The notes under the pieces are model-generated. The model was not told the origin of the DNA, searched no databases, and was given only the letters and a program-made list of their open reading frames with translations. Made by a program: the position numbers and the translations under genes. From Planctomycetales bacterium (GTDB lineage: Bacteria; Planctomycetota; Planctomycetia; Planctomycetales; Planctomycetaceae), in the NCBI GenBank assembly GCA_026400835.1, contig JAPLOA010000055.1:124001-188000 (forward strand): a stretch of DNA of 64,000 nt, given 5' to 3'. The stretch's first letter is position 1. Each line of letters begins with the position of its first letter. Of the stretch, positions 1-64,000 are shown in pieces.

Positions 1-436
1 TCAGCGACAATTCGCCCGAACACGAAGGGCGTTTGATGGAGAGATCTGCGTCCAGTTGTCCATCCGTCGTTTTGGCGAAGGCGGAACTTGACGCGACGAT
101 CTGGAGAGTCTGGCGATGTCGCCGCGAGAACTCCGCGAAGAAGACTGCCGAATCGCAGTCTGCAGGAGGTGTGATTGTTCCCGTCAGTCGGATTCCGTCG
201 TACTGTTGCAGAGTCTTCCAGTCGGGTAACTGCAGACTGCTGATGACACGACTTGCTGAATCGGGCAGCGAAACCACCACCGTTGTTTCTGGTGCTGTCT
301 CTTCATAGTGAACGGTCTCTTCCGAATAGCCAGCCGCCGGAGCAGGAAACACGGGTTCTGATTGGCATCGCAGAAAGAGAAAGCCAAGGGCAGAAGTCAG
401 AACGACCGCAGTCGCTGTTCGTTTCACGAAAGGCAT
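1..436 (-). CDS. Secreted hypothetical protein (partial, C-terminus outside window)
   Basis: An open frame runs on the minus strand from an ATG at 436 to the left edge without a stop (145 codons). The product starts MPFVKRTATAVVLTSALGF, a basic n-region followed by a hydrophobic stretch, so it is probably exported or membrane-anchored; a Cys (residue 24) after the hydrophobic run could be a lipid site but the context is not a clean lipobox. The rest is soluble and Ser/Thr-rich. No family is recognised. It is the last of a leftward run of small genes. Confidence 0.6.
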   Translation of the reverse strand, partial: MPFVKRTATAVVLTSALGFLFLRCQSEPVFPAPAAGYSEETVHYEETAPETTVVVSLPDSASRVISSLQLPDWKTLQQYDGIRLTGTITPPADCDSAVFFAEFSRRHRQTLQIVASSSAFAKTTDGQLDADLSIKRPSCSGELSL

Positions 437-547
437 GTTTATCGAATCCTTGTCAGAAACAAACGGTCGGCTTTCGGAGGCGAAAACCGACCTTTGCACG
501 AGCAGATCGGGAGTTTGTAAAAACCTCAGTCAAGCGAGTTTTCTCTC

Positions 548-658
548 GCCACCGGGTTTACCCCGGTGGTTTACGGGCTTTTGCACTACACATGTCGCAC
601 CTGAATGAGGAACTGGAGTAGTGCAGAAGCCTCATTCCACCGGGGTAAACCCGGCGGC
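548..658. repeat. Long imperfect inverted repeat (family F)
   Basis: Left arm 548-589 and right arm 618-658 are reverse complements over about 40 bp with a short spacer. The core of the arms is CCGGGGTAAACCCGG, and the GTAGTGCA..AAGCC segment next to the spacer is also mirrored. The left arm contains its own smaller palindrome. It lies downstream of the small gene at 675-1055, so it could act as an RNA hairpin or terminator, but no T-run follows. Length and mismatch pattern look more like a palindromic mobile repeat. Confidence 0.75.
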
Positions 659-674
659 GTAGACTGTTTGATGG

Positions 675-1055
675 CTAATAGAAATCAATATTCGTCACAA
701 TTGCGTGTTGGTATTCGTTGGCCCAGACGAACGCAAAGTTGTCGCCTCGACGTCCGTAATCCACAACAACGCTTCCACGGGGCCCGCCAGCCCATTGACC
801 GAGGAAGGATGTTCTGCCTGTTGTGGAAGTATCGAAGATTGGCGTACCGCTTCGATTGAAGTGTCCGGCACCCACACTATGGCGGGTCATGCGAGGGCCA
901 CGGCCGGTCATGAAGCGAATCGATGAGCGAGGGTAAGATCCACCGCTTCGATAGCTGTCGATCGAAAAACCGCCACGTGAGAAAGTGGCCGCCTCGACAG
1001 TCTGCGACAGGAACATCTGTGTCGCCAGGGCCTTACAAGTCAGTGCTCTTTTCAT
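675..1055 (-). CDS. Small secreted hypothetical protein
   Basis: A 126-residue protein. An AAGGAG ribosome-binding site lies at good spacing upstream of the ATG at 1055, which supports a real gene. The N-terminus (MKRALTCKALATQMFLSQ) is a weak signal peptide ending near VEAA. The rest is rich in Gly, Ser, Arg and Thr with several aromatic residues and no recognisable domain. The same-strand neighbour to the right is a DUF1559 remnant; to the left is the long family F palindrome. No function can be assigned. Confidence 0.55.
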   Translation of the reverse strand: MKRALTCKALATQMFLSQTVEAATFSRGGFSIDSYRSGGSYPRSSIRFMTGRGPRMTRHSVGAGHFNRSGTPIFDTSTTGRTSFLGQWAGGPRGSVVVDYGRRGDNFAFVWANEYQHAIVTNIDFY

Positions 1056-1077
1056 CGGAAAATCTCCTTTCGAGAGA

Positions 1078-1416
1078 TCAGAAGGGGGAACGGTAGTGAC
1101 TGGATTCCCTTGAACCCATTTCTACCCAGATCGTTACATCAATGTCGTGGCTCACAAACTGCACGTGCCCATCTGCGAACGCGACGTTGACTCCGCCGGG
1201 ATGCAGACTGGTGGCTGTGTAGATTCCCGTCATCACCGAACTGCCGTTGGTGCAGCTTGGGCGATTGGGCGTGAGTGTGTGCGTATACAAAGCTGTTCCC
1301 AGCGAGTGAACACTTTGCGACTCATTCACTCGCTGGCGCGTCGGGCTTGTATTCTCAACGATTCTCGTGAACATGGCGCTGTCCAGATAAGGTACCGATG
1401 TCAAAACGTCATCCAC
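1078..1416 (-). pseudogene. C-terminal fragment of a DUF1559 (prepilin-like) protein
   Basis: The last ~65 residues match the conserved end of planctomycete DUF1559/SBP_bac_10 proteins: a LTPNRPSC segment, then LHPGGVNVAFADGHVQFVS, then a V-W-x-x-MGSR ending. Full family members have an N-terminal prepilin helix and about 300 residues, all missing here; the upstream space is occupied by the opposite-strand gene at 1398. The in-frame residues before the family match (TSPTRQRVNES) are the translation of a family A palindromic repeat, so the repeat sits at the break. Interpreted as a truncated gene rather than a functional protein. Confidence 0.8.
1299..1353. repeat. Family A (RAYT-linked) palindromic repeat, solitary copy
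   Basis: CCAGCGAGTGAA at 1299-1310 pairs with TTCACTCGCTGG at 1325-1336 to form a hairpin, and the conserved flank GCGTCGGGCTTGTATT follows to 1353. The same CACTCGCTGGCGCGTCGGGC core occurs five more times around the transposase at 20.4-20.9 kb. This copy lies inside the broken DUF1559 fragment. Confidence 0.85.
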
Positions 1417-2411
1417 TGATTCGATTCGCAGATCTGTTTGGCGGGATCGCTGTCGCGGGATCGTCTGTGGCGATGATCGCGAGCTATCACTGGATCGCGG
1501 ATCTGGCTTCGCAGCTTCGGGTGCAGTATCTGATCATGCTGCTTCCGGTGATGGGGATCTGGGTCTGGACGCGTTACCATAAGGCGGCCATCGTTGGCGG
1601 ACTGGCGATGGGTGTGAACCTGTGCTTCATTGTGCCGTATTTCATCCCGCAGGACCGAGTAACGTCGGAGTCGATCAGGAATGCAGACGTCGGCCAGAGT
1701 CACGTTCGTCTTCTGTTGCTGAACGTTCTGAGGACCAATTCACAGCTCAAAGAAACCCTCAGGGAGGTGCAGACTCACAACGCCGATCTTGTGTTCCTGA
1801 TGGAAGTCTCACCAGACTGGAAGCCGATTCTGGAATCCGTTCGTGCAGAGTTTCCCCATCAGAAACAGATCCTGCGAGACGATTACACGGGTGTGGCATT
1901 TCTTTCGAAGTATCCGTGGATAACAGCGGAAGTCATTGACACAGAAGACGCTAACCCGCCCCTGGAAATCCGCTTCTCACAAATGGCCGGGCAATCGCAG
2001 CCATTTCAGCTCATCGCGACACATCCACTTCCACCGATCAGCCCCGACCTGACAGCATCGCGGGATTCGCAGTTGTCGACATTGGCGGAACGATGTAGAA
2101 GCAATCCGCCATCCCTGCTTGTCGGCGACTTCAATCTGGCGCCGTGGTCACCAAGGTTCGAGCCGATTCTGAAGTCCGGACAACTGACCGATGCGTCCCT
2201 CGGCTACGGGTTGACTCCCACACTGACGCCGCTGCCAACGCTGTCGGGCGGGTTAAAGGTTGATCATGTTCTTGTCTCGCGGGATGTGACTGTGCGTGAT
2301 TATTCCGTTCGTCCCTGCCGGCATTCGGACCACACAATCGTGATCGTCGATTTCAGGATCGAGTCCACACCCCAGCCGCCAGCCTCCGCCGTGATCCGCA
2401 ACGCCCGGTAG
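1398..2411 (+). CDS. Membrane-anchored endonuclease/exonuclease/phosphatase (EEP) family protein
   Basis: A 337-residue protein. Residues ~10-84 form about three hydrophobic segments; residues ~100-322 are an EEP (DNase I-like) phosphohydrolase domain. The catalytic set is visible: Asn109 in LLLLNV, Glu136 in FLMEVS, His209 in ATHPL, Asp244/Asn246 in LVGDFN, and Asp311-His312 in SDH near the end. The family cleaves phosphodiester or phosphate-ester bonds with Mg2+; the substrate here is unknown. This N-terminal-membrane layout is common in bacterial EEP proteins with the active domain facing outward. The start overlaps the end of the opposite-strand DUF1559 fragment by 19 bp. It appears intact. 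Confidence 0.9.
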   Translation: MSKRHPLIRFADLFGGIAVAGSSVAMIASYHWIADLASQLRVQYLIMLLPVMGIWVWTRYHKAAIVGGLAMGVNLCFIVPYFIPQDRVTSESIRNADVGQSHVRLLLLNVLRTNSQLKETLREVQTHNADLVFLMEVSPDWKPILESVRAEFPHQKQILRDDYTGVAFLSKYPWITAEVIDTEDANPPLEIRFSQMAGQSQPFQLIATHPLPPISPDLTASRDSQLSTLAERCRSNPPSLLVGDFNLAPWSPRFEPILKSGQLTDASLGYGLTPTLTPLPTLSGGLKVDHVLVSRDVTVRDYSVRPCRHSDHTIVIVDFRIESTPQPPASAVIRNAR

Positions 2412-2632
2412 ACCTTGTCTCGATCAGCAGCATCATTTCCGCACAGACGCCGATAAACCGGTGGCAACGTTCCGCCTCCCTGCCTGTGTGACTGGGCTGT
2501 ACGCAAAGCCGCTCGTCGGGTTCATCCATTCAGCGAGCGGTGTAGCGTGAGCGATCCGTGTCCTGCGATTTCAGATTTTCGATTGGAGAGTTTTGATTGC
2601 ACGCAGACCTGCAATCTGCAATCACCAATTTT

Positions 2633-3035
2633 CACGGAGGGCTCACGGCCAGCCGCTCGCCAGTGCATCATGTCGCCGAGCGAAAGAGGTTGTTACAGCA
2701 CGTCCGTTATTTCCCCGCTGGCCAGTCCGATGATCACATCATCGAGGGCTCGGAAGTACCAGTCGGTCCCGTTGCCGCCGATCAGTGAGTCGTCGTCTCC
2801 CGCGTCGTTCAGCACATTCACTTTCGCCTTTAAGGAGACGACAGGAGATCCTATCGCGTCAGCGATCAGTGTCCTGCAATTGTCTGCGTTCACCAAACCG
2901 CAATTACGCAGACCGACACGGAGGGCTTATGCCCAGCCGCTCGCCCGGCGAAAGAGGGTGTTACAGCACGTCCGTGATTTCCCCGCTGGCCAGTACGATG
3001 ATCACATCATCGAGCGCCCTTAGATACCAGTCGGT
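2633..3035. repeat. Direct duplication of a gene tail and its downstream flank
   Basis: Segments 2633-2767 and 2917-3035 are near copies: both run from CACGGAGGGCT through CCAGCCGCTCGCC, a CGAAAGAGG stretch, and on into the coding tail ending at TACCAGTCGGT. Read on the minus strand each encodes the same C-terminus (GTDWY-RALDDVII-LASGEITDVL). Because non-coding flank is included, the duplication happened at DNA level and is not an internal protein repeat. Confidence 0.8.
2693..2896 (-). pseudogene. Detached tail of a calcium-binding-repeat protein
   Basis: An open frame of 67 residues ends in NDAGDDDSLIGGNGTDWY, then RALDDVIIGLASGEITDVL. The GxxGxD-type composition and the shared C-terminus with the adjacent broken gene show it is a copy of the 3' end of a hemolysin-type repeat gene. 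There is no upstream part and no ribosome-binding site, so it is unlikely to be made as a protein. Confidence 0.6.
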
Positions 3036-3880
3036 TCCAAATTCGCCCTCCAAGGCCACCCACGATGTTTTTAACTACGTTCAGCGCATTCCGGTTCAGA
3101 GTCCGTCCCGTGTGAACATCCTGAATCGACAACGTGCCAGGGTTCAATTCGATCGGTGCCGAAATGATTGCAAAACTCAGCGTATCGGTTCGCTGGTTCG
3201 CCAACTCACTCACCTGATCGGCTTCCGAGGGTGTGGCTGTCCCAAAGAAGAATGAGTCATCATTCAGGCCGCCCGAAAGAATATCACTGCCACCCAGCCC
3301 GTTCTGTTTATCGTTACCGGTACCGCCCAGCAGAGTATTGCCAAGACTATTTCCCGTCAGCGTGTCCGCTCCGGAACCGCCCGTGACATTCTCGAACGTA
3401 GTCGCCGAGCCCAGAATCAGACTCAGATTGGTCGGATGCACTACCTGAGTTCCAGTCGTTCCAAGGTTGAGCGATATACCCGAGGCCGTCAGGGTCGTTC
3501 CGTCGCTGCGACCAATCAGGCTATGGCGGACTTCCAGTTTCGTGGCGGGAGTGTCTGGAGCGGTGAAGTCGGGATTCGACGCGGCCGTGTTGCCCGCCAT
3601 GATCGAGTAATGAATCATGAGCTTCTTATCCGTGGCGTCCACACGAAAACCGATTCCGCCGACCGCACATGGAGCGGAATTGCCGGTGATGGTGCTGTTG
3701 ACGATGGTCACCACCGAGTCATTGAACCTGACGCCGCCGCCATCAGAATTGGTTCCCGTCACTTAGTTTTCCGAGACTGTGCTGTTGGTCAGCTTGAAGG
3801 TGCCGGTTGAATCGAAACGGATGCCGCCCCCGCTGTGTGTGGTTGGGCTGCCTTGACCAGCGGCTACCTTCTCAGACCGC
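2961..3880 (-). pseudogene. Broken secreted beta-helix / hemolysin-type calcium-binding repeat gene
   Basis: Minus-strand reading gives GGGIRF-type and NSTITGNSA-type repeats of a right-handed beta-helix (polymorphic outer membrane protein type), followed by calcium-binding nonapeptides (GGSGADTLTGNSLGNTLLGG). An in-frame TAA at 3763-3765 follows ...NSTVSEN and the same frame resumes at once with VTGTNSDGGG, so one base turned a sense codon into a stop. Near 3048 the frame slips: the protein should continue into GTDWYLRALDD..GEITDVL, stopping at 2961-2963, but the current frame runs off into RIWNRLVSKGAR. Upstream of about 3880 the reading decays. It is the 3' remnant of what was probably a very large secreted adhesin-like protein. 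Confidence 0.8.
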
Positions 3881-3979
3881 GTCGCGGTGAATCACAATAA
3901 TCGTCCCGGGAGCCTGAAAACTGCGCTGTCACCTTGCAATGCTGGGTCGCGCACTCGATGTAGAGTAGAACTGGTTTTG

Positions 3980-4189
3980 TCAGGTGTTCTTTGCTTTGCG
4001 CTGCATTTCTCTCAAATCACCCAAATATGATGACTCGAGTGCATTCAGGTCATGAAGCAAGTCTGCGTTCAGTCCGCCGTTCGAAACATCACCCAGTTGT
4101 AATCGCAATTCACGCGTCAAACTTTCGAGCTGAGTTCGGTAGCCCTGAACATTTGGCTGCGGCGGACGTTTCCAGAAAAACAAGTTCAC
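3980..4189 (-). CDS. Small hypothetical protein, possibly a remnant
   Basis: A 69-residue frame with a GTG start and no clear ribosome-binding site. The predicted protein is amphipathic and charged (MNLFFWKRPPQPNVQGYR, then a helical Leu/Arg/Glu stretch), which looks protein-like. The frame overlapping upstream to about 4334 also has plausible amino acid content in another phase, so this may be the 3' end of a frameshifted gene. No family is recognised. The interval 4190-4579 otherwise holds only the upstream region of the next gene. Confidence 0.3.
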   Translation of the reverse strand: MNLFFWKRPPQPNVQGYRTQLESLTRELRLQLGDVSNGGLNADLLHDLNALESSYLGDLREMQRKAKNT

Positions 4190-4579
4190 AACAGTCGTCT
4201 CCAGTGCTGTCGTTCGTTCTGCTGTCGCTCAGCACGGCCGAGCCCAATTTCTGATCCACGGAACCAAACTCGCGCGAACGACGATGGACAAGAAACTGTT
4301 CTACGAACAGCCCGGAATCCGACGCAACGGCCAATTTTGAATGCGATCAATCCTTGCCAATAAGCTTAGAGAACAACGACCGCTTCTGAGTCCGATGCGA
4401 ACTTTCCAGAAATGTTGCATAACGACAACAGCAGCCTTCCCGTGAGACTACTGGAACCCATAAAAACCGACCAAACCCAGTCAACCTGAGCCTGAAGCGC
4501 AAGCCAAAAGTGTTTCATCATCTCGGCCAGCCTCTCGGGCTCAGGAGCAATATTAAATTGGATCCAAAGACTGTAACCA

Positions 4580-5419
4580 ATGAAAATGAAACCTGTATTC
4601 AAAGCTGTTGTTGTCTTACTATTCGCCTTGAGTTCGAGTCCGTTCAGCGGTTCTCGAAACCTCCGCGCTGACGAACTAAAGACTGTCGCCCCCCTGCCGG
4701 CGCCGCTTGAGAACGCTCATGCTCACAACGACTATCTGCACAAACGCCCGTTGCTTGATGCACTTGACCACGGCTTTACCAGCATCGAAGCGGATGTCTT
4801 TCCGGTCGAGGGCCAACTCCTGGTCGCCCATACATTTCTGGAGCTGTCAAAAGAAAAGACTTTGGAAGGCCTTTACCTCAAACCTCTGCGAGACATCGCC
4901 AAACGAAACGGTGGCAGTATTTACGGCGATGGCATACCGATCATTTTGCTCGTTGACATCAAGACCAAAGGTGTGGAGGCGTATGCTCTTCTGGATTCTT
5001 TGCTGAAATCATACGACGACATTGTCTCAAGCCATCTCGACGGAGAACTTCGGGAGAAAGCTGTCACAATCATTATCAGCGGTGATCGACCTCGAGCAGA
5101 GATCGAAAAATCCAATCCACGTTATGCCGCCATTGATGGACGGCTCGGTGATCTGGAATTCAGCCACTCGGCGTCTCTCATCCCGTTGATCAGTGACAAC
5201 TGGGGCAATCACTTTACGTATCGCGGCCAGGGCGAGATGCCAGCAGCCGAACGCGAAAAGCTGGCGGCTATCGTAAAAAAATGTCACGAGCAAGGCCGTC
5301 GACTCCGCTTTTGGGCCACGCCTGAAAACTCAACGCTCTGGACTGAGCTGCAGAATGCCGGCGTCGATCTGATTGGCACAGATGATCTGGACGCTCTGCA
5401 GAAGCACCTTCAGGAATAA
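4580..5419 (+). CDS. Secreted glycerophosphodiester phosphodiesterase-like (AIM6/PLC-like) protein
   Basis: 279 residues with a signal peptide (MKMKPVFKAVVVLLFALSSS, cleavage near residue 30). The mature start NAHAHNDYLHKRPL, then TSIEADVF and LLVAHT, matches the TIM-barrel GDPD/PI-PLC-like family that includes yeast AIM6, where the His-x-His-Asn-Asp and Glu-x-Asp residues bind the metal and phosphate. The C-terminal FWATPE and GVDLIGTDD are the usual last barrel strands. Probably cleaves a phosphodiester or lipid head group outside the cytoplasm; substrate unknown. Transcribed alone; the next gene is convergent 31 bp away. Confidence 0.85.
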   Translation: MKMKPVFKAVVVLLFALSSSPFSGSRNLRADELKTVAPLPAPLENAHAHNDYLHKRPLLDALDHGFTSIEADVFPVEGQLLVAHTFLELSKEKTLEGLYLKPLRDIAKRNGGSIYGDGIPIILLVDIKTKGVEAYALLDSLLKSYDDIVSSHLDGELREKAVTIIISGDRPRAEIEKSNPRYAAIDGRLGDLEFSHSASLIPLISDNWGNHFTYRGQGEMPAAEREKLAAIVKKCHEQGRRLRFWATPENSTLWTELQNAGVDLIGTDDLDALQKHLQE

Positions 5420-5450
5420 AACATGATCGCCAATTCCCGGACCGTATTCC

Positions 5451-7778
5451 TCAGCGTTGTGGAAGTTGCTTTACATCGATCCCCGGCATCACGGGCGTCA
5501 TCTTGGGGCCTTCAAAATCAAGCAACGCCGAAGATGACCATTCCGATGTCTCGTTGCCCGTGCCGTCGGCTGACGGATTCTGTTCATCGAAAATTAATTC
5601 CGCCAGCAAAACGCTGTTATCCGTGAGTTGTGGCTCCGGAAGACTGACGGGCTGACGCAACCGAGGATCGATATACACAACCGGCGTCACGGTCGGTGGC
5701 ACAATCGCCGGATTTCCGGATTCCCCAGCCTGAAGCTGAACACGAATCGCATCGGGGCTCCACGCATCCGGAATTCGCAATCGCAGAACCGCCATCTGTG
5801 GTGAGTAGACAGATTCGGACGAAGCCAGATTCAATTCAAGACTGCGAATACCATTATCATGGATCATCGCGTCGAGCAGGCTGAAGCCGAATCGCTGAGT
5901 CACATTTCGGGCCGTCACGCTCCAATTCGTCGCATCACCCTTCTGGAACTCACATAGAATGCCGCTGCCTCGATTCGCCAGCAGAACGTTCTGCAATTCC
6001 AATCGACGCGGCGGATGATTGAGTGACAGGCCATAGCCACCACCAGCAAACACCGAATTGCGAACCAGCACAACGCCTTCAGCGTCGGCCAGTTTCAGCC
6101 ACGCAAGACCTTCAAAGTCATCAGACCGGGCTGGCGATTGAATGACGCAACCTTCAATTGTCAATGACGCAGACTGAATCTCAAGGAGCTGACGAAACCT
6201 CTTCTGCTCGGGATACGGAGCCAATATCGCGCCCGATTCAGCCTGCTGACTGATACTCACACCGCGAAGTTCGACCGCGCGAGCTCGCAGTTGCCAGCGA
6301 ACATTCTCCGGCACGACAATCTGAGCCACCGGCGACTGCTCACACAGAATTCGAAGTGTCCCCGGAAACTGACAGGGAGCCGCCAGATATTGCTTCCCCG
6401 ACTCCAGTCGAATTACACCTTCCGCATCGACCTTTGGCAGCATTGATGGACCAGCGTCAGGCATGACAGCTTCGCCCTGCCCTGAAGGCGGCTCAACTGA
6501 CTTCATGCCAACAACGGAAGACTCTGGCCGCAGTCCGAGGCGGAGAGTTTTGGGAAGAACCCCTGATCGCGCTGTCAGAAAAACAAGAACGCACAGCACC
6601 GCAGTTGCCGTTACCGGCCAGCGCCATGATCCGGATTTACTCCGACGACGAACAACGGGACGCGATTTCGATCGGAGTGAATGATCAGGCATCGAGCGAG
6701 CGATCGCACGGCAGTGGCGCAGGCCACCACCAGAATGTGGCCGCCACGATTTCAGCACTTCGGCCGCACTGGCAGGCCGCAGCTCAGGCGAACGGCGAGT
6801 CATCGACATGATGATGCGAGACATCCACTCCGGACAATCCGGCACCGGGCCTCGGACATCAACAATGTCATGGTCCTTCTGCTTCATAACTCGAGTGATC
6901 GGATCAGCGGAGAGAACCACTGGGCGGCTCGTCAACAAATGCCACAACAGGCATCCCAGCGAATACAGTTCACTGCGAGTATCAGCCAGGCGTCCGGTTC
7001 CGATTTGTTCCGGAGCGACACCGTCGCAATCACGCAGTGTGATCCGATCAGACAGAGCAAATTGAGGCTGCAGGAATCGACGCACAAATGGATCGACCAG
7101 ATGAACTCTTCCCGCAGGATCCAGTCGCACATTTCGAGCCACGATGTCGCCGTGCAGCAGTCGCACGGACTCCAGCCACGCGAGCATCGTCAGAAGTTCG
7201 CGACCAATCTCGGCGACAGCCGGCCACGGAAGTCGACCACCACGAATCAGCAGTTCTTCCATGGACCAGCCGTGAAGATAAGGGGACACCAGAAACGAAG
7301 AAGCGGCGGATTCCAAACCGGCGGCATTTGGGGAGTTGGAAGAATTCTGAGTAACAAGTTCGATCGGCAGTGCCAGACCCGCAGGAGCCGAACTTCGGCA
7401 ACGATCGATTGAAGCCAGCAGATCGGCGGTGCGAGACTCAGAACCTTGTCCTGTCCGCGAATCATGAGGCATCAATGACCGCAGAATCACGCTTAATTTA
7501 TGACGTGAGTCGCTGGCCAGGAAGGTGGCTCGCCCGAGCGGTTCTTTGCAGAAAAATCGGCCGACGACAACCTTCTGGAGGTCATCGCCCACGATTTGGT
7601 CGGCCTGCCACGGGGTCAGAAGTTTGCGTTCAACCAGGGCATCCAGCCACACCGAATCAAAGTCGGGCAGGTCATGACTGAGTCGCCGAACCAAAGGCTC
7701 ACACGAATCGAGTTCGGCTCGATGACAGAGACCACTGGATGTAAGCAGGTTCAGGAGTTTTTCTGAAGGAGATCGCAT
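5451..7778 (-). CDS. Kinase-like (probable pseudokinase) membrane protein with beta-helix ectodomain
   Basis: 775 residues in four parts. Residues 1-70 are the planctomycete kinase N-terminal module (ALVERKLLTPWQADQI). Residues ~70-345 have a protein kinase fold but degraded motifs: the glycine loop is lost (CKEPLGRATFLA), the VAIK lysine position is Arg100, HRD is HGD (209-211), DFG is DPF (229-231); Asn216 and an APE motif (VAPEQ) remain. One membrane helix lies at ~387-405. Residues ~455-720 look like a parallel beta-helix (pectate-lyase-like) domain. Probably a transmembrane signalling or scaffold protein with little or no phosphotransfer. It follows the YheT-like gene by 33 bp on the same strand, so they are probably co-transcribed. 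Confidence 0.8.
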   Translation of the reverse strand: MRSPSEKLLNLLTSSGLCHRAELDSCEPLVRRLSHDLPDFDSVWLDALVERKLLTPWQADQIVGDDLQKVVVGRFFCKEPLGRATFLASDSRHKLSVILRSLMPHDSRTGQGSESRTADLLASIDRCRSSAPAGLALPIELVTQNSSNSPNAAGLESAASSFLVSPYLHGWSMEELLIRGGRLPWPAVAEIGRELLTMLAWLESVRLLHGDIVARNVRLDPAGRVHLVDPFVRRFLQPQFALSDRITLRDCDGVAPEQIGTGRLADTRSELYSLGCLLWHLLTSRPVVLSADPITRVMKQKDHDIVDVRGPVPDCPEWMSRIIMSMTRRSPELRPASAAEVLKSWRPHSGGGLRHCRAIARSMPDHSLRSKSRPVVRRRSKSGSWRWPVTATAVLCVLVFLTARSGVLPKTLRLGLRPESSVVGMKSVEPPSGQGEAVMPDAGPSMLPKVDAEGVIRLESGKQYLAAPCQFPGTLRILCEQSPVAQIVVPENVRWQLRARAVELRGVSISQQAESGAILAPYPEQKRFRQLLEIQSASLTIEGCVIQSPARSDDFEGLAWLKLADAEGVVLVRNSVFAGGGYGLSLNHPPRRLELQNVLLANRGSGILCEFQKGDATNWSVTARNVTQRFGFSLLDAMIHDNGIRSLELNLASSESVYSPQMAVLRLRIPDAWSPDAIRVQLQAGESGNPAIVPPTVTPVVYIDPRLRQPVSLPEPQLTDNSVLLAELIFDEQNPSADGTGNETSEWSSSALLDFEGPKMTPVMPGIDVKQLPQR

Positions 7779-7811
7779 CCGTGCGTATCGACACTCAGGA
7801 AAGAAAAATCA

Positions 7812-8897
7812 CTAGGTCAAAAGCCAGTCGATCAATCGCCAGTCCATCCAGCGTCGATCCGGATCTATGCCACTACGTCCGATGAAGCCCAGGTGACCAC
7901 CATGCTTCGTCAGGCACAGGCTGACATTGGTGGGCAGCTTCAGATCGAGGAATGGCTTTGAGCATACCACGGGGTCATCTTCGGCCGCCAGAATCGTTGT
8001 GTGAACTCGAATCTGGTCAATCACTCGCGCTGATGACGCCTGATTGTAATAATCGTCAGCCGATTCAAAACCAGACGCCGGGGCTGTGTAGAGTTCGTCG
8101 AAATCATACAGTCGACGTGGAAGTTGACGCACCATTGCCAAAGGCAGATGATCCTTCCAGAGCGGACTATTTGCGATCTGACTGATCAGCAGTCTCGTAA
8201 AGTACCAGTCATAACGCTGGCCCATGGAGGATGAATTCAAACGAGCCGCACAGCGATGCAGGTCGATCGGAGGGCAAACCGCGACAGCTCGAAACAGGCA
8301 GAGAGGTAACTCATCCGGATTCTCTCCCAGATATCTCAGCAACAGATTACCGCTCAGTGAAAATCCGGCAATAGAAACGGGAGACCCTGGACAGAGTCGC
8401 TCAAGCATCTGCACTGCTGAAGCGACATCTTCCGTGCGCCCCGCATGGTACGGATTCCTTGCCAACAGCGCTCCCGCACCGCAACCTCGATGATCCAATC
8501 GAAAAACACGAATGCCCTGAGACATCAGGCGGCTTGTAAGACGCACCATGTAGCCGCTCTGATGTGAGCCACAAAGTCCGTGCATCAGCAGTACGGTATG
8601 GTCGCCACGCTGCCAGCCCGCAGGACAGTTGTCATGCATAACAACAAGGTCCCCATCATTCAGTCGCAATCGTCGCTCGGTCGTTCCGTACAACTTCACT
8701 CTCGACGGAAACAAAGTTCCCCAAAGCGTTTGACGATGTGCTCCACCCAGCCCAATCGCAGGCTGAAACTGAGGAACACCGGGCGAAGAATCGAGGGGCA
8801 TGATCATTGGAGCGGAGTCTGCAAGGAGACGACGAATCTGCTCGCTGTCCACCGCAGACTCTGTCGCTGATCCCTGATATCGGTCTGCTCCGCTCAT
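7812..8897 (-). CDS. YheT-like alpha/beta hydrolase
   Basis: 361 residues. The family signature is clear: HRQTLWGTLFP near residue 54, oxyanion region LLMHGLCGSHQSGYM, DHRGCG, nucleophile Ser180 in AGFSLSGN, acidic residue in ILAAEDDPVV (~305), and catalytic His in KHGGHLGF (~334). YheT/EMB8 proteins are probable esterases or lipases of unknown natural substrate. No signal peptide, so cytoplasmic. First gene of an apparent two-gene unit with the kinase-like gene downstream. The proposed ATG at 8897 gives a normal family length. Confidence 0.9.
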   Translation of the reverse strand: MSGADRYQGSATESAVDSEQIRRLLADSAPMIMPLDSSPGVPQFQPAIGLGGAHRQTLWGTLFPSRVKLYGTTERRLRLNDGDLVVMHDNCPAGWQRGDHTVLLMHGLCGSHQSGYMVRLTSRLMSQGIRVFRLDHRGCGAGALLARNPYHAGRTEDVASAVQMLERLCPGSPVSIAGFSLSGNLLLRYLGENPDELPLCLFRAVAVCPPIDLHRCAARLNSSSMGQRYDWYFTRLLISQIANSPLWKDHLPLAMVRQLPRRLYDFDELYTAPASGFESADDYYNQASSARVIDQIRVHTTILAAEDDPVVCSKPFLDLKLPTNVSLCLTKHGGHLGFIGRSGIDPDRRWMDWRLIDWLLT

Positions 8898-9427
8898 TAC
8901 GATTCCGAGTATTCGATGCGTGAAGGGAATCCAGAAGTAGGTCAGTACTTCACTCTGTTTAGTTTTCGTCGGCCAAGGGATTCTCTGAGCCGTAATCAGC
9001 AGTTTGTAGAGGTTTTCAGACTTTTGTAAAAGAGGACAATCCTGATTTAAGCGGACCGTGAATAGTCTGCCCGAAAAGTCCCCCGACTTGATTTCCGCAG
9101 ATGCCTGATTGCCGCAGTTTGCCTCGATACGCAGTCGACACGAGCATCTCAGCCTGCAGGCCTCAAACGGATTCTCAAAAGATCGAATCCGAGGTTCCGA
9201 TAGACCGCGGAAGTCTTACAGGCATAGTTGTCGGTTGCCAGCTTGAGCCGCGATCGAAGCTGACGGCTCGATTCGAAAGCAAGACTCAACAATGGTCTCG
9301 TGTCTCCGAGACAGGACCTTCTGTGGCGGCGCGAAAAGCACCTTAAAATGCAATCAGAATCCGCTTCAGGAATTGCCGCCGCTTTATTCGAGTTCTGAAC
9401 TCAGGAATTGCAGATCTGTCTTTTCTA
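8898..9427. other. Intergenic region, no gene seen
   Basis: 530 bp between two minus-strand genes. Short open frames here have no ribosome-binding sites and unprotein-like composition. It should contain the promoter of the YheT-like gene near 8898-9000. No strong hairpin or repeat family was found by eye. Confidence 0.5.
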
Positions 9428-11410
9428 TCAGATCCCTCCGCCAACTTCTTTCATCTCCAGTTGCTTCATTTTGCGGTAGAGATTCGAGCGGTGCAGCCCC
9501 AGCAGTCGAGCGGCATCGGTCATGTTGTCATTCACCTGACGGATACTGCGACGAATGAAGTCCCGCTGAAATTCCCGAGTCGCCTCGTCCAGTCCCAGTT
9601 CCAGCGAGGGTAATCGTGATCCATCAGCGTCAGGGTTCAGGATGAATGCCAGATCTTCTGCTTCAACTCGATCCCCCGGCGCAAGAAAGGCAATGCGTTC
9701 CATCAGATTACGCAACTCGCGGACGTTTCCGGGCCATGTATGAGATTGCAGCCGACGACGGGCTTCCGAAGATAACTGCAATTGCGGTCGGCGAGCCTGA
9801 ATTGCGAAACGTCGCAGAAAGAATTCCGCCAGCGGCAGAATATCTTCCGGTCGTTCCCGCAATGAAGGCAGATCGAGGCTGACGACACCAAGGCGATAAT
9901 ACAGGTCTTCGCGAAATCGCTTAGCTCGCACAGCTTCACTGAGATTTGCGTTCGTGGCCGCCACTATTCGCACATTGATAGGAATCGACTGTGAACCGCC
10001 AACACGAGTAATCACTTTCTGCTCCAGAACCCGCAGAAGCTTGGCCTGACCGCCTGGGCTCATGTCGCCAATTTCATCGAGAAACAGCGTCCCACCGTCG
10101 GCCAGTTCAAATTTCCCCTGCCGCATATCACGAGCATCCGTGAAAGCGCCTCGCTCATGTCCGAACAGTTCACTCTCCAGCAATGACTCCGTCAGCGCGG
10201 CACAGTTGACGGCCACGAACGGGCAGTTGGAGCGATTCCCTGCATAGTGTAACGACTGAGCAACCACTTCTTTGCCAGTTCCGCTTTCACCAAGGACAAG
10301 CACTGGCAAATCAGTATTCGCCAAACGACGCACGGTATCCCGCAGAGCAGTGATAGCCATGCTGTCGCCAATGATCGAAACTCCCCTCGTGACCTGCTCG
10401 GCAAGTTGACTATTGCTGCGATGAAGCAGATTGCGTTCCTGCAGATTGCGCAAGGCCACAGCCGCCTGAGTTCCTAATTGAGTCAGACATTCCACATCAT
10501 CCTGAGTGAACGGGCGATTCTCGTTGTGATTGATCCCTTCGAAAGCTCCAACGACGTTATTGCTGGCATCACGCAACGGTACGCAGATCAGATTACGAGT
10601 TCGATAACCGCTTTTTCGATCGACCTCCTGATTGAATCTTGGATCGTCATACGCGTCGTCAACACAAATGGCGTGGCCGGTTTTCAGAGTTTCACCGACA
10701 ATCCCTTCGCCAAAAGGCAGGCGCAACGAGGCCCCCTTCACTCCCAGCGCGGGCCTCGCTTCAACTTCGTTGCGTTCCTTGTCCCACAGGAAAATGCTGC
10801 TGCGATCGCAGTTCAGCAATCGAGTCGCCTCGTGAGCAATCTGTTCCAGCAGGGGAGCCGCGTCTTCGGCCATCGACAGCTTCGACGCAATGTTCAGAGT
10901 CGATCGCAATCGCTCCACCTGCCTGCGGTTCTGCAACTCGCGATCAACCAGCGTCAGGGCCATCGACAGCGTTCGTGCGATCAACAGGCCAGACTCAGCA
11001 AGATCCGCATCCGCATGTCGCCCCACGGTGACCAGGAGATGACCGAAGGGAGTTCCTGCCGTCAGCGGGAATGCAGCGACAATCCGTCCCTGATCCGTCT
11101 TTGAAACTCCCGCGGCATCTCGTTCCAGAGCATTATCCCAGAGCGCCACGGGACGCATCGCCACGGCCTGCTGCCCATGCTCAATCACAGTCGCCCAGCC
11201 TGGCCCGGGAATTCGCTGAACCAGAGCAATCCACTGAACAGAGAGTTCCGTGGCGATCTCTGACAAAGCCAAACGCATGAAGGTTTCAAAATTCGCAGCC
11301 TTCACACCTTCCGACAGCAGTTTTCCGCTGAGCTGCATTAAGGTCCCAGCCGCATGAGCCGGAGACAACAAAGACACCTGCTGAATCGTCTTCCAATCCG
11401 TCGTCGCCAC
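9428..11410 (-). CDS. GAF domain sigma-54-dependent transcriptional activator
   Basis: 660 residues. The N-terminal ~170 residues are an unassigned sensor-like region, followed by a GAF domain (~190-330, with [13 protein letters not shown] and [12 protein letters not shown]). The AAA+ sigma-54 interaction domain has Walker A GESGTGKE, the loop GAFTDA that contacts sigma-54, Walker B LFLDEIGD, and the arginine-finger region. The last ~50 residues are a Fis-type helix-turn-helix ([18 protein letters not shown]). It would open promoters bound by sigma-54 RNA polymerase in response to a small ligand. GTG start at 11410 is supported by AAGGATGG upstream. No receiver domain; its target genes are not evident nearby. 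Confidence 0.93.
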
Positions 11411-11830
11411 GATTCCATCCTTGCCGTTATCACTCGAATTCTTCGATTGACAATCACTGTGTTCAATCAGATTTATTCCCGCGCCATCGAGATGACTGCA
11501 GGCGGAAGGGTATCTTGGAACACAACTACGTCAACCGGGATTTGTCGAATTCGCTGCAAAACAGCTGGTTACAGCGCGAGGCAAAGGCCTTCACAAAGCG
11601 TTGCTGGCATCCGGAAATTGCGTTGAAGCGGCACGTGCGAAGCCCCCGGTCAGTTCCCGCAATAGCAACGAAAGACAGAGTGAATCAGGCCCGTTGCTTT
11701 CAATCAGGGGCGCTTCAGCAGGGATTCCAGCGCTCTTTCAGAGGTCTTTTGAGGCCGTACGACACAGGCCGGAACTCGCTGCACGCAAGCCGGCCTGCAT
11801 TCGTCAGGAAAATTCTGACACCGCCCTTAA
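11411..11830. other. Intergenic region, no gene seen
   Basis: 420 bp between two minus-strand genes. It holds the upstream region of the sigma-54 activator and the 3' flank of the esterase gene. Open frames on the plus strand lack ribosome-binding sites and protein-like composition. No clear regulatory site was recognised. Confidence 0.45.
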
Positions 11831-13381
11831 TTAAGGAGTTGCATTCTCGGCATCAGTCCAGTTGTCCGTTCGAAACGGAGAAGCCGGCAACCCTGCACCG
11901 TTGCTGAGATTAGGTTCGGCGATGTGATTCCAGCCGAAACGAACCGCAACTGGCTTTGCCACACCTTCTGCGGTGACAACGACTGTGTCTCCTTCGATCT
12001 TCGCCATTGCTTTGACAAACTTTTTGTCGTCACCGGCAACAGAGAACCACGACAATTCCTGTCCGTCTCGAGGCTTCAAACCAACGGCATGGTCAAAGCT
12101 GACAATGGCTTTGTTTCCGTCAGTCTTCAATGATTTGTAGAGCGGTCCGGAGTACACCAGTTCTGGCTGACCATAAGTATGAGCCAAGGCCCAGAGTGAA
12201 AGTCGACGGCCAACTTCCTGCTTATTCGGTGGGTGAATATCGTTTATTGTGGTGATGTCTGTCAGCACCGCCATACCGGTGTTCCTGACCGACAATGTTG
12301 ACGTTTGAGCTTCCCAGATGCCAGCCAGACGGGTCGGATCACCACCATAGTTGTACGGGGCAAGCTGAGCAAACAGGAATGGAAAGTCCCGATTGCCTTC
12401 CTGATTCCAGACGGAACGCCATCCTTCAATCAAACCCTTCTTCAACTGAAAGTAGTGCATTCCCTGGCCGTTGTTGGACTCGCCCTGATACCACAGGAAA
12501 CCGCGAATGCCGAAGGGGACAATCGGATGAATCATCCCGTTGTACAGACCTGTATGTTGGTAGTTACTGTTGAGGGGATGCCCGGGAAGATCACCGGAAG
12601 CGGCTGGCAGCGGATCACCCGGCTTTGCTGCGGCGACCGCTGCTGCATAGGCCTTGACACCTTCGGAATACGCAACCAGCGAATCCGAATAGCCCTTTAA
12701 CATTCCGAGCCATTCGTTCTTTTCAGCTTCCAGTTCCGGAACAGCCGTGTAACCCTGTGGCGGAATCCATGGCTGGATGCGAGTCCCGCCCCAGGCGGTT
12801 GTGATCAAACCGACAGGAACGTCCAGCTTCTGATGAATCTCTCGACCGAAGAAGTAGAGGACCGCGGATGAGCCGCCCACAGTCTCCGGAGAGCATTCAA
12901 CCCATCTGGCAGCGACGTGTTCCGCTGGCGTTCCGGAAGGAATCAGCGGAATCATGAACAGGCGGATCCTGGGAAACTTTGCGTTTGCAATTTCCTCTCC
13001 TGCGTTCAGGGACGCAGAAACACTCCATTGCATATTGGACTGGCCCGACCCGGCCCAAACTTCGCCCACCAAAATGTTCGCGACTTTGATTTCATTCTTG
13101 CCCTTCACGATCATTTCGTGAGGCCCACCGGCCGTCTTGATCGCCGGCAGAGTGACTTTCCACTTTCCACTGCCATCAGCTTTTGTGGTCGCCGTTGATT
13201 CGCCCAGCGTCACGGTGACGTCTTCACCGGCGGCCGCCCAGCCCCAGATCGGAAGCGGGATATCCTTCTGCAACACCATGTTGTCGCTGATCACTTCAGG
13301 CAGCCGCACATCAGCAACACTGATCGAATCACAGACGACCACAGTCGCAACAGCCAACAGGCACCAACGTACACTCATCAT
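11831..13381 (-). CDS. Secreted sialate O-acetylesterase family protein
   Basis: 516 residues from the ATG at 13381, chosen because GAGGAA lies ~7 bp upstream and a signal peptide (MMSVRWCLLAVATVVVCDS) starts there; a longer frame would overlap der. The mature protein opens with a beta-sandwich (LPEVISDNMVLQKDIPLPIWG), then an SGNH-type esterase fold with GSGQSNM (nucleophile Ser), TAWGGTRIQPW, and FLWYQGESN, and a His block (NDIHPPNKQEVG) supplying the catalytic His. The family removes acetyl groups from sialic acids or other acetylated glycans; in planctomycetes these usually act on algal polysaccharides. Likely periplasmic. Confidence 0.9.
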   Translation of the reverse strand: MMSVRWCLLAVATVVVCDSISVADVRLPEVISDNMVLQKDIPLPIWGWAAAGEDVTVTLGESTATTKADGSGKWKVTLPAIKTAGGPHEMIVKGKNEIKVANILVGEVWAGSGQSNMQWSVSASLNAGEEIANAKFPRIRLFMIPLIPSGTPAEHVAARWVECSPETVGGSSAVLYFFGREIHQKLDVPVGLITTAWGGTRIQPWIPPQGYTAVPELEAEKNEWLGMLKGYSDSLVAYSEGVKAYAAAVAAAKPGDPLPAASGDLPGHPLNSNYQHTGLYNGMIHPIVPFGIRGFLWYQGESNNGQGMHYFQLKKGLIEGWRSVWNQEGNRDFPFLFAQLAPYNYGGDPTRLAGIWEAQTSTLSVRNTGMAVLTDITTINDIHPPNKQEVGRRLSLWALAHTYGQPELVYSGPLYKSLKTDGNKAIVSFDHAVGLKPRDGQELSWFSVAGDDKKFVKAMAKIEGDTVVVTAEGVAKPVAVRFGWNHIAEPNLSNGAGLPASPFRTDNWTDAENATP

Positions 13382-13400
13382 CTGAAAATTCCTCGACAGA

Positions 13401-14987
13401 CTAAAGCTCGTCATCATCTACAAAGTTTGGAGCAGGCTCATCCGGATCATCGTCTTCAAGAGACAAAATGTCATCCGCGTAGACATCTGAATCATCCCAT
13501 GATTCATCGAATTCCGGATCATCATCTCCGCGAAGTTGATCATCCGTGAGTTCACTGATTTCCGGTTCGTCATCGATTTCGTCAATAACTTCCGCGTCAG
13601 AGGTCATCTCCGGAGGCAGAGGCGTGTCACCGCTCAAAAGATCCGGATCGCTCTCGTTTCGGCCTCGCAGAACCAGCCGGATAGGGACTTCCTGAAACGG
13701 AGTCACCTCTCGCAGATAGCCTAACAGGTATCGCTTCCACGATTCGTCCAGCAGAGAAGACTCGTTGCACTTCAGTACGATCGTGGGAGGAGAACCTGCG
13801 ATCTGTGATGCGAAGTAAATCTTCGGGCGACGATTTTTTCTGATCGGCGGTGGATTCTTTTCAATCGCTCTTTGCACAGCTTTATTCAGCCGAGAAGTGC
13901 TCATGCGGAGATTCGCCTGCTTGTAAACCGACTGAGCCAGATTCACAAGCTTACGGATGTTACGACCATCTTTTGCCGTAATAATCGCGATGGGGACGTG
14001 ACGCATCGAACTGAATGTGTCCAGAAGATACTTCACCCACTTCTCTGTCGTCATCTCTTCATCCAGAGCCGCGTCCCACTTATTGATGACAAAGATGCAT
14101 GGCTTGTAATGCTCATTGATCTCTTCAACCAATTGCTTGTCGACTTTGGAAATCGTCTGCGTGGCATCAAAGAACATCAGCACCAGATCCGCCCGGCGTA
14201 TGCTCCGCTGCGCTCGCACAAGGCCGTAGAATTCGATGTCGTTGGCCAGACTCTTTTTCTTGCGAACACCGGGAGTATCGATCGCAATAAAAGACTTGCC
14301 ATCGACCTCAAAGCGAATGTCGATGCTGTCGCGAGTTGTTCCCGGGATGTTACTGACAATCACGCGTTCACTCTGCGCGAGCTGATTGATGAACGTACTT
14401 TTGCCAACGTTGCGGCGCCCGACGACAGCCAGACGCATGTCGGATGGCTGCAGCAGATAGTCGCCTTCCGCCGTTTCAGTCTCGCGAGCTGTTGGAAGCA
14501 GTTCAACAATCGCGTCGATCAGCAGGTCTCTATTGCGATTGGCCTTTACGCTGGTCGTCACGTAAGGAACGTTCGCCAAAGTCAGGAACGTGGCGGCTTC
14601 GAGGTCCAGCTTTGGTGAGTCGCACTTGTTAACGACGAGCATTGACGGTTTGCTCATGCGTCGAAGCCGATGGGCGACCTGCTCATCGAGAGGTGTCACC
14701 CCAGCCTTGGCATCGACGACAAAGAGCATCACGTCGCATTCATCGAGCCCTGTCTGAATCTGACGTTCGATGTCTTCCGAGAGATCATCGCTGTCAACGA
14801 TACCGATCCCACCGGTATCCATGAGTTCGAAGTAGCGATCTCGTTCATGCATGATCCAGGTGACACGATCTCGAGTCACTCCGGCGGTCGGGTCAACAAC
14901 GGAGATCAATCGGTCGGCCAGCCAGTTCAGCAACGAGCTCTTTCCGACGTTGGGGCGACCCACAATCGCCACTTTCGGAATTCCCAT
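13401..14987 (-). CDS. der: Ribosome biogenesis GTPase Der
   Basis: 528 residues with two tandem GTPase domains. First: GRPNVGKSSLL, DTGGIG, NKCD. Second: GRRNVGKSTF, DTPGVR, NKWD. A KH-like domain follows (~360-440). Der acts in 50S ribosomal subunit maturation. The last ~80 residues are an unusually acidic tail (many Asp/Glu), longer than in Escherichia coli Der. The ATG at 14987 is preceded by AAGGA. The gene lies 19 bp upstream of the esterase start and may be co-transcribed with it. Confidence 0.97.
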   Translation of the reverse strand: MGIPKVAIVGRPNVGKSSLLNWLADRLISVVDPTAGVTRDRVTWIMHERDRYFELMDTGGIGIVDSDDLSEDIERQIQTGLDECDVMLFVVDAKAGVTPLDEQVAHRLRRMSKPSMLVVNKCDSPKLDLEAATFLTLANVPYVTTSVKANRNRDLLIDAIVELLPTARETETAEGDYLLQPSDMRLAVVGRRNVGKSTFINQLAQSERVIVSNIPGTTRDSIDIRFEVDGKSFIAIDTPGVRKKKSLANDIEFYGLVRAQRSIRRADLVLMFFDATQTISKVDKQLVEEINEHYKPCIFVINKWDAALDEEMTTEKWVKYLLDTFSSMRHVPIAIITAKDGRNIRKLVNLAQSVYKQANLRMSTSRLNKAVQRAIEKNPPPIRKNRRPKIYFASQIAGSPPTIVLKCNESSLLDESWKRYLLGYLREVTPFQEVPIRLVLRGRNESDPDLLSGDTPLPPEMTSDAEVIDEIDDEPEISELTDDQLRGDDDPEFDESWDDSDVYADDILSLEDDDPDEPAPNFVDDDEL

Positions 14988-15413
14988 GACTGCTGTCCTT
15001 CAACGCCCACTGACGTACTACAAAAATTGATGCAATGCAATTTACCGAAAGTTACCATCACTGACCCAAAGGTTGCCTCTTTTGCCCGGCTGTTGATTCA
15101 GTGTGCTATCACAACCCGAAACGTGAGTGAGGGATAGCATGCACTGAATTCGCGGTCGGACAATCCCTCGCTGACGCTTCGGGTTACGATAACGTCAACA
15201 GGTCGCTGCGTGGGTTTACCATGATGAGTTCTGACCGGCGCTTACAAAAATGCACTGCGGAAAAGCTGCGAAGCGTACACCGTTGAGGCTTCCCCGTCAT
15301 TCGACTGGCCCAAACCACCCCCGAATTTCGCACAAGTAAATACCATTCTGGCGTGTTCTGACCAGGCTGCGTACACTCCGGGGACCTGAATCAGGATTCT
15401 TTGGAGATCAGCC
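14988..15413. other. Divergent intergenic region with a repeat
   Basis: 426 bp between der (leftward) and the DUF5009 gene (rightward), so it must hold promoters for both. The only visible structure is the family B hairpin at 15108-15190. No further gene was found. Confidence 0.5.
15108..15190. repeat. Family B palindromic repeat, copy 1
   Basis: Left arm 15108-15135 (ATCACAACCCGAAACGTGAG..) and right arm 15163-15190 (..CTGACGCTTCGGGTTACGAT) are reverse complements apart from a few changes, with a ~27 bp spacer. Near copies occur at 21894-21966 and 26332-26421. No T-run follows, so it is not a simple terminator. Confidence 0.85.
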
Positions 15414-17054
15414 GTGGCCAGTAAACCAAGTCCAGCAAAGCCCGTTTCGCCTCAAAGCCCCCCCGTTTCTGTGCCATTGGAGGCTGCCAAAGCCGACAGC
15501 TCGACAATCGCCGTGGGGGCTCCGCTAAACCGGAATTCTCCGTCATCCTCGGCAGTGAATTCAATGGCCGATGTCAGCAGTGGAAAAAAGCTCAACGACA
15601 ACGGAGAAACACGCAGCCGGCGGCGATCGACGTCGCGATCAATCGGCCAAAACGATCGTCTTGTGTCACTGGACGCCTTCCGTGGCTTCATCATGATGAT
15701 GCTGGCGGCCGGAGGATTCGGGATTCTGGCCTTTTCAAAGATCGATAAATCATCTCCGGTCTGGGAAGTCCACAACTGGGACAAATGGCACGCCATCGGA
15801 GATCATTTTGATCATCCCCGGTGGCTGAGCGTGATCGATCGATACAGTGTCTCGTTCTGGGACCTGATTCAACCCTCCTTCATGTTCATGGTCGGTGCGG
15901 CTATGCCCTTCTCCAGCCAGCGCAGAGAATCCAGCGGACAAGGACTGTTCGGGCGGACTCTGCATGCCATCCTGCGTTCGGTCGCGCTGGTTCTGTTGGG
16001 AGTTTTTCTGTCGTCGATGGGGCACGAGAAGACTCTTTGGATCTTCCCAAATGTGTTATGCCAGATCGGCCTTGGGTATTTCTTTGCGTGGATGATGCAT
16101 CACTGGCAACCCATGTATCAGATGATCGCTCTGTTCGTGATCCTGACTGGCTACTGGGGCTGGTTCTCCATGAATCCACCCGCTGCGAATTACGACTATG
16201 CGGCCGTAAGTGCAAGTCAGGAGAATGGTGAAATCTTTGAAGGAAAGTTTGCCGCCTGGTCCAAGAACGCGAATGCGGCTTACAAGTTCGACAGTTGGTT
16301 ATTGCCGCGACTTCGATCGGTCCCGGAACCAGTTCCAGTGGCTGACACAGGAACGCCGAATGACGGTACCGCAAAAGAAGAAGTGGTCGCGGCAGCCAAT
16401 GCAATACCGGTTGCCGACGAGAAACCAGCGCCCGCCGCCGAGGAAGTGAAAGGCACCGAGAAACCCGCTTGGTATCGTCAATGGTTTTTGCTGAATACAG
16501 AAGCTTACAAGCCCAACACCGGCGGCTACACAACCTTGAACTTCATCCCGTCAATTGGCACCACACTGCTGGGGATTTTATGCGGTCAGGTGCTGTTGCG
16601 AATAGATTTGTCGAAATGGTCCAAGCTGGGGATTCTGATCACCGGAGCTGCAATTTGCTTCGGTTTGGGCGTCGCTTCTCATGAGTATGTTTGTCCGATC
16701 GTCAAACGCATCTGGACGCCAAGCTGGGTTTTGTTCAGTGGCGGCTATGTCATCGGCATGCTGGCGTTGTTCTATTTTCTGTTTGATATCCTGCCTCTGA
16801 AACTGCTGGCGTTCCCTTTGGTCGTGGTCGGCATGAACTCCATCCTGATTTACATGATGGGGCAGACAATTTCCGGCTGGATGCGCGAGAGCGTGGTTAA
16901 GGTCCATCTTGCCGGCATGATCGAAAACGTCTTCGGCCCCAAAGCTCTCGATCCCTTATGGTACGGCCCGATTACGTTACCCTCGACAGTGTTTCTGCTC
17001 TACTGGTTGTTCCTGCTTTGGCTGTATCGACAGCGGATCTTTCTGAAACTGTGA
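15414..17054 (+). CDS. DUF5009 / heparan-alpha-glucosaminide acetyltransferase-like membrane protein
   Basis: 546 residues. A GTG start at 15414 is supported by GGAG 7 bp upstream. Residues 1-80 are a Pro/Ser-rich cytoplasmic tail; then LVSLDAFRGFIMMML opens the membrane domain, followed by about eight to ten transmembrane helices. The SLDAFRGF and FWDLIQPSFMFMVGAAM segments are typical of the family related to lysosomal HGSNAT, which moves acetyl groups across the membrane onto glucosamine. A ~100-residue hydrophilic loop rich in Pro/Ala/Glu interrupts the helices around 235-370. Substrate unknown; plausible role in acetylating cell-surface or imported amino sugars. Confidence 0.85.
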   Translation: MASKPSPAKPVSPQSPPVSVPLEAAKADSSTIAVGAPLNRNSPSSSAVNSMADVSSGKKLNDNGETRSRRRSTSRSIGQNDRLVSLDAFRGFIMMMLAAGGFGILAFSKIDKSSPVWEVHNWDKWHAIGDHFDHPRWLSVIDRYSVSFWDLIQPSFMFMVGAAMPFSSQRRESSGQGLFGRTLHAILRSVALVLLGVFLSSMGHEKTLWIFPNVLCQIGLGYFFAWMMHHWQPMYQMIALFVILTGYWGWFSMNPPAANYDYAAVSASQENGEIFEGKFAAWSKNANAAYKFDSWLLPRLRSVPEPVPVADTGTPNDGTAKEEVVAAANAIPVADEKPAPAAEEVKGTEKPAWYRQWFLLNTEAYKPNTGGYTTLNFIPSIGTTLLGILCGQVLLRIDLSKWSKLGILITGAAICFGLGVASHEYVCPIVKRIWTPSWVLFSGGYVIGMLALFYFLFDILPLKLLAFPLVVVGMNSILIYMMGQTISGWMRESVVKVHLAGMIENVFGPKALDPLWYGPITLPSTVFLLYWLFLLWLYRQRIFLKL

Positions 17055-17153
17055 AACAGGCTCTGAACTTTAGATCTGTGATTGCCCTGTCGTGATCTGT
17101 GTCGCCGCTCGCCCTGTAGCTCTTCACGTTCGGCATCGATGATAATCGTTTCG

Positions 17154-19961
17154 CTATTTTGCGGCCGTCCTCGGTGCACCCGAACTGCGATGTCGAACAT
17201 GCAACATCACAGGGAGAGTTGTAATCCCGTCGACGCTGGACTTCAGATAAAACGGTCGGCTCATTTCGGGAACCCACTTCGCGGTTGTGATAAAGAACTC
17301 TCGCTCGTTCTGACCTTCAAGGAGCATAAGCCCGTTTAACCCGATGTTGTCGACGAATACGCCGTGAGGCATATTGCGGCCGGAATCTTCTTTGCCAAAC
17401 TCGACGAGCCCCGTGTGGTCCAGTCGATCCACTTTCAGAAATGCTCGGACGGTTTCTCCCGCCCACACGGTCAACTCCGGAGTATGCTCGTTCTGGCCCG
17501 CAGCCTGTTGCTCAGCGGTCAGAATTCGTACCGATATCTTCGGCTTTTCAGCGATTACCAGATTCTTCAGTCCGCCCACATCGTGGACCACATCCTTGTC
17601 ACCAATTCTTGCGCGAGCTTTAAAGATGACACCCTTCACAGCCTCTTCTGCAGGCTGAACAGCATCGTTGGATGCAATAAGAATTGCCATCGCCTGGCGC
17701 TGTTCCGGCTGAATGATGACAGGGTCTGACAGAGTAAACCCGGCTGGGAGATTCTCCGCAAAGATCTCAATCGGGCCGTCGTAGCCATCAAGCCGCGTTG
17801 CTGTGAAAATGATTTCGCGACCAGTTCCCTTATGAATGCTCAACGTATCTCCTGCCATCGCTATGTTGAAATTCGGCTGTGGATGTCGCAGCATCAACTG
17901 GTACTTGTAGTCGGCTCCCTGAAATCCGCGAGCATCCTTCAGGCGAACGACATAAGTGCCATCAGCCGGAGGCACGAATGTCAGCCGCGAATCTTTGCCC
18001 CACTGACGCATCGGGTCGTCATCGTTCTGGCTGTAAATTGGAAAGATCGGCAGGCCGGTATCTTTCAGAACTACGTCAGCAGGATACGGCACGACAATAA
18101 ACGCCGGCCCCTGCAATGGATGGGAAGTCGGAGTTGTGCCAAAGTAGGTCTGACGCAGTGTTGCCCCGGGATAAACTTTGAAACCAGAATCCGGACCGCG
18201 CGGGTATAGCCAGAGTTTCACGACTTCGCCGTCGGCATAGAGATACTCGTTCAGTTCCATTTCCTGCCAGTTGAAGACTCGAAAGTCATCAGCCGTGTCG
18301 GAATCCTTCCCGCGGAATGTGAAGTAGGAATCCCGCACGGCCTGCAATTGCGTCTGCAAGACAGGCTTGCCATCCGGAGTCACCACTTCCACAGTGGAAT
18401 CCAGCGCCGACTTATCACGGGACGCCTTGACCTCAAGCAGAATCGGCTGCCCCTTTTTTGCCTCAAAGCGAAACTGATCCTCATCGCTGCCGGAAGTTGC
18501 ACCATCGATCACACCTGAGATGTTTGCAGGAAACGGAACAGCCTGCGCAACCGCAACCTCACTGTTTGGCTCCATTTCAGTCACCTCTGCCAGTGGTCCT
18601 GCGGCTTCGGCCATGACGACCACTGCCGCTGCGTCAATTGGTTCCGTTTTGGAAGCGATCTCCGGCAGAGCGACAGATCGATGTTCGTCTTTCGACGTCG
18701 AGATCAGAACGCGAGCGTTTGCACTGTCGATCGCCAGACTCGTGACAAGGTCCTGAGTCAGGTTTTCGGCCGATTGTTCGTTAACCGTTGCGGCATCCCA
18801 GGTTTTGATCGATCCCATGTCGGACGTCGTGACGAGATACCGGCCGTCGTCGGAAATTGCGAGGCGAGTAATCACGCCCTCATGAGCAAATCGAGAGATG
18901 ATCAACGGATTAATCTGTGGCCCATCGACCGACACGAGTTGCCACTTTCGAATTCGGCTGTCGGCTCCAGTTCCCAGAACAAATCGATTATCAGGAGTAA
19001 AGACCACCGAATACTGTTCGGCCTGTGGCTGGCTGAGCGTATCGAAACGTTCTCCAGTAGCCACATTCCAGATTTTGATCGTCGCGTCGGCACTTGCAGA
19101 AGCCAGCAATTTTCCATCCGGACTAAAGCGAAGATCAAACACCGCGCCATTGTGGCCGGTCATTTCACGGATCTTCTCACCCGTTTCCGCATTGTGCAAA
19201 ATGATGCGACGGTCGTATCCGGCCGTTGCGACAATTGTTCCGTCCGGAGACCAGTCGGCCGAGTAAAGAATATCGTTGTGGCCGGCGAACTCTTTTTGAA
19301 TTGAGTCCTGTCCAATAACAACTTCGACCGCTCGACCAGCAAGCCCCGGAGTGCCCGTGGCGAGCAGAACTCTCGTCCCGTCCGGAGAAAGACGCAGTCC
19401 GTTCACCTTGCCGTCTGCGATCGGCAGGCTCCAAACAAGCTCACCGTTCTGAACTTTCCGCTGTTCCACAAGTTTAAATCGACCAGACAGCACTGTGTGG
19501 CCGTCCTTTGATAAGACCATGGCCAAAGCCGGAGATCTGACCTTCGATGCGGTGACTGCGACTTTCGGAAGTGCTGGCAACACCGCCATACGACTGTCAA
19601 ATTTTCCGCCTTCGTGTAGCCATTGGGTCAGAATTGCCAACTCTTCTTTTGAAGGCTGAGCTTCATCAGCGGGCGGCATATGGTCATCGCCAGTGCTGAC
19701 CAAAACCTCCAGCAGTCGACTCTTTGCCGCGGTGGTCTCGTCGAGCACTGGACCATTCTCGCTGCCTTTTTGAATGTCATCAGGAGCCTGCAAAGAGAGC
19801 CCGTTTTGAGCATCCACGCGACTATGACAGCTCACGCAATACTTTTGCAGCAGCGGAGCGATCTGAGTGGAATAGCGAACTGATTCCGCTGCCGTAGCGA
19901 CGAGCGAAAAAGGCAAACAGTAAGTCAGTACAGAGACAGTCAGCAACGCTCGCACGAACAT
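17154..19961 (-). CDS. Secreted cytochrome c (PSCyt1-type) / WD40 repeat fusion protein
   Basis: 935 residues from the ATG at 19961, chosen for its signal peptide (MFVRALLTVSVLTYCLPFSL, cleavage near AAES). Residues ~28-120 are a planctomycete cytochrome c domain with CVSCH at 42-46 and MPPADEAQPSK as the likely heme-ligand loop. Next come about six WD40 repeats (~160-430: HNDILYSADWSPDGTIVATA, HNGAVFDLRFSPDGKLLASA). The C-terminal half has two or more beta-rich domains, the first like a bacterial pre-peptidase domain (SGSDEDQFRFEAKKGQPI). Function unknown; such proteins are often encoded with DUF1501/DUF1553 genes, as occurs a few kb away. A longer open frame reaches 20180 but runs through non-coding repeat DNA. 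Confidence 0.85.
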   Translation of the reverse strand: MFVRALLTVSVLTYCLPFSLVATAAESVRYSTQIAPLLQKYCVSCHSRVDAQNGLSLQAPDDIQKGSENGPVLDETTAAKSRLLEVLVSTGDDHMPPADEAQPSKEELAILTQWLHEGGKFDSRMAVLPALPKVAVTASKVRSPALAMVLSKDGHTVLSGRFKLVEQRKVQNGELVWSLPIADGKVNGLRLSPDGTRVLLATGTPGLAGRAVEVVIGQDSIQKEFAGHNDILYSADWSPDGTIVATAGYDRRIILHNAETGEKIREMTGHNGAVFDLRFSPDGKLLASASADATIKIWNVATGERFDTLSQPQAEQYSVVFTPDNRFVLGTGADSRIRKWQLVSVDGPQINPLIISRFAHEGVITRLAISDDGRYLVTTSDMGSIKTWDAATVNEQSAENLTQDLVTSLAIDSANARVLISTSKDEHRSVALPEIASKTEPIDAAAVVVMAEAAGPLAEVTEMEPNSEVAVAQAVPFPANISGVIDGATSGSDEDQFRFEAKKGQPILLEVKASRDKSALDSTVEVVTPDGKPVLQTQLQAVRDSYFTFRGKDSDTADDFRVFNWQEMELNEYLYADGEVVKLWLYPRGPDSGFKVYPGATLRQTYFGTTPTSHPLQGPAFIVVPYPADVVLKDTGLPIFPIYSQNDDDPMRQWGKDSRLTFVPPADGTYVVRLKDARGFQGADYKYQLMLRHPQPNFNIAMAGDTLSIHKGTGREIIFTATRLDGYDGPIEIFAENLPAGFTLSDPVIIQPEQRQAMAILIASNDAVQPAEEAVKGVIFKARARIGDKDVVHDVGGLKNLVIAEKPKISVRILTAEQQAAGQNEHTPELTVWAGETVRAFLKVDRLDHTGLVEFGKEDSGRNMPHGVFVDNIGLNGLMLLEGQNEREFFITTAKWVPEMSRPFYLKSSVDGITTLPVMLHVRHRSSGAPRTAAK

Positions 19962-20079
19962 CAGCGCACCTGCAATTCGGCCTTGATCGAAATCGGGGTC
20001 CAGCCGGTTGAATTCCAGCGCTCGGATTGTGGTGCGAATCGTCTCAAACTGCAAGCAGGCCACGACATACCGTGTTTCC

Positions 20080-20171
20080 GGGGGGCCTGAAACCTTTTTG
20101 TGTCCTGAAGCCGCCATCCCGCAAGTGCTCATAACACAGGACGATAAGCACGTTAGTGCTTCATGGAGCCT
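20080..20171 (+). pseudogene. Decayed 3' end of a RAYT transposase gene
   Basis: Read on the plus strand, this stretch encodes PEAAIPQVLITQDDKHVSASWS, which lines up without gaps with LEAAILYVLEAQDGDHGAASWS at the C-terminus of the intact transposase 700 bp to the right. DNA similarity is plain at GAAGCCGC.ATC, GTGCT..., ACA.GACG.T and GCTTCATGGAGC. The catalytic Tyr position is Gln here. It is followed directly by the left 158-bp composite repeat, just as the intact gene is followed by the right one. Confidence 0.75.
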
Positions 20172-20174
20172 GTC

Positions 20175-20332
20175 ATACAAGCCCGATGCGCCAGCGAGTG
20201 CGTTTTACTTCCAGGCAGTGCCGACTCTGCGGCCTCGTCCGGCATATACGATCTTGCGTCCATTTACATAAAATGGAGGACATGAGAGCTTCGCGCTGCA
20301 AATACGCACTCGCTGGCGCGTCGGGCTTGTAT
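20175..20332. repeat. Left RAYT-flanking composite palindromic element (family A pair)
   Basis: Two family A repeats in inverted orientation, 20175-20203 (ATACAAGCCCGATGCGCCAG..) and 20304-20332 (..GGCGCGTCGGGCTTGTAT), enclose a 100-bp core with CTTCCA, TGCGTCCATTT and TTCGCGCTGC blocks. Total length is 158 bp, exactly that of the element on the right side of the transposase. It resembles a bacterial interspersed mosaic element (BIME). Confidence 0.9.
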
Positions 20333-20399
20333 TGTGGAACGTTACGATTTAATTGAGACCTGGCCAACCGGTTTAAGTCAGGTGATGTGGAGTTAGCGT

Positions 20400-20903
20400 T
20401 TGAAAAAATTTAATGCTGGCGAGCCGATCGCGTATTTTTTCACGTGGACAACCTACGGCACTTGGCTTCCCGGTGATCATCGTGGTTGGAACCCGAAGGA
20501 CGGAAGTGGGCCGCAAACTGGCAATCAGCTGTTTGAGGAGATGGCTCGTTCTCAAATGAGCGAGCCAGAGTTCCACCTCTGCACTGTCGATCGCGAACTT
20601 GTCGAAAAGGTGATTCGTAAACATTGCGAAATCCGTCAGTGGACTCTGCACGCCGTGAATCCGCGATCGAACCATGTGCATGTTGTGGTCACGGCACCGG
20701 GCTACGAGCCAGAACCGGTCTACGAACAATTCAAAGCCTGGTGTACTCGACATCTGAAAGTGAGTCACAAGGAGCGTGAAAACTTCTGGACAGAGCGAGC
20801 GAGTCGTCGCTGGATTAACCACGAAGAGGATCTTGAAGCCGCGATCCTCTACGTGCTTGAAGCACAAGACGGTGATCACGGCGCTGCTTCATGGAGCTGG
20901 TAA
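20400..20903 (+). CDS. REP-associated tyrosine transposase (RAYT, Y1_Tnp family)
   Basis: 167 residues, TTG start at 20400 with GGAG about 9 bp upstream. The HUH nuclease motif is His92-Val-His94 (NHVHVVV) and the single catalytic tyrosine is probably Tyr151 in AILYVLEAQ; the N-terminal FFTWTTYGTWLPGDHRGW is typical of the group. These enzymes are domesticated IS200/IS605-type transposases that cut and join single-stranded DNA at palindromic REP sequences and are thought to spread them. This gene is intact, and its stop codon is the first base triplet leading into a family A repeat. Inverted family A pairs lie on both sides, which is the hallmark of a RAYT locus. It is distinct from a true insertion sequence because no terminal transposon ends were seen. 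Confidence 0.92.
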   Translation: MKKFNAGEPIAYFFTWTTYGTWLPGDHRGWNPKDGSGPQTGNQLFEEMARSQMSEPEFHLCTVDRELVEKVIRKHCEIRQWTLHAVNPRSNHVHVVVTAPGYEPEPVYEQFKAWCTRHLKVSHKERENFWTERASRRWINHEEDLEAAILYVLEAQDGDHGAASWSW

Positions 20904-21099
20904 TACAAGCCCGACGCGCCAGCGAGTGCGTATCACTGGTAATACAAGTCCGATGCGCCAGCGAGTGCGTTTCACTTCCAAGCCCTGCCACCGCTGCGGG
21001 CTTGCTCGTTAAGCAGTATCCTGCGTCCATTTGTAGCGGCTGGAGTAAATCAGAATTTCGCGTTGCTAATACGCACTCGCTGGCGCGTCGGGCTTGTAT
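20903..21099. repeat. Right RAYT-flanking composite palindromic element (three family A copies)
   Basis: Family A copies lie at 20903-20931 and 20942-20970 (same direction, a 39-bp tandem duplication) and at 21071-21099 (inverted). The segment 20942-21099 is 158 bp with a 100-bp core and aligns without gaps to the left element. The first copy begins at the transposase stop codon. The stretch from 21100 to 21443 that follows holds no gene and no further repeat that I can see. Confidence 0.9.
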
Positions 21100-21443
21100 T
21101 GTGAGACGATCAGGCCCGCTGCTGCACCCCTGGGGAAAACCCGAAACCAGGAGCTTCAGAGAAAGCGACCCTTGAATCGCGCTTTTTCAGAATCAGCCCG
21201 GGATCTTCGTCGCTGGTCGCTACAACTGTTTTAAACGGTTTTCTTACGCGAAGGCTAATGTTTCCTTGAATGAACATGTTGAGCCAACCGGCTTATTTCG
21301 CCCTGTCGTCAATTCTGGGGTAATACTCAAGCACAGAGTCCATTCTGCAAATCATTGTTTCGCAATGATGTTCTGCCCGTCGCGATTCTGATTTGCGGAC
21401 TAAGCCCGTCTCGTTTCTCCCCAGAACACGAAGAAAGTGTTGT

Positions 21444-21848
21444 ATGTCGGATTATGATACTGATGTACTGGTCACGGATCGACGCAGATCATCACAGCGC
21501 CGCACGAAGCCGGAACGCCGACCAGTCAGACCCGTCAAGGAAGTCGCTCCGGAGCCGGAAGAGGAAGTCCGATTCGAAGATCCAGGGATTTCTGCTCGTC
21601 GCGAAATCATGGACCGTCGTCGACAGGATCGCCGTCGACAGATCGACCCCACAACCTGCGAACGCGATTACTCGGATGGTGAAATCGAGTTTATGCGTGC
21701 CATGGATGACTACAAACGCAAGAGCGGCCGACCATTCCCGACATGGAGCGAGGTTCTGGAAGTCGTGATGAGTCTTGGATACCGCAAGGTGGCGGATCCT
21801 TCTCTGCTGGAGTGGAGAACATTCGGCGATCAGATGGGATCACTTTGA
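21444..21848 (+). CDS. Conserved hypothetical protein, Arg-rich N-terminus
   Basis: 134 residues from the ATG at 21444 ([10 protein letters not shown]), with AAGAAAG upstream; a longer frame to 21393 has a less likely start. Residues ~10-75 are very rich in Arg, Glu and Pro ([20 protein letters not shown]), likely disordered and nucleic-acid or ribosome binding. Residues ~82-134 are a compact domain ([20 protein letters not shown], then [16 protein letters not shown]) that I believe is conserved among planctomycetes but has no assigned function. Stands alone between repeats. Confidence 0.8.
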
Positions 21849-21893
21849 GGCACCAGTCTCGAATTGTCTTCCCGATGTTTCCCTGACTGGAAA

Positions 21894-21966
21894 TCCCGAC
21901 CCGAAACGTCAGTGAGTGATTCTGCAGGAGCACTTTGATCCCTCGCAGACGCGTTGGGTCGTGATG
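21894..21966. repeat. Family B palindromic repeat, divergent copy
   Basis: Left arm ACCCGAAACGTCAGTGAGTGAT and right arm ATCCCTCGCAGACGCGTTGGGT are inverted with more mismatches than the other two copies. It lies in the 3' flank of the conserved hypothetical gene. Confidence 0.7.
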
Positions 21967-22161
21967 ACAGGAAACTGTTTCGGGACTGCTCTTTCTGTAA
22001 TTGTGCTCATCCGGCTCGGCAAGTTGCCAAATTCTTCGGACGGACCCTGAGGAATTTTATCAGGCATCGTATTACGACCAAAATCTTATATCCTGCGAAC
22101 CGCATTTCTGGCGTCACATGTGACCCGAACATGCGGTTCGTTGCGTTAATTGCGTCATCGA

Positions 22162-23607
22162 TTACGCCAGAATCCCGTCGACGACATGTCCGTGCACATC
22201 TGTCAGACGGTACTGGCGACCCTGATAGCGGTACGTCAATCGCGTATGATCGACGCCGCAGAGATGCATAATCGTGGCCTGCATGTCATGAACATGGACC
22301 GGATTCGCCACAACGTTCCATGCAAAGTCGTCGGTCTCGCCATACATAGTCCCGGGCTTGATTCCGCCGCCGGCCATCCACCAGCTGTAAGCTCGACCAA
22401 AGTGATCGCGACCTTTGGGGTTGGCCGGATCTCCCTGACCGAATGGCGTTCGTCCGAATTCTCCGCCCCAGACGACGAGCGTGTCATCCAGCATCCCGCG
22501 TTCTTTCAGATCTTTGACCAGGGCGGCGGAAGGACCTTCGGTGTCGATGCATTGCTGTTCAAGCTGAGTATGCAGGTTGCCGTGCTGATCCCAGCCGGCG
22601 TGCATCAATTGCACAAACTTAACGCCTCGCTCCAGCAATCGGCGAGCAATCAGACAGTTGTTCGCAAACGTCCCCTTCGCCAGTGCGTCAGCGCCGTAAC
22701 GATCCAGCGTGGCTTTTGTCTCGCCGGAAAAATCGACAAGATCCGGAACGCTCGACTGCATCCGAAACGCCATTTCGTACTGAGCAATTCGAGTATCAAT
22801 CTCGGGATCGCCATAATCTTCCAGATGGGCCTGGTTCATAGCGACAATGTCGTCAAGCAGGTCACGGCGTGAGCCAGAAGTGACCCCCGGCGGATTTGCG
22901 AGATAAGGCACGAGATCTCCGGTGTTGCGGAAACGTACGCCCTGATAACGGCTTGGGAGAAAGCCGCTGCCCCAATAGTAATCAAAGAACAATTGACCGC
23001 AGGTCTTCGCTTTATCACTGGATGTCATCACGACAAACGTGGGGAGATTGTCGGTTTCGCTGCCCAGCCCATACGACAGCCACGCTCCCATACTCGGACG
23101 GCCGGGAACCTGCGCACCCGTCATGAAGAACGTAACGCCCGGTGCGTGATTGACAGCTTCCGTGTGCATGCTGCGAACAACACAAATATCGTCAGCGATC
23201 GACCCCACGTTCGGCAACATGGAACTCAGCGACATACCGTTTTGGCCATATCGTCGAAACGGCTTGATCGATGGTAAACACGGCCATTTGCCGTATCCAC
23301 TGGACATCGTCGACAGTCGTGTTGTGCCGCGAATTGTGTCCGGAATATCCTTACCGGCCATCTCACGCATCACCGGTTTATCATCGAACAGGTCGACATG
23401 AGACGGACCGCCGCCTTGCCAGAGGACGACTACGCGTTTGGCTTTCGGTGCGAAATGCGGAAAACCCGGCAGAGGAGGCTCGGCTCCACTGGCGGAAGAC
23501 GATTGCATCAGCGACGCCAAAGCAGCAAGCCCCGCGCCGCTGGCCGATGTGCCAAACATCTGACGGCGAGTGACGCGAGCGGCGTTGTCCAGAAACGGGT
23601 TCGTCAT
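22162..23607 (-). CDS. DUF1501 (secreted sulfatase-like) protein
   Basis: 481 residues from the ATG at 23607 (MTNPFLDNAARVTRRQMFG), which has AAGAGA upstream. The N-terminus has a twin-arginine-type export signal (TRRQMF followed by a hydrophobic stretch). Then come the DUF1501 signatures: KRVVVLWQGGGPSHVDLFD, GWDQHGNLHTQLE, VVWGGEFGRTPFG and KGRDHFG, giving a predicted alkaline-phosphatase/sulfatase-like fold. A longer open frame reaches 23736 but its extra N-terminus is a translation of the family D repeat, a common annotation error. It is paired with the upstream DUF1553 gene, the standard planctomycete couple; the exact reaction is not known. Confidence 0.92.
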   Translation of the reverse strand: MTNPFLDNAARVTRRQMFGTSASGAGLAALASLMQSSSASGAEPPLPGFPHFAPKAKRVVVLWQGGGPSHVDLFDDKPVMREMAGKDIPDTIRGTTRLSTMSSGYGKWPCLPSIKPFRRYGQNGMSLSSMLPNVGSIADDICVVRSMHTEAVNHAPGVTFFMTGAQVPGRPSMGAWLSYGLGSETDNLPTFVVMTSSDKAKTCGQLFFDYYWGSGFLPSRYQGVRFRNTGDLVPYLANPPGVTSGSRRDLLDDIVAMNQAHLEDYGDPEIDTRIAQYEMAFRMQSSVPDLVDFSGETKATLDRYGADALAKGTFANNCLIARRLLERGVKFVQLMHAGWDQHGNLHTQLEQQCIDTEGPSAALVKDLKERGMLDDTLVVWGGEFGRTPFGQGDPANPKGRDHFGRAYSWWMAGGGIKPGTMYGETDDFAWNVVANPVHVHDMQATIMHLCGVDHTRLTYRYQGRQYRLTDVHGHVVDGILA

Positions 23608-23657
23608 GATTGATCTCTTGAGGGAGTTCTCTTGCGGTATCAGGGTCAGCTCTTCAT

Positions 23658-23713
23658 GTAGGATGGGCATTCTTGCCCGTCGAAACCCTGTCGGACAAGA
23701 ATGTCCAACGTAC
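23658..23713. repeat. Family D palindromic repeat, copy 1
   Basis: GTAGGATGGGCATTCTTGCC at 23658-23677 and CGGACAAGAATGTCCAACGT at 23692-23711 are inverted copies around a short loop. It sits between the DUF1553 and DUF1501 genes. A second copy is at 45711-45770. Confidence 0.85.
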
Positions 23714-23742
23714 AACTTACATGTCAAAAAACGCACTCGCGT

Positions 23743-26304
23743 TTATTCTCTGGTCAACGCTTCGTCCAAATTCAATATGGCGAGACAAACCGCAGTCATA
23801 GCGGCATGCTCGGCCGAGTTCAGTGATTCATCACGGGCCGCTTCGCCAACGGACAACAAAGCTTTGGCCGCATCCGCATCGGCAGAATAAAGGACAAACT
23901 GCTTTTCATACGCTCGTGTCAGAATCGCACGATCACGCTCCGTGGGCACTCGTCCCAGCACCTGTCGAAAAGCTCTTGTCAGCCGAGATTCGACGTCGGA
24001 CGAAGCCTTGCAACATCGTTCCGCAAGGACTCGAGATGCTTCGACCCACGTCGGATCATTCAGCGTCGTCAAAGCATGCAACGGAGTACTCGTCGGAGTC
24101 TGACGAACTCGACACGCCTGGCGATTTGAAGTGTCGAACATATTCGCCGGCCCGACCGTACGACGCCAGAATGTGTAAAGACTTCGTCGATACAAGTCGT
24201 CACCATGAGACGCCGGATAAGTGAAGTCGCGTTCTTTGGTGATCGCCAGCGATTCCCAGATATCATCCGGCTGATAAGGATAAACCGGAACGCCGCCCAT
24301 TTTGAGATTCAGCAGTTCGCTCGACGCCAGCGCCCAGTCTCGCAGCAGCAGCGATGGCATGCGGAATCGGCTCGCGCGAGCATACAGGCGATTCTCGGGA
24401 TCACGTCGTTTGAGCTCCTGTGTGACTCGGCTGGACTGCCGATACGTGGCGCTGGTTACGATTAAGCGATGGAGATGCTTCATGCTCCAGCCGTGTTCGC
24501 GGAATTCCACGGCCAGCCAATCCAGCAGCGGTCCGTGAATTGGATACTCGCTCTGCACGCCAAAGTCTTCCGCAGTCTTGATCAATCCAGCGCCAAAGAA
24601 GTGCTGCCACATGCGATTCACCTGCACTCGCGCGGTCAGCGGATGCTCAGCGGACACCAGCCACTGGGCAAATCCCAGACGATTGGTCGGAGCACCGGCT
24701 GGCAGAGGCGGCAGGAAGGCCGGCGTGGCAAAGGAGACTTTCTCGGTCGGATTGAGATACTCACCACGCGACAGAATCTTTGTTTCGCGAGGCTGCGCAT
24801 CGCTCATGATCATCGGACGTGGCATCTGATCGGCTCGATAATCGGCCAGTTGCTTTTTCAGGTCATCTCGCTGTTTGATCGCAGGGATTTTGTCGCCCAG
24901 CGTTGGCTGAACCTTCTCTGAGAAGTGTTTTCGCAGGTCTGTCGCCAGAGTCTTCTTTTCGTCGTCGCTGAGTTCTCCATCAGGTTTGATAACCAGCAAA
25001 GTCAGAGCTTCCGGCAATTCCGAGCCTTCCCGCAGTTTGCCTTCCACGATCAACCCGGCACGCCACTCTTCATAAGACGCGTCGACGCCCTTGGTGACTT
25101 CGGCTTCAAGAGCAGCGATCTGCGTATCAAACTCGGCAATGCGAGCTTTCGTTTCAGGAAATGGATATTCCAGAAACGGTGCGGCGACGCGAACTCGCGA
25201 TGAAAAATACTGCGGCGTTCCGGACTCGGGAACTCGGTTGAATGCGTCCAGCATGCTGTAGTAGTCACGCTGCGTCATCGGATCATACTTGTGATCATGA
25301 CACTGCGCGCAATTCATGGTCAGACCGAGCCATGTCGTAGACGTGGTCTCCATGCGATCGAACAAAATCACCCAGCGTTGTTCTTCCGCAATCGCGCCGC
25401 CTTCACCATTCAGCAGATGATTGCGATTGAAGCCGCTGGCGATTTTCTGCTCGTCCGTTGCGTCAGGCAGCAAATCTCCAGCCAGTTGCCAGATCGTAAA
25501 CTGATCAAACGGCAGGTTTTCATTGAACGACTTCACGACCCAGTCACGCCAGATCCACTGCCACGTGTCACCATCCTGCTGGAATCCATTGCTGTCCGCG
25601 TAACGAGCCGCATCCAGCCAGCTGAGAGCCATTCGTTCGCCGTAATGAGGACTGGCCATCAAACGATCGACAAGCTTCTCATAGGCGTCAGGACTTTGAT
25701 CGGCGACAAACGAGTCAACTTCTTCAGGCTCAGGAGGAATGCCGGTCAAATCAATCGAAAGCCGACGGATCAATGTCGCTCGATCAGCTTCCGGTGATGG
25801 TTGCAGCCCCATGCTTTCCAACTTCGCCAGCACAAAGCGATCGATCGCGTTTCGCGACCAATCTTGCCGAGCCACCTCGGGATCGGCTGGTCTTACCGGA
25901 GCAACAAATGCCCAGTGCTTCTGGTAAACGGCGCCTTCAGAAATCCACCGCTGCAGCAGAGCTTTTTGTTCAGGGGATAAGTGCCGGTTGGACTTCGGGG
26001 GTGGCATCTGCTCATCGGGATTCTCGGAATGAACACGCTGGATCAGTGCACTGGCCGACGCATCCCCGGGGACAATCGCGCCGGCGGTGATTGCTGCGTC
26101 GCGATCGTCCAGCCGCAGATCGGCCAGACGCTTGTTCGAATCCTGGCCGTGACAGTAAAAACAGTTCTCGGACAGAATCGGACGAATGTCGCGATTGAAG
26201 TCCAGCGGCAGCGGGGCAGACCCGCCCTCCTGAGCCATCACAGAGAACGGCATGCCGCTTACGAGTGCAGTCAGAAAAAGCAAAAGCCCTTGATGCGGTT
26301 TCAT
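23743..26304 (-). CDS. Planctomycete cytochrome c DUF1549/DUF1553 (PSD1) protein
   Basis: 853 residues with a signal peptide (MKPHQGLLLFLTALVSGMPF). Domains in order: cytochrome-like PSCyt1 (~35-135, heme motif CFYCH at 48-52, MPPPKSNRHLS loop), DUF1549 (~155-360, including WLDAARYADSNGFQQD and a second CAQCH-type heme site in LTMNCAQCHDHKYDP), then DUF1553 (~540-800, RLGFAQWLVSAEHPLTARV and VNRMWQHFFG). These large periplasmic proteins are a planctomycete hallmark and are nearly always encoded with DUF1501; they are proposed to act in degrading complex sulfated polysaccharides, but this is not proven. 135 bp upstream of the DUF1501 start, same strand. Confidence 0.95.
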   Translation of the reverse strand: MKPHQGLLLFLTALVSGMPFSVMAQEGGSAPLPLDFNRDIRPILSENCFYCHGQDSNKRLADLRLDDRDAAITAGAIVPGDASASALIQRVHSENPDEQMPPPKSNRHLSPEQKALLQRWISEGAVYQKHWAFVAPVRPADPEVARQDWSRNAIDRFVLAKLESMGLQPSPEADRATLIRRLSIDLTGIPPEPEEVDSFVADQSPDAYEKLVDRLMASPHYGERMALSWLDAARYADSNGFQQDGDTWQWIWRDWVVKSFNENLPFDQFTIWQLAGDLLPDATDEQKIASGFNRNHLLNGEGGAIAEEQRWVILFDRMETTSTTWLGLTMNCAQCHDHKYDPMTQRDYYSMLDAFNRVPESGTPQYFSSRVRVAAPFLEYPFPETKARIAEFDTQIAALEAEVTKGVDASYEEWRAGLIVEGKLREGSELPEALTLLVIKPDGELSDDEKKTLATDLRKHFSEKVQPTLGDKIPAIKQRDDLKKQLADYRADQMPRPMIMSDAQPRETKILSRGEYLNPTEKVSFATPAFLPPLPAGAPTNRLGFAQWLVSAEHPLTARVQVNRMWQHFFGAGLIKTAEDFGVQSEYPIHGPLLDWLAVEFREHGWSMKHLHRLIVTSATYRQSSRVTQELKRRDPENRLYARASRFRMPSLLLRDWALASSELLNLKMGGVPVYPYQPDDIWESLAITKERDFTYPASHGDDLYRRSLYTFWRRTVGPANMFDTSNRQACRVRQTPTSTPLHALTTLNDPTWVEASRVLAERCCKASSDVESRLTRAFRQVLGRVPTERDRAILTRAYEKQFVLYSADADAAKALLSVGEAARDESLNSAEHAAMTAVCLAILNLDEALTRE

Positions 26305-26331
26305 AAGCAGGCCTGATCAGGAGTTAGGGAA

Positions 26332-26421
26332 ATCACAACCCGAAGCGTCAGCGAGGGATCTGCGTTCAGCATCGTACTAAACTCAGAATCGCATTCCCTC
26401 ACTGACGTTTCGGGTTGTGAT
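26332..26421. repeat. Family B palindromic repeat, copy 2
   Basis: ATCACAACCCGAAGCGTCAG at 26332-26351 pairs with CTGACGTTTCGGGTTGTGAT at 26402-26421; the full arms are 28 bp with a ~33 bp spacer. It is the best-preserved copy and sits between the DUF1553 start and the convergent-side end of ppnP. Confidence 0.9.
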
Positions 26422-26499
26422 GCCAATTTCAAGACAGCGGTGGGGTAAAGCGGGAGGGGACCGATTTTGTCACGATCCCCGACGTTCCTCAGAACGCTT

Positions 26500-26811
26500 T
26501 CAAAGAAACGAACAGATGTAATCCGTGACCTTCGTCACCTTCAGGAGAAAATGAGAGTTCCCCGGAACGTTGAATGCCTGGCCGCCTTTGATTGAGTGCC
26601 AGGTAGTTTCACCTGCGAGACAATACGTCAACTCGCCGGATTGAATTTCCATCAGCTCTGGCTTGCCGGTGTTGAACTTGTATTCACCGGGAAGCATGAT
26701 CCCCAAAGTTTTCAGGCTGCCATCGGCGAACTCGACCGAGCGGCTGGTAACGTTGCCGTCGAAGTAAACATTGGCAGCCTTGACGACGGATACAGATTCG
26801 AACTTGCTCAT
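26500..26811 (-). CDS. ppnP: Pyrimidine/purine nucleoside phosphorylase (DUF1255 cupin)
   Basis: 103 residues from the ATG at 26811, which has AGAGGAATCG just upstream. The single-domain cupin matches E. coli PpnP across its length: ANVYFDGNVTSRSVEF, LGIMLPGEYKFNTGKPELME, then GGQAFNVPGNSHFLLKV and the C-terminal YICSFL. PpnP cleaves several nucleosides with phosphate to base and ribose-1-phosphate, a salvage reaction. A longer frame to 27144 has no supporting start. The 337 bp upstream, to dnaJ-like 27149, is a divergent promoter region with no gene. Confidence 0.93.
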   Translation of the reverse strand: MSKFESVSVVKAANVYFDGNVTSRSVEFADGSLKTLGIMLPGEYKFNTGKPELMEIQSGELTYCLAGETTWHSIKGGQAFNVPGNSHFLLKVTKVTDYICSFL

Positions 26812-27148
26812 CGATTCCTCTGAATTTCCCAACGGATGAATGTTGTCGACACAAAACTCCTGACCACCCATTGTACGGCGGCTCAGAACCCCGGAAAAGT
26901 CCTCCGCGGCGGCGTGATCCGTGTCGCGGCGAATCCGACACCACAATCCCCTCAAATCGGAAGTTCCGGATTCAGCGGCATTCCATTTGCGGTTTCTCAT
27001 CGGGCCGAGGAAATGCCGTCCAATATGGCAGGAATAGCCAACATTTTCTGGCAACTTGCTAAGATTCGGTGGCAGGCGACCTCCATGGTCTTGGTGTTCC
27101 TTTCCGCACACATTTCCCTTCCTACCCAAATCCTGAGCTTCCACAGCG

Positions 27149-28072
27149 ATGTCAAAACGTGATTTCTACGAAGTGCTCGGTGTTTCCCGCAGTGCCTCAC
27201 AGGATGAAATTCGCAAGGCTTACAAGAAGCTGGCGAAGAAATTCCATCCGGACGTGAAGCCTGCGGATCCTGATGCTGAGAAGAAATTCTCTGAAATCAC
27301 CGAGGCCTACGATGCTCTGAGCGATGATGCGAAACGCAAAGCTTACGACCAGTTCGGTCATTCAGCGCGAGGCGGTGCCGGGGGTGGTAATCCATTTCAG
27401 GGTTTCGGTGGTGGTGGTGGCGGTGGTGGCTCGTTTGATCTGGACGACATCCTCGGTGGCATGTTTGGTGGCGGTGGTAATCCATTCGGCGGTGGTGGCC
27501 GTCGCGGTCAAGCACGAACTCAGAAAGGCCAGGACGCGAAGGCGGAGATTACCGTTCCGTTTATTGTGGCCGTCGAAGGGGGCGAGCATTCTGTTTCGCT
27601 GCAGAACGGTACGAAGAGCGAACGGCTGAGCGTCAAGATTCCGGCCGGGATAGAAGATGGCCAATCGATTCGTTTGGCAGGTCAGGGAAATCCAGGCTCT
27701 GGTGGTGGGCCGGCCGGTGATCTGATCGTCACTGTCCACATTGCGACTCATCCCTGGTTCCGTCGCGATGGCCAGAACCTGCTCGTTGATGTTCCAATTT
27801 CGCCTTCAGAAGCCGCGCTTGGGGCAAAGGTTGATGTGCCAACACTGACCGAAGGAACGGTCGTTCTCACTGTTCCGCCGGGAACCTCCAGTGGAGCTAA
27901 ATTGCGTCTTCGAGGCAAAGGAGTTCTCAATCACAAAACCGGTGATCGAGGCGACCAGTTTGTGGTGCTGAAGATTTCCGTCCCCAAAGATCTCTCCGAG
28001 GAGGCTCGCGCGCTTTACGAGAAGCTTGCGGAACTCAACCCCAGGGATCCCCGCGAAGGCCTTTGGGTTTGA
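27149..28072 (+). CDS. DnaJ/CbpA-type J-domain co-chaperone without zinc finger
   Basis: 307 residues: J-domain 1-70 with HPD at 33-35, a long Gly/Phe-rich linker (~72-125), then two C-terminal substrate-binding beta domains and the GDQFVVL ending. The CxxCxGxG zinc-finger repeats of DnaJ are absent, so it is of the CbpA (type B) class. It would stimulate DnaK ATPase and deliver unfolded clients. Alone on its strand, with its promoter in the interval to ppnP. Confidence 0.93.
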
Positions 28073-28379
28073 ACGAGCCGGTGCTTCTACTGTCACTTCG
28101 GATGCGCAGTTACAGATTTGAAGTCTCGTGCTGAGAGGCATTAATAGCCCGGAGGGAAATTTTTTCCTTCGCCGTCAGGAAATAATTTCCGCCGTGCCAC
28201 CCCCTGAGGGGACGTACGCAAAAGCAGCCTAATCGAAATTTTCGATAATCGCCGTAGAACCGGCGTAATTGATACAGGCGCAAAAACTGCCACAGATTTC
28301 GGCTCGTGAATTGCTACTGATCGCTAAGTGACCTGCGGAACGGACATCGCAGGGAGGCTTGAGTTCAGGGACGAACTTC
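28073..28379. other. Leader region of the flagellar cluster
   Basis: 307 bp between the J-domain gene and flgF. It must hold the flagellar operon promoter and possibly a terminator (a GGAGGGAAATTTTTTCC stretch near 28150). I could not identify a convincing sigma-28 or sigma-54 promoter by eye. No gene is seen. Confidence 0.4.
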
Positions 28380-29120
28380 ATGATACCGGGTTTATACAGC
28401 GCTGCGACTGCCATTGACGCCTCGACGCGGCGACATGAGGTTGCGTCAGAGAATCTGGCTAACATCCAGATGCCGGGCTATCGCAGAAAGATGGTTGCCA
28501 ACACCACCTTCGAAACCATGTTTCCATCGCGGCAGCCAACGAGCAATAACACGATGTCGTCGGAGTTGCTGGGGACCGCGACAACCCAGCCGCGTCACGA
28601 TTTTCAGCAGGGGCACCTGGAAGACACCGGGAACCCACTCAACTTTGCCTTGCAGGGTGACGGCTTCTTCACGATCAAAGGTCCGGACGGACCGCTTTAT
28701 ACCCGGAATGGTTCCTTCTACGTCGACACAAATCGCCAGTTGGTCACCATCGATATGTTGCCGGTCATGGGGCCCGGCGGACCGATTGTTGTTCCTGACA
28801 CGATCTCCACGGAAAAAATCGAAGTCTCGGCCGACGGACGTCTGCTGGCGAATAACGAAGAGTTCGGTGAATTCTCGATCGTTAAGTTTGCAGACAACAA
28901 CGTTCTGGCGGCTGTCGGTTCATCTTTATTTGTTGCTCCGGGCGACGTGGTCCCTCAGGCGGGAACAGCCATGGTGCAACAAGGACAACTGGAACTCGCC
29001 AATACCTCTTCGATCGATGAGATGCTGACATTGATTGAATGCTCACGTCATCTGGATGCTGCCCAGAAGGCTCTGCAGACCATAGCCGAATCCGTACAGA
29101 AGCGGATCGGATTACGATAA
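28380..29120 (+). CDS. flgF: Flagellar basal-body rod protein FlgF-like
   Basis: 246 residues from the ATG at 28380 (an upstream TTG at 28359 is too close to its GGAGG). N-terminal rod motif RRHEVASENLANIQMPGYRR, the central DGFFTIKGPDGPLYTRNGSF block and the C-terminal SSIDEMLTLIECSRHLDAAQ heptad region are those of the FlgE/F/G rod-hook family. Order (directly before flgG) and size favour FlgF, the proximal rod subunit. Assembled through the flagellar export gate. First gene of the cluster running to 37396. Confidence 0.88.
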   Translation: MIPGLYSAATAIDASTRRHEVASENLANIQMPGYRRKMVANTTFETMFPSRQPTSNNTMSSELLGTATTQPRHDFQQGHLEDTGNPLNFALQGDGFFTIKGPDGPLYTRNGSFYVDTNRQLVTIDMLPVMGPGGPIVVPDTISTEKIEVSADGRLLANNEEFGEFSIVKFADNNVLAAVGSSLFVAPGDVVPQAGTAMVQQGQLELANTSSIDEMLTLIECSRHLDAAQKALQTIAESVQKRIGLR

Positions 29121-29172
29121 CACTCTTTACACATCCTCCAGCTTAAGCCTGTCAGGGAAGGATTTCTGATTC

Positions 29173-29970
29173 ATGTTAAGAGCTTTATATTCCAGTGCAA
29201 CGGGCATGAAGGCCCAGGAAATGATGATTGACAACACCGCGAATAATCTCGCGAACGTCAATACACCTGGCTTCAAACGCAGTCGAGTCGACTTTGCGGA
29301 CATGATTTATACCAACCATCGCACTCCCGGAACCTCGGTTGGCAACGGCCAGGTTTCGCCGACCGGGCTGCAGATCGGTAATGGTGTTCGAATCGTTGCC
29401 ACCAACAAACACTTCGCTCCGGGAACCGCGGAACAGACCGGCTATCCGCTTGACATGATGATCGAAGGCGACGGATTCTTCTCCGTCCAGATTGCTAACG
29501 GCGAAACGCGATATACCCGAGCCGGCGGATTTCGTATGGACGATCAGGGCCGACTGGTAAATGGTGACGGACATTTGATGATCCCCATCATCACAATTCC
29601 TAATGGCGTCGACGTGAATCGTATCACCATTGGCGCAGACGGTTCGATTCAGGGACAGCAATCGGGAACCGATCAGCTTCCTGTGGATCTTGGGCAGATT
29701 CAGATCACCACGTTTCCTAATCCCAGCGGTCTGTCCAACGAGGGCAGCAATCTGTATGGAACAACCGCAGCCTCCGGACCGCCAACCGCATCAAATCCGG
29801 GGGTTCTGGGATTCGGCACTGTCCGCTCGGGAATGCTGGAAGGAGCCAACGTCGAAGTGGTCACCGAACTGATCTCACTCATCAGTGCTCAGCGAGCCTA
29901 CGAGATCAACTCCCGAGCCATTCGTGCGGGCGATGAAATGCTTTCAACCTCAGTTGATATCGTGAGGTAA
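29173..29970 (+). CDS. flgG: Flagellar distal rod protein FlgG
   Basis: 265 residues. Opens LRALYSSATGMKAQEMMIDN then TANNLANVNTPGFKRSR, the classic FlgG N-terminus; DGFFSVQIANGETRYTRAG in the middle; EGANVEVVTELISLISAQRA and YEINSRAI at the C-terminus. It forms the distal rod that crosses the peptidoglycan and outer envelope. AAGGA precedes the ATG. Close to the 260-residue family length. Four bases separate its stop from flgA. Confidence 0.97.
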   Translation: MLRALYSSATGMKAQEMMIDNTANNLANVNTPGFKRSRVDFADMIYTNHRTPGTSVGNGQVSPTGLQIGNGVRIVATNKHFAPGTAEQTGYPLDMMIEGDGFFSVQIANGETRYTRAGGFRMDDQGRLVNGDGHLMIPIITIPNGVDVNRITIGADGSIQGQQSGTDQLPVDLGQIQITTFPNPSGLSNEGSNLYGTTAASGPPTASNPGVLGFGTVRSGMLEGANVEVVTELISLISAQRAYEINSRAIRAGDEMLSTSVDIVR

Positions 29971-29974
29971 TCCA

Positions 29975-30988
29975 ATGAAAAAAAACTTCCGTAAGTCATT
30001 GAGCCGTCTCCTGCAGATCGCTGTTGTGATGATGGCCTGTTGTCACACGGTCTTCGCAGCGGAACTGATTATCGAACTCAATGATGTGGCGACAGTATTT
30101 TCGCCTCAGGTACTGCTGCGAGATGTCGCCAGGGTCAAAAGTCGATCGGTGTCCGACCAGATTGCTGCGGAGGCTCTCGAATTGCGACTGCTGGATTTGA
30201 CGGTTCCCGATGAAACGATTAGCGCTCGATCAATCACAACGCGTCTGGTTCTGGCAGGATGGTTAGTGGAAGAAATTCGAGTCATCGGATCGCCCGAAGT
30301 TCGAGTTTCATTTCGGCAACCTGAGCTTCTGACAGATACTGTCATTGAGGAAGCTGCTACCGAAGTGGCTTTTGCGATCATGGGAGGAGATCGAGAAGAC
30401 CTTGTGGTGAAACTGCAGAGTGTATTCGTGCAATCGCTTCCTCCGGATATTCGAGATGTCGATGGGTTGATGGCTAAAGTCAATCCGCCACAGAAGGTTG
30501 GTCCCGGCAGGTCGATCATGCAGATTCAAATCTGGGACGGTGATCGAATCGTCGCCACTCGATCGGCCGCATTTGATATTCGTAAGCGTCAGACAGTCGC
30601 AGTCGCTAAAATCGCGTTAACGCGCGACAAACCAATCGACGAAAGTTCCGTACAGTTCGAACGGCGTTTTGTGTCGGCGACTCTGGATGAACTCGACGGC
30701 TCACAGGTATTCGGTCAGCGAGTTCGCGCGAATATCGTTCCCGGAACCATCCTGCAAGCTCGGGATTTTCAGACCACGCCTGCCGGCGCGCGGATCCTGA
30801 TCAGGAAGGGGGATCTTGTCACGGCGTATGCTCGGGCAGGAAAACTGCAAACACGACTTCGCAATGTCGAAGCCATGCAGGATGCTGGTCTCGGTGACAA
30901 CATCAAGCTGCTGAATCGTGAATCAGATAACCTGTTCAGTGGCAAGGTCATGAGCCCTGGCACCGTTCTGGTAATCATTGATCGATAG
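29975..30988 (+). CDS. flgA: Flagellar P-ring assembly chaperone FlgA
   Basis: 337 residues with a signal peptide (residues ~1-30, ending FAAEL). The C-terminal ~130 residues hold the SAF/FlgA domain: AKIALTRDKPIDESSV, then VPGTILQARDFQ, IRKGDLVTAYARAG and the end GTVLVIID. FlgA is a periplasmic chaperone for polymerisation of FlgI. The N-terminal half is longer than in E. coli FlgA (219 residues). The GAGG in the flgG stop region is its ribosome-binding site, implying coupled translation. Confidence 0.92.
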   Translation: MKKNFRKSLSRLLQIAVVMMACCHTVFAAELIIELNDVATVFSPQVLLRDVARVKSRSVSDQIAAEALELRLLDLTVPDETISARSITTRLVLAGWLVEEIRVIGSPEVRVSFRQPELLTDTVIEEAATEVAFAIMGGDREDLVVKLQSVFVQSLPPDIRDVDGLMAKVNPPQKVGPGRSIMQIQIWDGDRIVATRSAAFDIRKRQTVAVAKIALTRDKPIDESSVQFERRFVSATLDELDGSQVFGQRVRANIVPGTILQARDFQTTPAGARILIRKGDLVTAYARAGKLQTRLRNVEAMQDAGLGDNIKLLNRESDNLFSGKVMSPGTVLVIIDR

Positions 30989-31003
30989 ATAAGGATCGCC
31001 ATC

Positions 31004-31651
31004 ATGTTAAGAACTGTGAAAAGATCGGCAGCCACAAGTTGTGCGATTGTCATTTTCGTGGCGGGTATGACTTGCGAATCGCCGCATGCAATGGCTGACT
31101 CGCTGTGGAAAAAACGTGATCCTCAACGAGCCTATCTGTTCTATGACTCACGTGCCCGAAACGTCGGGGATCTGCTCACGCTGATCATTAGTGAAGCCAG
31201 TGAGGTGGATAACAGCGAGAACAGATCCATGGACAAGAACTCCAGCAATGGAGCTTCTGCGGATTATTCAGCGAGTTCCAGCGGGGGCCTGGCGGCTCAG
31301 GCGGCGAACGCATCGCTGGACTTTGCCAGTTCGGCCAAACGAGCTTTCTCCGGAAAAGCTAATTATCGTGATTCAAGAGAATACACGGACCACATCACGG
31401 TCACTGTTGTGGACGTCCTTCCGAACGGAAATCTTGTGATCTCCGGACGACGTTGTCTGAGCATTGCCGGGGAGCAAAGAACACTCGTCGTGTCCGGAGT
31501 CGTTCGTCCAATCGATCTTGGTCCCGACAACAAAATCAGCTCGCGCTATGTTGCAGACCTCAAGACAGTCTACGAGGGTGAAGGCACATCAAAGAGATTT
31601 ACGCGACAGGGCTGGCTCAGCCGTGCTGCGAACAAGGTGTGGCCGTTCTGA
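31004..31651 (+). CDS. flgH: Flagellar L-ring protein FlgH
   Basis: 215 residues. AAGGA before the ATG; signal peptide residues ~1-32. SLWKKRDPQRAYLFYDSRAR and NVGDLLTLIISEASE are the FlgH N-terminal motif; VVDVLPNGNLVISGRR and GVVRPIDLGPDNKISSRYVA complete the fold. It forms the outer-membrane ring, implying a Gram-negative-type envelope. FlgH is normally a lipoprotein, but the only Cys near the signal (GMTC) is not a good lipobox; the site HAMA before DSLW could be cut by signal peptidase I instead. Confidence 0.95.
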   Translation: MLRTVKRSAATSCAIVIFVAGMTCESPHAMADSLWKKRDPQRAYLFYDSRARNVGDLLTLIISEASEVDNSENRSMDKNSSNGASADYSASSSGGLAAQAANASLDFASSAKRAFSGKANYRDSREYTDHITVTVVDVLPNGNLVISGRRCLSIAGEQRTLVVSGVVRPIDLGPDNKISSRYVADLKTVYEGEGTSKRFTRQGWLSRAANKVWPF

Positions 31652-31768
31652 AAGATCTTCTCAGCCGAGGAACGTCAGGCAAGCCCAGGACTTGTGTTCG
31701 GACTTCTCTCGGAGCGAGAGAAGTAGATTCAACGGCCTCCCAAAAGCAAGTCTCTCACAACAGACAAC

Positions 31769-32950
31769 ATGACGGACTACATCATGACACGTCTTCCTCG
31801 GACAACACGGCGAATTTCTGAGACCTGGTGGATTTCGGTGATGGCCGTGATCCTGGCCACAAGCTCAACCTCGAGTGTGAATGCACAGGAGAGAGGGCCA
31901 ATGGTTCGCATCAAGGATATCACCACGATTCGTGGCGAGCATCCGAATACAATCAGCGGCTTCGGACTGATCACGGGGCTTGCGGGCACAGGTGGGACGA
32001 CCCCGACAACGAAGCAATTTGCGCTTCTGCTGCTGCAGAAAATGGGGAATCGAGCAGACCCCACACTGCGCGAGAACATTCAGCGTTCTCAGGAGAAGAC
32101 GGACAACATGTCTGTTGTTCGTGTCACTGTTGTCCTGCCTCCTCACGCCAAGAATGGGCAGAAACTGGACGCTCTGGTTTCAGCGTTTGATAACGCCAAG
32201 AGTCTGCACGGTGGAGTTCTCTCCGAGACAGTTCTGGAAGGCGTTGATGGTACGGTCTACGCAATCGCGTCGGGACCAATTTCGCTGAATGGTGGTGACT
32301 TTGGAGGCAAAGCTGCCAGCGTCACGAAGAATCATCCCACGACCGGACGTATTCCGATGGGAGCTATTGTCGAAGAAGAAATTCCCTGTCGTATCTTTGA
32401 CGGCGATGTTTTTCACTTCCTGCTTCGCAATCCGCAATATGCGACCGCCGACCGTATGAGCAAGGCCATCAATCAATACTCTCCGGGATGTGCGGCTGTG
32501 CTGGACCCTGCCACTGTCGCAGTGCGACTGCCGTCTTCGGCACTGGGTGACCCCCACCGATTTATTGCAGAATGCCAGGAGTTGACAGTGGTTCCCGGTA
32601 ATACGGCTCGCGTCGTGATTAATGAACGAACAGGGACGATCGTCTTTGGTTCGGACGTGAAACTTTCGAAGGTCGCGATCACTCACGGCAACCTGATTAT
32701 CAGTACCGCAGAGACTCCGGAAGTCTCGCAGCCCAATGCGTTCAGTGAAGGTGAGACGACCGTGGTTCCAAGAACGTCTGTCGACGTGATGGAACAACCC
32801 GGGGTGATCAGCGTGATCGAAGAGAACGTAACCGTGGGCGATCTGGCAAGTTCTCTGAATGCACTGGGAGTCAGCCCGCGAGATTTGAGCTCGATCTTCC
32901 AGACACTGAAGGAATCCGGTGCTCTGCATGCCGAGCTGGAATTGAAGTAA
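31769..32950 (+). CDS. flgI: Flagellar P-ring protein FlgI
   Basis: 393 residues; signal peptide ending at VNAQERG. Characteristic VRIKDITTIRGEHPNTISGF, GLVTGLAGTGG-like segment, the VTVVLPPHAKNGQKLDALVS block and the C-terminal TVGDLASSLNALGVSPRDL with SIFQTLKESGALHAELEL. It makes the periplasmic ring around the rod in the peptidoglycan layer. An ATG at 31784 is an alternative start that would shorten the signal peptide; no strong ribosome-binding site decides between them. 117 bp separate it from flgH. Confidence 0.96.
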   Translation: MTDYIMTRLPRTTRRISETWWISVMAVILATSSTSSVNAQERGPMVRIKDITTIRGEHPNTISGFGLITGLAGTGGTTPTTKQFALLLLQKMGNRADPTLRENIQRSQEKTDNMSVVRVTVVLPPHAKNGQKLDALVSAFDNAKSLHGGVLSETVLEGVDGTVYAIASGPISLNGGDFGGKAASVTKNHPTTGRIPMGAIVEEEIPCRIFDGDVFHFLLRNPQYATADRMSKAINQYSPGCAAVLDPATVAVRLPSSALGDPHRFIAECQELTVVPGNTARVVINERTGTIVFGSDVKLSKVAITHGNLIISTAETPEVSQPNAFSEGETTVVPRTSVDVMEQPGVISVIEENVTVGDLASSLNALGVSPRDLSSIFQTLKESGALHAELELK

Positions 32951-32978
32951 TTCGGGCCAGTAGCGACAAGGATATCAG

Positions 32979-33407
32979 ATGAACATCAGCAATAACCCTG
33001 CTCTGCCTGCCCCGGACGCTGTTAAGACAGACAAGGCAGCAGCGTCGAAGAACTCTGTGCTGAAGGATTCAGAGAAATCTGAAAAAGTCCGGAAAGTGAT
33101 TGAAGAGTTTGAAGGCGTCTTCATGTCGATGATGATCAAGCAGCTTCGGGAAACGAGCAATGGAGAAGGCTTCTTCCCGGGCGATCACAGCGATACCTAC
33201 GGCGGTATGTTCGACATGTTCATGGGGCAGCATCTTGCTCGAGGTTCGCAGACGGGGCTGGAATCGTTATTCGAATCCACCACCGCAAAGAATCAGCTTA
33301 TAGACTACGCAACTCGGGGGCAGATGAGTAGTCGGCGATCGAAGGGAATCGAGGAGTACAATAATGAGCAATTCCGCTCCGGCGCCGCCGTGCCTGCTGG
33401 AACCTGA
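32979..33407 (+). CDS. flgJ: Rod-binding protein, FlgJ N-terminal domain only
   Basis: 142 residues. The conserved FlgJ rod-binding domain spans ~38-105 (FEGVFMSMMIKQLRETS, YGGMFDMFMGQHLA). The C-terminal muramidase (glucosaminidase) domain of E. coli FlgJ is absent, as in many non-enterobacteria, so another enzyme must open the peptidoglycan for the rod. AAGGA lies upstream. The last 44 bp overlap the next gene. Confidence 0.9.
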   Translation: MNISNNPALPAPDAVKTDKAAASKNSVLKDSEKSEKVRKVIEEFEGVFMSMMIKQLRETSNGEGFFPGDHSDTYGGMFDMFMGQHLARGSQTGLESLFESTTAKNQLIDYATRGQMSSRRSKGIEEYNNEQFRSGAAVPAGT

Positions 33408-33888
33408 ACATCTGCGGGGACTGCTTGTTCACGTTGATGCTGAGGAAGTTTCGTTACGAAACACAATGCGACTTCTGAAGGATCTGCCGTTTCATTCCGC
33501 GGATGATTCAAAGCAGAGAGAACTGCGGGTCCGAATCGACCAAAGTCTCCAGCATGCGGCATTCCTGCTGGAGAATCGCAGCACAGTCATCAGCAATCTT
33601 TCCCAGTATCTGGGCATTCCGCCGGAACAGGTCTGCTTTTCTGCACTGTTGCCTTATGCAACTCCTGCAGCCGTGGCCCTGTTGATCCCGGCTCGTCAGC
33701 GTCTGCAGAGAATCCTCGTGCAGATCAAAACGCTGGCCAGCACCGCAGCCTGGATTGTGAACGAGTCGCGACGGATTCAGCTCACCATTATGGATTCGCT
33801 GCCCGGCTCACTCAGCTCTGATCGTTACGACGCCAGCGGGCAGAGAAATCTGAATCCCGCGGCCTTTCGATTTGAAACTCGTTCGTGA
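33364..33888 (+). CDS. FlgN-like flagellar export chaperone
   Basis: 174 residues, predicted mostly helical and coiled-coil, with GAGGAG a few bases before the ATG. It overlaps flgJ by 44 bp and ends 12 bp before flgK. Sequence similarity to FlgN is weak by eye, but size, helical content and position just before the FlgK and FlgL genes (the two clients of FlgN) make this the best call. Expected to hold FlgK and FlgL in an export-ready state in the cytoplasm. Confidence 0.65.
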   Translation: MSNSAPAPPCLLEPEHLRGLLVHVDAEEVSLRNTMRLLKDLPFHSADDSKQRELRVRIDQSLQHAAFLLENRSTVISNLSQYLGIPPEQVCFSALLPYATPAAVALLIPARQRLQRILVQIKTLASTAAWIVNESRRIQLTIMDSLPGSLSSDRYDASGQRNLNPAAFRFETRS

Positions 33889-33900
33889 AAAGACGGATCC

Positions 33901-35874
33901 ATGAGGGCGTTTGAAATAGGATTATCCTCTCTCCGCGCACAACAGCAGACGCTGTCGGTGCTGGGGAATAATCTGGCCAATGCGGCGACGCCCGGATATC
34001 ACCGTCAACGAGTGGAACTGAATACTCGTTTCCCGCTGCGCGAAGATGACCATCATGTCGGCACCGGCGTCGATGTTTCTCGAATTGCCCGACTTCGCAA
34101 TAGTGCCGTAGAGACAGCGTTGCTGCGAAATACCTCCGAAGCCGGTACCAGCCAGCAGACGCTGGAAATCAATCGGCAGATCGAATCATTGCTGACTCCG
34201 GGAGACGCCACGATTCATGAAACGTTGTCGAATTTCTTCAACCGCCTTGAGAAGGCGTCCAACGCGCCTCAGGACCTGACGGTGCGTCAGGAATTCATTT
34301 CATCGGCCGATGAACTGATGAGTTCCTTCAATACTCTGGACCAGAAACTCGCCACTCTTGAGCGTGAAGTGCGGCTGAATGTTGATGACGGTGTCAAAGA
34401 CGTTAATCAATTGCTCAACGATATTGCGGGACTCAATTCGCTGATCTTTCAAACCCGTGCTTCATCCGGTGAGCCCAATGACCTGCTGGATCGTCGTGAT
34501 GCAATGGTCACGAAACTCACGGAATGGGTTGATGCAGACTCCGTTAGTCCCGGGGACGGTCGGGAACAGGTTCTAATAGCCGGTGGTGCCGTTATCGTGG
34601 GCAATCAATCGGTCGCATTGCGGTCCCGTGATTATCGCAACGGGACCACGGAGATCACGCTCAATGAGCTGACTACACCCCTGTCTTTGGGCTCCGGAAA
34701 ACTGAAGGCGATGACGTCTGCGTTGAATGAAACGATACCATCGTTTCGAGAACGACTGCGTGAAATGGCTCGGCAAATCATCCGCACTGTCGACCAACAG
34801 CATGCACAGGGGATGTCCGATCAGGGACCGTATTCAGTCCTGTTGGGAACTCGTGGTGTCCTGAATCTGACTGTGCCGCTGAACAGCAGCGTTCCGGAAT
34901 TCCCTGTCAACAGCGGCGATCTGTATGTCACGGTCACAGAAGATGCGACCGGGATTCGCCGCACGGAAAAGGTCTCCATAGACACATCGACCGAATCTCT
35001 GACCGACATTGCCACGAAGCTGACAGCTCTTGATGGAGTTGTTGCGACCATCGATACTGTACGCAGGACTCTGATGATCTCAGCAGAGGGATCGTACTCC
35101 ATCGACTTTGCCGGGCGTCCCGACAATGTCCCGGTTCTGACCAGTATGACTGGCACAAGTCGCCCGGAGTTCAGCGGACATTTTCATGGAGATGCCCCGA
35201 ATGATTGGAGCGTGACTTTCTCTGGTGCGGGGACAGTCGGAGAAACCGTGGGGCTGACGGCGACAATCAGAAATTCATCCGGGCAGGTCATCGCGCTACA
35301 GAACATTGGTGCCGGTTACGAAGCGGGAGTTGCTGTCGAGATTCGCGACGGTGTTGCATTGCAGTTCGGTAGCGGCACAATCAATGCCGCTGACACGTTC
35401 TCCCTGAAGCTTACAAATAACGCGGATGAAACAGGCATCCTATCCGCACTGGGGATCAATTCGCTGTTCTCAGGTTCCGAGCCGGGCTTGTTCAGGGTTC
35501 GGGAGGAACTTCGCCGAAATCCTGAAAGGCTGGCTACTTCTGCAACAGGGCAACCGGGCGACGCCATCAATCTGGCTTCAATGGCGAAACTGCGAGACCT
35601 CCGACTGGATGGACTGTCCGGTCGAACGTTTACGGAAGAGATTGCGGATATTACGGCGGAATCAGGGCTGATCGTTCAGGCCGCAGACAGTCGAAGCACT
35701 CAATTGGAGAATTATCAGTCTCGACTTCAGGCAGACCGGGATGCTCTGTCCGGAGTTGACATCAATGAAGAAATGCTCCTGATGATGCAGGGCCAGCGAG
35801 CGTACCAGGCAGCCGCTCGGTTTATCTCGGTAGCCGACCAGATGCTGGAAGAACTATTCACAATTGCCAGGTAA
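33901..35874 (+). CDS. flgK: Flagellar hook-associated protein 1, FlgK
   Basis: 657 residues, somewhat longer than E. coli FlgK (547). N-terminal SSLRAQQQTLSVLGNNLANA and TPGYHRQRVEL, the LLDRRDAMVTKL segment, and C-terminal VDINEEMLLMMQGQRAYQAA identify it. The central ~350 residues form the surface-exposed variable domain with Thr/Gly-rich beta strands. It is the first junction protein between hook and filament. Twelve bases follow the FlgN-like gene. Confidence 0.96.
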   Translation: MRAFEIGLSSLRAQQQTLSVLGNNLANAATPGYHRQRVELNTRFPLREDDHHVGTGVDVSRIARLRNSAVETALLRNTSEAGTSQQTLEINRQIESLLTPGDATIHETLSNFFNRLEKASNAPQDLTVRQEFISSADELMSSFNTLDQKLATLEREVRLNVDDGVKDVNQLLNDIAGLNSLIFQTRASSGEPNDLLDRRDAMVTKLTEWVDADSVSPGDGREQVLIAGGAVIVGNQSVALRSRDYRNGTTEITLNELTTPLSLGSGKLKAMTSALNETIPSFRERLREMARQIIRTVDQQHAQGMSDQGPYSVLLGTRGVLNLTVPLNSSVPEFPVNSGDLYVTVTEDATGIRRTEKVSIDTSTESLTDIATKLTALDGVVATIDTVRRTLMISAEGSYSIDFAGRPDNVPVLTSMTGTSRPEFSGHFHGDAPNDWSVTFSGAGTVGETVGLTATIRNSSGQVIALQNIGAGYEAGVAVEIRDGVALQFGSGTINAADTFSLKLTNNADETGILSALGINSLFSGSEPGLFRVREELRRNPERLATSATGQPGDAINLASMAKLRDLRLDGLSGRTFTEEIADITAESGLIVQAADSRSTQLENYQSRLQADRDALSGVDINEEMLLMMQGQRAYQAAARFISVADQMLEELFTIAR

Positions 35875-35950
35875 AGAATTCTGATCATGGAGCTGGATCA
35901 TGGTGATTCCGGCTCGGTTTTGAAAGTTCAGGGTAGAAGAAACCAGACTG

Positions 35951-37396
35951 ATGGATTTCCGAGTGACACAAAGTCAGATGTCTGCCACTGCTCGCAAATA
36001 TCTTGCGAAGCAGTCGTCTGAGCTGTTTACCACTCAGCAGCAGATCAGCACCGGGTTAAGAATTCAGCGTCCTTCGGATGATCCGGCAGCCATCAGGCGG
36101 AGTCTGATTCAGAAGGATCGCGTTGATCGCCTGGAGGCCCATGAAGTTTCTATCAGCCATGTGAAGTCCCGACTTGAGTCGGCTCATGTCCATCTGCAGG
36201 ATATCAATAGCCTTCTGACGACAGCGAGGCAGCTCGCGATTCAATCGCAGAATGTGACTGACAACAGTGAACGAACAGCGATCGCGGCACAGCTTGATGG
36301 CTTGTTACAGCAGATGACGAGTTCCGCAAATGCTTCCGATGAGAGCGGTTATCTTTTCAGCGGTACCGCGGCTGATACGCGACCCTTCCCGGGAACGCTC
36401 GACAGCAGCGGGCAGACCGTCTACGCCGGCACGCCTGACAGCACGGGTCTGTACATTGCCGGTGATGTGGAACGTCAGGGCTTGCTTCCGGGCGATATGG
36501 TATTTCAATCAGCGGCTCGCGAACCGACGGTTGTTATTGGAAGATCCGGGGCGGCGACAGGAACTGGCACAGACACAGCCGTGGGGTCCAGGCAGTTGCT
36601 GGTGATTCATGACTCCACCACATTTACTGGCGGCTCGGGTATTCTCACCGGAACCGATTCTGCAGCAAGCGATACGATCATCGGTCTCAGTGGATCGAAT
36701 GTCTTCCAGATTAACGATACCAGCGGGACAGGGACTTCCGGAACGATTTCGCTCAATGGTGGCGACCCTGTGGTCTTCAATAACACGATGACAAACCTTG
36801 TTGTCACTGGTCCTCTGGGTGAAAAAGTTCACGTGAACACCACTGGTATCACGGCCGGATTCAATGGCTCCGTGGATATAGAAGCCGCCGGCAGCCTGTC
36901 ATTGGACGGTGGAATCACGAGGACTGCAATTTCCTTCAGCACGAATCAGCAGATTACAGACTCTCGCGATGGAACGCTTGTCAATCTGGACACAACAGCC
37001 ATTCGCCACGCCGGGACTGATCATGTGGAATTCCCCGGAACCTCAGATGTCTTCGGCGTCATTCGGGAACTACGAGATGACATTCTGAATACCCGGAATA
37101 TGCCCGAGTCGACGCGTAGTGACAGCCTGACTCGACGAATCGGAGACATTGAACGGATTCAGGATCATGTCCTTGATATGGTGGGCGTTCAGTCGGTCAG
37201 TCTGGAACAGATTGATCGCCTGGAATCCCGCACGGGTGATCTGAAACTGGTTGAGAAGATTGAGTACAGCGACACAGTTTCTGCAGACGTTGCCGAGGCT
37301 GTACTGCGACTGAAGGAGTTGAACAATCTGCAGCAGTTTACGATGGCGGCTGTGGGCCAGTTGTTGACACCAAACTTGTTGAATTACATCCAATAA
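35951..37396 (+). CDS. flgL: Flagellar hook-associated protein 3, FlgL
   Basis: 481 residues, larger than E. coli FlgL (317) because of a long central domain (~150-360) rich in Thr, Gly and Ser. N-terminal FTTQQQISTGLRIQRPSDDP is the flagellin-family signature; C-terminal SVSLEQIDRLESRTGDLK and VAEAVLRLKELNNLQQFTMA match FlgL. It is the second junction protein, joining FlgK to flagellin. The filament and cap genes and csrA, often next in order, are not in this window. Confidence 0.94.
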   Translation: MDFRVTQSQMSATARKYLAKQSSELFTTQQQISTGLRIQRPSDDPAAIRRSLIQKDRVDRLEAHEVSISHVKSRLESAHVHLQDINSLLTTARQLAIQSQNVTDNSERTAIAAQLDGLLQQMTSSANASDESGYLFSGTAADTRPFPGTLDSSGQTVYAGTPDSTGLYIAGDVERQGLLPGDMVFQSAAREPTVVIGRSGAATGTGTDTAVGSRQLLVIHDSTTFTGGSGILTGTDSAASDTIIGLSGSNVFQINDTSGTGTSGTISLNGGDPVVFNNTMTNLVVTGPLGEKVHVNTTGITAGFNGSVDIEAAGSLSLDGGITRTAISFSTNQQITDSRDGTLVNLDTTAIRHAGTDHVEFPGTSDVFGVIRELRDDILNTRNMPESTRSDSLTRRIGDIERIQDHVLDMVGVQSVSLEQIDRLESRTGDLKLVEKIEYSDTVSADVAEAVLRLKELNNLQQFTMAAVGQLLTPNLLNYIQ

Positions 37397-37414
37397 CTGC
37401 AATGAGACGCTGCA

Positions 37415-37771
37415 ATGAAGAATGAGACGAAGCGGAGGATTGATGTGGCCGCAAACACCGAAGCTGGTGGCCTCTTTCGCAGGCCCCGACCTGCCAGAAT
37501 CTCACGCGATGAATTGAAGGCTCTGGTTGCCCTGCTGGAATCATCAGATACCAGCCTGATGCGTTTCGGAAATGCCGTCTCCGTTCACCCGGCCGTGCTC
37601 CAGCACATACTAAGGGCCGCCAACTCCTCTTTAATGGGCAGCGTGACCGAGATTTCGGATGCAACGCGTGCGACACTGTATCTGGGAACCCGCCGCGTGC
37701 TTTACCTGCTGAGTACTCTACCTTCTGAAATGATCGAAGAGGAGAACGCAGAAAAGCTTTCAACGCTGTAG
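37415..37771 (+). CDS. Short HDOD-like protein
   Basis: 118 residues. Residues ~35-105 (ELKALVALLESSDTSLMRFG, SVHPAVLQHILRAANSS, and TRATLYLGTRRVLYLLSTLP) match the first half of an HDOD domain, a degenerate HD-hydrolase-like domain used in signalling. The full domain is ~200 residues, so this is either a truncated gene or a minimal HDOD module. Eighteen bases follow flgL on the same strand, so it is likely in the flagellar transcript; a role in flagellar regulation is an inference. Confidence 0.6.
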   Translation: MKNETKRRIDVAANTEAGGLFRRPRPARISRDELKALVALLESSDTSLMRFGNAVSVHPAVLQHILRAANSSLMGSVTEISDATRATLYLGTRRVLYLLSTLPSEMIEEENAEKLSTL

Positions 37772-37844
37772 ATCTGATCAATCGAAGTAGAATTGCACCC
37801 TGACTCGTTTCGGCTGATGTATTTCGCCCTGAACGATGCATTGT

Positions 37845-38648
37845 CTACTTATTCAACGCAGGTGCAGTGCTCAGTATGCTGATCACTGAATCTCGCAGTG
37901 CGGGCACAAAAGAAACGCCATCGCCCCCGGTGATTGTTTCATTCCCCTTCCAGTCAGTGCAACATCCGCCAGCTTCTCGAAGAATCGGGATTAACGCGGC
38001 GATGTCCCATGGTGACATCAGCGGATCAATCGCCAGCTCGGCTCGGCCCGTGGCCACCATCGCATGGCCGTAGCAGTCGCCCCAGCCGCGAGCAATCCTG
38101 ACCTGATCCATGACCTTTACGATGGAATCGAATCGCCCCGTCGTTCTCCAATGAGTTGGCTCCGTGAACATCAGGCGCGCTGAGCCAATTGACGTGACCT
38201 GACTGATCGCAGTTCTGCGTGCCGGCTGCTGGCCAATCTGCCACCAGCAACCTTCTCCGTCGGCGGCGTACACAACCTCGTTCAGCGCAGGAAAGCGGCA
38301 AACTCCTGCAACCATGCGACCATCATGCTCCACGCCGATTAAGGTCCCGAATAACGGGACGCCGTGGATAAAGGCTTTGGTCCCATCGATGGGATCCAGA
38401 ATCCAGCGGAAGCCGTTGCGACTGGGAACATCATCGAATTCTTCACCCAGAACCCCGTCTTCCGGATACTGTTCTGCCAGCATTCGCCGCATCAGTTGCT
38501 CCGCGCCTTTGTCAGCGACTGTCACGGGCGATTCGTCGGATTTGGATTCAACCAGCAAGCCATCAACCTGATAATGCTGAAGAATCAGTTCGGACGCGCG
38601 GGTCGCCATTTGGAGCGCGAACTGCAGACGATCGGAATAGCGAGGCAC
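37845..38648 (-). CDS. Inositol-monophosphatase family phosphatase, HisN (histidinol-phosphatase)-like
   Basis: 267 residues. Metal-binding motifs: GEEFD (~69-73), DPIDGTKAFIHG (~87-98), and PWDIAAL (~220-226). The TKAFIHGVPLFGTLIG version of the second motif is that of HisN-type histidinol-phosphatases, which do the penultimate step of histidine synthesis, rather than of inositol phosphatases; substrate cannot be certain from sequence. Transcribed alone; its stop is 73 bp from the convergent HDOD gene. Confidence 0.85.
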   Translation of the reverse strand: MPRYSDRLQFALQMATRASELILQHYQVDGLLVESKSDESPVTVADKGAEQLMRRMLAEQYPEDGVLGEEFDDVPSRNGFRWILDPIDGTKAFIHGVPLFGTLIGVEHDGRMVAGVCRFPALNEVVYAADGEGCWWQIGQQPARRTAISQVTSIGSARLMFTEPTHWRTTGRFDSIVKVMDQVRIARGWGDCYGHAMVATGRAELAIDPLMSPWDIAALIPILREAGGCCTDWKGNETITGGDGVSFVPALRDSVISILSTAPALNK

Positions 38649-38978
38649 GGGAATTCTCTCTTGTCAGAGTCGGATTTCAGTTAAGCCCGGCATTGTTTCG
38701 ACTACACTTCCGTCTCCAAACCTTCGAATGCAGATTTTCTGGGTTTTTCCCTGATCCCACAGACCGTCGATACTCGAAGACAGTGCATTCACTCTGCTGA
38801 TCAGCAGTGATGTAAGCTCCCGGATCGTGAACATCCCCATTTATTCAGGGGTTTCGCGTTGAAGAACCTGGAGCGGGTTGTAAGAATACGCGATTCCCGA
38901 TGCAAGATCTGATCTTATGTTCAGTTGCATCCTGCGATAACAGCATTTCCCTTTTGATTTTGAATTTACTGGTGCGGC
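38649..38978. other. Divergent intergenic region
   Basis: 330 bp between the HisN-like gene and a small rightward gene. It should hold both promoters. No repeat family, RNA gene or further coding region was seen. Confidence 0.45.
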
Positions 38979-39236
38979 ATGTTGAAGGACCGATCTCGAA
39001 TTGAACGTCAGCTGACCAAAGCTCAGCAGCAGTTGTCAGCTTGTGAAACAAAGCTGGCCTCCGAAGGAGTCACCGGAAAGGCTCGCGGCAAGAACGCCGT
39101 GTGGCGTCTGCTGAATGCCGATTACCGACAGCTCAAGCGTCGCCTGATCGCCGTGGCTGCTCTCGAAACTCGCGAAGCCGGCGTGATTCAGCGCAAGGCT
39201 GAAAAGGCCGCTGCTGCAGAAACTGTCGAAGCTTGA
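38979..39236 (+). CDS. Small conserved helical hypothetical protein
   Basis: 85 residues, very basic and predicted all-helical: RIERQLTKAQQQLSACETKL then KARGKNAVWRLLNADYRQLK. The central KxxxW-x-LLNADYRQLKRRL block looks like a conserved planctomycete small protein, but no function is known. Lys/Arg-rich composition and helices suggest RNA or ribosome association; this is inference. It ends 33 bp before tRNA-Ser and may share its transcript. Confidence 0.7.
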   Translation: MLKDRSRIERQLTKAQQQLSACETKLASEGVTGKARGKNAVWRLLNADYRQLKRRLIAVAALETREAGVIQRKAEKAAAAETVEA

Positions 39237-39269
39237 TAGTGCCTTCGGGCTTGCAGGCTTGACGAATCT

Positions 39270-39356
<87 letters not shown>

Positions 39357-39369
39357 TTTGAAGTTTCAT

Positions 39370-39421
39370 AGCCCAGGCGTTTGAACGTGATCCATCACGA
39401 TTCAACTCGACTGGGTTTTTT
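39370..39421 (+). terminator. Rho-independent terminator after tRNA-Ser
   Basis: AGCCCAG at 39370-39376 pairs with CTGGGTT at 39411-39417 and an inner TTGAACGTGA / TCACGATTCAA stem extends the hairpin; TTTTTT follows. It would end the tRNA transcript before the SDR gene. Confidence 0.8.
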
Positions 39422-39487
39422 GCTGCGCACATTTTTGTCAGATCGCCTGCTGGTGGTTCTGACGTATAGACCAAAGGAACGTCCGGA

Positions 39488-40300
39488 ATGTCATCAAGAA
39501 TGCTGGAAGGTAAAGTCGCTCTGGTCACTGGGGCTGGGCGTGGATTGGGGCGAGCATTCGCGGAGCATCTTGCTTCTTTGGGCTGCAGTGTCGGCGTGCA
39601 CGGTATGCGCGAGAACGGACCGGCTGAATACGGTGAAGGCACGACGCTGACGCAGACCGCTCTCGAAATTGGTCAGACTCACGGCGTGAAAACTTGTCGA
39701 GTCCTCGGTGATCTCACAAACCCCGATCACGTAAAGCAGGTTGTGTCATCCGTCTGCAGTGAACTGGGGCCGATCGATATTCTGGTTCACAATGCTGGCG
39801 GAGATATCGCGGCCGCTGGTGGCAAGCCGAATCCGAACGATGCCGTCAACATTAAGATTGAAGACATCCGCGCGGTGCTCGATCGCAATCTTCTGAGCAC
39901 CATTCTTGTCTGTCAGGAATGTTCCCGGATCATGATGCCTCGCAAGTCTGGGCGTATTCTGACGCTGAGTTCAATCTCTGCGTTCAAAGGAATCGCGGGC
40001 AGTTCAATCTACGCCACGGCCAAGGCTGGTGTCGTTGAGTACACTCGATGTCTCGCGGAACAGCTTCGCCCGTATAACATCAACGTCAACAGTCTTGCCC
40101 CGGGGGATACTCGTACCGGACGTTTCCTTGGGACGCGCAAAGTCGAGGATGCTCGCCTCGTCACTGATGGGACACTGGACCGCGTTGGCGTTGTCGATGA
40201 GGTCACTCGCGTTGTCGAATTCTTCGCCGGCCCTCTGGGAGCCTTCGTCACCGGCCAGGTCCTCCGCGTCGACGGCGGTTCACAGATCTGGCCTGCGTAG
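39488..40300 (+). CDS. Short-chain dehydrogenase/reductase (SDR) family oxidoreductase
   Basis: 270 residues. NAD(P)-binding motif VTGAGRGLGRAF (~13-24), NAG motif in LVHNAGGDI (~99-107), catalytic Ser161/162, Tyr175 and Lys179 (YATAK), and the C-terminal FVTGQVLRVDGGSQIWPA typical of FabG-like SDRs. An insertion at ~40-56 follows the second beta strand. Probably an NADP-dependent reductase or dehydrogenase of a sugar or acyl substrate; the exact substrate is unknown. AAAGGAA precedes the ATG. Stands alone. Confidence 0.92.
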   Translation: MSSRMLEGKVALVTGAGRGLGRAFAEHLASLGCSVGVHGMRENGPAEYGEGTTLTQTALEIGQTHGVKTCRVLGDLTNPDHVKQVVSSVCSELGPIDILVHNAGGDIAAAGGKPNPNDAVNIKIEDIRAVLDRNLLSTILVCQECSRIMMPRKSGRILTLSSISAFKGIAGSSIYATAKAGVVEYTRCLAEQLRPYNINVNSLAPGDTRTGRFLGTRKVEDARLVTDGTLDRVGVVDEVTRVVEFFAGPLGAFVTGQVLRVDGGSQIWPA

Positions 40301-40343
40301 ACATCGGCGTATCGGTCGGTGTCTAACAGCCTGTTGAATGAAG

Positions 40344-40409
40344 GGTTTAATGGCGAGCCGCAGGCGTGAGGGCCGGATTTCGCCTCCGCCTGCGGCTCGC
40401 CGTTAAACA
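40344..40409. repeat. Family C palindromic repeat, copy 1
   Basis: GTTTAATGGCGAGCCGCAGG at 40345-40364 and CCTGCGGCTCGCCGTTAAAC at 40389-40408 form a near-perfect hairpin with a ~22 bp loop. It lies between the convergent SDR and RlmC-like genes and could end transcription from both sides. Related copies are at 43709-43767 and 61438-61502. Confidence 0.9.
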
Positions 40410-40427
40410 AAATCGCTCCCAGGTCGC

Positions 40428-41591
40428 TTACCAGCTTCGCACGGCTTTCCGTTGCAGCAGTGCGAGAACTTCGAAGTGGGGCGTGAAGGGGAACATGTCG
40501 AAGGGATACAACTCCACGATCTGATACTTGGCTGCTAATTCCGCGATGTCTCGCTGCAGGGTCGCCGGGTTACAGCTGGAGTAAATAACCTGCGGCGGAT
40601 GAATGGCGAAGATGAGTGCCCGACTGGCCGCGTCGAGTCCTCGTCGGGGCGGGTTACAAATGATGGTGTCAAAATCGCTGTTCGTCAGTTGATCGGCAGA
40701 CGTGCAGTCGAGGCTTCGGCATTGAAACTCCGCGTTGCTCAGACCGCTGCGGCGAACTGTTTCGTTGGCACAGGCGATGGCGTTTTCGGAATTATCAATT
40801 CCCATAACGCTTTGTTCAGACGAACAAGCCGTCAGCGAAAATGCGCCGATACCGCAGTAAAGGTCCAGCACGCGTTTCGCCCCGCTCGACTGAATCATCC
40901 CGCGAGCCGCTGCATAAAGTGCCGTCGCGATTTCATAATTCGTCTGTAGAAAGCTCTGCGGGCCAAACAATAAGTCGCGATTGTCGGTGTCGCTGACGTC
41001 GAATCGGATCGGCAACATCGTCTGTTCGGAAACCCCCACTTCCTCACGACCGCTGATCGCGGAGGATCGAGCAGGCTGAATATTGATCGACATGATCACT
41101 ATCCCCTGTCGTTCCGTCTCAGTCATTTTTCGCCAGAGACTGCGGATGCGATCGACCGCCTCTTTTGATCTCAACACAAACTGAATCATCAATTGCTGAT
41201 GACTGGGCGAACATGTCAGCACCACAAACTTTAGCTCGCCTCGATCGCTGCCTGGATCATAAGGGACCAGCCGGGCCGCCTGAATCATTTGTCGAATGTG
41301 TGCGATGGAATCGTTGATCAGCGCATGATGCAGCGGGCACTGATCGACCGGTATGACCTTTTGCTGATCATCGAAGAAGCCGATCTGCAGTTCATCCAGT
41401 GAGCCGGATACCGCCAGTTTCGCACGAATTCTCCCGCCTTGAGGCGACGAGACGCCTCGAAACGGCCCGATTGCTGCATCAGGAAACAGAGAAGTCAAAG
41501 TCTGTGTCTTCTGCTGCAGAGTCTGATTGTACTCCAGCCCGAGCAACGTACAGGAATTACAGATCTGCTGCTCGTGATAAACGCACTTCAT
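40428..41591 (-). CDS. RNA uracil-C5 methyltransferase, RlmC-like
   Basis: 387 residues. Cys3, Cys11, Cys14 and Cys85 fit the iron-sulfur ligands of RlmC-type enzymes. The SAM-binding motif is VLDLYCGIGAFSLTA, the NPPRRGLDAA motif follows, and YSSCNPATLQRD contains the catalytic Cys that attacks uracil C6. The family adds a methyl group to C5 of U747 (RlmC), U1939 (RlmD) or tRNA U54 (TrmA); lack of a TRAM domain and the short N-terminus favour RlmC. Third gene of a tight rnd-ybeY-methyltransferase run (3-6 bp gaps). Confidence 0.88.
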   Translation of the reverse strand: MKCVYHEQQICNSCTLLGLEYNQTLQQKTQTLTSLFPDAAIGPFRGVSSPQGGRIRAKLAVSGSLDELQIGFFDDQQKVIPVDQCPLHHALINDSIAHIRQMIQAARLVPYDPGSDRGELKFVVLTCSPSHQQLMIQFVLRSKEAVDRIRSLWRKMTETERQGIVIMSINIQPARSSAISGREEVGVSEQTMLPIRFDVSDTDNRDLLFGPQSFLQTNYEIATALYAAARGMIQSSGAKRVLDLYCGIGAFSLTACSSEQSVMGIDNSENAIACANETVRRSGLSNAEFQCRSLDCTSADQLTNSDFDTIICNPPRRGLDAASRALIFAIHPPQVIYSSCNPATLQRDIAELAAKYQIVELYPFDMFPFTPHFEVLALLQRKAVRSW

Positions 41592-41594
41592 AGT

Positions 41595-42215
41595 TCAGTA
41601 TCGATCTTCTTCTGCGTCTTCAGCGTAAATCGCGGTCAGACCAAGTTCACTCAGGATTGCTCGCTCCCGCGCACGCATGATGCACTTTTCTTCGGGAGTC
41701 AGATCATCGTATCCGCAAATATGCAGCAGGCCATGCACAATATAGAGAATGAGTTCGGCCTCGGCTGACCATTCTCCATCGGTCGCCATGCTGACAGCCA
41801 TCTCGGCACTGGCGATGATTTCCCCTTCGATTGCTGCGCCGGCTGCCCTGCCCTCTGTGAACAGTAAACATTCAGTAACATCGACAGAATCGGGATCGAA
41901 CCCGGCGTCGTCTTCTGAGTAGTCTTCGTCGAGGAGATCTTCGTCATCGTTTTCAACCTCGTCATCACACTGAAGATCGCCCGCCGATACGAAGTCGAGC
42001 TGAAAACTGATGACATCGGTTGGATAATCATGCTGCAAATGATCGCGGTTGATTTTATGTATGGCCGAATTGTCGACGATCGAAATGCTGAGCACTGCCG
42101 ACGCGACCTGCTCGATCGCAAGAGCACGTAAGACAGCGGCCTGCACGCGGTTCTCATCGAACGCCAGGGCGGATTGCCGATTACTAACATCAATCTCGAA
42201 CGCGGAGTCTGGCAC
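41595..42215 (-). CDS. ybeY: rRNA maturation endoribonuclease YbeY
   Basis: 206 residues, longer than usual (~155). The zinc-site motif reads HGLLHICGYDD (161-171) where the family normally has HGxLHLxGYDH, so the third metal ligand His is Asp171; His161 and His165 are kept. Residues ~82-115 are an acidic insertion (NDDEDLLDEDYSEDD). The N-terminal INRDHLQHDYPTDVISFQL is standard. YbeY acts in 16S rRNA 3' maturation and ribosome quality control. Six bases follow rnd, three precede the methyltransferase gene, so all three likely share one message. Confidence 0.88.
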   Translation of the reverse strand: MPDSAFEIDVSNRQSALAFDENRVQAAVLRALAIEQVASAVLSISIVDNSAIHKINRDHLQHDYPTDVISFQLDFVSAGDLQCDDEVENDDEDLLDEDYSEDDAGFDPDSVDVTECLLFTEGRAAGAAIEGEIIASAEMAVSMATDGEWSAEAELILYIVHGLLHICGYDDLTPEEKCIMRARERAILSELGLTAIYAEDAEEDRY

Positions 42216-42221
42216 CGAGCA

Positions 42222-43406
42222 TTACTCCGGCTGATCTTCGAAAATCAGCGGCGTTGACGATCCATACGGAGCGACTCGAAAACGAACTCGCCCTTCAAGC
42301 ACCTTCTTCAGCAAATCACCGCAGATTTCGCCGCGCCAGTCGCTTAACAGCAGTGGAAGTTCGGAAGATTCGCCAGTACGCACGTACTTCACGAGTTCCG
42401 TGAGATCCTTATTTGTTCCGACGAGGGCCTGAGCAATCTCCAGCTCTGCACAGACATTTCCCAGGGCCAGTGCCAGCAGGCGGGAAATAATCTGATCGTC
42501 CGACGACGCATCATCACGTGACCGAATGCGACGCGGCAGCTTGTCGTCAGGAATGCGACCTGCTTCTTCAATCACCTCAATCATTTCATCCAGTTTGCGA
42601 CGATACTCAGGGCGATTGAGATCTCGAGTTTCCAGAGCCTGTTGGACAGATCGCGGACGGCGGCGAGCCAGATCTATCAGCAAGTCATCGCGTAGAACTC
42701 GTCGGGCCGGCTTGTTGCGTTCAGCCGCTTCCTCTTCTCGCCACAAGGCCAGTCGTTGCGCGACCGCGAGTTCTCGACGAGGCAACTTATGTATCCCCGA
42801 CAATCGTTCCCAGGGCGCTGTCTTTTCTTCATCGAGAATCGACTGACACATGCGATCGAATTCCATCGTCGCCCATTCCAGTCGACCTTTGGATTGCAGC
42901 CATTTGCGCTGCCGTTCCCAGACAAGCGGAACGTAGGAAACATCTTCGAGTGCGTAAGCGATTTGTTCTTCTGACAGCGGCCGACGCAACCAGTCAGTGC
43001 GTGTCTGAGAATTCGTGATCACAGTGCCAAGCACTCGTTCAACGATCGCGTTGTAGGACAGCGGATAGCTGCGACCGCGAAGTCCTTCCGCAATCTGGAT
43101 GTCGACAAGCCTGCGGGGAATCTGGCCACCGTGTTGAACGCAAAAGCGAATCTCAGCCTGACCGCCATGCACGATGACAGTCGTGGAGTCATCGGCCATG
43201 ATGTCCCACCATGGAGACAAAGAGTTCACTTCCAGCGGATCGACCGCCACACAACGTTCGGGTGTGGCGAATTGCAACAGTCCCAGTTGCGGCCGATAGC
43301 CAGTGTCGGAGATAAATTCGGAGTCGAAGGAGACGATGCCACACTTTTTGATGTGGTCACAAAGTTCCAGAAAATCTTCCTGGCAGGAAATTATGGAGGC
43401 ATTCAT
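42222..43406 (-). CDS. rnd: Ribonuclease D
   Basis: 394 residues. DEDDy exonuclease domain ~1-190: Asp28/Glu30 in FDSEF, His80 with Glu85 in VHGGQAEIRF (E. coli-type enzymes have Asp at this position), Tyr151 and Asp155 in YALEDVSYV. HRDC domain(s) ~210-375, with PRRELAVAQRLALWREEEA. RNase D trims the 3' ends of tRNA precursors and other small RNAs. It leads an operon with ybeY and the RlmC-like gene, all acting on stable RNA. Confidence 0.9.
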   Translation of the reverse strand: MNASIISCQEDFLELCDHIKKCGIVSFDSEFISDTGYRPQLGLLQFATPERCVAVDPLEVNSLSPWWDIMADDSTTVIVHGGQAEIRFCVQHGGQIPRRLVDIQIAEGLRGRSYPLSYNAIVERVLGTVITNSQTRTDWLRRPLSEEQIAYALEDVSYVPLVWERQRKWLQSKGRLEWATMEFDRMCQSILDEEKTAPWERLSGIHKLPRRELAVAQRLALWREEEAAERNKPARRVLRDDLLIDLARRRPRSVQQALETRDLNRPEYRRKLDEMIEVIEEAGRIPDDKLPRRIRSRDDASSDDQIISRLLALALGNVCAELEIAQALVGTNKDLTELVKYVRTGESSELPLLLSDWRGEICGDLLKKVLEGRVRFRVAPYGSSTPLIFEDQPE

Positions 43407-43854
43407 CAGGCAGGTTCATCACAAGCTGCATCGTTTTTCGCGCAGCAACTCGGTCCTGAGTTGCTTTCCGCCGCGAGGTATAGCAGGTTACGACCGACCG
43501 ACAAAACCAATCTCTGCCTCTAATTCTGCTGAATTCCGCCGCCACAGACTCATTCTGGCCGCCCCCGTCAGGATCGACCGCGGCAAAGCATGGTCACTGA
43601 CTTTGCAGACAGCGCAGGGCGCCCGGCCTTTCGCCATGTCATTCAATAACGCAGGGTACCGGAAGCCCCGGTGACTTCCGCTACAAGGTTTAGTCTGCCC
43701 TTCATCGTTCAACGCAAAGCCGCAGGCGTTGTCGATCGATTTCGCCTCCACCTGCGGCTCGCCGTGAGTCGAAAACGCTCGGTATGCGACTAACAGGCTG
43801 CTAACGCCCAGCGGCTGATCAAATGAGCTGACCTCAGGGGCTCATCAGCCGAAC
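43407..43854. other. Intergenic region between purQ and rnd
   Basis: 448 bp between two minus-strand genes. It holds the rnd promoter region and, at 43709-43767, a family C repeat. Short open frames here look like chance and have no ribosome-binding site. Confidence 0.45.
43709..43767. repeat. Family C palindromic repeat, copy 2
   Basis: AACGCAAAGCCGCAGGCG (43711-43728) pairs imperfectly with CCACCTGCGGCTCGCCGT around a loop. It is followed at ~43790 by GACTAACAGGCTG, and copy 1 is preceded by CTAACAGCCTGTTG, so the conserved unit may extend beyond the hairpin. Confidence 0.75.
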
Positions 43855-44685
43855 TCAACCGAAATACGTCACCGCGTTGCGGAAGATCCGAATGCCGTCG
43901 CCTTCGCCACGCAAACCTCTTCGAGTCCATTGCGGGTGCTGAGTTGCGAACAGGAAGCGTTCCGGGTGCGGCATCAGGCCGAGCACTCGACCTGTGGTAT
44001 CGCAGAGTCCCGCGATGTTCGCGAGCGATCCATTTGGGTTCTCGGGTTCCGGCAGCAATGCGATGCGAGTCGGATCGCCCGATGCCTTTGCCATTTCGAC
44101 AGCGGCCGGTGACCAATAGCAGGCAGCGATCTGAGAATTTTCGCGAAGCTGATCGAGCAATTCAGGATGTTTGAGGGCGATGCGGCCTTCGGCATGAGCC
44201 ATCGGAACGTCGAATTCATCAATCCCTTTGAGGAACACGCTATTGCACGACGTGACCTTCAGGCGAACCCAACGGTCGGTGTAGCGACCATTGGCATTCC
44301 AGGTCAGAGTGACCTGATCTTCCAGAGGTTTCTCGGCGGAGTTCTCGATGCCGCGCCGCATCAGCAGGCCGGCCTTCAGGATCGTCTGGAACCCGTTGCA
44401 GATCCCCAGCACCAGCTTGTCGGATTGCAGAAATTCCCGCATGGCTTCGTTGAGCTGTCCACGTAGCTGACGGGAAAAGATGACGCCTGCACCGAGGTCG
44501 TCGCCGTAGCTGAAGCCACCGGGGACGCACAAAATCTGGAACTCGTTGAGTCGGGATGGATCTTCCAGCAGGCGAAACAGATGAATTCGCTCGGCGGATG
44601 CACCGGCCAGCTCAAAAGCATGAGCGGTTTCAACGTCGCAGTTGGTCCCGGGGGCACGGAGAACGCAGACTCGAGGCACAGCCAT
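43855..44685 (-). CDS. purQ: Phosphoribosylformylglycinamidine synthase subunit PurQ
   Basis: 276 residues. Class I glutamine amidotransferase: VLRAPGTNCDVETAHAFEL at the N-terminus, VPGGFSYGDDLGAG, nucleophile Cys96 in LGICNGFQ, HAEGRI, and catalytic His/Glu in MPHPERFLF. It supplies ammonia to PurL in the fourth step of purine synthesis. This is the longer (~275-residue) planctomycete version. purL and purS are not adjacent in this window. Transcribed alone. Confidence 0.95.
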   Translation of the reverse strand: MAVPRVCVLRAPGTNCDVETAHAFELAGASAERIHLFRLLEDPSRLNEFQILCVPGGFSYGDDLGAGVIFSRQLRGQLNEAMREFLQSDKLVLGICNGFQTILKAGLLMRRGIENSAEKPLEDQVTLTWNANGRYTDRWVRLKVTSCNSVFLKGIDEFDVPMAHAEGRIALKHPELLDQLRENSQIAACYWSPAAVEMAKASGDPTRIALLPEPENPNGSLANIAGLCDTTGRVLGLMPHPERFLFATQHPQWTRRGLRGEGDGIRIFRNAVTYFG

Positions 44686-44974
44686 GATGATCAGCTTCGC
44701 AAGTGGCGGTTTGAAGATTAAAACAGGTGAAGGACAACAATCAGTCGGGAGTTTTATCAGTCGAACCCTCGGTTTTCATCCTGGACCGTCTCACAACGCC
44801 GGATTTCTCTCGGGCTGAGCAAAATTGGCCATTTTGATTGCCATCGTTGTCCAACCATCGAGAGTCGGAGATTGGAAGTACGCCCCGGCTTGAAAGAGTC
44901 AGCCGGTTGGCACAGAATGCACGTCTCCATGACGGGGAGTTTCGTCGATCGCAACAACGCAGGAATGTCAAACC

Positions 44975-45613
44975 GTGTCGACCATTGAAAAAGCTGAGCG
45001 GCTGAAGAAAGAACTGACGGACAAGTGGGTTGTGGTAGCCAACGCACCGGAACTCAAGCGGTTTGCGAATTTGACCGGAAAAGTGAAAACGGTCAACATG
45101 AACTGCCGAGCGCTCGTGGAGTTCGATGGGCCGGTTGATGTCGGTTGGTACGACATTGATACGACTTACCTCACGGTCGTTGAAGGGCCAAAGCCGAAGA
45201 AGGCCGAAGCTCACGGAGAAGCGAAGCCTGCTGCCAAAGCCGCAGCTCCCGCGGTTGCGAAGCCGGCCGCTGCCGGTGGCGGTTCTCCGCTCGACAAGAT
45301 TCGTGCGGCCAGTGCCAAGCCAGCCGAAGCAGCGGCACCCACTCCTGCAGCAGGAGGATCACCTTTAGACAAGATCCGCGCTGCTTCAGCGAAGCCTGCT
45401 GCCGCTCCTGCTGCCGGTGGTTCAGCATTGGACAAGATTCGTGCGGCCGCAGCGAAGCCTGCTGCAGCGTCAGCCCCTGCTGCTGAAGCACCAGAGGCTG
45501 CTCCCGTGGAAGAAGCCGCGAAGCCAGCCGCGGCGGCCCCGAAAGCCGCAGTGCCCATGACGGGTTCTCCGCTTGATCGTATTCGTGCTGCGGGTGCTGC
45601 GAAGAAAGAATAG
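44975..45613 (+). CDS. Ala/Pro-rich protein with four SPLDKIRAA-type motifs and an SH3-like N-terminal domain
   Basis: 212 residues. Residues ~10-70 form a compact beta-rich domain (DKWVVVANAPELKRFANLTG, then VKTVNMNCRALVEFDG, GWYDID), resembling small SH3/KOW-like barrels, but no family is recognised. The rest is an Ala/Pro/Lys linker carrying the motif S-P/A-L-D-K/R-I-R-A-A at residues 104, 129, 150 and 198. The motifs are short amphipathic helices separated by flexible linkers, a layout used by scaffold proteins with multiple docking sites. Codon use fits the neighbours. Function unknown; a cytoplasmic scaffold or ribosome-associated role is only inference. Confidence 0.8.
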   Translation: MSTIEKAERLKKELTDKWVVVANAPELKRFANLTGKVKTVNMNCRALVEFDGPVDVGWYDIDTTYLTVVEGPKPKKAEAHGEAKPAAKAAAPAVAKPAAAGGGSPLDKIRAASAKPAEAAAPTPAAGGSPLDKIRAASAKPAAAPAAGGSALDKIRAAAAKPAAASAPAAEAPEAAPVEEAAKPAAAAPKAAVPMTGSPLDRIRAAGAAKKE

Positions 45614-45710
45614 TCGAGACACTTTCGACGAACCTGAATCGGTGGTGGGAAGTTCGGGTATCGCGCCGGTTTCGAGGGGCAGTTGTTGCGATGTCAGGAG
45701 TTCACTTGAG

Positions 45711-45770
45711 TGTCGGATGGGCATTCTTATCCGTTGCAGGATAGTCGGATAAGAATGTCCGGTCTACGCT
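45711..45770. repeat. Family D palindromic repeat, copy 2
   Basis: TCGGATGGGCATTCTTATCC pairs with CGGATAAGAATGTCCGGTCT around a ~15 bp loop. Compared with the copy at 23658, both stem sides carry compensating changes (GCC to ATCC and GGAC to GGAT), consistent with selection for the hairpin or with independent spread. Confidence 0.85.
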
Positions 45771-45876
45771 TTAGTTCTGGTGACGCACCAGTGCGCTGTT
45801 GAATTTGCCCTGCCGCTGTAGTCAGTTGCGTCAGCAAAGATGTAAGCCCGCCTATCAGAACGCGAGTGGTCACTCC

Positions 45877-47013
45877 ATGACGTTACCTGCCGAGAACTTT
45901 TCTGACTCGCTGCTGTTGAAATCCATCGAGCCGGTTTTGCCTGTCAATCGAAGTCCGGGCATCGGCTGTATCGGAGCGGGTTTCATCATGGCGGATTGCC
46001 AGTTGGTTGCCTATCGCCAGCATGGACTCAATCCGGTTGCGATCACTTCACGAACTCGCGCGACGGCCGAGAAAGTTGCTGCTCGTCATGAAATCAAGGC
46101 CGTCTGTGATTCAGTAGAGGCGATCGTCAGCCATCCGGAAGTGGAAGTCCTTGATATTGCGGTTCCGCCGGATTGTCAGCTGGATGTCATCCGCCGAGCA
46201 CTCACATCATCGGATCGTCTGCGCGGGATTCTGGCTCAGAAACCGCTCGGAGTGGACTATCGCGAAGCTCTGGAAATTGTGCGGATGTGTGAAGACGCCG
46301 GAGTCGTTCTGGCGGTCAATCAAAACATGCGTTTTGATCAGTCAGTCCGAGCCTGTCGAACTCTGCTGGATCATGAGGTCCTGGGTAAGCCAGTCCTGGC
46401 CACGATTGATATGCGAGCGATCCCGCATTGGATGCCGTGGCAGGAGCGGCAGGGGTGGGTCACTTTGCGGATCATGAGCATTCATCACATGGATACTTTG
46501 CGATACTGGCTGGGTGAGCCTGATCGCATCTTTGCCAGCATTGCGCCGGATCCTCGCACATCGCAGAAGTTCGAGCATGAAGATGGTATCGCCCTCTACA
46601 TTCTGGAGTTTCCTGATGATGTTCGAGCATCCTCATGGGACGACGTTTGGGCCGGCCCGGCCCGCGAAGGCTGTGCGGCTGATATTGGAATTCGCTGGCG
46701 TGTCGAAGGCACCGAAGGGATTGCTCGTGGCACCGTCGGCTGGCCCTCGTATCCGGAGCGAACTCCCAGCACGCTTGAGTATTCTACTCGTAAAGATCAG
46801 GGGCGATGGCATTCACCGAAGTGGGACCACGTTTGGTTCCCTGACGCATTCATCGGCCCGATGGCGGAACTTCTGTGTGCTCTCGAAGAAGATCGGGAAC
46901 CGACCATATCGGGAAGACAAAATCTTCCCACGATGGCGCTCGTTGACGCCGCGTATCGCTCGGCCGAAGAGCATCGAGCCATCAATCCTCGCGAGATCAT
47001 GGACGAAGTTTGA
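45877..47013 (+). CDS. Gfo/Idh/MocA family oxidoreductase
   Basis: 378 residues from the ATG at 45877; a longer frame from a TTG at 45799 has no support. N-terminal Rossmann motif [18 protein letters not shown], the cofactor-domain motif AQKPLGVDY (~117-125, EKP-like) and the C-terminal alpha/beta domain with [20 protein letters not shown] typical of sugar dehydrogenases of the family. It should oxidise or reduce a sugar or inositol derivative with NAD(P). Substrate not predictable. Numerous paralogs are normal in planctomycetes. Confidence 0.9.
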
Positions 47014-47182
47014 CGGTCACGTGACTAGTCAGTTTTAGCTGAAGTTGTCTTAAAGCTGACGCCCCGCACATCGGTCGGAAAACCGGGCTGGCATTGTGTA
47101 GCGCCCCGTTATGATTTCGTTGCCGTATGTGATTGACTCAGATTTAACGTCGACGTTTCCGACATCCAAAGCGAGACCCGAC

Positions 47183-47431
47183 ATGATTGCAATCTCCGAA
47201 TGGCTGCCATCGCTCGCCGCGAGCCTGACCTTTCTGGCGTTGGGGCTGTGCAAAGTTTACGGCTGGCGCAAGGGAGGCGTCGGTGGAGGCGGAAAGCCCG
47301 CGGTTTGCCGACTTCAGGGACGCTGTCCCGGTTGGAGCAAAGAGTTCAGCTTCGGCTTTATGATTTTCCTGCTGTGCATCGAACTTCTGAATCCTGGATT
47401 GTTCTTCTTCGTACTGTCGAAACATGGATGA
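47183..47431 (+). CDS. Small conserved membrane protein
   Basis: 82 residues from the ATG at 47183. Two hydrophobic segments (~8-26 and ~57-78) flank a Gly/Cys-containing loop with GGVGGGGKPAVCRLQGRCPG. The loop has two Cys residues spaced by six and looks conserved rather than random. No family name is known to me. The opposite-strand frame here has low-complexity, less protein-like composition. It ends 29 bp before the convergent membrane protein gene. Confidence 0.55.
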   Translation: MIAISEWLPSLAASLTFLALGLCKVYGWRKGGVGGGGKPAVCRLQGRCPGWSKEFSFGFMIFLLCIELLNPGLFFFVLSKHG

Positions 47432-47460
47432 TTTGAAATAATCGGACGTCTCGGCTGGGC

Positions 47461-47787
47461 TCAGCTGCCGAGCGGTCGATTCCACAGAGTCAGATGCGCA
47501 ATGACAGACATAATCCAGCACACGACGAAGAAGACCGGCAGCCATGCCATGATGCGAATCCTGCGTGACAGCGCAGCAGCCTTCGGTGAATCATCGGACG
47601 CAGTCTGCTCTGCAAGAGCTTCCCAACTGCTGACCCACCACAACGCGCTGACCACCAGACCAATTGCAGAAACCGCAGCGCGATGAGGATTCGTGTCAGC
47701 CGTCCCCAACGCTGCGACCAGAAAACTGCTGGGGACCATAAAGACTTCTGTCACCTTAAGAAGATCCGGATTCCATGAACTGCTCAT
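47461..47787 (-). CDS. Small membrane protein, unknown function
   Basis: 108 residues with two or three membrane helices: ~14-30 (VFMVPSSFLVAALG), ~38-56 (VSAIGLVVSALWWVSSW) and ~82-102 (WLPVFFVVCWIMSVIAHLTL). The middle loop is charged. No domain is recognised. It could form a unit with the convergent small membrane protein only by position; no functional link is shown. Confidence 0.6.
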   Translation of the reverse strand: MSSSWNPDLLKVTEVFMVPSSFLVAALGTADTNPHRAAVSAIGLVVSALWWVSSWEALAEQTASDDSPKAAALSRRIRIMAWLPVFFVVCWIMSVIAHLTLWNRPLGS

Positions 47788-47920
47788 AGGAGCCTTTGGA
47801 GAAAGTAGTTTGGTATCAATTCATCAGGCGCGGATGATATCGCAGAGTCACTGGTTTGAACGGAAAAAATATCCGAAGAAACATCTCGACCAGATGCACT
47901 CAAATCACAGGCAGAAAGCT

Positions 47921-49003
47921 TCAAAGCATGATCGGTGTCTTCCCGGTACGCCCTGGAATCTCCTGCACATAACGTGGCACCGCGTAGCCGGGAAGGCGTG
48001 ACGCCAGTTCACGCAGAAGTTCGACACCACGCGACTTCGCCACTTCAAAGTGCGCTGTTCCGCTGACTTGATCCAGTTGATGCAGGTAGTATGGCATGAC
48101 GCCGATATTGACCAGTCGTCGACTGAGAGCTTCCAGAGCGTCGACCGAATCGTTGACTCCAGCCAGCAGCACCGACTGGTTGAGAACAGGGACGCCACTG
48201 CGGACCAGCTCCCGCAGAACGACTTCGCAGTCGTCCGCGATTTCGTTGGCGTGGTTCGCATGCACGACAATAATCGGCTGCGATCGCAATCCCTTCAACA
48301 GCTTCAAAAGGTCAGTTGTGATTCGCGACGGCAGTACGACAGGGAGTCGGGTGTGGAAGCGAATCCGTTCGATGTGCGGAACAGCGTCAATCGCCGAGCA
48401 CAGAGCCTGAAGCCGTTGATCGCTTAGCATCCATGGATCGCCGCCACTGAAGATGACTTCGGTGATCGATGTGTCGGAAGCAATCTCTGAAATCGCGGGC
48501 TGCCAGTCATCAAGCCGACGCGGTTCGGCTTCGTAAGGGTATTCTTTGCGAAAGCAATAGCGACAATGCACCGCACAGGCACTGGCAGCGATCAGGAGAA
48601 CTCGCCCTTCGTACTTTTGAATCAGGCCGTCGGTGCGACGGGCGGCGAGATCACCGACGGCATCGGAAACGAATCCATCGACGATCGCAGCTTCGGCGGC
48701 TAATGGCAGAACCTGGCGGAGAAGCGGGTCAGAGGCGTCCCCGGGCCGCATCCGCTTCAGGAAATTCTCCGGCACGAGAACCGGGAATCTTCGCAGATAT
48801 TCAGCGTTCTGGTCAGAAATCCCCAGCCGAGCCATCGCGGTTTTCAGCGACTCGTGCGGCAGAGCCAGCCCGAGTTGCCGCAACAGTTCGTCGGCCGAGC
48901 GGACAGCCCTCGCCAGTTCGCGCTGCCATGATCCGCCCGCAGAGGCGTCAGATGAGGCCTCAAAGTCGGAATCTGTTGTGATTGGGTCTGGAAGGGGCAG
49001 CAT
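47921..49003 (-). CDS. epmB: EF-P beta-lysylation protein EpmB (radical SAM lysine 2,3-aminomutase family)
   Basis: 360 residues. Radical SAM motif CRYCFRKEYP (Cys at ~147, 151 and 154 region), SGGDPWMLSD, GVPVLNQSVLLAGVND, and the PYYLHQLDQVSGTAHFEV segment shared by KamA and EpmB. Size and lack of the long KamA extensions favour EpmB, which turns (S)-alpha-lysine into beta-lysine for attachment to EF-P. It lies divergently 149 bp from efp, which supports the call. No EpmA (the ligase) is seen in this window. Confidence 0.87.
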   Translation of the reverse strand: MLPLPDPITTDSDFEASSDASAGGSWQRELARAVRSADELLRQLGLALPHESLKTAMARLGISDQNAEYLRRFPVLVPENFLKRMRPGDASDPLLRQVLPLAAEAAIVDGFVSDAVGDLAARRTDGLIQKYEGRVLLIAASACAVHCRYCFRKEYPYEAEPRRLDDWQPAISEIASDTSITEVIFSGGDPWMLSDQRLQALCSAIDAVPHIERIRFHTRLPVVLPSRITTDLLKLLKGLRSQPIIVVHANHANEIADDCEVVLRELVRSGVPVLNQSVLLAGVNDSVDALEALSRRLVNIGVMPYYLHQLDQVSGTAHFEVAKSRGVELLRELASRLPGYAVPRYVQEIPGRTGKTPIML

Positions 49004-49152
49004 TCAGGATTCACTCGGACACAGGGTTCTGATAACGTACGCGGCCAATTTTCAGGGTTTCCTTTAGGGTCACGGTGTGACAGGAACCCCGGCTACTCGG
49101 CTGTTCTGCCAAGTAACGACCAGAAGATAACAGACTCAGAGAAACGACTCCA

Positions 49153-49719
49153 ATGGGCACCATCAACGCGGGTGAATTCAAAAAGGGAATTAAGGTAATC
49201 ATAGACGGCGAACCCTACGAAATGCTCGAAAGCTTTTTCGTAAAGCCTGGCAAGGGGCAAGCTCTGTACCGCACCAAGCTTCGTAATCTGCTCAAAGGAT
49301 CTCAGTACGAAAAGACCTACCGCAGCGGCGATGCTCTGGAAGCTGCGGACGTGCATCGCAACGACGGAGTTTATTCTTACCGCGACGGCGACAATTACGT
49401 CTTCATGGATAACTCAAATTTTGAACAACACAGCCTGGCCGCGGAAGTCGTGAAGGACGACATGCGCTGGCTGATGGAAGGTGCAACCGTTGGTCTGCTG
49501 TACTGGAACGGTCAGTTGATCAGCATGAGTCCTCCGCAGCAGGTCATTCTGAAGGTGACTTATACAGAGCCGGCTGTTCGGGGTAACACTGCCACCAACG
49601 TTACCAAGCCGGCCACCGTTGAAACGGGCGCTGAAATTCAGGTGCCTTCGTTTATTAAAGAAGGTGATAACGTCAAGATCGACACCGAAAGCGGCCAGTA
49701 TATGGAACGCATTCAGTAG
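49153..49719 (+). CDS. efp: Translation elongation factor P
   Basis: 188 residues, the family length. The modified loop FFVKPGKGQA carries Lys34, the residue that receives beta-lysine in EpmA/EpmB bacteria. Three beta-barrel domains follow, ending in the FIKEGDNVKIDTESGQYMER motif. EF-P relieves ribosome stalling at polyproline. Several proteins in this window have long Pro-rich linkers. The divergent epmB gene fits the modification pathway. Confidence 0.97.
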   Translation: MGTINAGEFKKGIKVIIDGEPYEMLESFFVKPGKGQALYRTKLRNLLKGSQYEKTYRSGDALEAADVHRNDGVYSYRDGDNYVFMDNSNFEQHSLAAEVVKDDMRWLMEGATVGLLYWNGQLISMSPPQQVILKVTYTEPAVRGNTATNVTKPATVETGAEIQVPSFIKEGDNVKIDTESGQYMERIQ

Positions 49720-49738
49720 TTGAGTTGTTTAGAAATCT

Positions 49739-49812
49739 CAGGCGAGCGGCAGGGCGTTAGCCCTCCGAGTGAGTTCTGCTGCTCGGAACGCTGACGTCCT
49801 GCTGCTCGCCTG
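49739..49812. repeat. Inverted repeat after efp (family G)
   Basis: CAGGCGAGCGGCAGGGCGTT at 49739-49758 pairs with the mirrored GACGTCCTGCTGCTCGCCTG at 49793-49812 around a ~30 bp loop. It may act as the efp transcript end, but there is no T-run. The GGCGAGCGG.GGGCGTTAGCCC form resembles dispersed repeats known to me from other planctomycetes. Confidence 0.75.
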
Positions 49813-49846
49813 ATGTCACAAGTCCTCAGAATCCATTGATTGTCAA

Positions 49847-51442
49847 ATGTCAGAGAATCCTCAACATAACGGACGACTTTATATCGAAACTGTTGGCTGC
49901 CAGATGAACATGCTGGACAGCGAACTGGTCGTTGCCGCGTTGCGCAAAGATGGTTACGAACTGACGGACAATCCCAAAGAAGCCGACACGATTCTGTTCA
50001 ATACCTGCAGCGTGCGTGAACACGCGGAGCACAAGATCTACAGTGCTCTGGGCCGCCTGAAGTTCAGCAAGCGAACTCGGCCGCAGAAGGTGATTGGCGT
50101 AATGGGCTGCATGGCCCAGAAGGATCAGGATCTGATCTTTCAGAAAGCTCCGCACGTCGATCTTGTCGTGGGAACCGGACAATTGGCTGAGATTCCACGT
50201 CTGATTCGGGAAACTCGTGATTCGGCCGAACGAACTCAGGTAAAGGCCGTCAGTCTGGGACGTCGTGAAGGCTCTCGTGAAGAAGTCTCTGACAGCTTCC
50301 AAAGCTACGATCCGCTTCGCGACCCTGAAATGCGACCAACGCCATTTCAGGCTTTCGTTCGAATCATGATTGGCTGCGATAAATTCTGTACCTACTGCGT
50401 GGTCCCGGCGACTCGCGGTCCGGAACAGAGCCGTCCACCGGCACACATCGTCCGCGAAGCTCATGTGCTGGCGGGTCAGGGTGTGAAGGAAATCACGCTG
50501 CTCGGGCAAACGGTCAACAGCTACAAGTACACGGAAGACGGTCGTCTGGTGCGACTGTCAGATTTACTGAGCCAGTTGAGTGACGTTTCGGGGATCGAGC
50601 GAATTCGGTTCATCACCAATTTTCCTCGCGACATGACAGACGATTTGCTGCAGGCAGTGCGTGATCTTCCGAAGGTCATGAAATACCTTCATGTGCCGCT
50701 CCAGTCTGGTTGCAATGATGTTCTCAAGCGCATGAAGCGTGGCTACACGGTGGAAGAATACCGTGACATGATGCACCGCATTCGGGAGTATGTTCCGGGC
50801 TGCTCCGTATCCAGCGACTTTATTGTCGGGTTCTGCGGCGAGAGCGAAGAGTCGTTTCAGAAGAGCATGGATCTGATTCGTGAATGCCGATTCAAGAACA
50901 GCTTCATCTTTAAGTACAGTAAACGCGAGGGGACGAGGGCGTTTGACCTGTTCGAAGATGATATTCCGGATGAGGTGAAACGCCGCCGCAACAACGAGAT
51001 GCTCGATCTGCAGAATGCAATCAGCGAAGAGGACAACGCCGAATTCATTGGTCGCCGTGTGTCCGTCCTTGTCGAAGGTCCCAGCAAGTCAGCGGCTAAG
51101 CGGGCTGCTCGCGAGAGTCAGCCATCTGAGCTGGTGTCGCTTTTGCCGATCGCCGGACAAAGCACTCCTGCCCACCATGAACATGATCATGGGCACGATC
51201 ATCATCACGATGAAGAGCCAGAGACCATTCAGCATGCGTCCGCCGAGGCCGCTCGTCTGGCCATGCAACTGACGGGTCGATCGGAATGCGACAGAATCGT
51301 AGTTTTCGATGGCAATCCGCGGTTGATTGGGACTCGCGCGGAGATCGAGATTCACGATTGTACCAGTACGACTCTGATGGGGTCGATTGTCACACGAGAA
51401 GTTCAGCATGGCTGCGACCTTCTGTTGCCAATTCTGGGCTGA
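49847..51442 (+). CDS. miaB: tRNA-2-methylthio-N6-isopentenyladenosine synthase MiaB with a His-rich insertion
   Basis: 531 residues. N-terminal UPF0004 domain with three cluster Cys (ETVGCQMN, FNTCSVRE, GCMAQKDQD), radical SAM motif CDKFCTYCVVP, and a C-terminal TRAM domain. MiaB adds a methylthio group to i6A37 of tRNAs. The TRAM domain is split by ~60 residues (about 414-473) between VLVEGPSK and LTGRSECDRIVVF; this insertion contains HHEHDHGHDHHHDEEPE (~443-460). The rest fits MiaB rather than MtaB or RimO. It follows efp by 127 bp and may be transcribed separately. Confidence 0.93.
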   Translation: MSENPQHNGRLYIETVGCQMNMLDSELVVAALRKDGYELTDNPKEADTILFNTCSVREHAEHKIYSALGRLKFSKRTRPQKVIGVMGCMAQKDQDLIFQKAPHVDLVVGTGQLAEIPRLIRETRDSAERTQVKAVSLGRREGSREEVSDSFQSYDPLRDPEMRPTPFQAFVRIMIGCDKFCTYCVVPATRGPEQSRPPAHIVREAHVLAGQGVKEITLLGQTVNSYKYTEDGRLVRLSDLLSQLSDVSGIERIRFITNFPRDMTDDLLQAVRDLPKVMKYLHVPLQSGCNDVLKRMKRGYTVEEYRDMMHRIREYVPGCSVSSDFIVGFCGESEESFQKSMDLIRECRFKNSFIFKYSKREGTRAFDLFEDDIPDEVKRRRNNEMLDLQNAISEEDNAEFIGRRVSVLVEGPSKSAAKRAARESQPSELVSLLPIAGQSTPAHHEHDHGHDHHHDEEPETIQHASAEAARLAMQLTGRSECDRIVVFDGNPRLIGTRAEIEIHDCTSTTLMGSIVTREVQHGCDLLLPILG

Positions 51443-51449
51443 GAAAAAA

Positions 51450-51523
51450 AACGGCATTGCGTCCTGAGCTTCCGCGAAGGAGGGTCGGTGCCTCGCTGAT
51501 TTTCAGGAATTCGCAACGCCGTT
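51450..51523 (-). terminator. Probable terminator between convergent genes
   Basis: AACGGCATTGCG (51450-51461) pairs with CGCAACGCCGTT (51512-51523). Read leftward the stem is followed by a run of eight T, so it can end transcription coming from the TerB-like gene; the stem may also serve miaB. The loop is long (~50 nt). Confidence 0.6.
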
Positions 51524-51554
51524 GTGTACGACCAGCGTTTCTTGAGCAGCGTCG

Positions 51555-52121
51555 CTATTCAATGAACGCCGCATTCAGTTCTTTGATAGCAGCCTGTTCA
51601 GCGCGGGACACTTTCAGGAAACCCAGCAGACCACCTGCGGACTCAGCGATTTTCCATGCTCGAACCACAGTGATCACCTGCAGAGAATTGAACATCTCCG
51701 GGGAAACGAACAACCGCACTGCAGCCACATAGTCTTTCCATGTTTTGATCAGATGGACATCCGGACGACGTGTCAGCCAGCCCTTGAGAACTTCATAACC
51801 AGGCGAATCCGCGAGGATTCCATCCTGCGCTGCGGCTTCCAGAATTGCCAGTCGTTCGGCCCGTTCAATGTGGCCGTTCGACCATGCTACGTGAACAAGA
51901 GGGACCAGCATCAGGACATGTAACGAGTCGGCTCGGACACCGCAGTTAATCAGCTCCGTCAGGAGTTGCTGATCAGAGATATGAGTTGCTTCTCGAATGG
52001 CTTCCAGTTCAGCATGTTTCGCTGATTCCGCCCTCGCGGCTTCGATCAGACGTCGATCCGTTTCGTAGGCATAACTTTGTTCGAGCAGAGCACCGCGTTT
52101 AGACAGACCATCACCGAACAT
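51555..52121 (-). CDS. TerB-like helical protein
   Basis: 188 residues from the ATG at 52121, chosen over a GTG at 52127 because AGGAG has better spacing to it. All-helical; residues ~70-135 (LVPLVHVAWSNGHIERAERL, AILEAAAQDGI) resemble the TerB/DjlA-like metal-binding fold found in tellurite-resistance and other stress proteins. The acidic residue and the ERAER segment are the usual positions. No signal peptide. Function in this organism is unknown; no other ter genes are near. Confidence 0.65.
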   Translation of the reverse strand: MFGDGLSKRGALLEQSYAYETDRRLIEAARAESAKHAELEAIREATHISDQQLLTELINCGVRADSLHVLMLVPLVHVAWSNGHIERAERLAILEAAAQDGILADSPGYEVLKGWLTRRPDVHLIKTWKDYVAAVRLFVSPEMFNSLQVITVVRAWKIAESAGGLLGFLKVSRAEQAAIKELNAAFIE

Positions 52122-52139
52122 ACTCACAATCTCCTCTGA

Positions 52140-53480
52140 AGTCGGGGCGGCCCTGCATGAAGGTCGCCATCATGAAACGAATCTGAGGGGAGAAGACAGG
52201 TGGGTCTGAACTGCGATGATTTCATAACGACTCATCGTGGTTCATTCTGCACCAGGAGCAGCGTGGCCATCCAGGCTCAGCAGCGCCTGACACGCTCAGG
52301 CGATGAGATATGTTTATGTCGAGCGATCCAAACCTGCTGACTTTTTCCGTGCTTCAGGAATCGAGATTCGGGCTGAACACATCGCGGTGCATGATGCATG
52401 TCACATTCACGGAATCGTAGGACTTTTTGGCGGTAGTGCTTCCCTGTAATTTGGAGATTTAGTTTCCGATGCTGGAACGCATCATGATGCCGCCACGCGA
52501 CATCATCATGCAGAGATTCCCGCAGATGGTCGAGTCCAGCCGCATCAGCAACGCAAGTCGAATGACCCACTGAACGGCGACAATATGAGTTTCGGAAGCG
52601 CAATTCCGTTGTATCACGAAGCCGAAGTGCAGTACTCGCCTCTTTCAACGAGGACTGGAGCTGGCCTTCCAATGGTGGTCATAGTCCTGGAGGACTTACA
52701 TGTCAGTTACAGTTGATTCCCTCTTTGAGCCGACCTCGAAGTTCTTTCATCACTTTGTCCGTTGTCAGTCGTTCCGGCAGTTGGTTCGTTTCATGAGTCA
52801 TAAGGTTGGATCGCTGAACCACCATCAGGACGAGATGAACGCAATTCACAAAGTGGATCTACGAGGCCTCTCAGTTCAACACGTCACGCTTCGAAAGGGA
52901 GCAACCTCCATCTTTACTTCGGGTGTTGAGAGAAACTCCGCTTCAAACTGCCGCCCAGAATAATCCCGCAAAAGATGGAGGGAAAACTTTCGAGGAAGGA
53001 CCAGGGGAATCACAGTGTTGATGAGTCGGGCTGGGGGGAGTTGGTCTGCTGTTGGCCGCTTTGTTTCTGTCCCGTGGGGAAAAGCGCTAATGGGGAGTAG
53101 TCCATCTGGCGTATGAAAATGAGTCGCCCGGACATCGCCGATTGTGCCGGGTTAGATTGTGGTCTTTCTTCGGGGTAACGCCACGAGGGAAGATGCTCCT
53201 GACCCGGACTCCAAAGGGCCGCCATCAGGTGACATCGCGCCGCTCGGCGAGAGTCCGCACGGTGCCAATTCACGTTCCGGGATATCCGGGCATCATCATA
53301 CAGGCCTGTCAGGATCAGCAAACCGCTGACAGTGACCGATTCACTCGGGAGCTGATGGGCACTCGTTTCTCGTACTTCGGCCGGTGGGAGCAACTCAATT
53401 TGACCTCCGCTACGCCCCGGAACTGAAAGATACGCTATCTGATTTAGTGTTAGCGGAGGTCATCGCAATCTGCAGGACCG
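52140..53480. other. Degraded region without intact genes
   Basis: About 1.3 kb with only short frames and no ribosome-binding sites that convince. Some pieces look like eroded coding DNA: plus-strand frame at ~53360-53490 reads FLVLRPVGATQFDLRYAPEL then KDTLSDLVLAEVIAICRTVL and stops just before the HD-GYP pseudogene; the minus strand at ~52740-52800 reads QLPERLTTDKVMKELRGRL. None could be assigned to a family. Confidence 0.5.
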
Positions 53481-53500
53481 TCCTTAACAGCGGATAACCA

Positions 53501-54469
53501 ATGCTCAAACGTATTTCCGAGAAGAACTTTGCCTCGGTCGTGCCTTTGCTGAATGATCCCAACCCGAGGTTGCCCCGGAACTGGTTGGCACTGATCCTGA
53601 TCAACTTGCGGAACTGGTCAATCGTTCTTCACTCTGCGCGTGGACACGCGAGCTTTCTGTGCGATCCTCCGGAACGGAGATTTCATCGCAGTATGAGCAA
53701 CTCGAAGCCTGCGCCGCGCAGGTTTCTGAGGATCTTGAAGAACTGACATGGCTTCGAAATCTGACCAACCATTTGGAACTCAGTGAGTCCGGAAACAGCG
53801 TCGAGCAGATAGCCGAGACTGTATTGCCATCACTGTGCAAGTTGATGAATGCTCATGTATTAATTTTTGTCCGCGACGTGGCCGTCACTGGTCTGAACTC
53901 GCGTTTGCCAGTCATCTGGCAGGCTCGGTTCAGATACCTCGTCGCAACTGTCTGGCCATCATCGAAGCACTGCCTGGAAAGAATTCTGACCGCACCGTCG
54001 TCAAGAACTTTCCCAGGCGGGAATTCAGTGATGGCGGATTTGAGGGCGTTGAATCCTGCGTGCCAGTGCCCGTAGCAAATGCGTCAGGGAGACGCGGCGG
54101 GCTGTTGGCCATGGACAAGGAGATGGCCGGAGAAGGTTGCTCACGAAGCGATGGACGGTTCCGGCTATCTGAATGGTCTCAAAGGGGAAGAGATTCCGCT
54201 GTATGCTCGTATTCCTGCAGTAGCCGATTCGTACGATGCGATGACCGGCAATCGTCCGTAACGACGCGGGATGCCAACAGACAAAGCTGAAGCGATTCTG
54301 CGGGGCGGCAGTGGCAATCAGTGGGATCCACAATGTGTTGATGCGTTCTTTCGCACGGTCAACGGGATCCGTCTGCTTGCCAGTCAGAGACCATCGATCT
54401 GTTTGCCGACAGGATCTGAAGTGTCACAAACGGATTCACTGGAACTGCAGCAGGCATGCGTCACTGGCT
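53501..54469 (+). pseudogene. Broken GAF / HD-GYP signalling gene
   Basis: An ATG at 53501 opens MLKRISEKNFASVVPLLNDP, then the frame slips near 53565 to APELVGTDPDQLAELVNRSS, through QLEACAAQVSEDLEELTWLR typical of GAF-linked HD-GYP proteins. A second slip near 53885 leads to GRHWSELAFASHLAGSVQIP. At ~54120 the first half of the HD-GYP domain, including the HD residues, is missing; the third frame gives [20 protein letters not shown] and [16 protein letters not shown], then TAA at 54259-54261 where the family has Tyr (RPYR), then resumes RRGMPTDKAEAILRGGSGNQ. A functional version would hydrolyse cyclic di-GMP. This copy is dead. Confidence 0.88.
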
Positions 54470-54486
54470 GAAGATTCGATCGAGCA

Positions 54487-55209
54487 TTATCGCAGATTGT
54501 GTACCAGCGCCAGAACAACGGCCGCAATGACGCCCACACGCACGTTGTCGTTGATGTTCGACCGAATTGATTCGGCAAACGCTGCGAAGACCACGGCTGG
54601 CATCGTCAATGCCAGCGCCATGCCGAAGGAAACTGCGGGCTCAGCCGCTTCCGGATTGTGCGTCTCACCCCAGTAGATCCACGCGGTCATTAAGGATCCT
54701 ATCCCGATGAAGGCCAGCAGTCCGCTCCAGGATTTCGCCTGATTCCAGGGCAATCGTGGACCTCGCAACATCAGACCAAACAGAGTGGCGGAGCCATCTC
54801 CGAACGCAAGAATCGAAAGAACTGCCAGGCCAAGCTCCAGATCCTGTGGATAGAGCAGGCACATGAACAGGACTGAGAATGCATAGCCACACACCGCAGC
54901 GATACCCGCTCCCTCACCCTGGCGCTGAATCTGCTGGAAGTTGTAGAAGATTCGCAGCCCGATGACTGCACAGCAGCTGATAATGATCGTCCGCATCAAC
55001 CATGTGATCGGGTCTGCATGAGGAAAGATGTGCAGACCAAAGGCCAGCAAACCGGGGGCCATGTGCCAAAGTCGGCGTTTAATTTCGCGATAGGGCAACG
55101 AACGAAAAGTGAGCCCCGGCGTTGTGGCAATCGGAAGGTCGTCCTCGACGACCTTAACCGGAAGTTCTCTGAGTCCTACGGGCTGATTATTGCTGAAGCC
55201 GGAGTCCAT
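54487..55209 (-). CDS. CTP-dependent kinase / phosphatidate cytidylyltransferase-like membrane protein
   Basis: 240 residues from the ATG at 55209 (MDSGFSNNQPVG); a longer frame begins at a TTG. About six membrane helices. ILAFGDGSATLFG and LPWNQAKSWSGLLAF match the conserved signature of the dolichol kinase/DGK1/VTE5-VTE6 group (GDxxAxxxG..K-S-x-x-G), which use CTP to phosphorylate isoprenoid alcohols or diacylglycerol. REIKRRLWHMAPGLLAF at the first helix also fits. Substrate unknown. It lies 339 bp downstream of gspK on the same strand. Confidence 0.75.
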   Translation of the reverse strand: MDSGFSNNQPVGLRELPVKVVEDDLPIATTPGLTFRSLPYREIKRRLWHMAPGLLAFGLHIFPHADPITWLMRTIIISCCAVIGLRIFYNFQQIQRQGEGAGIAAVCGYAFSVLFMCLLYPQDLELGLAVLSILAFGDGSATLFGLMLRGPRLPWNQAKSWSGLLAFIGIGSLMTAWIYWGETHNPEAAEPAVSFGMALALTMPAVVFAAFAESIRSNINDNVRVGVIAAVVLALVHNLR

Positions 55210-55547
55210 ATGTTCGACCTGTCTGCTTTCAGGAACCAAGCAATCGAACGACGTCTCGAGAAGATCATTCTCAAGATGCTTGTCGAGTCAAATTCACACG
55301 CCCGCCTTGATCAGCCGCGAGGATCCTTGATTGCTCCCCGTGAGCCTGAGAACTCGTTGAAATTCTCGCGAGCCCGTCACATGCCCGGAACGAGCACGAC
55401 AAAGAGCAGATCCTCAACTGAAGATCGAGAAACCAGCCCCCGAGTTAAAGACAATCTAACACAACCGATCAAGGTTGATGAAGACCCGGGTGGTGATAGC
55501 GAATAGTCAGCGTGGTAAAACGGCCAAAACTGCCGAAGTCCGGTGTG
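55210..55547. other. Gap between gspK and the CTP-transferase-like gene
   Basis: 338 bp. An open frame on the plus strand is an extension of an antisense shadow and has no ribosome-binding site. It should include the promoter of the membrane protein gene. No repeat was recognised. Confidence 0.4.
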
Positions 55548-57197
55548 CTATTCCGGAGAGCCGTCGAGAAGTGCCGGTGTGAAGCCTCGTCCCAGGTGAG
55601 TCAGGTCGCGCTGAAACACGATTCTCGGGGGAGATTTTGTGGCGTCGATCATTGCTTCCAGACGTGTCGTCGGGCCGCCTTCGTCGAAGTGCCCAACGGC
55701 CTGAAACGAATAGACGTCGCCGCCGGTTGTGAGCCATGGTCCCAGTCGTTTGAACGTTGGCAGATCAACCCAGCCTTCAGCCAGGAGCCACGCGGGGGTC
55801 ACGCGAGTCGCCATCATGGCGGCCGACATGCCACCAGCTTCAATCGGCGGACGAGCAGAAATAATATCGTCAGCAATCTTCTCCGTGATATCAGGCATCG
55901 CCATCAGGATCTCCTTTGGAGCCTGATTGATGTTGATGCGTCCGTCGACAAATTCGTCATTCAGTACTGTCAGTTTCGCTTCCAGGAGGGGCATGCTTTC
56001 CAGAAGGGAACCCGCATCGGAAGTCCACGGACTGGCGAGAGTCACCAAGCTGCCGTTGATTTCAACCTCCACTTTGGCATCGATCAGATCGTAGATCGAT
56101 CGAAATTGTGCGGTGGGAGGTTCCGAGAGATCCATGCCACCGCGAGTCACTTGACCCAATTCCCCGCTGGAGATGTTCTTCGCGATCCAGTCAACTAACT
56201 GCTGTTGCTCAATCGTCAGCTTTCCCTGAGCCAGAGAATCGGCGTTCTGATCGCCCTTCATTCGATACGCAGTGATGAACGTCGCTGTCTCGGTGTCGAA
56301 CTCTTCTTCCAGAAAGTCGAACATCTCCGCAATGATGCCGTTGTTAATGTTGATCTTCTTGTCACCACCCGGCAGCGTATTGCGTTCTCGACTGGATACA
56401 GTCAAATAGTCGCGGAACCCCGCGTCAAGAATTCCGTCAGCATCGTCTGAAGGAGACTTCTCAGCTCCGTCATCCTCGTTAGGGTCGAGAACTCCGTTGC
56501 GATTGGCATCCTCGCCGTAGAACAGTTGAGGCGTAACTCCCTGGATCTGCAACAATTCGTCAATCGATTCCAACGGCGCGTTTCGAGCAGAGTAAGGTAC
56601 CGCAAGCCCCTGATACGTTACCGATTCGGCACCGCCAAGTCTTGCTTCTTCGTCACTGTCGATCCAGTCGAGAATGGCGTTCGTGATGTCTTCCGTCATG
56701 TTGGGAATGTACGAAAGTGCGATATAGGGATCCGTTGTGTCGTCCGTATCGTTTTCAAATTCCATCAGTCGATTAATATTGAATTTTGCGTTCTCGGAGC
56801 TCAATCCGGATCGAGGCATTCCGGCCGTGGTTCCGTTGATATCCGGAACAACAATTGAAAACCGAACCTGACCACGAGGATTATCCGTCTCATTCATCGC
56901 CTGATTGTGGAACGTGCCCGGGTTGTGATACACGTCGATCGACGGATCTGTTTCTTTCAGAGCAATCTGACAGGCCGCAAACTCAACGGCCGACTCGGCA
57001 GCCATCCGAGCTTCGACATCGCGTCCGAACATCGCCGCAGCAGCGTGTTCCGCAGCCATGGAGTTCATATAACCATAAGCTGCCAACGACAACAAAATCA
57101 CAACGACGGTCACGACCAGCAGGATGAATCCACGCCGAGAGGCCGGGTCTTTCGATCCACCGGGAGTGCCGGCGAAATACATATGCTTCGTCTTCAT
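55548..57197 (-). CDS. gspK: Type II secretion minor pseudopilin GspK
   Basis: 549 residues. N-terminal RRGFILLVVTVVVILLSLAA is a type III prepilin-like hydrophobic helix without the usual Glu5. Two SAM-like helical modules follow: IDELLQIQGVTP and ININQAPKEILMAMPDITEK (the helix-hairpin-helix typical of GspK). A DANRNGVLDPNEDD stretch is a calcium-binding EF-hand-like site, as in GspK of Pseudomonas. GspK caps the pseudopilus. It overlaps gspJ by four bases (ATGA), so translation is coupled. Confidence 0.9.
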   Translation of the reverse strand: MKTKHMYFAGTPGGSKDPASRRGFILLVVTVVVILLSLAAYGYMNSMAAEHAAAAMFGRDVEARMAAESAVEFAACQIALKETDPSIDVYHNPGTFHNQAMNETDNPRGQVRFSIVVPDINGTTAGMPRSGLSSENAKFNINRLMEFENDTDDTTDPYIALSYIPNMTEDITNAILDWIDSDEEARLGGAESVTYQGLAVPYSARNAPLESIDELLQIQGVTPQLFYGEDANRNGVLDPNEDDGAEKSPSDDADGILDAGFRDYLTVSSRERNTLPGGDKKININNGIIAEMFDFLEEEFDTETATFITAYRMKGDQNADSLAQGKLTIEQQQLVDWIAKNISSGELGQVTRGGMDLSEPPTAQFRSIYDLIDAKVEVEINGSLVTLASPWTSDAGSLLESMPLLEAKLTVLNDEFVDGRININQAPKEILMAMPDITEKIADDIISARPPIEAGGMSAAMMATRVTPAWLLAEGWVDLPTFKRLGPWLTTGGDVYSFQAVGHFDEGGPTTRLEAMIDATKSPPRIVFQRDLTHLGRGFTPALLDGSPE

Positions 57198-58279
57198 AGT
57201 GCCGACTCCGTCACGAACGGTTCCGCAACCGGGATCGGAACAACCATGCGATGAGTCGTCTCGGGCAGAGCGTAGGGATCGATAACGTTATCCGAAAACG
57301 CTTCTCCGGCATCTTCCTGATTTCGCAGCGTTAGAGTAATTTCGATCGCTTTCGGCATTTCATTCAACGCATTGCTGTCCCATGATTCCTGCCAGGCAAG
57401 GCCGTCATAATATCGAAACTGCAGCCCCGAAACTTCTTTTGCCAACAGCTTGCTGGCCGCCAGCTGAGGAGATTCTTCACTGGTTTCGACCGCAGTGCTC
57501 AGACCGTACAAATCGCCTTCAAGCTTCGCGATCCCGACCGGGCCGGATTTCGTTCCAATCGATTCTTTGTCAGCAATCGCGGACGCCAAACCACCACCGC
57601 CGGACTGAGCCATCAAGTACCGAATGATCATGAGATCACTTGTTCGCTGACTTGTCGAGGTCAGATCCTGTGACGCAACATAAGCCAGACTCTTCTCCGG
57701 TCGGCTGACAAACAACTGCAGGTCAGTCGCAGTTCCCATGAGGCCGTTTGTGTAGGTGGTCATCACGGTCTCGGGATCAATCGAAGACTGACCATAGGAA
57801 TTGCCGTCCAGCGAGCCTGAACCTGAACTCGCCGATCCCGTAGACATTGAACTGCTGCCCGTACCCCCGGATGTTCCTGAGCCCGCCGATGAACTATCGG
57901 ATGACGAACCGCCAGAAGAAGAACCGGATGATGAACTGCCCGACGATCCAGAACTGCCGGATGAACTCGACGTAGAGCTGTTTCCCTCACTGACACTGGT
58001 CGATGTCCCCGATGTCTCGTCGTTAGCCAGCTTCTTGACGAACACCACAGATTGGATGTCACGCGTCATCTGACGCAGAAGAGATCGTGCAATTTGCTGG
58101 CGAGTGATCTCTTCGTTGCTGTCGAGCTGTAAACTGAAGTACTGCTGCAAAGCGGCGAAGAGAGCAATCATCAACAGGGATGTCAGGCCAACGGCGATCA
58201 TCAATTCGAGCATTGTGTAGGCGGCTCGTCGAGCATCGGCGATCAGCCGTCCCGATCTGCGGGATGAACTCTTCATCAT
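57194..58279 (-). CDS. gspJ: Type II secretion pseudopilin GspJ-like with Ser/Gly-rich insert
   Basis: 361 residues, well over the ~200 of E. coli GspJ. Prepilin motif RRAAYTMLELMIAVGLTSLL (Ala rather than Gly before the cut). Residues ~92-170 are a nearly pure Ser/Gly/Thr stretch. The remainder (LQLFVSRPEKSLAYVASQDL, LEGDLYGLSTAVE, VSGLQFRYYDGLAWQESWDS) is the GspJ-like pilin body. Four-base overlaps at both ends with gspI and gspK place it in the operon. Function in the tip complex is inferred from order. Confidence 0.82.
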   Translation of the reverse strand: MMKSSSRRSGRLIADARRAAYTMLELMIAVGLTSLLMIALFAALQQYFSLQLDSNEEITRQQIARSLLRQMTRDIQSVVFVKKLANDETSGTSTSVSEGNSSTSSSSGSSGSSGSSSSGSSSGGSSSDSSSAGSGTSGGTGSSSMSTGSASSGSGSLDGNSYGQSSIDPETVMTTYTNGLMGTATDLQLFVSRPEKSLAYVASQDLTSTSQRTSDLMIIRYLMAQSGGGGLASAIADKESIGTKSGPVGIAKLEGDLYGLSTAVETSEESPQLAASKLLAKEVSGLQFRYYDGLAWQESWDSNALNEMPKAIEITLTLRNQEDAGEAFSDNVIDPYALPETTHRMVVPIPVAEPFVTESAL

Positions 58280-58728
58280 TCGCTCTCCTGCAGAGCGGCA
58301 TCAAGGAAGAGCTGAGGATCTCGCATAAAGCGCACCAGCGTAAAGGCGGCGTTTGGTTCTTCGCCGCCCGGTCTGTGTTCAACCAGCACCGTCACCTGGA
58401 GCAGTCCGGTGGTTCCGGCTTCGGTCACTTCGGCCGACCATTCCCAATTGCCGGTTTCATCGTCGTCAAACGGATTCCCCTGGGCACTGGAGGCCTCTTG
58501 GACTCCGCAGAGAATCTCGCCCATGACCGTTTCGGAACGGAGCACGGCTTCAGATTGTAGTCGTGCTGATAGCTCCGACCTTCGGCCAATTTGCAGACCT
58601 TGCATGATGGCTGCCAGCGATGCCATAAAGATGGCGACAGAGATAATAATTTCCAGCAGGCTCAGGCCGCTGCGCTTTCGTCGCCGCACGGCTGCGACAT
58701 TTCGAGGAACTCTGATTCGTCGCATCAA
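58276..58728 (-). CDS. gspI: Type II secretion pseudopilin GspI-like
   Basis: 150 residues. Prepilin sequence RRKRSGLSLLEIIISVAIFM with Glu at position 5, then a short globular part with a GNWEWSAEVTEAG strand and VTVLVEH near the end, typical of GspI/V-type minor pilins. Overlaps its neighbours by four bases on both sides (ATGA). Would nucleate the pseudopilus with GspJ and GspK. Confidence 0.82.
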   Translation of the reverse strand: MMRRIRVPRNVAAVRRRKRSGLSLLEIIISVAIFMASLAAIMQGLQIGRRSELSARLQSEAVLRSETVMGEILCGVQEASSAQGNPFDDDETGNWEWSAEVTEAGTTGLLQVTVLVEHRPGGEEPNAAFTLVRFMRDPQLFLDAALQESE

Positions 58729-59336
58729 TCGGCCTCCATCATGAAGACAGGGGCGACCTTGATGGACCCGGTGAGTCCTCGCACGGAGATCTCAGATGTG
58801 CGATTTTCCTCGTCCATGACTCGAAATGTTCGATCTTCCGCAGATCCATCGAAGCGAAACACTATCGGAGTCGACCACGAGCGGTTCGATAAACTATCGT
58901 TGCCGTCAAGGTTCGCAAAAGCAGCCGGCTCCAGTTGTTCGCCACCGGCATTCTCGCCCTTCACGGCTCGCAGGAACATCTTCTCCGGCTCAAGGACCAG
59001 CGACATCACAAGAACTTCGGCCTGAGAAGAATCACTTCCCGCCTGATTGACCAGCGTCGGCTGAGGCTCCGCGGGAATTGCCACAACAGCCTGTCCATTG
59101 ACTTCAAAACGAACGTGGTAGTCCACTCCCGAATCGATCGCCTGTTGTCTGGCAAAAGCCATAACCTCACGCACGTCTTCGGCAGCTTCCTGAACTCTCC
59201 CGTTACGAACTCGCTCCATCATATTCGGAGCAGCCATGGCCGTGATCGTGACAATGATCGTCATCACAATCAACAACTCAAACAACGAGAACCCGCGGTT
59301 CCCGATCCGTTCCAGTTGTTGAGGGCGACGATGCAT
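58725..59336 (-). CDS. gspH: Type II secretion pseudopilin GspH-like
   Basis: 203 residues. Prepilin motif GNRGFSLFELLIVMTIIVTI, followed by AAEDVREVMAFARQQAIDSG, the conserved region of GspH/FimT proteins. The C-terminal part is a beta-rich domain with SWSTPIVFRFDGSAEDRTFR. Overlaps gspI by four bases. A 223-bp gap separates it from gspG and contains a GC-rich direct repeat. Confidence 0.85.
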   Translation of the reverse strand: MHRRPQQLERIGNRGFSLFELLIVMTIIVTITAMAAPNMMERVRNGRVQEAAEDVREVMAFARQQAIDSGVDYHVRFEVNGQAVVAIPAEPQPTLVNQAGSDSSQAEVLVMSLVLEPEKMFLRAVKGENAGGEQLEPAAFANLDGNDSLSNRSWSTPIVFRFDGSAEDRTFRVMDEENRTSEISVRGLTGSIKVAPVFMMEAD

Positions 59337-59474
59337 TGAAAAATCACCTGAACAAGTAGGTCCTTTTTGCCGGAAAGGATTTTCGATTTACCGCAAGGCG
59401 ACCCCTGTGTGCAACTCGTGCAGAGAAATGGTCGGAAGCGTTGCTTAACTTGCACTCATGTCGCGGCCAGCCGC

Positions 59475-59530
59475 GAAGTCCTGCCCGGCAGGCAGGACCA
59501 CCCTATTTCGCTGCCCGGCAGGCAGGACAT
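59475..59530. repeat. Two 18-bp direct repeats, family E (TGCCCGGCAGGCAGGAC)
   Basis: CTGCCCGGCAGGCAGGAC occurs at 59481-59498 and again at 59511-59528, a 30-bp period. Each is also near-palindromic. It lies inside the secretion operon, between gspG and gspH, where it would be transcribed and could form RNA hairpins that set relative expression. Confidence 0.8.
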
Positions 59531-59559
59531 AAACAAATCCGCAGCCGCTCCCGCACTCA

Positions 59560-60054
59560 TCAGTTGCCGGCGTTTGACGCGGCTGGTGTCCAGTTATTCA
59601 ACGCGATCCCGCCGGAGTTTGTTCCATCGCCCTGGCCATCAGATCCAGTTGACCAGATTGCAGGCTTCAGAGCATTCTGCTTCTTGCTGTGCCCGTCGCC
59701 GTTCCATTCGTACTGCAGAGGATTTCCCCATGGATCGATGGGCACTTCTTCCAGATACGGACGGAGCTTGCGGCCTTTGTAAGCAGGAGGATTAATCATC
59801 GCCTGCCATGCTTCGGTGCCGTTGCCCTTGAAGTATTCGCCATCATGGTCAGTCGCGTAATTGCCAGCGGCCTTTTCCATTTCCTTCACCAGAGTAAAGG
59901 CGATTCGTTCGTTCGCCGTTTTCTGGCTGCCAATAAGGTTCGGCACAACCATACCGGCGATCACCAGAATGATGGCCAGTACAATCAAGAGTTCCAGAAG
60001 CGTAAAACCCGAACGCTTCTGCACGGGCGAAAACAGTAGAGAACGTTTTTGCAT
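59560..60054 (-). CDS. gspG: Type II secretion major pseudopilin GspG
   Basis: 164 residues. Prepilin cut site KRSGFTLLELLIVLAIILVI with Glu5, a helix with AFTLVKEMEKAAGNYATDHD, and the conserved GspG end LEEVPIDPWGNPLQYEWNGD, then IWSTGSDGQ with a calcium-coordination Asp. GspG forms the pseudopilus shaft. The start is an ATG after AGTG; the leader is 16 residues. Confidence 0.94.
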   Translation of the reverse strand: MQKRSLLFSPVQKRSGFTLLELLIVLAIILVIAGMVVPNLIGSQKTANERIAFTLVKEMEKAAGNYATDHDGEYFKGNGTEAWQAMINPPAYKGRKLRPYLEEVPIDPWGNPLQYEWNGDGHSKKQNALKPAIWSTGSDGQGDGTNSGGIALNNWTPAASNAGN

Positions 60055-60130
60055 GACACTAAATCCTGATTTTCAATCAATCCATGTGAGGTAAAGGGAA
60101 GCCCGCACTGCTACCGAAATCCAGTCGGTG

Positions 60131-61342
60131 CTAGGTCGGGTTCGTTGACATTTTAATCACCGGCAATAGCAGTGCCATCACGATAAACACAACCACTCCG
60201 GCCATGGCCAGAAGCATCATGGGCTCCAGCAATCTGACAACCATGTCTATTCGCCGGCTGGTCCGTTTCTCAAGATTATCTGCTACGCCAATCAGCACAT
60301 TCTCCAGATTATTAGCCTCTTCGCCAACCGCAATCATTTCGATCAGGTCCTTTGAGAACTGGCCACTGGCTCTCAACGGAACCGCCAGCGACTGACCGCT
60401 GCTGACGTTATCAGCCGCATTCCCGATCGCTTCGGCAAGCACCATGTTTCCACTCGCGTCTTTCGCAATGCGCAACGACTGCAGAATCGGGACGCCGTTC
60501 TTTAAAAGCGTTCCCAGCATTCGGGAGAAACGAGCCACCGCAAGGCTTTGCAGGATGCCTCCGAGTCCCGGGACTTTCAGCTTCCACTCGTCAACAAAAC
60601 GACGCCCCTCCGGAGACTGGACGTAGGTCACAACGAGACCCACAAGACCCGCAATAACTGCAAAGATCAAAAGCCCGTAGCTGGTCAGAGTATCGCTGAT
60701 GCTGAAAAGCGTTGTCGTGGCCCACGGCAGAGTCCCGTCGCGTTCCATCTTTTCAAACATCGGAGCAAAATTCGGAACCACCCACATCATCATCGCCGTG
60801 ACGACCAGTAATCCCACAACCAGCAGGAATACCGGGTAAACCATTGCCCCGGTGACCTTGCCTTTGAGCTCTTCCTGATGATCATTGAAGGCCGCAATTC
60901 GCGACAACACGTCTTCCAGAAAACCGCCTTCTTCGCCCGCCTTGACCATACTGACGGTCAGGAAGTTAAACGCTCGCGGATGTCGCCTCATGGCATCGTT
61001 AAGGCGAGTTCCATCCGCAACCTGCTCACGAACATCCTGAATGACAAATCTCAGCCCGGCATGCGATGTCTGATCTTCCAGAAGCTGCAGCGAACGCAGC
61101 AATGGAACACCTGACTTCAGTAGATCCGCAAGCTGATTATAGAAGACGGTCAGATACTTTGTGGAAACTCGTCGAGCACCTGTGGCGGCCTGCTGTTTTG
61201 ACTGCTCAGACAACGAAACGGAAATCGGAAACAGACTGCGCGCCGCCAGATTTGAGAGCGCATCTTTCTCGCTGGTCGCGGTCAGCGTCCCGGTGACCTG
61301 TTTGCCGGTCAGTTCGCGTGCTAGGTATTTGAAATCTGGCAT
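60131..61342 (-). CDS. gspF: Type II secretion inner membrane platform protein GspF
   Basis: 403 residues. Begins MPDFKYLARELTGKQVTGTL, the usual GspF start. Two T2SSF domains, each with GGFLEDVLSRIAAFNDHQEE-like and GEEANNLENVLIGVADNLEK-like conserved blocks, and three membrane helices, the last at the C-terminus (MLLAMAGVVVFIVMALLLPV). It couples the GspE ATPase to pseudopilus assembly. 221 bp after gspE, with a family C repeat in between. Confidence 0.95.
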   Translation of the reverse strand: MPDFKYLARELTGKQVTGTLTATSEKDALSNLAARSLFPISVSLSEQSKQQAATGARRVSTKYLTVFYNQLADLLKSGVPLLRSLQLLEDQTSHAGLRFVIQDVREQVADGTRLNDAMRRHPRAFNFLTVSMVKAGEEGGFLEDVLSRIAAFNDHQEELKGKVTGAMVYPVFLLVVGLLVVTAMMMWVVPNFAPMFEKMERDGTLPWATTTLFSISDTLTSYGLLIFAVIAGLVGLVVTYVQSPEGRRFVDEWKLKVPGLGGILQSLAVARFSRMLGTLLKNGVPILQSLRIAKDASGNMVLAEAIGNAADNVSSGQSLAVPLRASGQFSKDLIEMIAVGEEANNLENVLIGVADNLEKRTSRRIDMVVRLLEPMMLLAMAGVVVFIVMALLLPVIKMSTNPT

Positions 61343-61437
61343 GGTGTTTGGAAGTCAGAATCTGATCATTCTCTTGAGCCGCCAGGGCTGAGGTTTTGTC
61401 TGCCGGCGACCAGGTTAATTATTCGAATTAGTTTCTC

Positions 61438-61502
61438 GTTTAACGGCAAGCCGCAGGCATCGGACAACATCTGATACCGTCGCCTGCGGCTTGCCGTGAA
61501 AC
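61438..61502. repeat. Family C palindromic repeat, copy 3
   Basis: GTTTAACGGCAAGCCGCAGG at 61438-61457 pairs with CCTGCGGCTTGCCGTGAAAC at 61483-61502. The stem differs from copy 1 at a base pair that changes on both sides (GAGCCGC to AAGCCGC with GCGGCTC to GCGGCTT), so complementarity is preserved. It lies between gspE and gspF within the operon. Confidence 0.9.
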
Positions 61503-61563
61503 AGTTTTATCAAATCTTCGCCAGCACCGCTCAGTACATGATGCTGATGAACCGATCGGTTCA

Positions 61564-63249
61564 CTAGCCGATCACATCTCCACGAGTAATTCGCAGGACT
61601 TCTTCAATACTTGTGACACCGACCTGAACCTGTTCCCATCCGCTCGATCGCAGCGTTGTCATCCCAGCCTTGATCGCATAGTCACGAATTTCTACGGTGC
61701 TGCGACTTTCCGAGCACATGCGTTGAATCATCGGATCCGTCTTCAGCAGCTCAAACACTCCGATTCGACCAGCATAACCGGTTTCACGGCATTCACGACA
61801 GCCGACAGGTTCATAAACCGCCTCGGGTAAAGGTCTTGGAAAGTCGGCTGGAATTTCCACCTTTTCAATTGGGGTCAGACGTTTGCAATGCGGACAAAGC
61901 CGCCGCACCAGACGCTGAGCCAGAATCCCCTCAACGGTACTCGCCACCAAATAAGGTTCGACACCCATATCGATCAGTCGAGTAAACGTGCCCGGCGCGT
62001 CGTTGGTATGCAAAGTACTAAACACAAGGTGCCCGGTAAGCGACGCCTGAATCGCGGCCTGCGCGGTTTCACCGTCTCGAATTTCTCCGATCAGTACCAC
62101 GTCCGGGTCGTGTCGCAAAATACTTCGGAGTGCCGCCGCAAAAGACAAACCGATGCGGCTGTGAACCTGGATCTGACTAATCCCGTCCATCTGATATTCG
62201 ACCGGATCTTCCACGGTGATGATCTTGATCGTGGGATCTTTAATCTCGTTCAAAGCACTGTACAGCGTGGTGGACTTACCGCTTCCGGTCGGACCGGTGA
62301 CCAGCACAATTCCGTGCGGCAGGTCAATCAACTGCTTAAAGATCTTTGACACCGTCGGCGGCATTCCGACGGCTTTCAGGTCAAACTTCATGCGTGCTTT
62401 ATCCAGCAATCGCATGACCACGCCTTCGCCGTGCATCATCGGAATGATCGACACACGCACGTCGACTTCACGCCCGGAAACTCGCAGCTTGATTCGCCCG
62501 TCCTGAGGCAAACGCTTCTCTGCAATGTTCAGATGTGACATGATCTTCAGTCGTGTCACGATTGCGGAATAGAACTGAGCGATCTCCGGAGGTGTCGGCT
62601 GAACTCGCAGCATCCCGTCCAGACGATATCGAACCCTCATTCCGTTTTCCTGAGGCTCGATATGCACGTCACTTGTTTGCAGCTTCACCGCTTCCATCAG
62701 CAGCTCATTGACGAGCTTGATGACCGACGGTGCCTGAGCTCCTTCAGCCAGTTCGCCGAAGTCTTCGTTGATTTCTTCAAGAAGTTCGATGCCCTCTTCG
62801 GTCCGGCGTCGAACCAGTTCATTGATTGTGTCGCCGCCGACACCCAGGAGTTCATGGATTCGACTGCCCAGTTCACCACTGCGAGTCAGTACCGGTTCCA
62901 ATTTGAACCCACTGACGGTACTCAGCTCATCCAGGCCTTCCAGATTCAATGGGTCCGAAGTTGCAACAACGACGTGACCATTCTGACGGTACAGCGGCAA
63001 CAGTGAATGGCGATAGATCGAAGATGTAGGAAATCTGGCCAACAGGTCCGCATCAACCTCAATATCCTTCAGGTCGATGTACTGCATCCCGAATTCATCG
63101 GACAGTTTTCGAAGAATTGCATCTTCGGTCACCACCCCCAATTTCACCAGTGCCTGATCAATGCGCAGGCCCGCGTGAGTTTCGCGAGCCTGCTGCAGTT
63201 GCTCGCGAGTCACCAGGCCTTCATCGACAAGTAATTTTCCAAGTTCCAT
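61564..63249 (-). CDS. gspE: Type II secretion ATPase GspE
   Basis: 561 residues. N-terminal T2SSE_N domain ~1-150 ([20 protein letters not shown]), then the RecA-like ATPase with Walker [16 protein letters not shown], the Asp box [11 protein letters not shown], Walker [13 protein letters not shown], His box [15 protein letters not shown], and a tetracysteine zinc site (CPHC..CREC). It powers pseudopilus assembly at the inner membrane. 71 bp after the partial secretin-like gene. Confidence 0.96.
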
Positions 63250-63320
63250 TGCGGGGCTTTATTGTGAGTCACTCGGGGCAAGACCAACGATCGTTCGACG
63301 ACCGTCCGGATAAAAGAAGC

Positions 63321-64000
63321 TTATCGGCCGCCGCGGCCGCCATTCGTGCCGCCACCGCGACCACCAAAGTTTCCTCCGCCAAACGGGTTGAATGCACCAC
63401 CGCCGAATGGAGATGCACCACCTCGACCAGTGTCGCCGCCGCGTTGTCGCATGCGATCCTGTATCATTTGCTGGAACGGATCCGTCTGAGGTTGCTGGGG
63501 TTGAGGCTGCTGAGGATTGTTGGTGTTGCCGGAGTTTTGACTATTCGTGCTGGAGGACGATGGTCGCGTCGCACTTGTCGTCACTCGAGGAAACAGGGAT
63601 CGCAGTGACTCCTGGATCATTGAGGCATCTGAATTCTTTAACTGGACGACTCGAATCGTGCGATTCGACTTCTTCGCGGCTTCGTCAGATTCCTTGACCA
63701 TTTCCTGCACTTTGGTGAACAACGCCTCGCTGGAGGAAATCACCAAAGAACTCGTTTGGCGATCCACAGCGACCGTCATCTGAACTCCCTGTGGTTCATT
63801 GCTTTTCCCGTTACCGCCACCACCGCCGAACATCTGGGCCAACGGATTGTTCTGCTGCTGCCGACCGCCAGCGGGCTCCATGTAGGGCTTAAATGTTTCA
63901 TTCACCATTGTGGCGATGTCATCAATTTCCGCGTGCTCAACTACAATTCGACGCGGCTGCATGTCGCGTAGGGATTCGGGAATATTGTTTGAGTCCAGCA
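63321..64000 (-). CDS. Secretin_N-domain protein (GspD-like), partial
   Basis: The frame is open to the right edge, so the N-terminus lies outside. Two secretin_N (KH-like) modules are visible: MQPRRIVVEHAEIDDIATMV with TVAVDRQTSSLVISSSEALF, and IRVVQLKNSDASMIQESLRS. Between them and at the end are long Gln/Asn/Pro and Gly/Phe/Arg stretches (GGGAFNPFGGGNFGG). The protein ends without the membrane beta-barrel of a secretin, so it is either a secretin_N-only periplasmic protein, as planctomycetes often have in this position, or part of a split GspD. Confidence 0.75.
   Translation of the reverse strand, partial: LDSNNIPESLRDMQPRRIVVEHAEIDDIATMVNETFKPYMEPAGGRQQQNNPLAQMFGGGGGNGKSNEPQGVQMTVAVDRQTSSLVISSSEALFTKVQEMVKESDEAAKKSNRTIRVVQLKNSDASMIQESLRSLFPRVTTSATRPSSSSTNSQNSGNTNNPQQPQPQQPQTDPFQQMIQDRMRQRGGDTGRGGASPFGGGAFNPFGGGNFGGRGGGTNGGRGGR

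Follow-up and report, generated by a model that had tools for sequence, protein, structure and literature searches.

The locus around positions 20,080-21,099 of our window (the whole stretch of 64,000 nucleotides that was analysed, from a Planctomycetales bacterium) raises two questions: what kind of system is formed by an intact tyrosine transposase lying between two repeat elements of equal length, and why the DNA on its two sides is so alike. The first-pass annotation of this sequence had proposed a REP-RAYT system, an identification supported here by an HUH/Y1 protein with the marks of a published RAYT class and by neighbouring repeats (A repeats) that carry a CCGA foot. It had also regarded the locus as a distinct type on the ground that its host is a planctomycete, and the centre of each element as a long, conserved core that might be cargo or a structured RNA; neither of these two proposals survived the comparisons reported below.

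We began with the transposase gene, whose product carries NHVH at residues 91-94, W130-T131, Y151 and Q156 (numbered in the window ORF). N91, H92, H94, W130, Y151 and Q156 are invariant across an alignment of 27 relatives. A Pfam search assigned the protein to Y1_Tnp (27.2 bits, cut-off 23), and with the NCBIfam model transpos_IS200 it scored 27.3 bits, under the cut-off of 55. A profile made from the RAYT alignment (A1) retrieved IS200-type structures (2f4f, E 0.0027), and a predicted structure of modest confidence (mean pLDDT 66.7) had 2f4f, 2xm3 and 4er8 as its top three structure matches. Comparison of codons 20-166 between the window genome (G000) and its sister genome G138 revealed 12 synonymous and 3 nonsynonymous changes (dN/dS ~0.07); the gene therefore appears to be maintained as functional and, judged by these codon changes, is under purifying selection. 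The gene is present as a single copy in its genome, and the nearest other Y1 genes are 35-36% identical to it. Promoter and terminator scans returned nothing exceeding chance.

Class 3 TnpAY1 proteins with atypical REPs were published in 2018 (BMC Genomics 19:475, PMC6006769), with 11 of the 24 sequences coming from Planctomycetes, so a planctomycete RAYT is not by that token a distinct type. According to the class-3 sections of that paper, the hosts are mainly Planctomycetes, Acidobacteria and Proteobacteria, the marks of the class are NHVH, W[TA] and Y----Q, and the gene lies between weak hairpins whose foot reads CnGA. These hairpins were spotted by eye, and the authors asked for experiments; class 3 was seen there as a possible intermediate between IS and REPtron. 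The window locus agrees with this description (PMC6006769) in its three protein motifs, its flanking hairpins with a CnGA foot (here CCGA), its conserved N-terminal region and hairpins that can recur in the genome. It departs in part from the consensus YV[VI][AENY]EQ in the class-3 table of PMC6006769, since the window reads YVLEAQ, in which positions 1, 2, 4 and the last fit and positions 3 and 5 do not. We conclude that the gene is best read, by its sequence, as a RAYT of the published class 3 and the locus as a class-3 REPtron, a member of an already published group.

Other known systems resemble the locus in part. Gammaproteobacterial RAYT/REPIN systems, as outlined in the relevant parts of PMC8266576 and PMC3116915, share a single RAYT gene, flanking REPINs and the HUH/Y1 fold, and 4er8, among the best structure matches of the window protein, is a RAYT bound to a REP hairpin. 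Unlike canonical (class 2) RAYTs, the window has the foot CCGA rather than GT[AG]G, no Y-I-x-x-N-P motif, and only 24 bits in NCBIfam REP_Tyr_transpos, which has a cut-off of 80. The TIRYT/TIRtrons, tyrosine transposases with flanking inverted repeats for which R. baltica was named as rich in the portion of PMC3733652 that concerns them, can be likened to the locus by description, as planctomycete genes with flanking inverted repeats and with dimers possible in the genome. The window protein has the same catalytic fold, by profile and model, as IS200/IS605 transposases (2f4f, ISDra2 2xm3, IS608), from which it differs in its sub-threshold score with the IS200 family model and its single copy. 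A literature search found no paper joining 'repetitive extragenic palindromic' with Rhodopirellula.

We then examined the flanks, where the annotated plan of an HUH/Y1 transposase between two same-plan elements was confirmed. The 158-bp inverted-repeat elements on the two sides (20175-20332 and 20942-21099) are identical at 124 of 158 positions without gaps, and the gap-free direct repeat spans 20172-20341 and 20939-21108 (133/170 identical). In each element two A repeats of ~32 nt, inverted with respect to each other, enclose ~94 nt, so that both flanks of the RAYT consist of two REPs in inverted orientation (Table 1). The two arms are 94% complementary on the left (20175-20206 and 20301-20332) and 93% on the right (20941-20970 and 21071-21100), and between the left and right elements they are identical at 30/32 and 32/32 positions. 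The annotated 39-bp tandem duplication, which adds a third A copy at the stop codon, was likewise recovered, its first copy beginning within the TAA; the RAYT copy of G138 is without this duplication, which it either never had or lost. Allowing at most three mismatches, the core of the A repeat occurs six times in the window against 0.07 expected, with none of 100 shuffles reaching six, and five of these copies lie at the RAYT locus and one at 1325. Chance is thus excluded as the source of the A repeats, which, with their CCGA foot, are best read as the REPs of this RAYT, each 158-bp element then being a putative inverted REP pair (REPIN).

Table 1. Coordinates of the features at the RAYT locus and of a dispersed repeat copy in the window.
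Feature	Position	Strand	Remarks
Dispersed A-type REPIN, one arm decayed	1299..1389	.	97% over 91 nt to a G138 REPIN; best A-repeat match beyond the RAYT locus
Stretch absent from the close relative G101	20062..21115	.	G101 has 158 bp of unrelated sequence; flanks 94-95% identical
Relic of a second RAYT copy's 3' end	20103..20174	+	51/72 vs 20831-20902, ungapped, in frame
A repeat (REP), left element, outer arm	20175..20206	+	strand is the orientation with the CCGA foot first
Left spacer ('core')	20207..20300	.	62/94 identical to 20974-21067; folding not significant
A repeat (REP), left element, inner arm	20301..20332	-	
RAYT, class-3 TnpAY1-like HUH/Y1 transposase	20400..20903	+	167 aa, TTG start, TAA stop 20901-20903
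First 39-nt tandem copy with extra A repeat on the stop codon	20902..20940	+	33/39 vs 20941-20979
A repeat (REP), right element, inner arm	20941..20973	+	
Right spacer ('core')	20974..21067	.	91/94 columns identical to G138, matching intergenic flank (columns shifted one base)
A repeat (REP), right element, outer arm	21068..21100	-	32/32 identical to the left inner arm

The resemblance between the two flanks does not stop at the elements. Directly ahead of the left element lies a relic of the gene's 3' end, absent from the first-pass description of the locus, which reads Gln where the RAYT has its catalytic Tyr. It is the best plus-strand match in the window to the gene's 3' 72-mer besides the gene itself, with the next best match at 36 and a binomial p of ~1e-14. 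The offset from relic to element is constant after allowing for the 39-nt indel, and the direct repeat thus extends left into the 3' end of the gene. Since the relic precedes the left element, both elements seem to have arisen by tandem duplication long ago, and since it is in register, the left element would once have trailed another RAYT copy in the arrangement [RAYT 3' end + element][RAYT + element]. In this account, tandem duplication of an ancestral [RAYT 3' end + REPIN] would make the two elements alike in plan and length, and the left gene copy would then have decayed to the 72-nt relic. The matching flanks are therefore best explained by old duplication and not by new cargo or RNA, an order of events that we infer from sequence comparison. 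Among the compared RAYT loci we found no other upstream C-terminal RAYT relic; this survey is a weak negative because its threshold missed the window's own relic too.

Other duplications and repeats were noticed at RAYT loci. At L063 (genome G097) the N-terminal 5' end of the RAYT is duplicated ~410 nt upstream of the gene, a further hint of duplication at such loci, and at L134 (G136) the two flanks of the RAYT form an almost perfect inverted repeat of great length (450 nt aligned with a score of 409). An upstream match at L128 consisted of REP-coded residues.

A structured RNA, or cargo, kept for a function of its own would account for the equal length and gap-free alignment of the cores on both sides, and the whole element folds strongly (z -9.8). 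This fold is, however, due to the pairing of the two arms: the core alone gave z-scores of -1.36 to +0.74, and even at the best of these 18 of 200 shuffles folded equally well. Between left and right the core is identical at 62 of 94 positions and has diverged as much as the dead relic (51 of 72; Fisher p 0.61), in clear distinction from the arms (p 9e-7). Between the window and G138 it drifts as the flank does, with 91/94 identical positions in the core, 330/344 in intergenic DNA, 428/444 in the RAYT and 395/405 in the next gene. An Rfam search gave a single hit of 16.7 bits, far from its threshold of 70, and the spacers at related RAYT loci vary in length between 6 and 188 nt. The core shows no sign of constraint in these sequence comparisons, diverging like intergenic DNA and the dead relic; the structured-RNA or cargo core was rejected on these grounds, and we regard it as hardly credible.

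To place the locus in its genomic setting, we compared its surroundings across the genus. The neighbours within 15414-26304 are ordinary for a planctomycete (a PSCyt1/WD40 protein, DUF1501 and PSCyt1/PSCyt2/PSD1), and the 134-aa protein at 21444-21848 had no Pfam match. This neighbour gene at 21444 is present in 17 of 18 genus genomes, and in the stretch around it (~1.5 kb per side where contigs allow) a RAYT or REP was found just in G000 and G138, that is, in 2 of the 17. In the close relative G101, the one genome for which synteny was checked on both sides, the sequence that takes the place of the unit is not a clean empty site, and in G138 the left flank is unassembled, the contig ending inside the gene. 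The sequences left and right of the RAYT have diverged by 29-34%, well over the 5-6% divergence between G000 and G101. In the simplest order suggested by these sequences, the old duplication took place elsewhere and was followed by the arrival of the whole unit at its present locus; multiple losses across the genus, instead of an arrival, may also account for the distribution.

Such an arrival would suit an autonomous IS200/IS605-like insertion sequence, corresponding to 20062-21115 or 20175-21100, which would use the 158-bp elements as its ends and move as a unit. The absence of the unit from G101 between closely similar flanks, its presence at the locus in so few genus genomes, and sides that differ by more than the species do, as though the unit came already duplicated, are all in keeping with such an element, and PMC6006769, in its treatment of class 3, names the class as a possible IS-REPtron intermediate. 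We nevertheless consider this explanation improbable: the gene has one genomic copy, with only distantly similar Y1 genes after it; its score falls well short of the NCBIfam IS200 cut-off; each side is an inverted REP pair rather than one hairpin per end; and the insertion junction is not clean, G101 holding unrelated sequence there. Even less likely, in our judgement, is that the 158-bp elements are a separate small, MITE-like mobile element that integrated twice, in independent events to the left and right of the RAYT. The supposed mobility of REPINs and the presence of a whole inverted REP pair on either flank would suit that account. On the left, however, the repeat stays in register through a further 72 nt of RAYT coding sequence, a stretch that two separate insertions would not have duplicated, and the element has no other copy in the genome.

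We therefore hold that the locus is very probably a class-3 REPtron, made up of a RAYT with its own REPs and REPINs, whose flanks match through an old tandem duplication of [RAYT 3' end + REPIN]. By analogy with published TnpAREP work, the single-copy RAYT would recognise its own REP hairpins in single-stranded DNA, cut near them with Y151 and be able to rejoin the ends, so that REPs and REPINs could spread in trans through its action; the two 158-bp elements would be REPINs with a longer-than-usual, passive spacer. REP binding, cleavage and REPIN movement by this RAYT are inferred from that analogy.

We next surveyed 150 genomes of the family, 70 of which match the RAYT profile at E <= 1e-20 and 55 of which carry a class-3-like RAYT, defined by a cut at ~150 bits. 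The RAYT profile also picks up a second group of Y1 matches of 80-122 bits in many family genomes. The 101 RAYT loci that were fetched collapsed to 74 distinct RAYTs, and a REP motif was found beside 38 of them (on both sides in 33, on one side in 5, on neither in 36), compared with both sides in 3, one side in 7 and neither in 64 for a reversed-motif control at the same loci. Where the full pairs are present, the orientation is usually +,- upstream and +,- downstream, and the first downstream REP often lies at the stop codon. A motif-free test, from which 3 of the 74 loci were left out for too little flank, gave a similar picture: at 66 of 71 loci the upstream/downstream inverted repeats scored higher than in any of 20 random resamplings, and direct repeats were present at 55 of 71, some of them 80-240 nt long. 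The spacers of 50 inverted REP pairs ranged from 6 to 188 nt with a median of 53, so that the window's spacer of 110 is long and not unusual. When REP subtype was mapped on the RAYT tree, 13 changes were required compared with 34.1 in shuffled data (0 of 200 as low), and a supported clade of 10 RAYTs holds 9 of the A/T REP subtype. As far as these sequences and this tree can tell, REP subtype follows RAYT clade.

The REP itself was analysed as a hairpin in a set of 133 extended REPs, all distinct. The column pair 4:20 is C-G in 97, A-T in 15, G-C in 4 and unpaired in 17, and the pair 5:19 is C-G in 104, G-C in 11, T-A in 4, T-G in 4 and unpaired in 10. Columns 6:18 (G.A) and 7:17 (A.G) show these combinations in 118 REPs each; in the loop, column 11 is G and column 14 is A in 130 REPs. 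We subsequently tested the stem in 33 representative rows, taken from 35 loci after removal of L137, whose majority copy was in another register, and of one row from the identical pair L052/L054, and observed 9 cells changed on both sides versus 1.6 in shuffles (0 of 500); slid structures lose this signal. In the same test 2 pairs carry a double change, a count no higher than shuffles give, since 142 of 500 attain it. Given this covariation, the CnGA 'foot' seems to be part of the REP stem. The feet at related RAYT loci are CCGA, CTGA, CGGA and also ACGA and TCGA, and in the A repeat of the window the covarying pair 4:20 is mismatched (C.T). For single REPs, folding energy was no better than for shuffles. 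A loop-to-flank pairing of columns 2:12 (A-T 53, G-C 27, other 5) was also considered and rejected; this pattern probably reflects shared descent, because none of three independent pairs on the RAYT tree supports the pairing.

Having defined the motif, we counted its copies with and without a RAYT. The first-pass annotation had expected further copies of the element in the genome. The 158-bp element has two copies there, both at the RAYT locus and nowhere else; the part of the expectation that stood concerns the A-type REP pattern, which is commonest, at 7 copies each, in the two RAYT-bearing genomes of the genus, G000 and G138. A-type REPs are nonetheless rare in the window genome (6 exact by an 18-nt core, 7 by the longer pattern), and mobilisation by the window RAYT is thus not conspicuous. 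The all-subtype REP pattern gives 143 matches in this genome; subtracting the A type leaves ~130 REPs of another subtype (AACCCGACGCGTCAGCGAGGGAT), spread over many contigs and in some cases arranged as inverted pairs, an assignment that draws on typing in no more than 31 distinct contexts, of which 26 were other-subtype. No member of the class-3 RAYT clade that goes with this abundant subtype was found in the window genome.

The first-pass annotation had also suggested testing whether genomes lacking the RAYT lack the element. Within the genus the counts point that way, since nine other genomes drawn hold 0-3 A-type copies. This does not extend to the wider REP family, for which at least 30 copies were found in 20 of 95 genomes without a detected class-3-like RAYT, compared with 24 of 55 with one (p 0.005); for at least one REP copy the figures are 47 of 95 and 36 of 55 (p 0.06). 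The genomes counted as RAYT-less include G012 and G139, in which many REPs accompany what are probably RAYT fragments (129 and 106 bits), and genomes with only 80-122-bit Y1 matches. Zero REPs of the searched pattern were present in 19 of the 55 RAYT-bearing genomes. The sequence-based link between REP number and RAYT presence across the family is thus present but loose, and REPs are common in genomes without a detected RAYT, so REP populations appear to persist, or exist, without a detected one.

Set beside the class-3 description in PMC6006769, as far as its sections on the class extend, the window adds a duplication relic, a REP hairpin with covariation between its foot and the 3' strand of the stem, and a scarcity of cognate REPs next to many of another subtype, that is, a resident RAYT that does not match the abundant REPs. 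Across a planctomycete family, class-3 REPs can now be seen as a hairpin with covarying stem positions, and their subtype tracks the RAYT clade. The window genome could serve as a test case, with one RAYT and ~7 matching REPs beside ~130 REPs of other subtypes, to which no class-3 RAYT found here corresponds; together with its sister genomes it lets one ask whether a RAYT acts on cognate REPs alone and for how long REPs persist once their enzyme is gone. A bolder reading, which we put forward tentatively and consider rather doubtful, is that the family's class-3 REPtrons still move as composite REPIN-RAYT-REPIN units (here with an old internal duplication) and constitute a living link from insertion sequences to domesticated RAYTs. 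On this reading their REP would be a defined DNA hairpin with a GNNA loop, whose stem takes in the CnGA foot and has covariation at 4:20 and 5:19, a tandem G.A step that is conserved, and a bulge of one base.

Two remoter Y1 transposase genes of the window genome, at C62:2506-2988 and C27:146276-146758 (L011 and L012), are the 35-36% identical relatives mentioned above. No REP of the RAYT-flank motif was found within ~1.5 kb of either, and the two genes may have some role for the REPs of this genome.

The A-type REPINs away from the RAYT locus differ from the 158-bp elements. In G138, A-type REPINs with ~22-nt spacers occur at two loci, and a third has a decayed arm (contig C118); the dispersed copies have short spacers, so the dispersed units would be short REPINs and not the 158-bp element. 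When a dispersed G138 REPIN was checked for an empty site, its flanks landed near two contig ends of G000. At L169, L170 and L174 of G138 and at the dispersed copy in the window (Table 1), A-type REPINs can lie in a longer element, which has outer inverted repeats CTGGACAGCGCCA...TGGCGCTGTCCAG that form a second palindrome layer around the REP pair.
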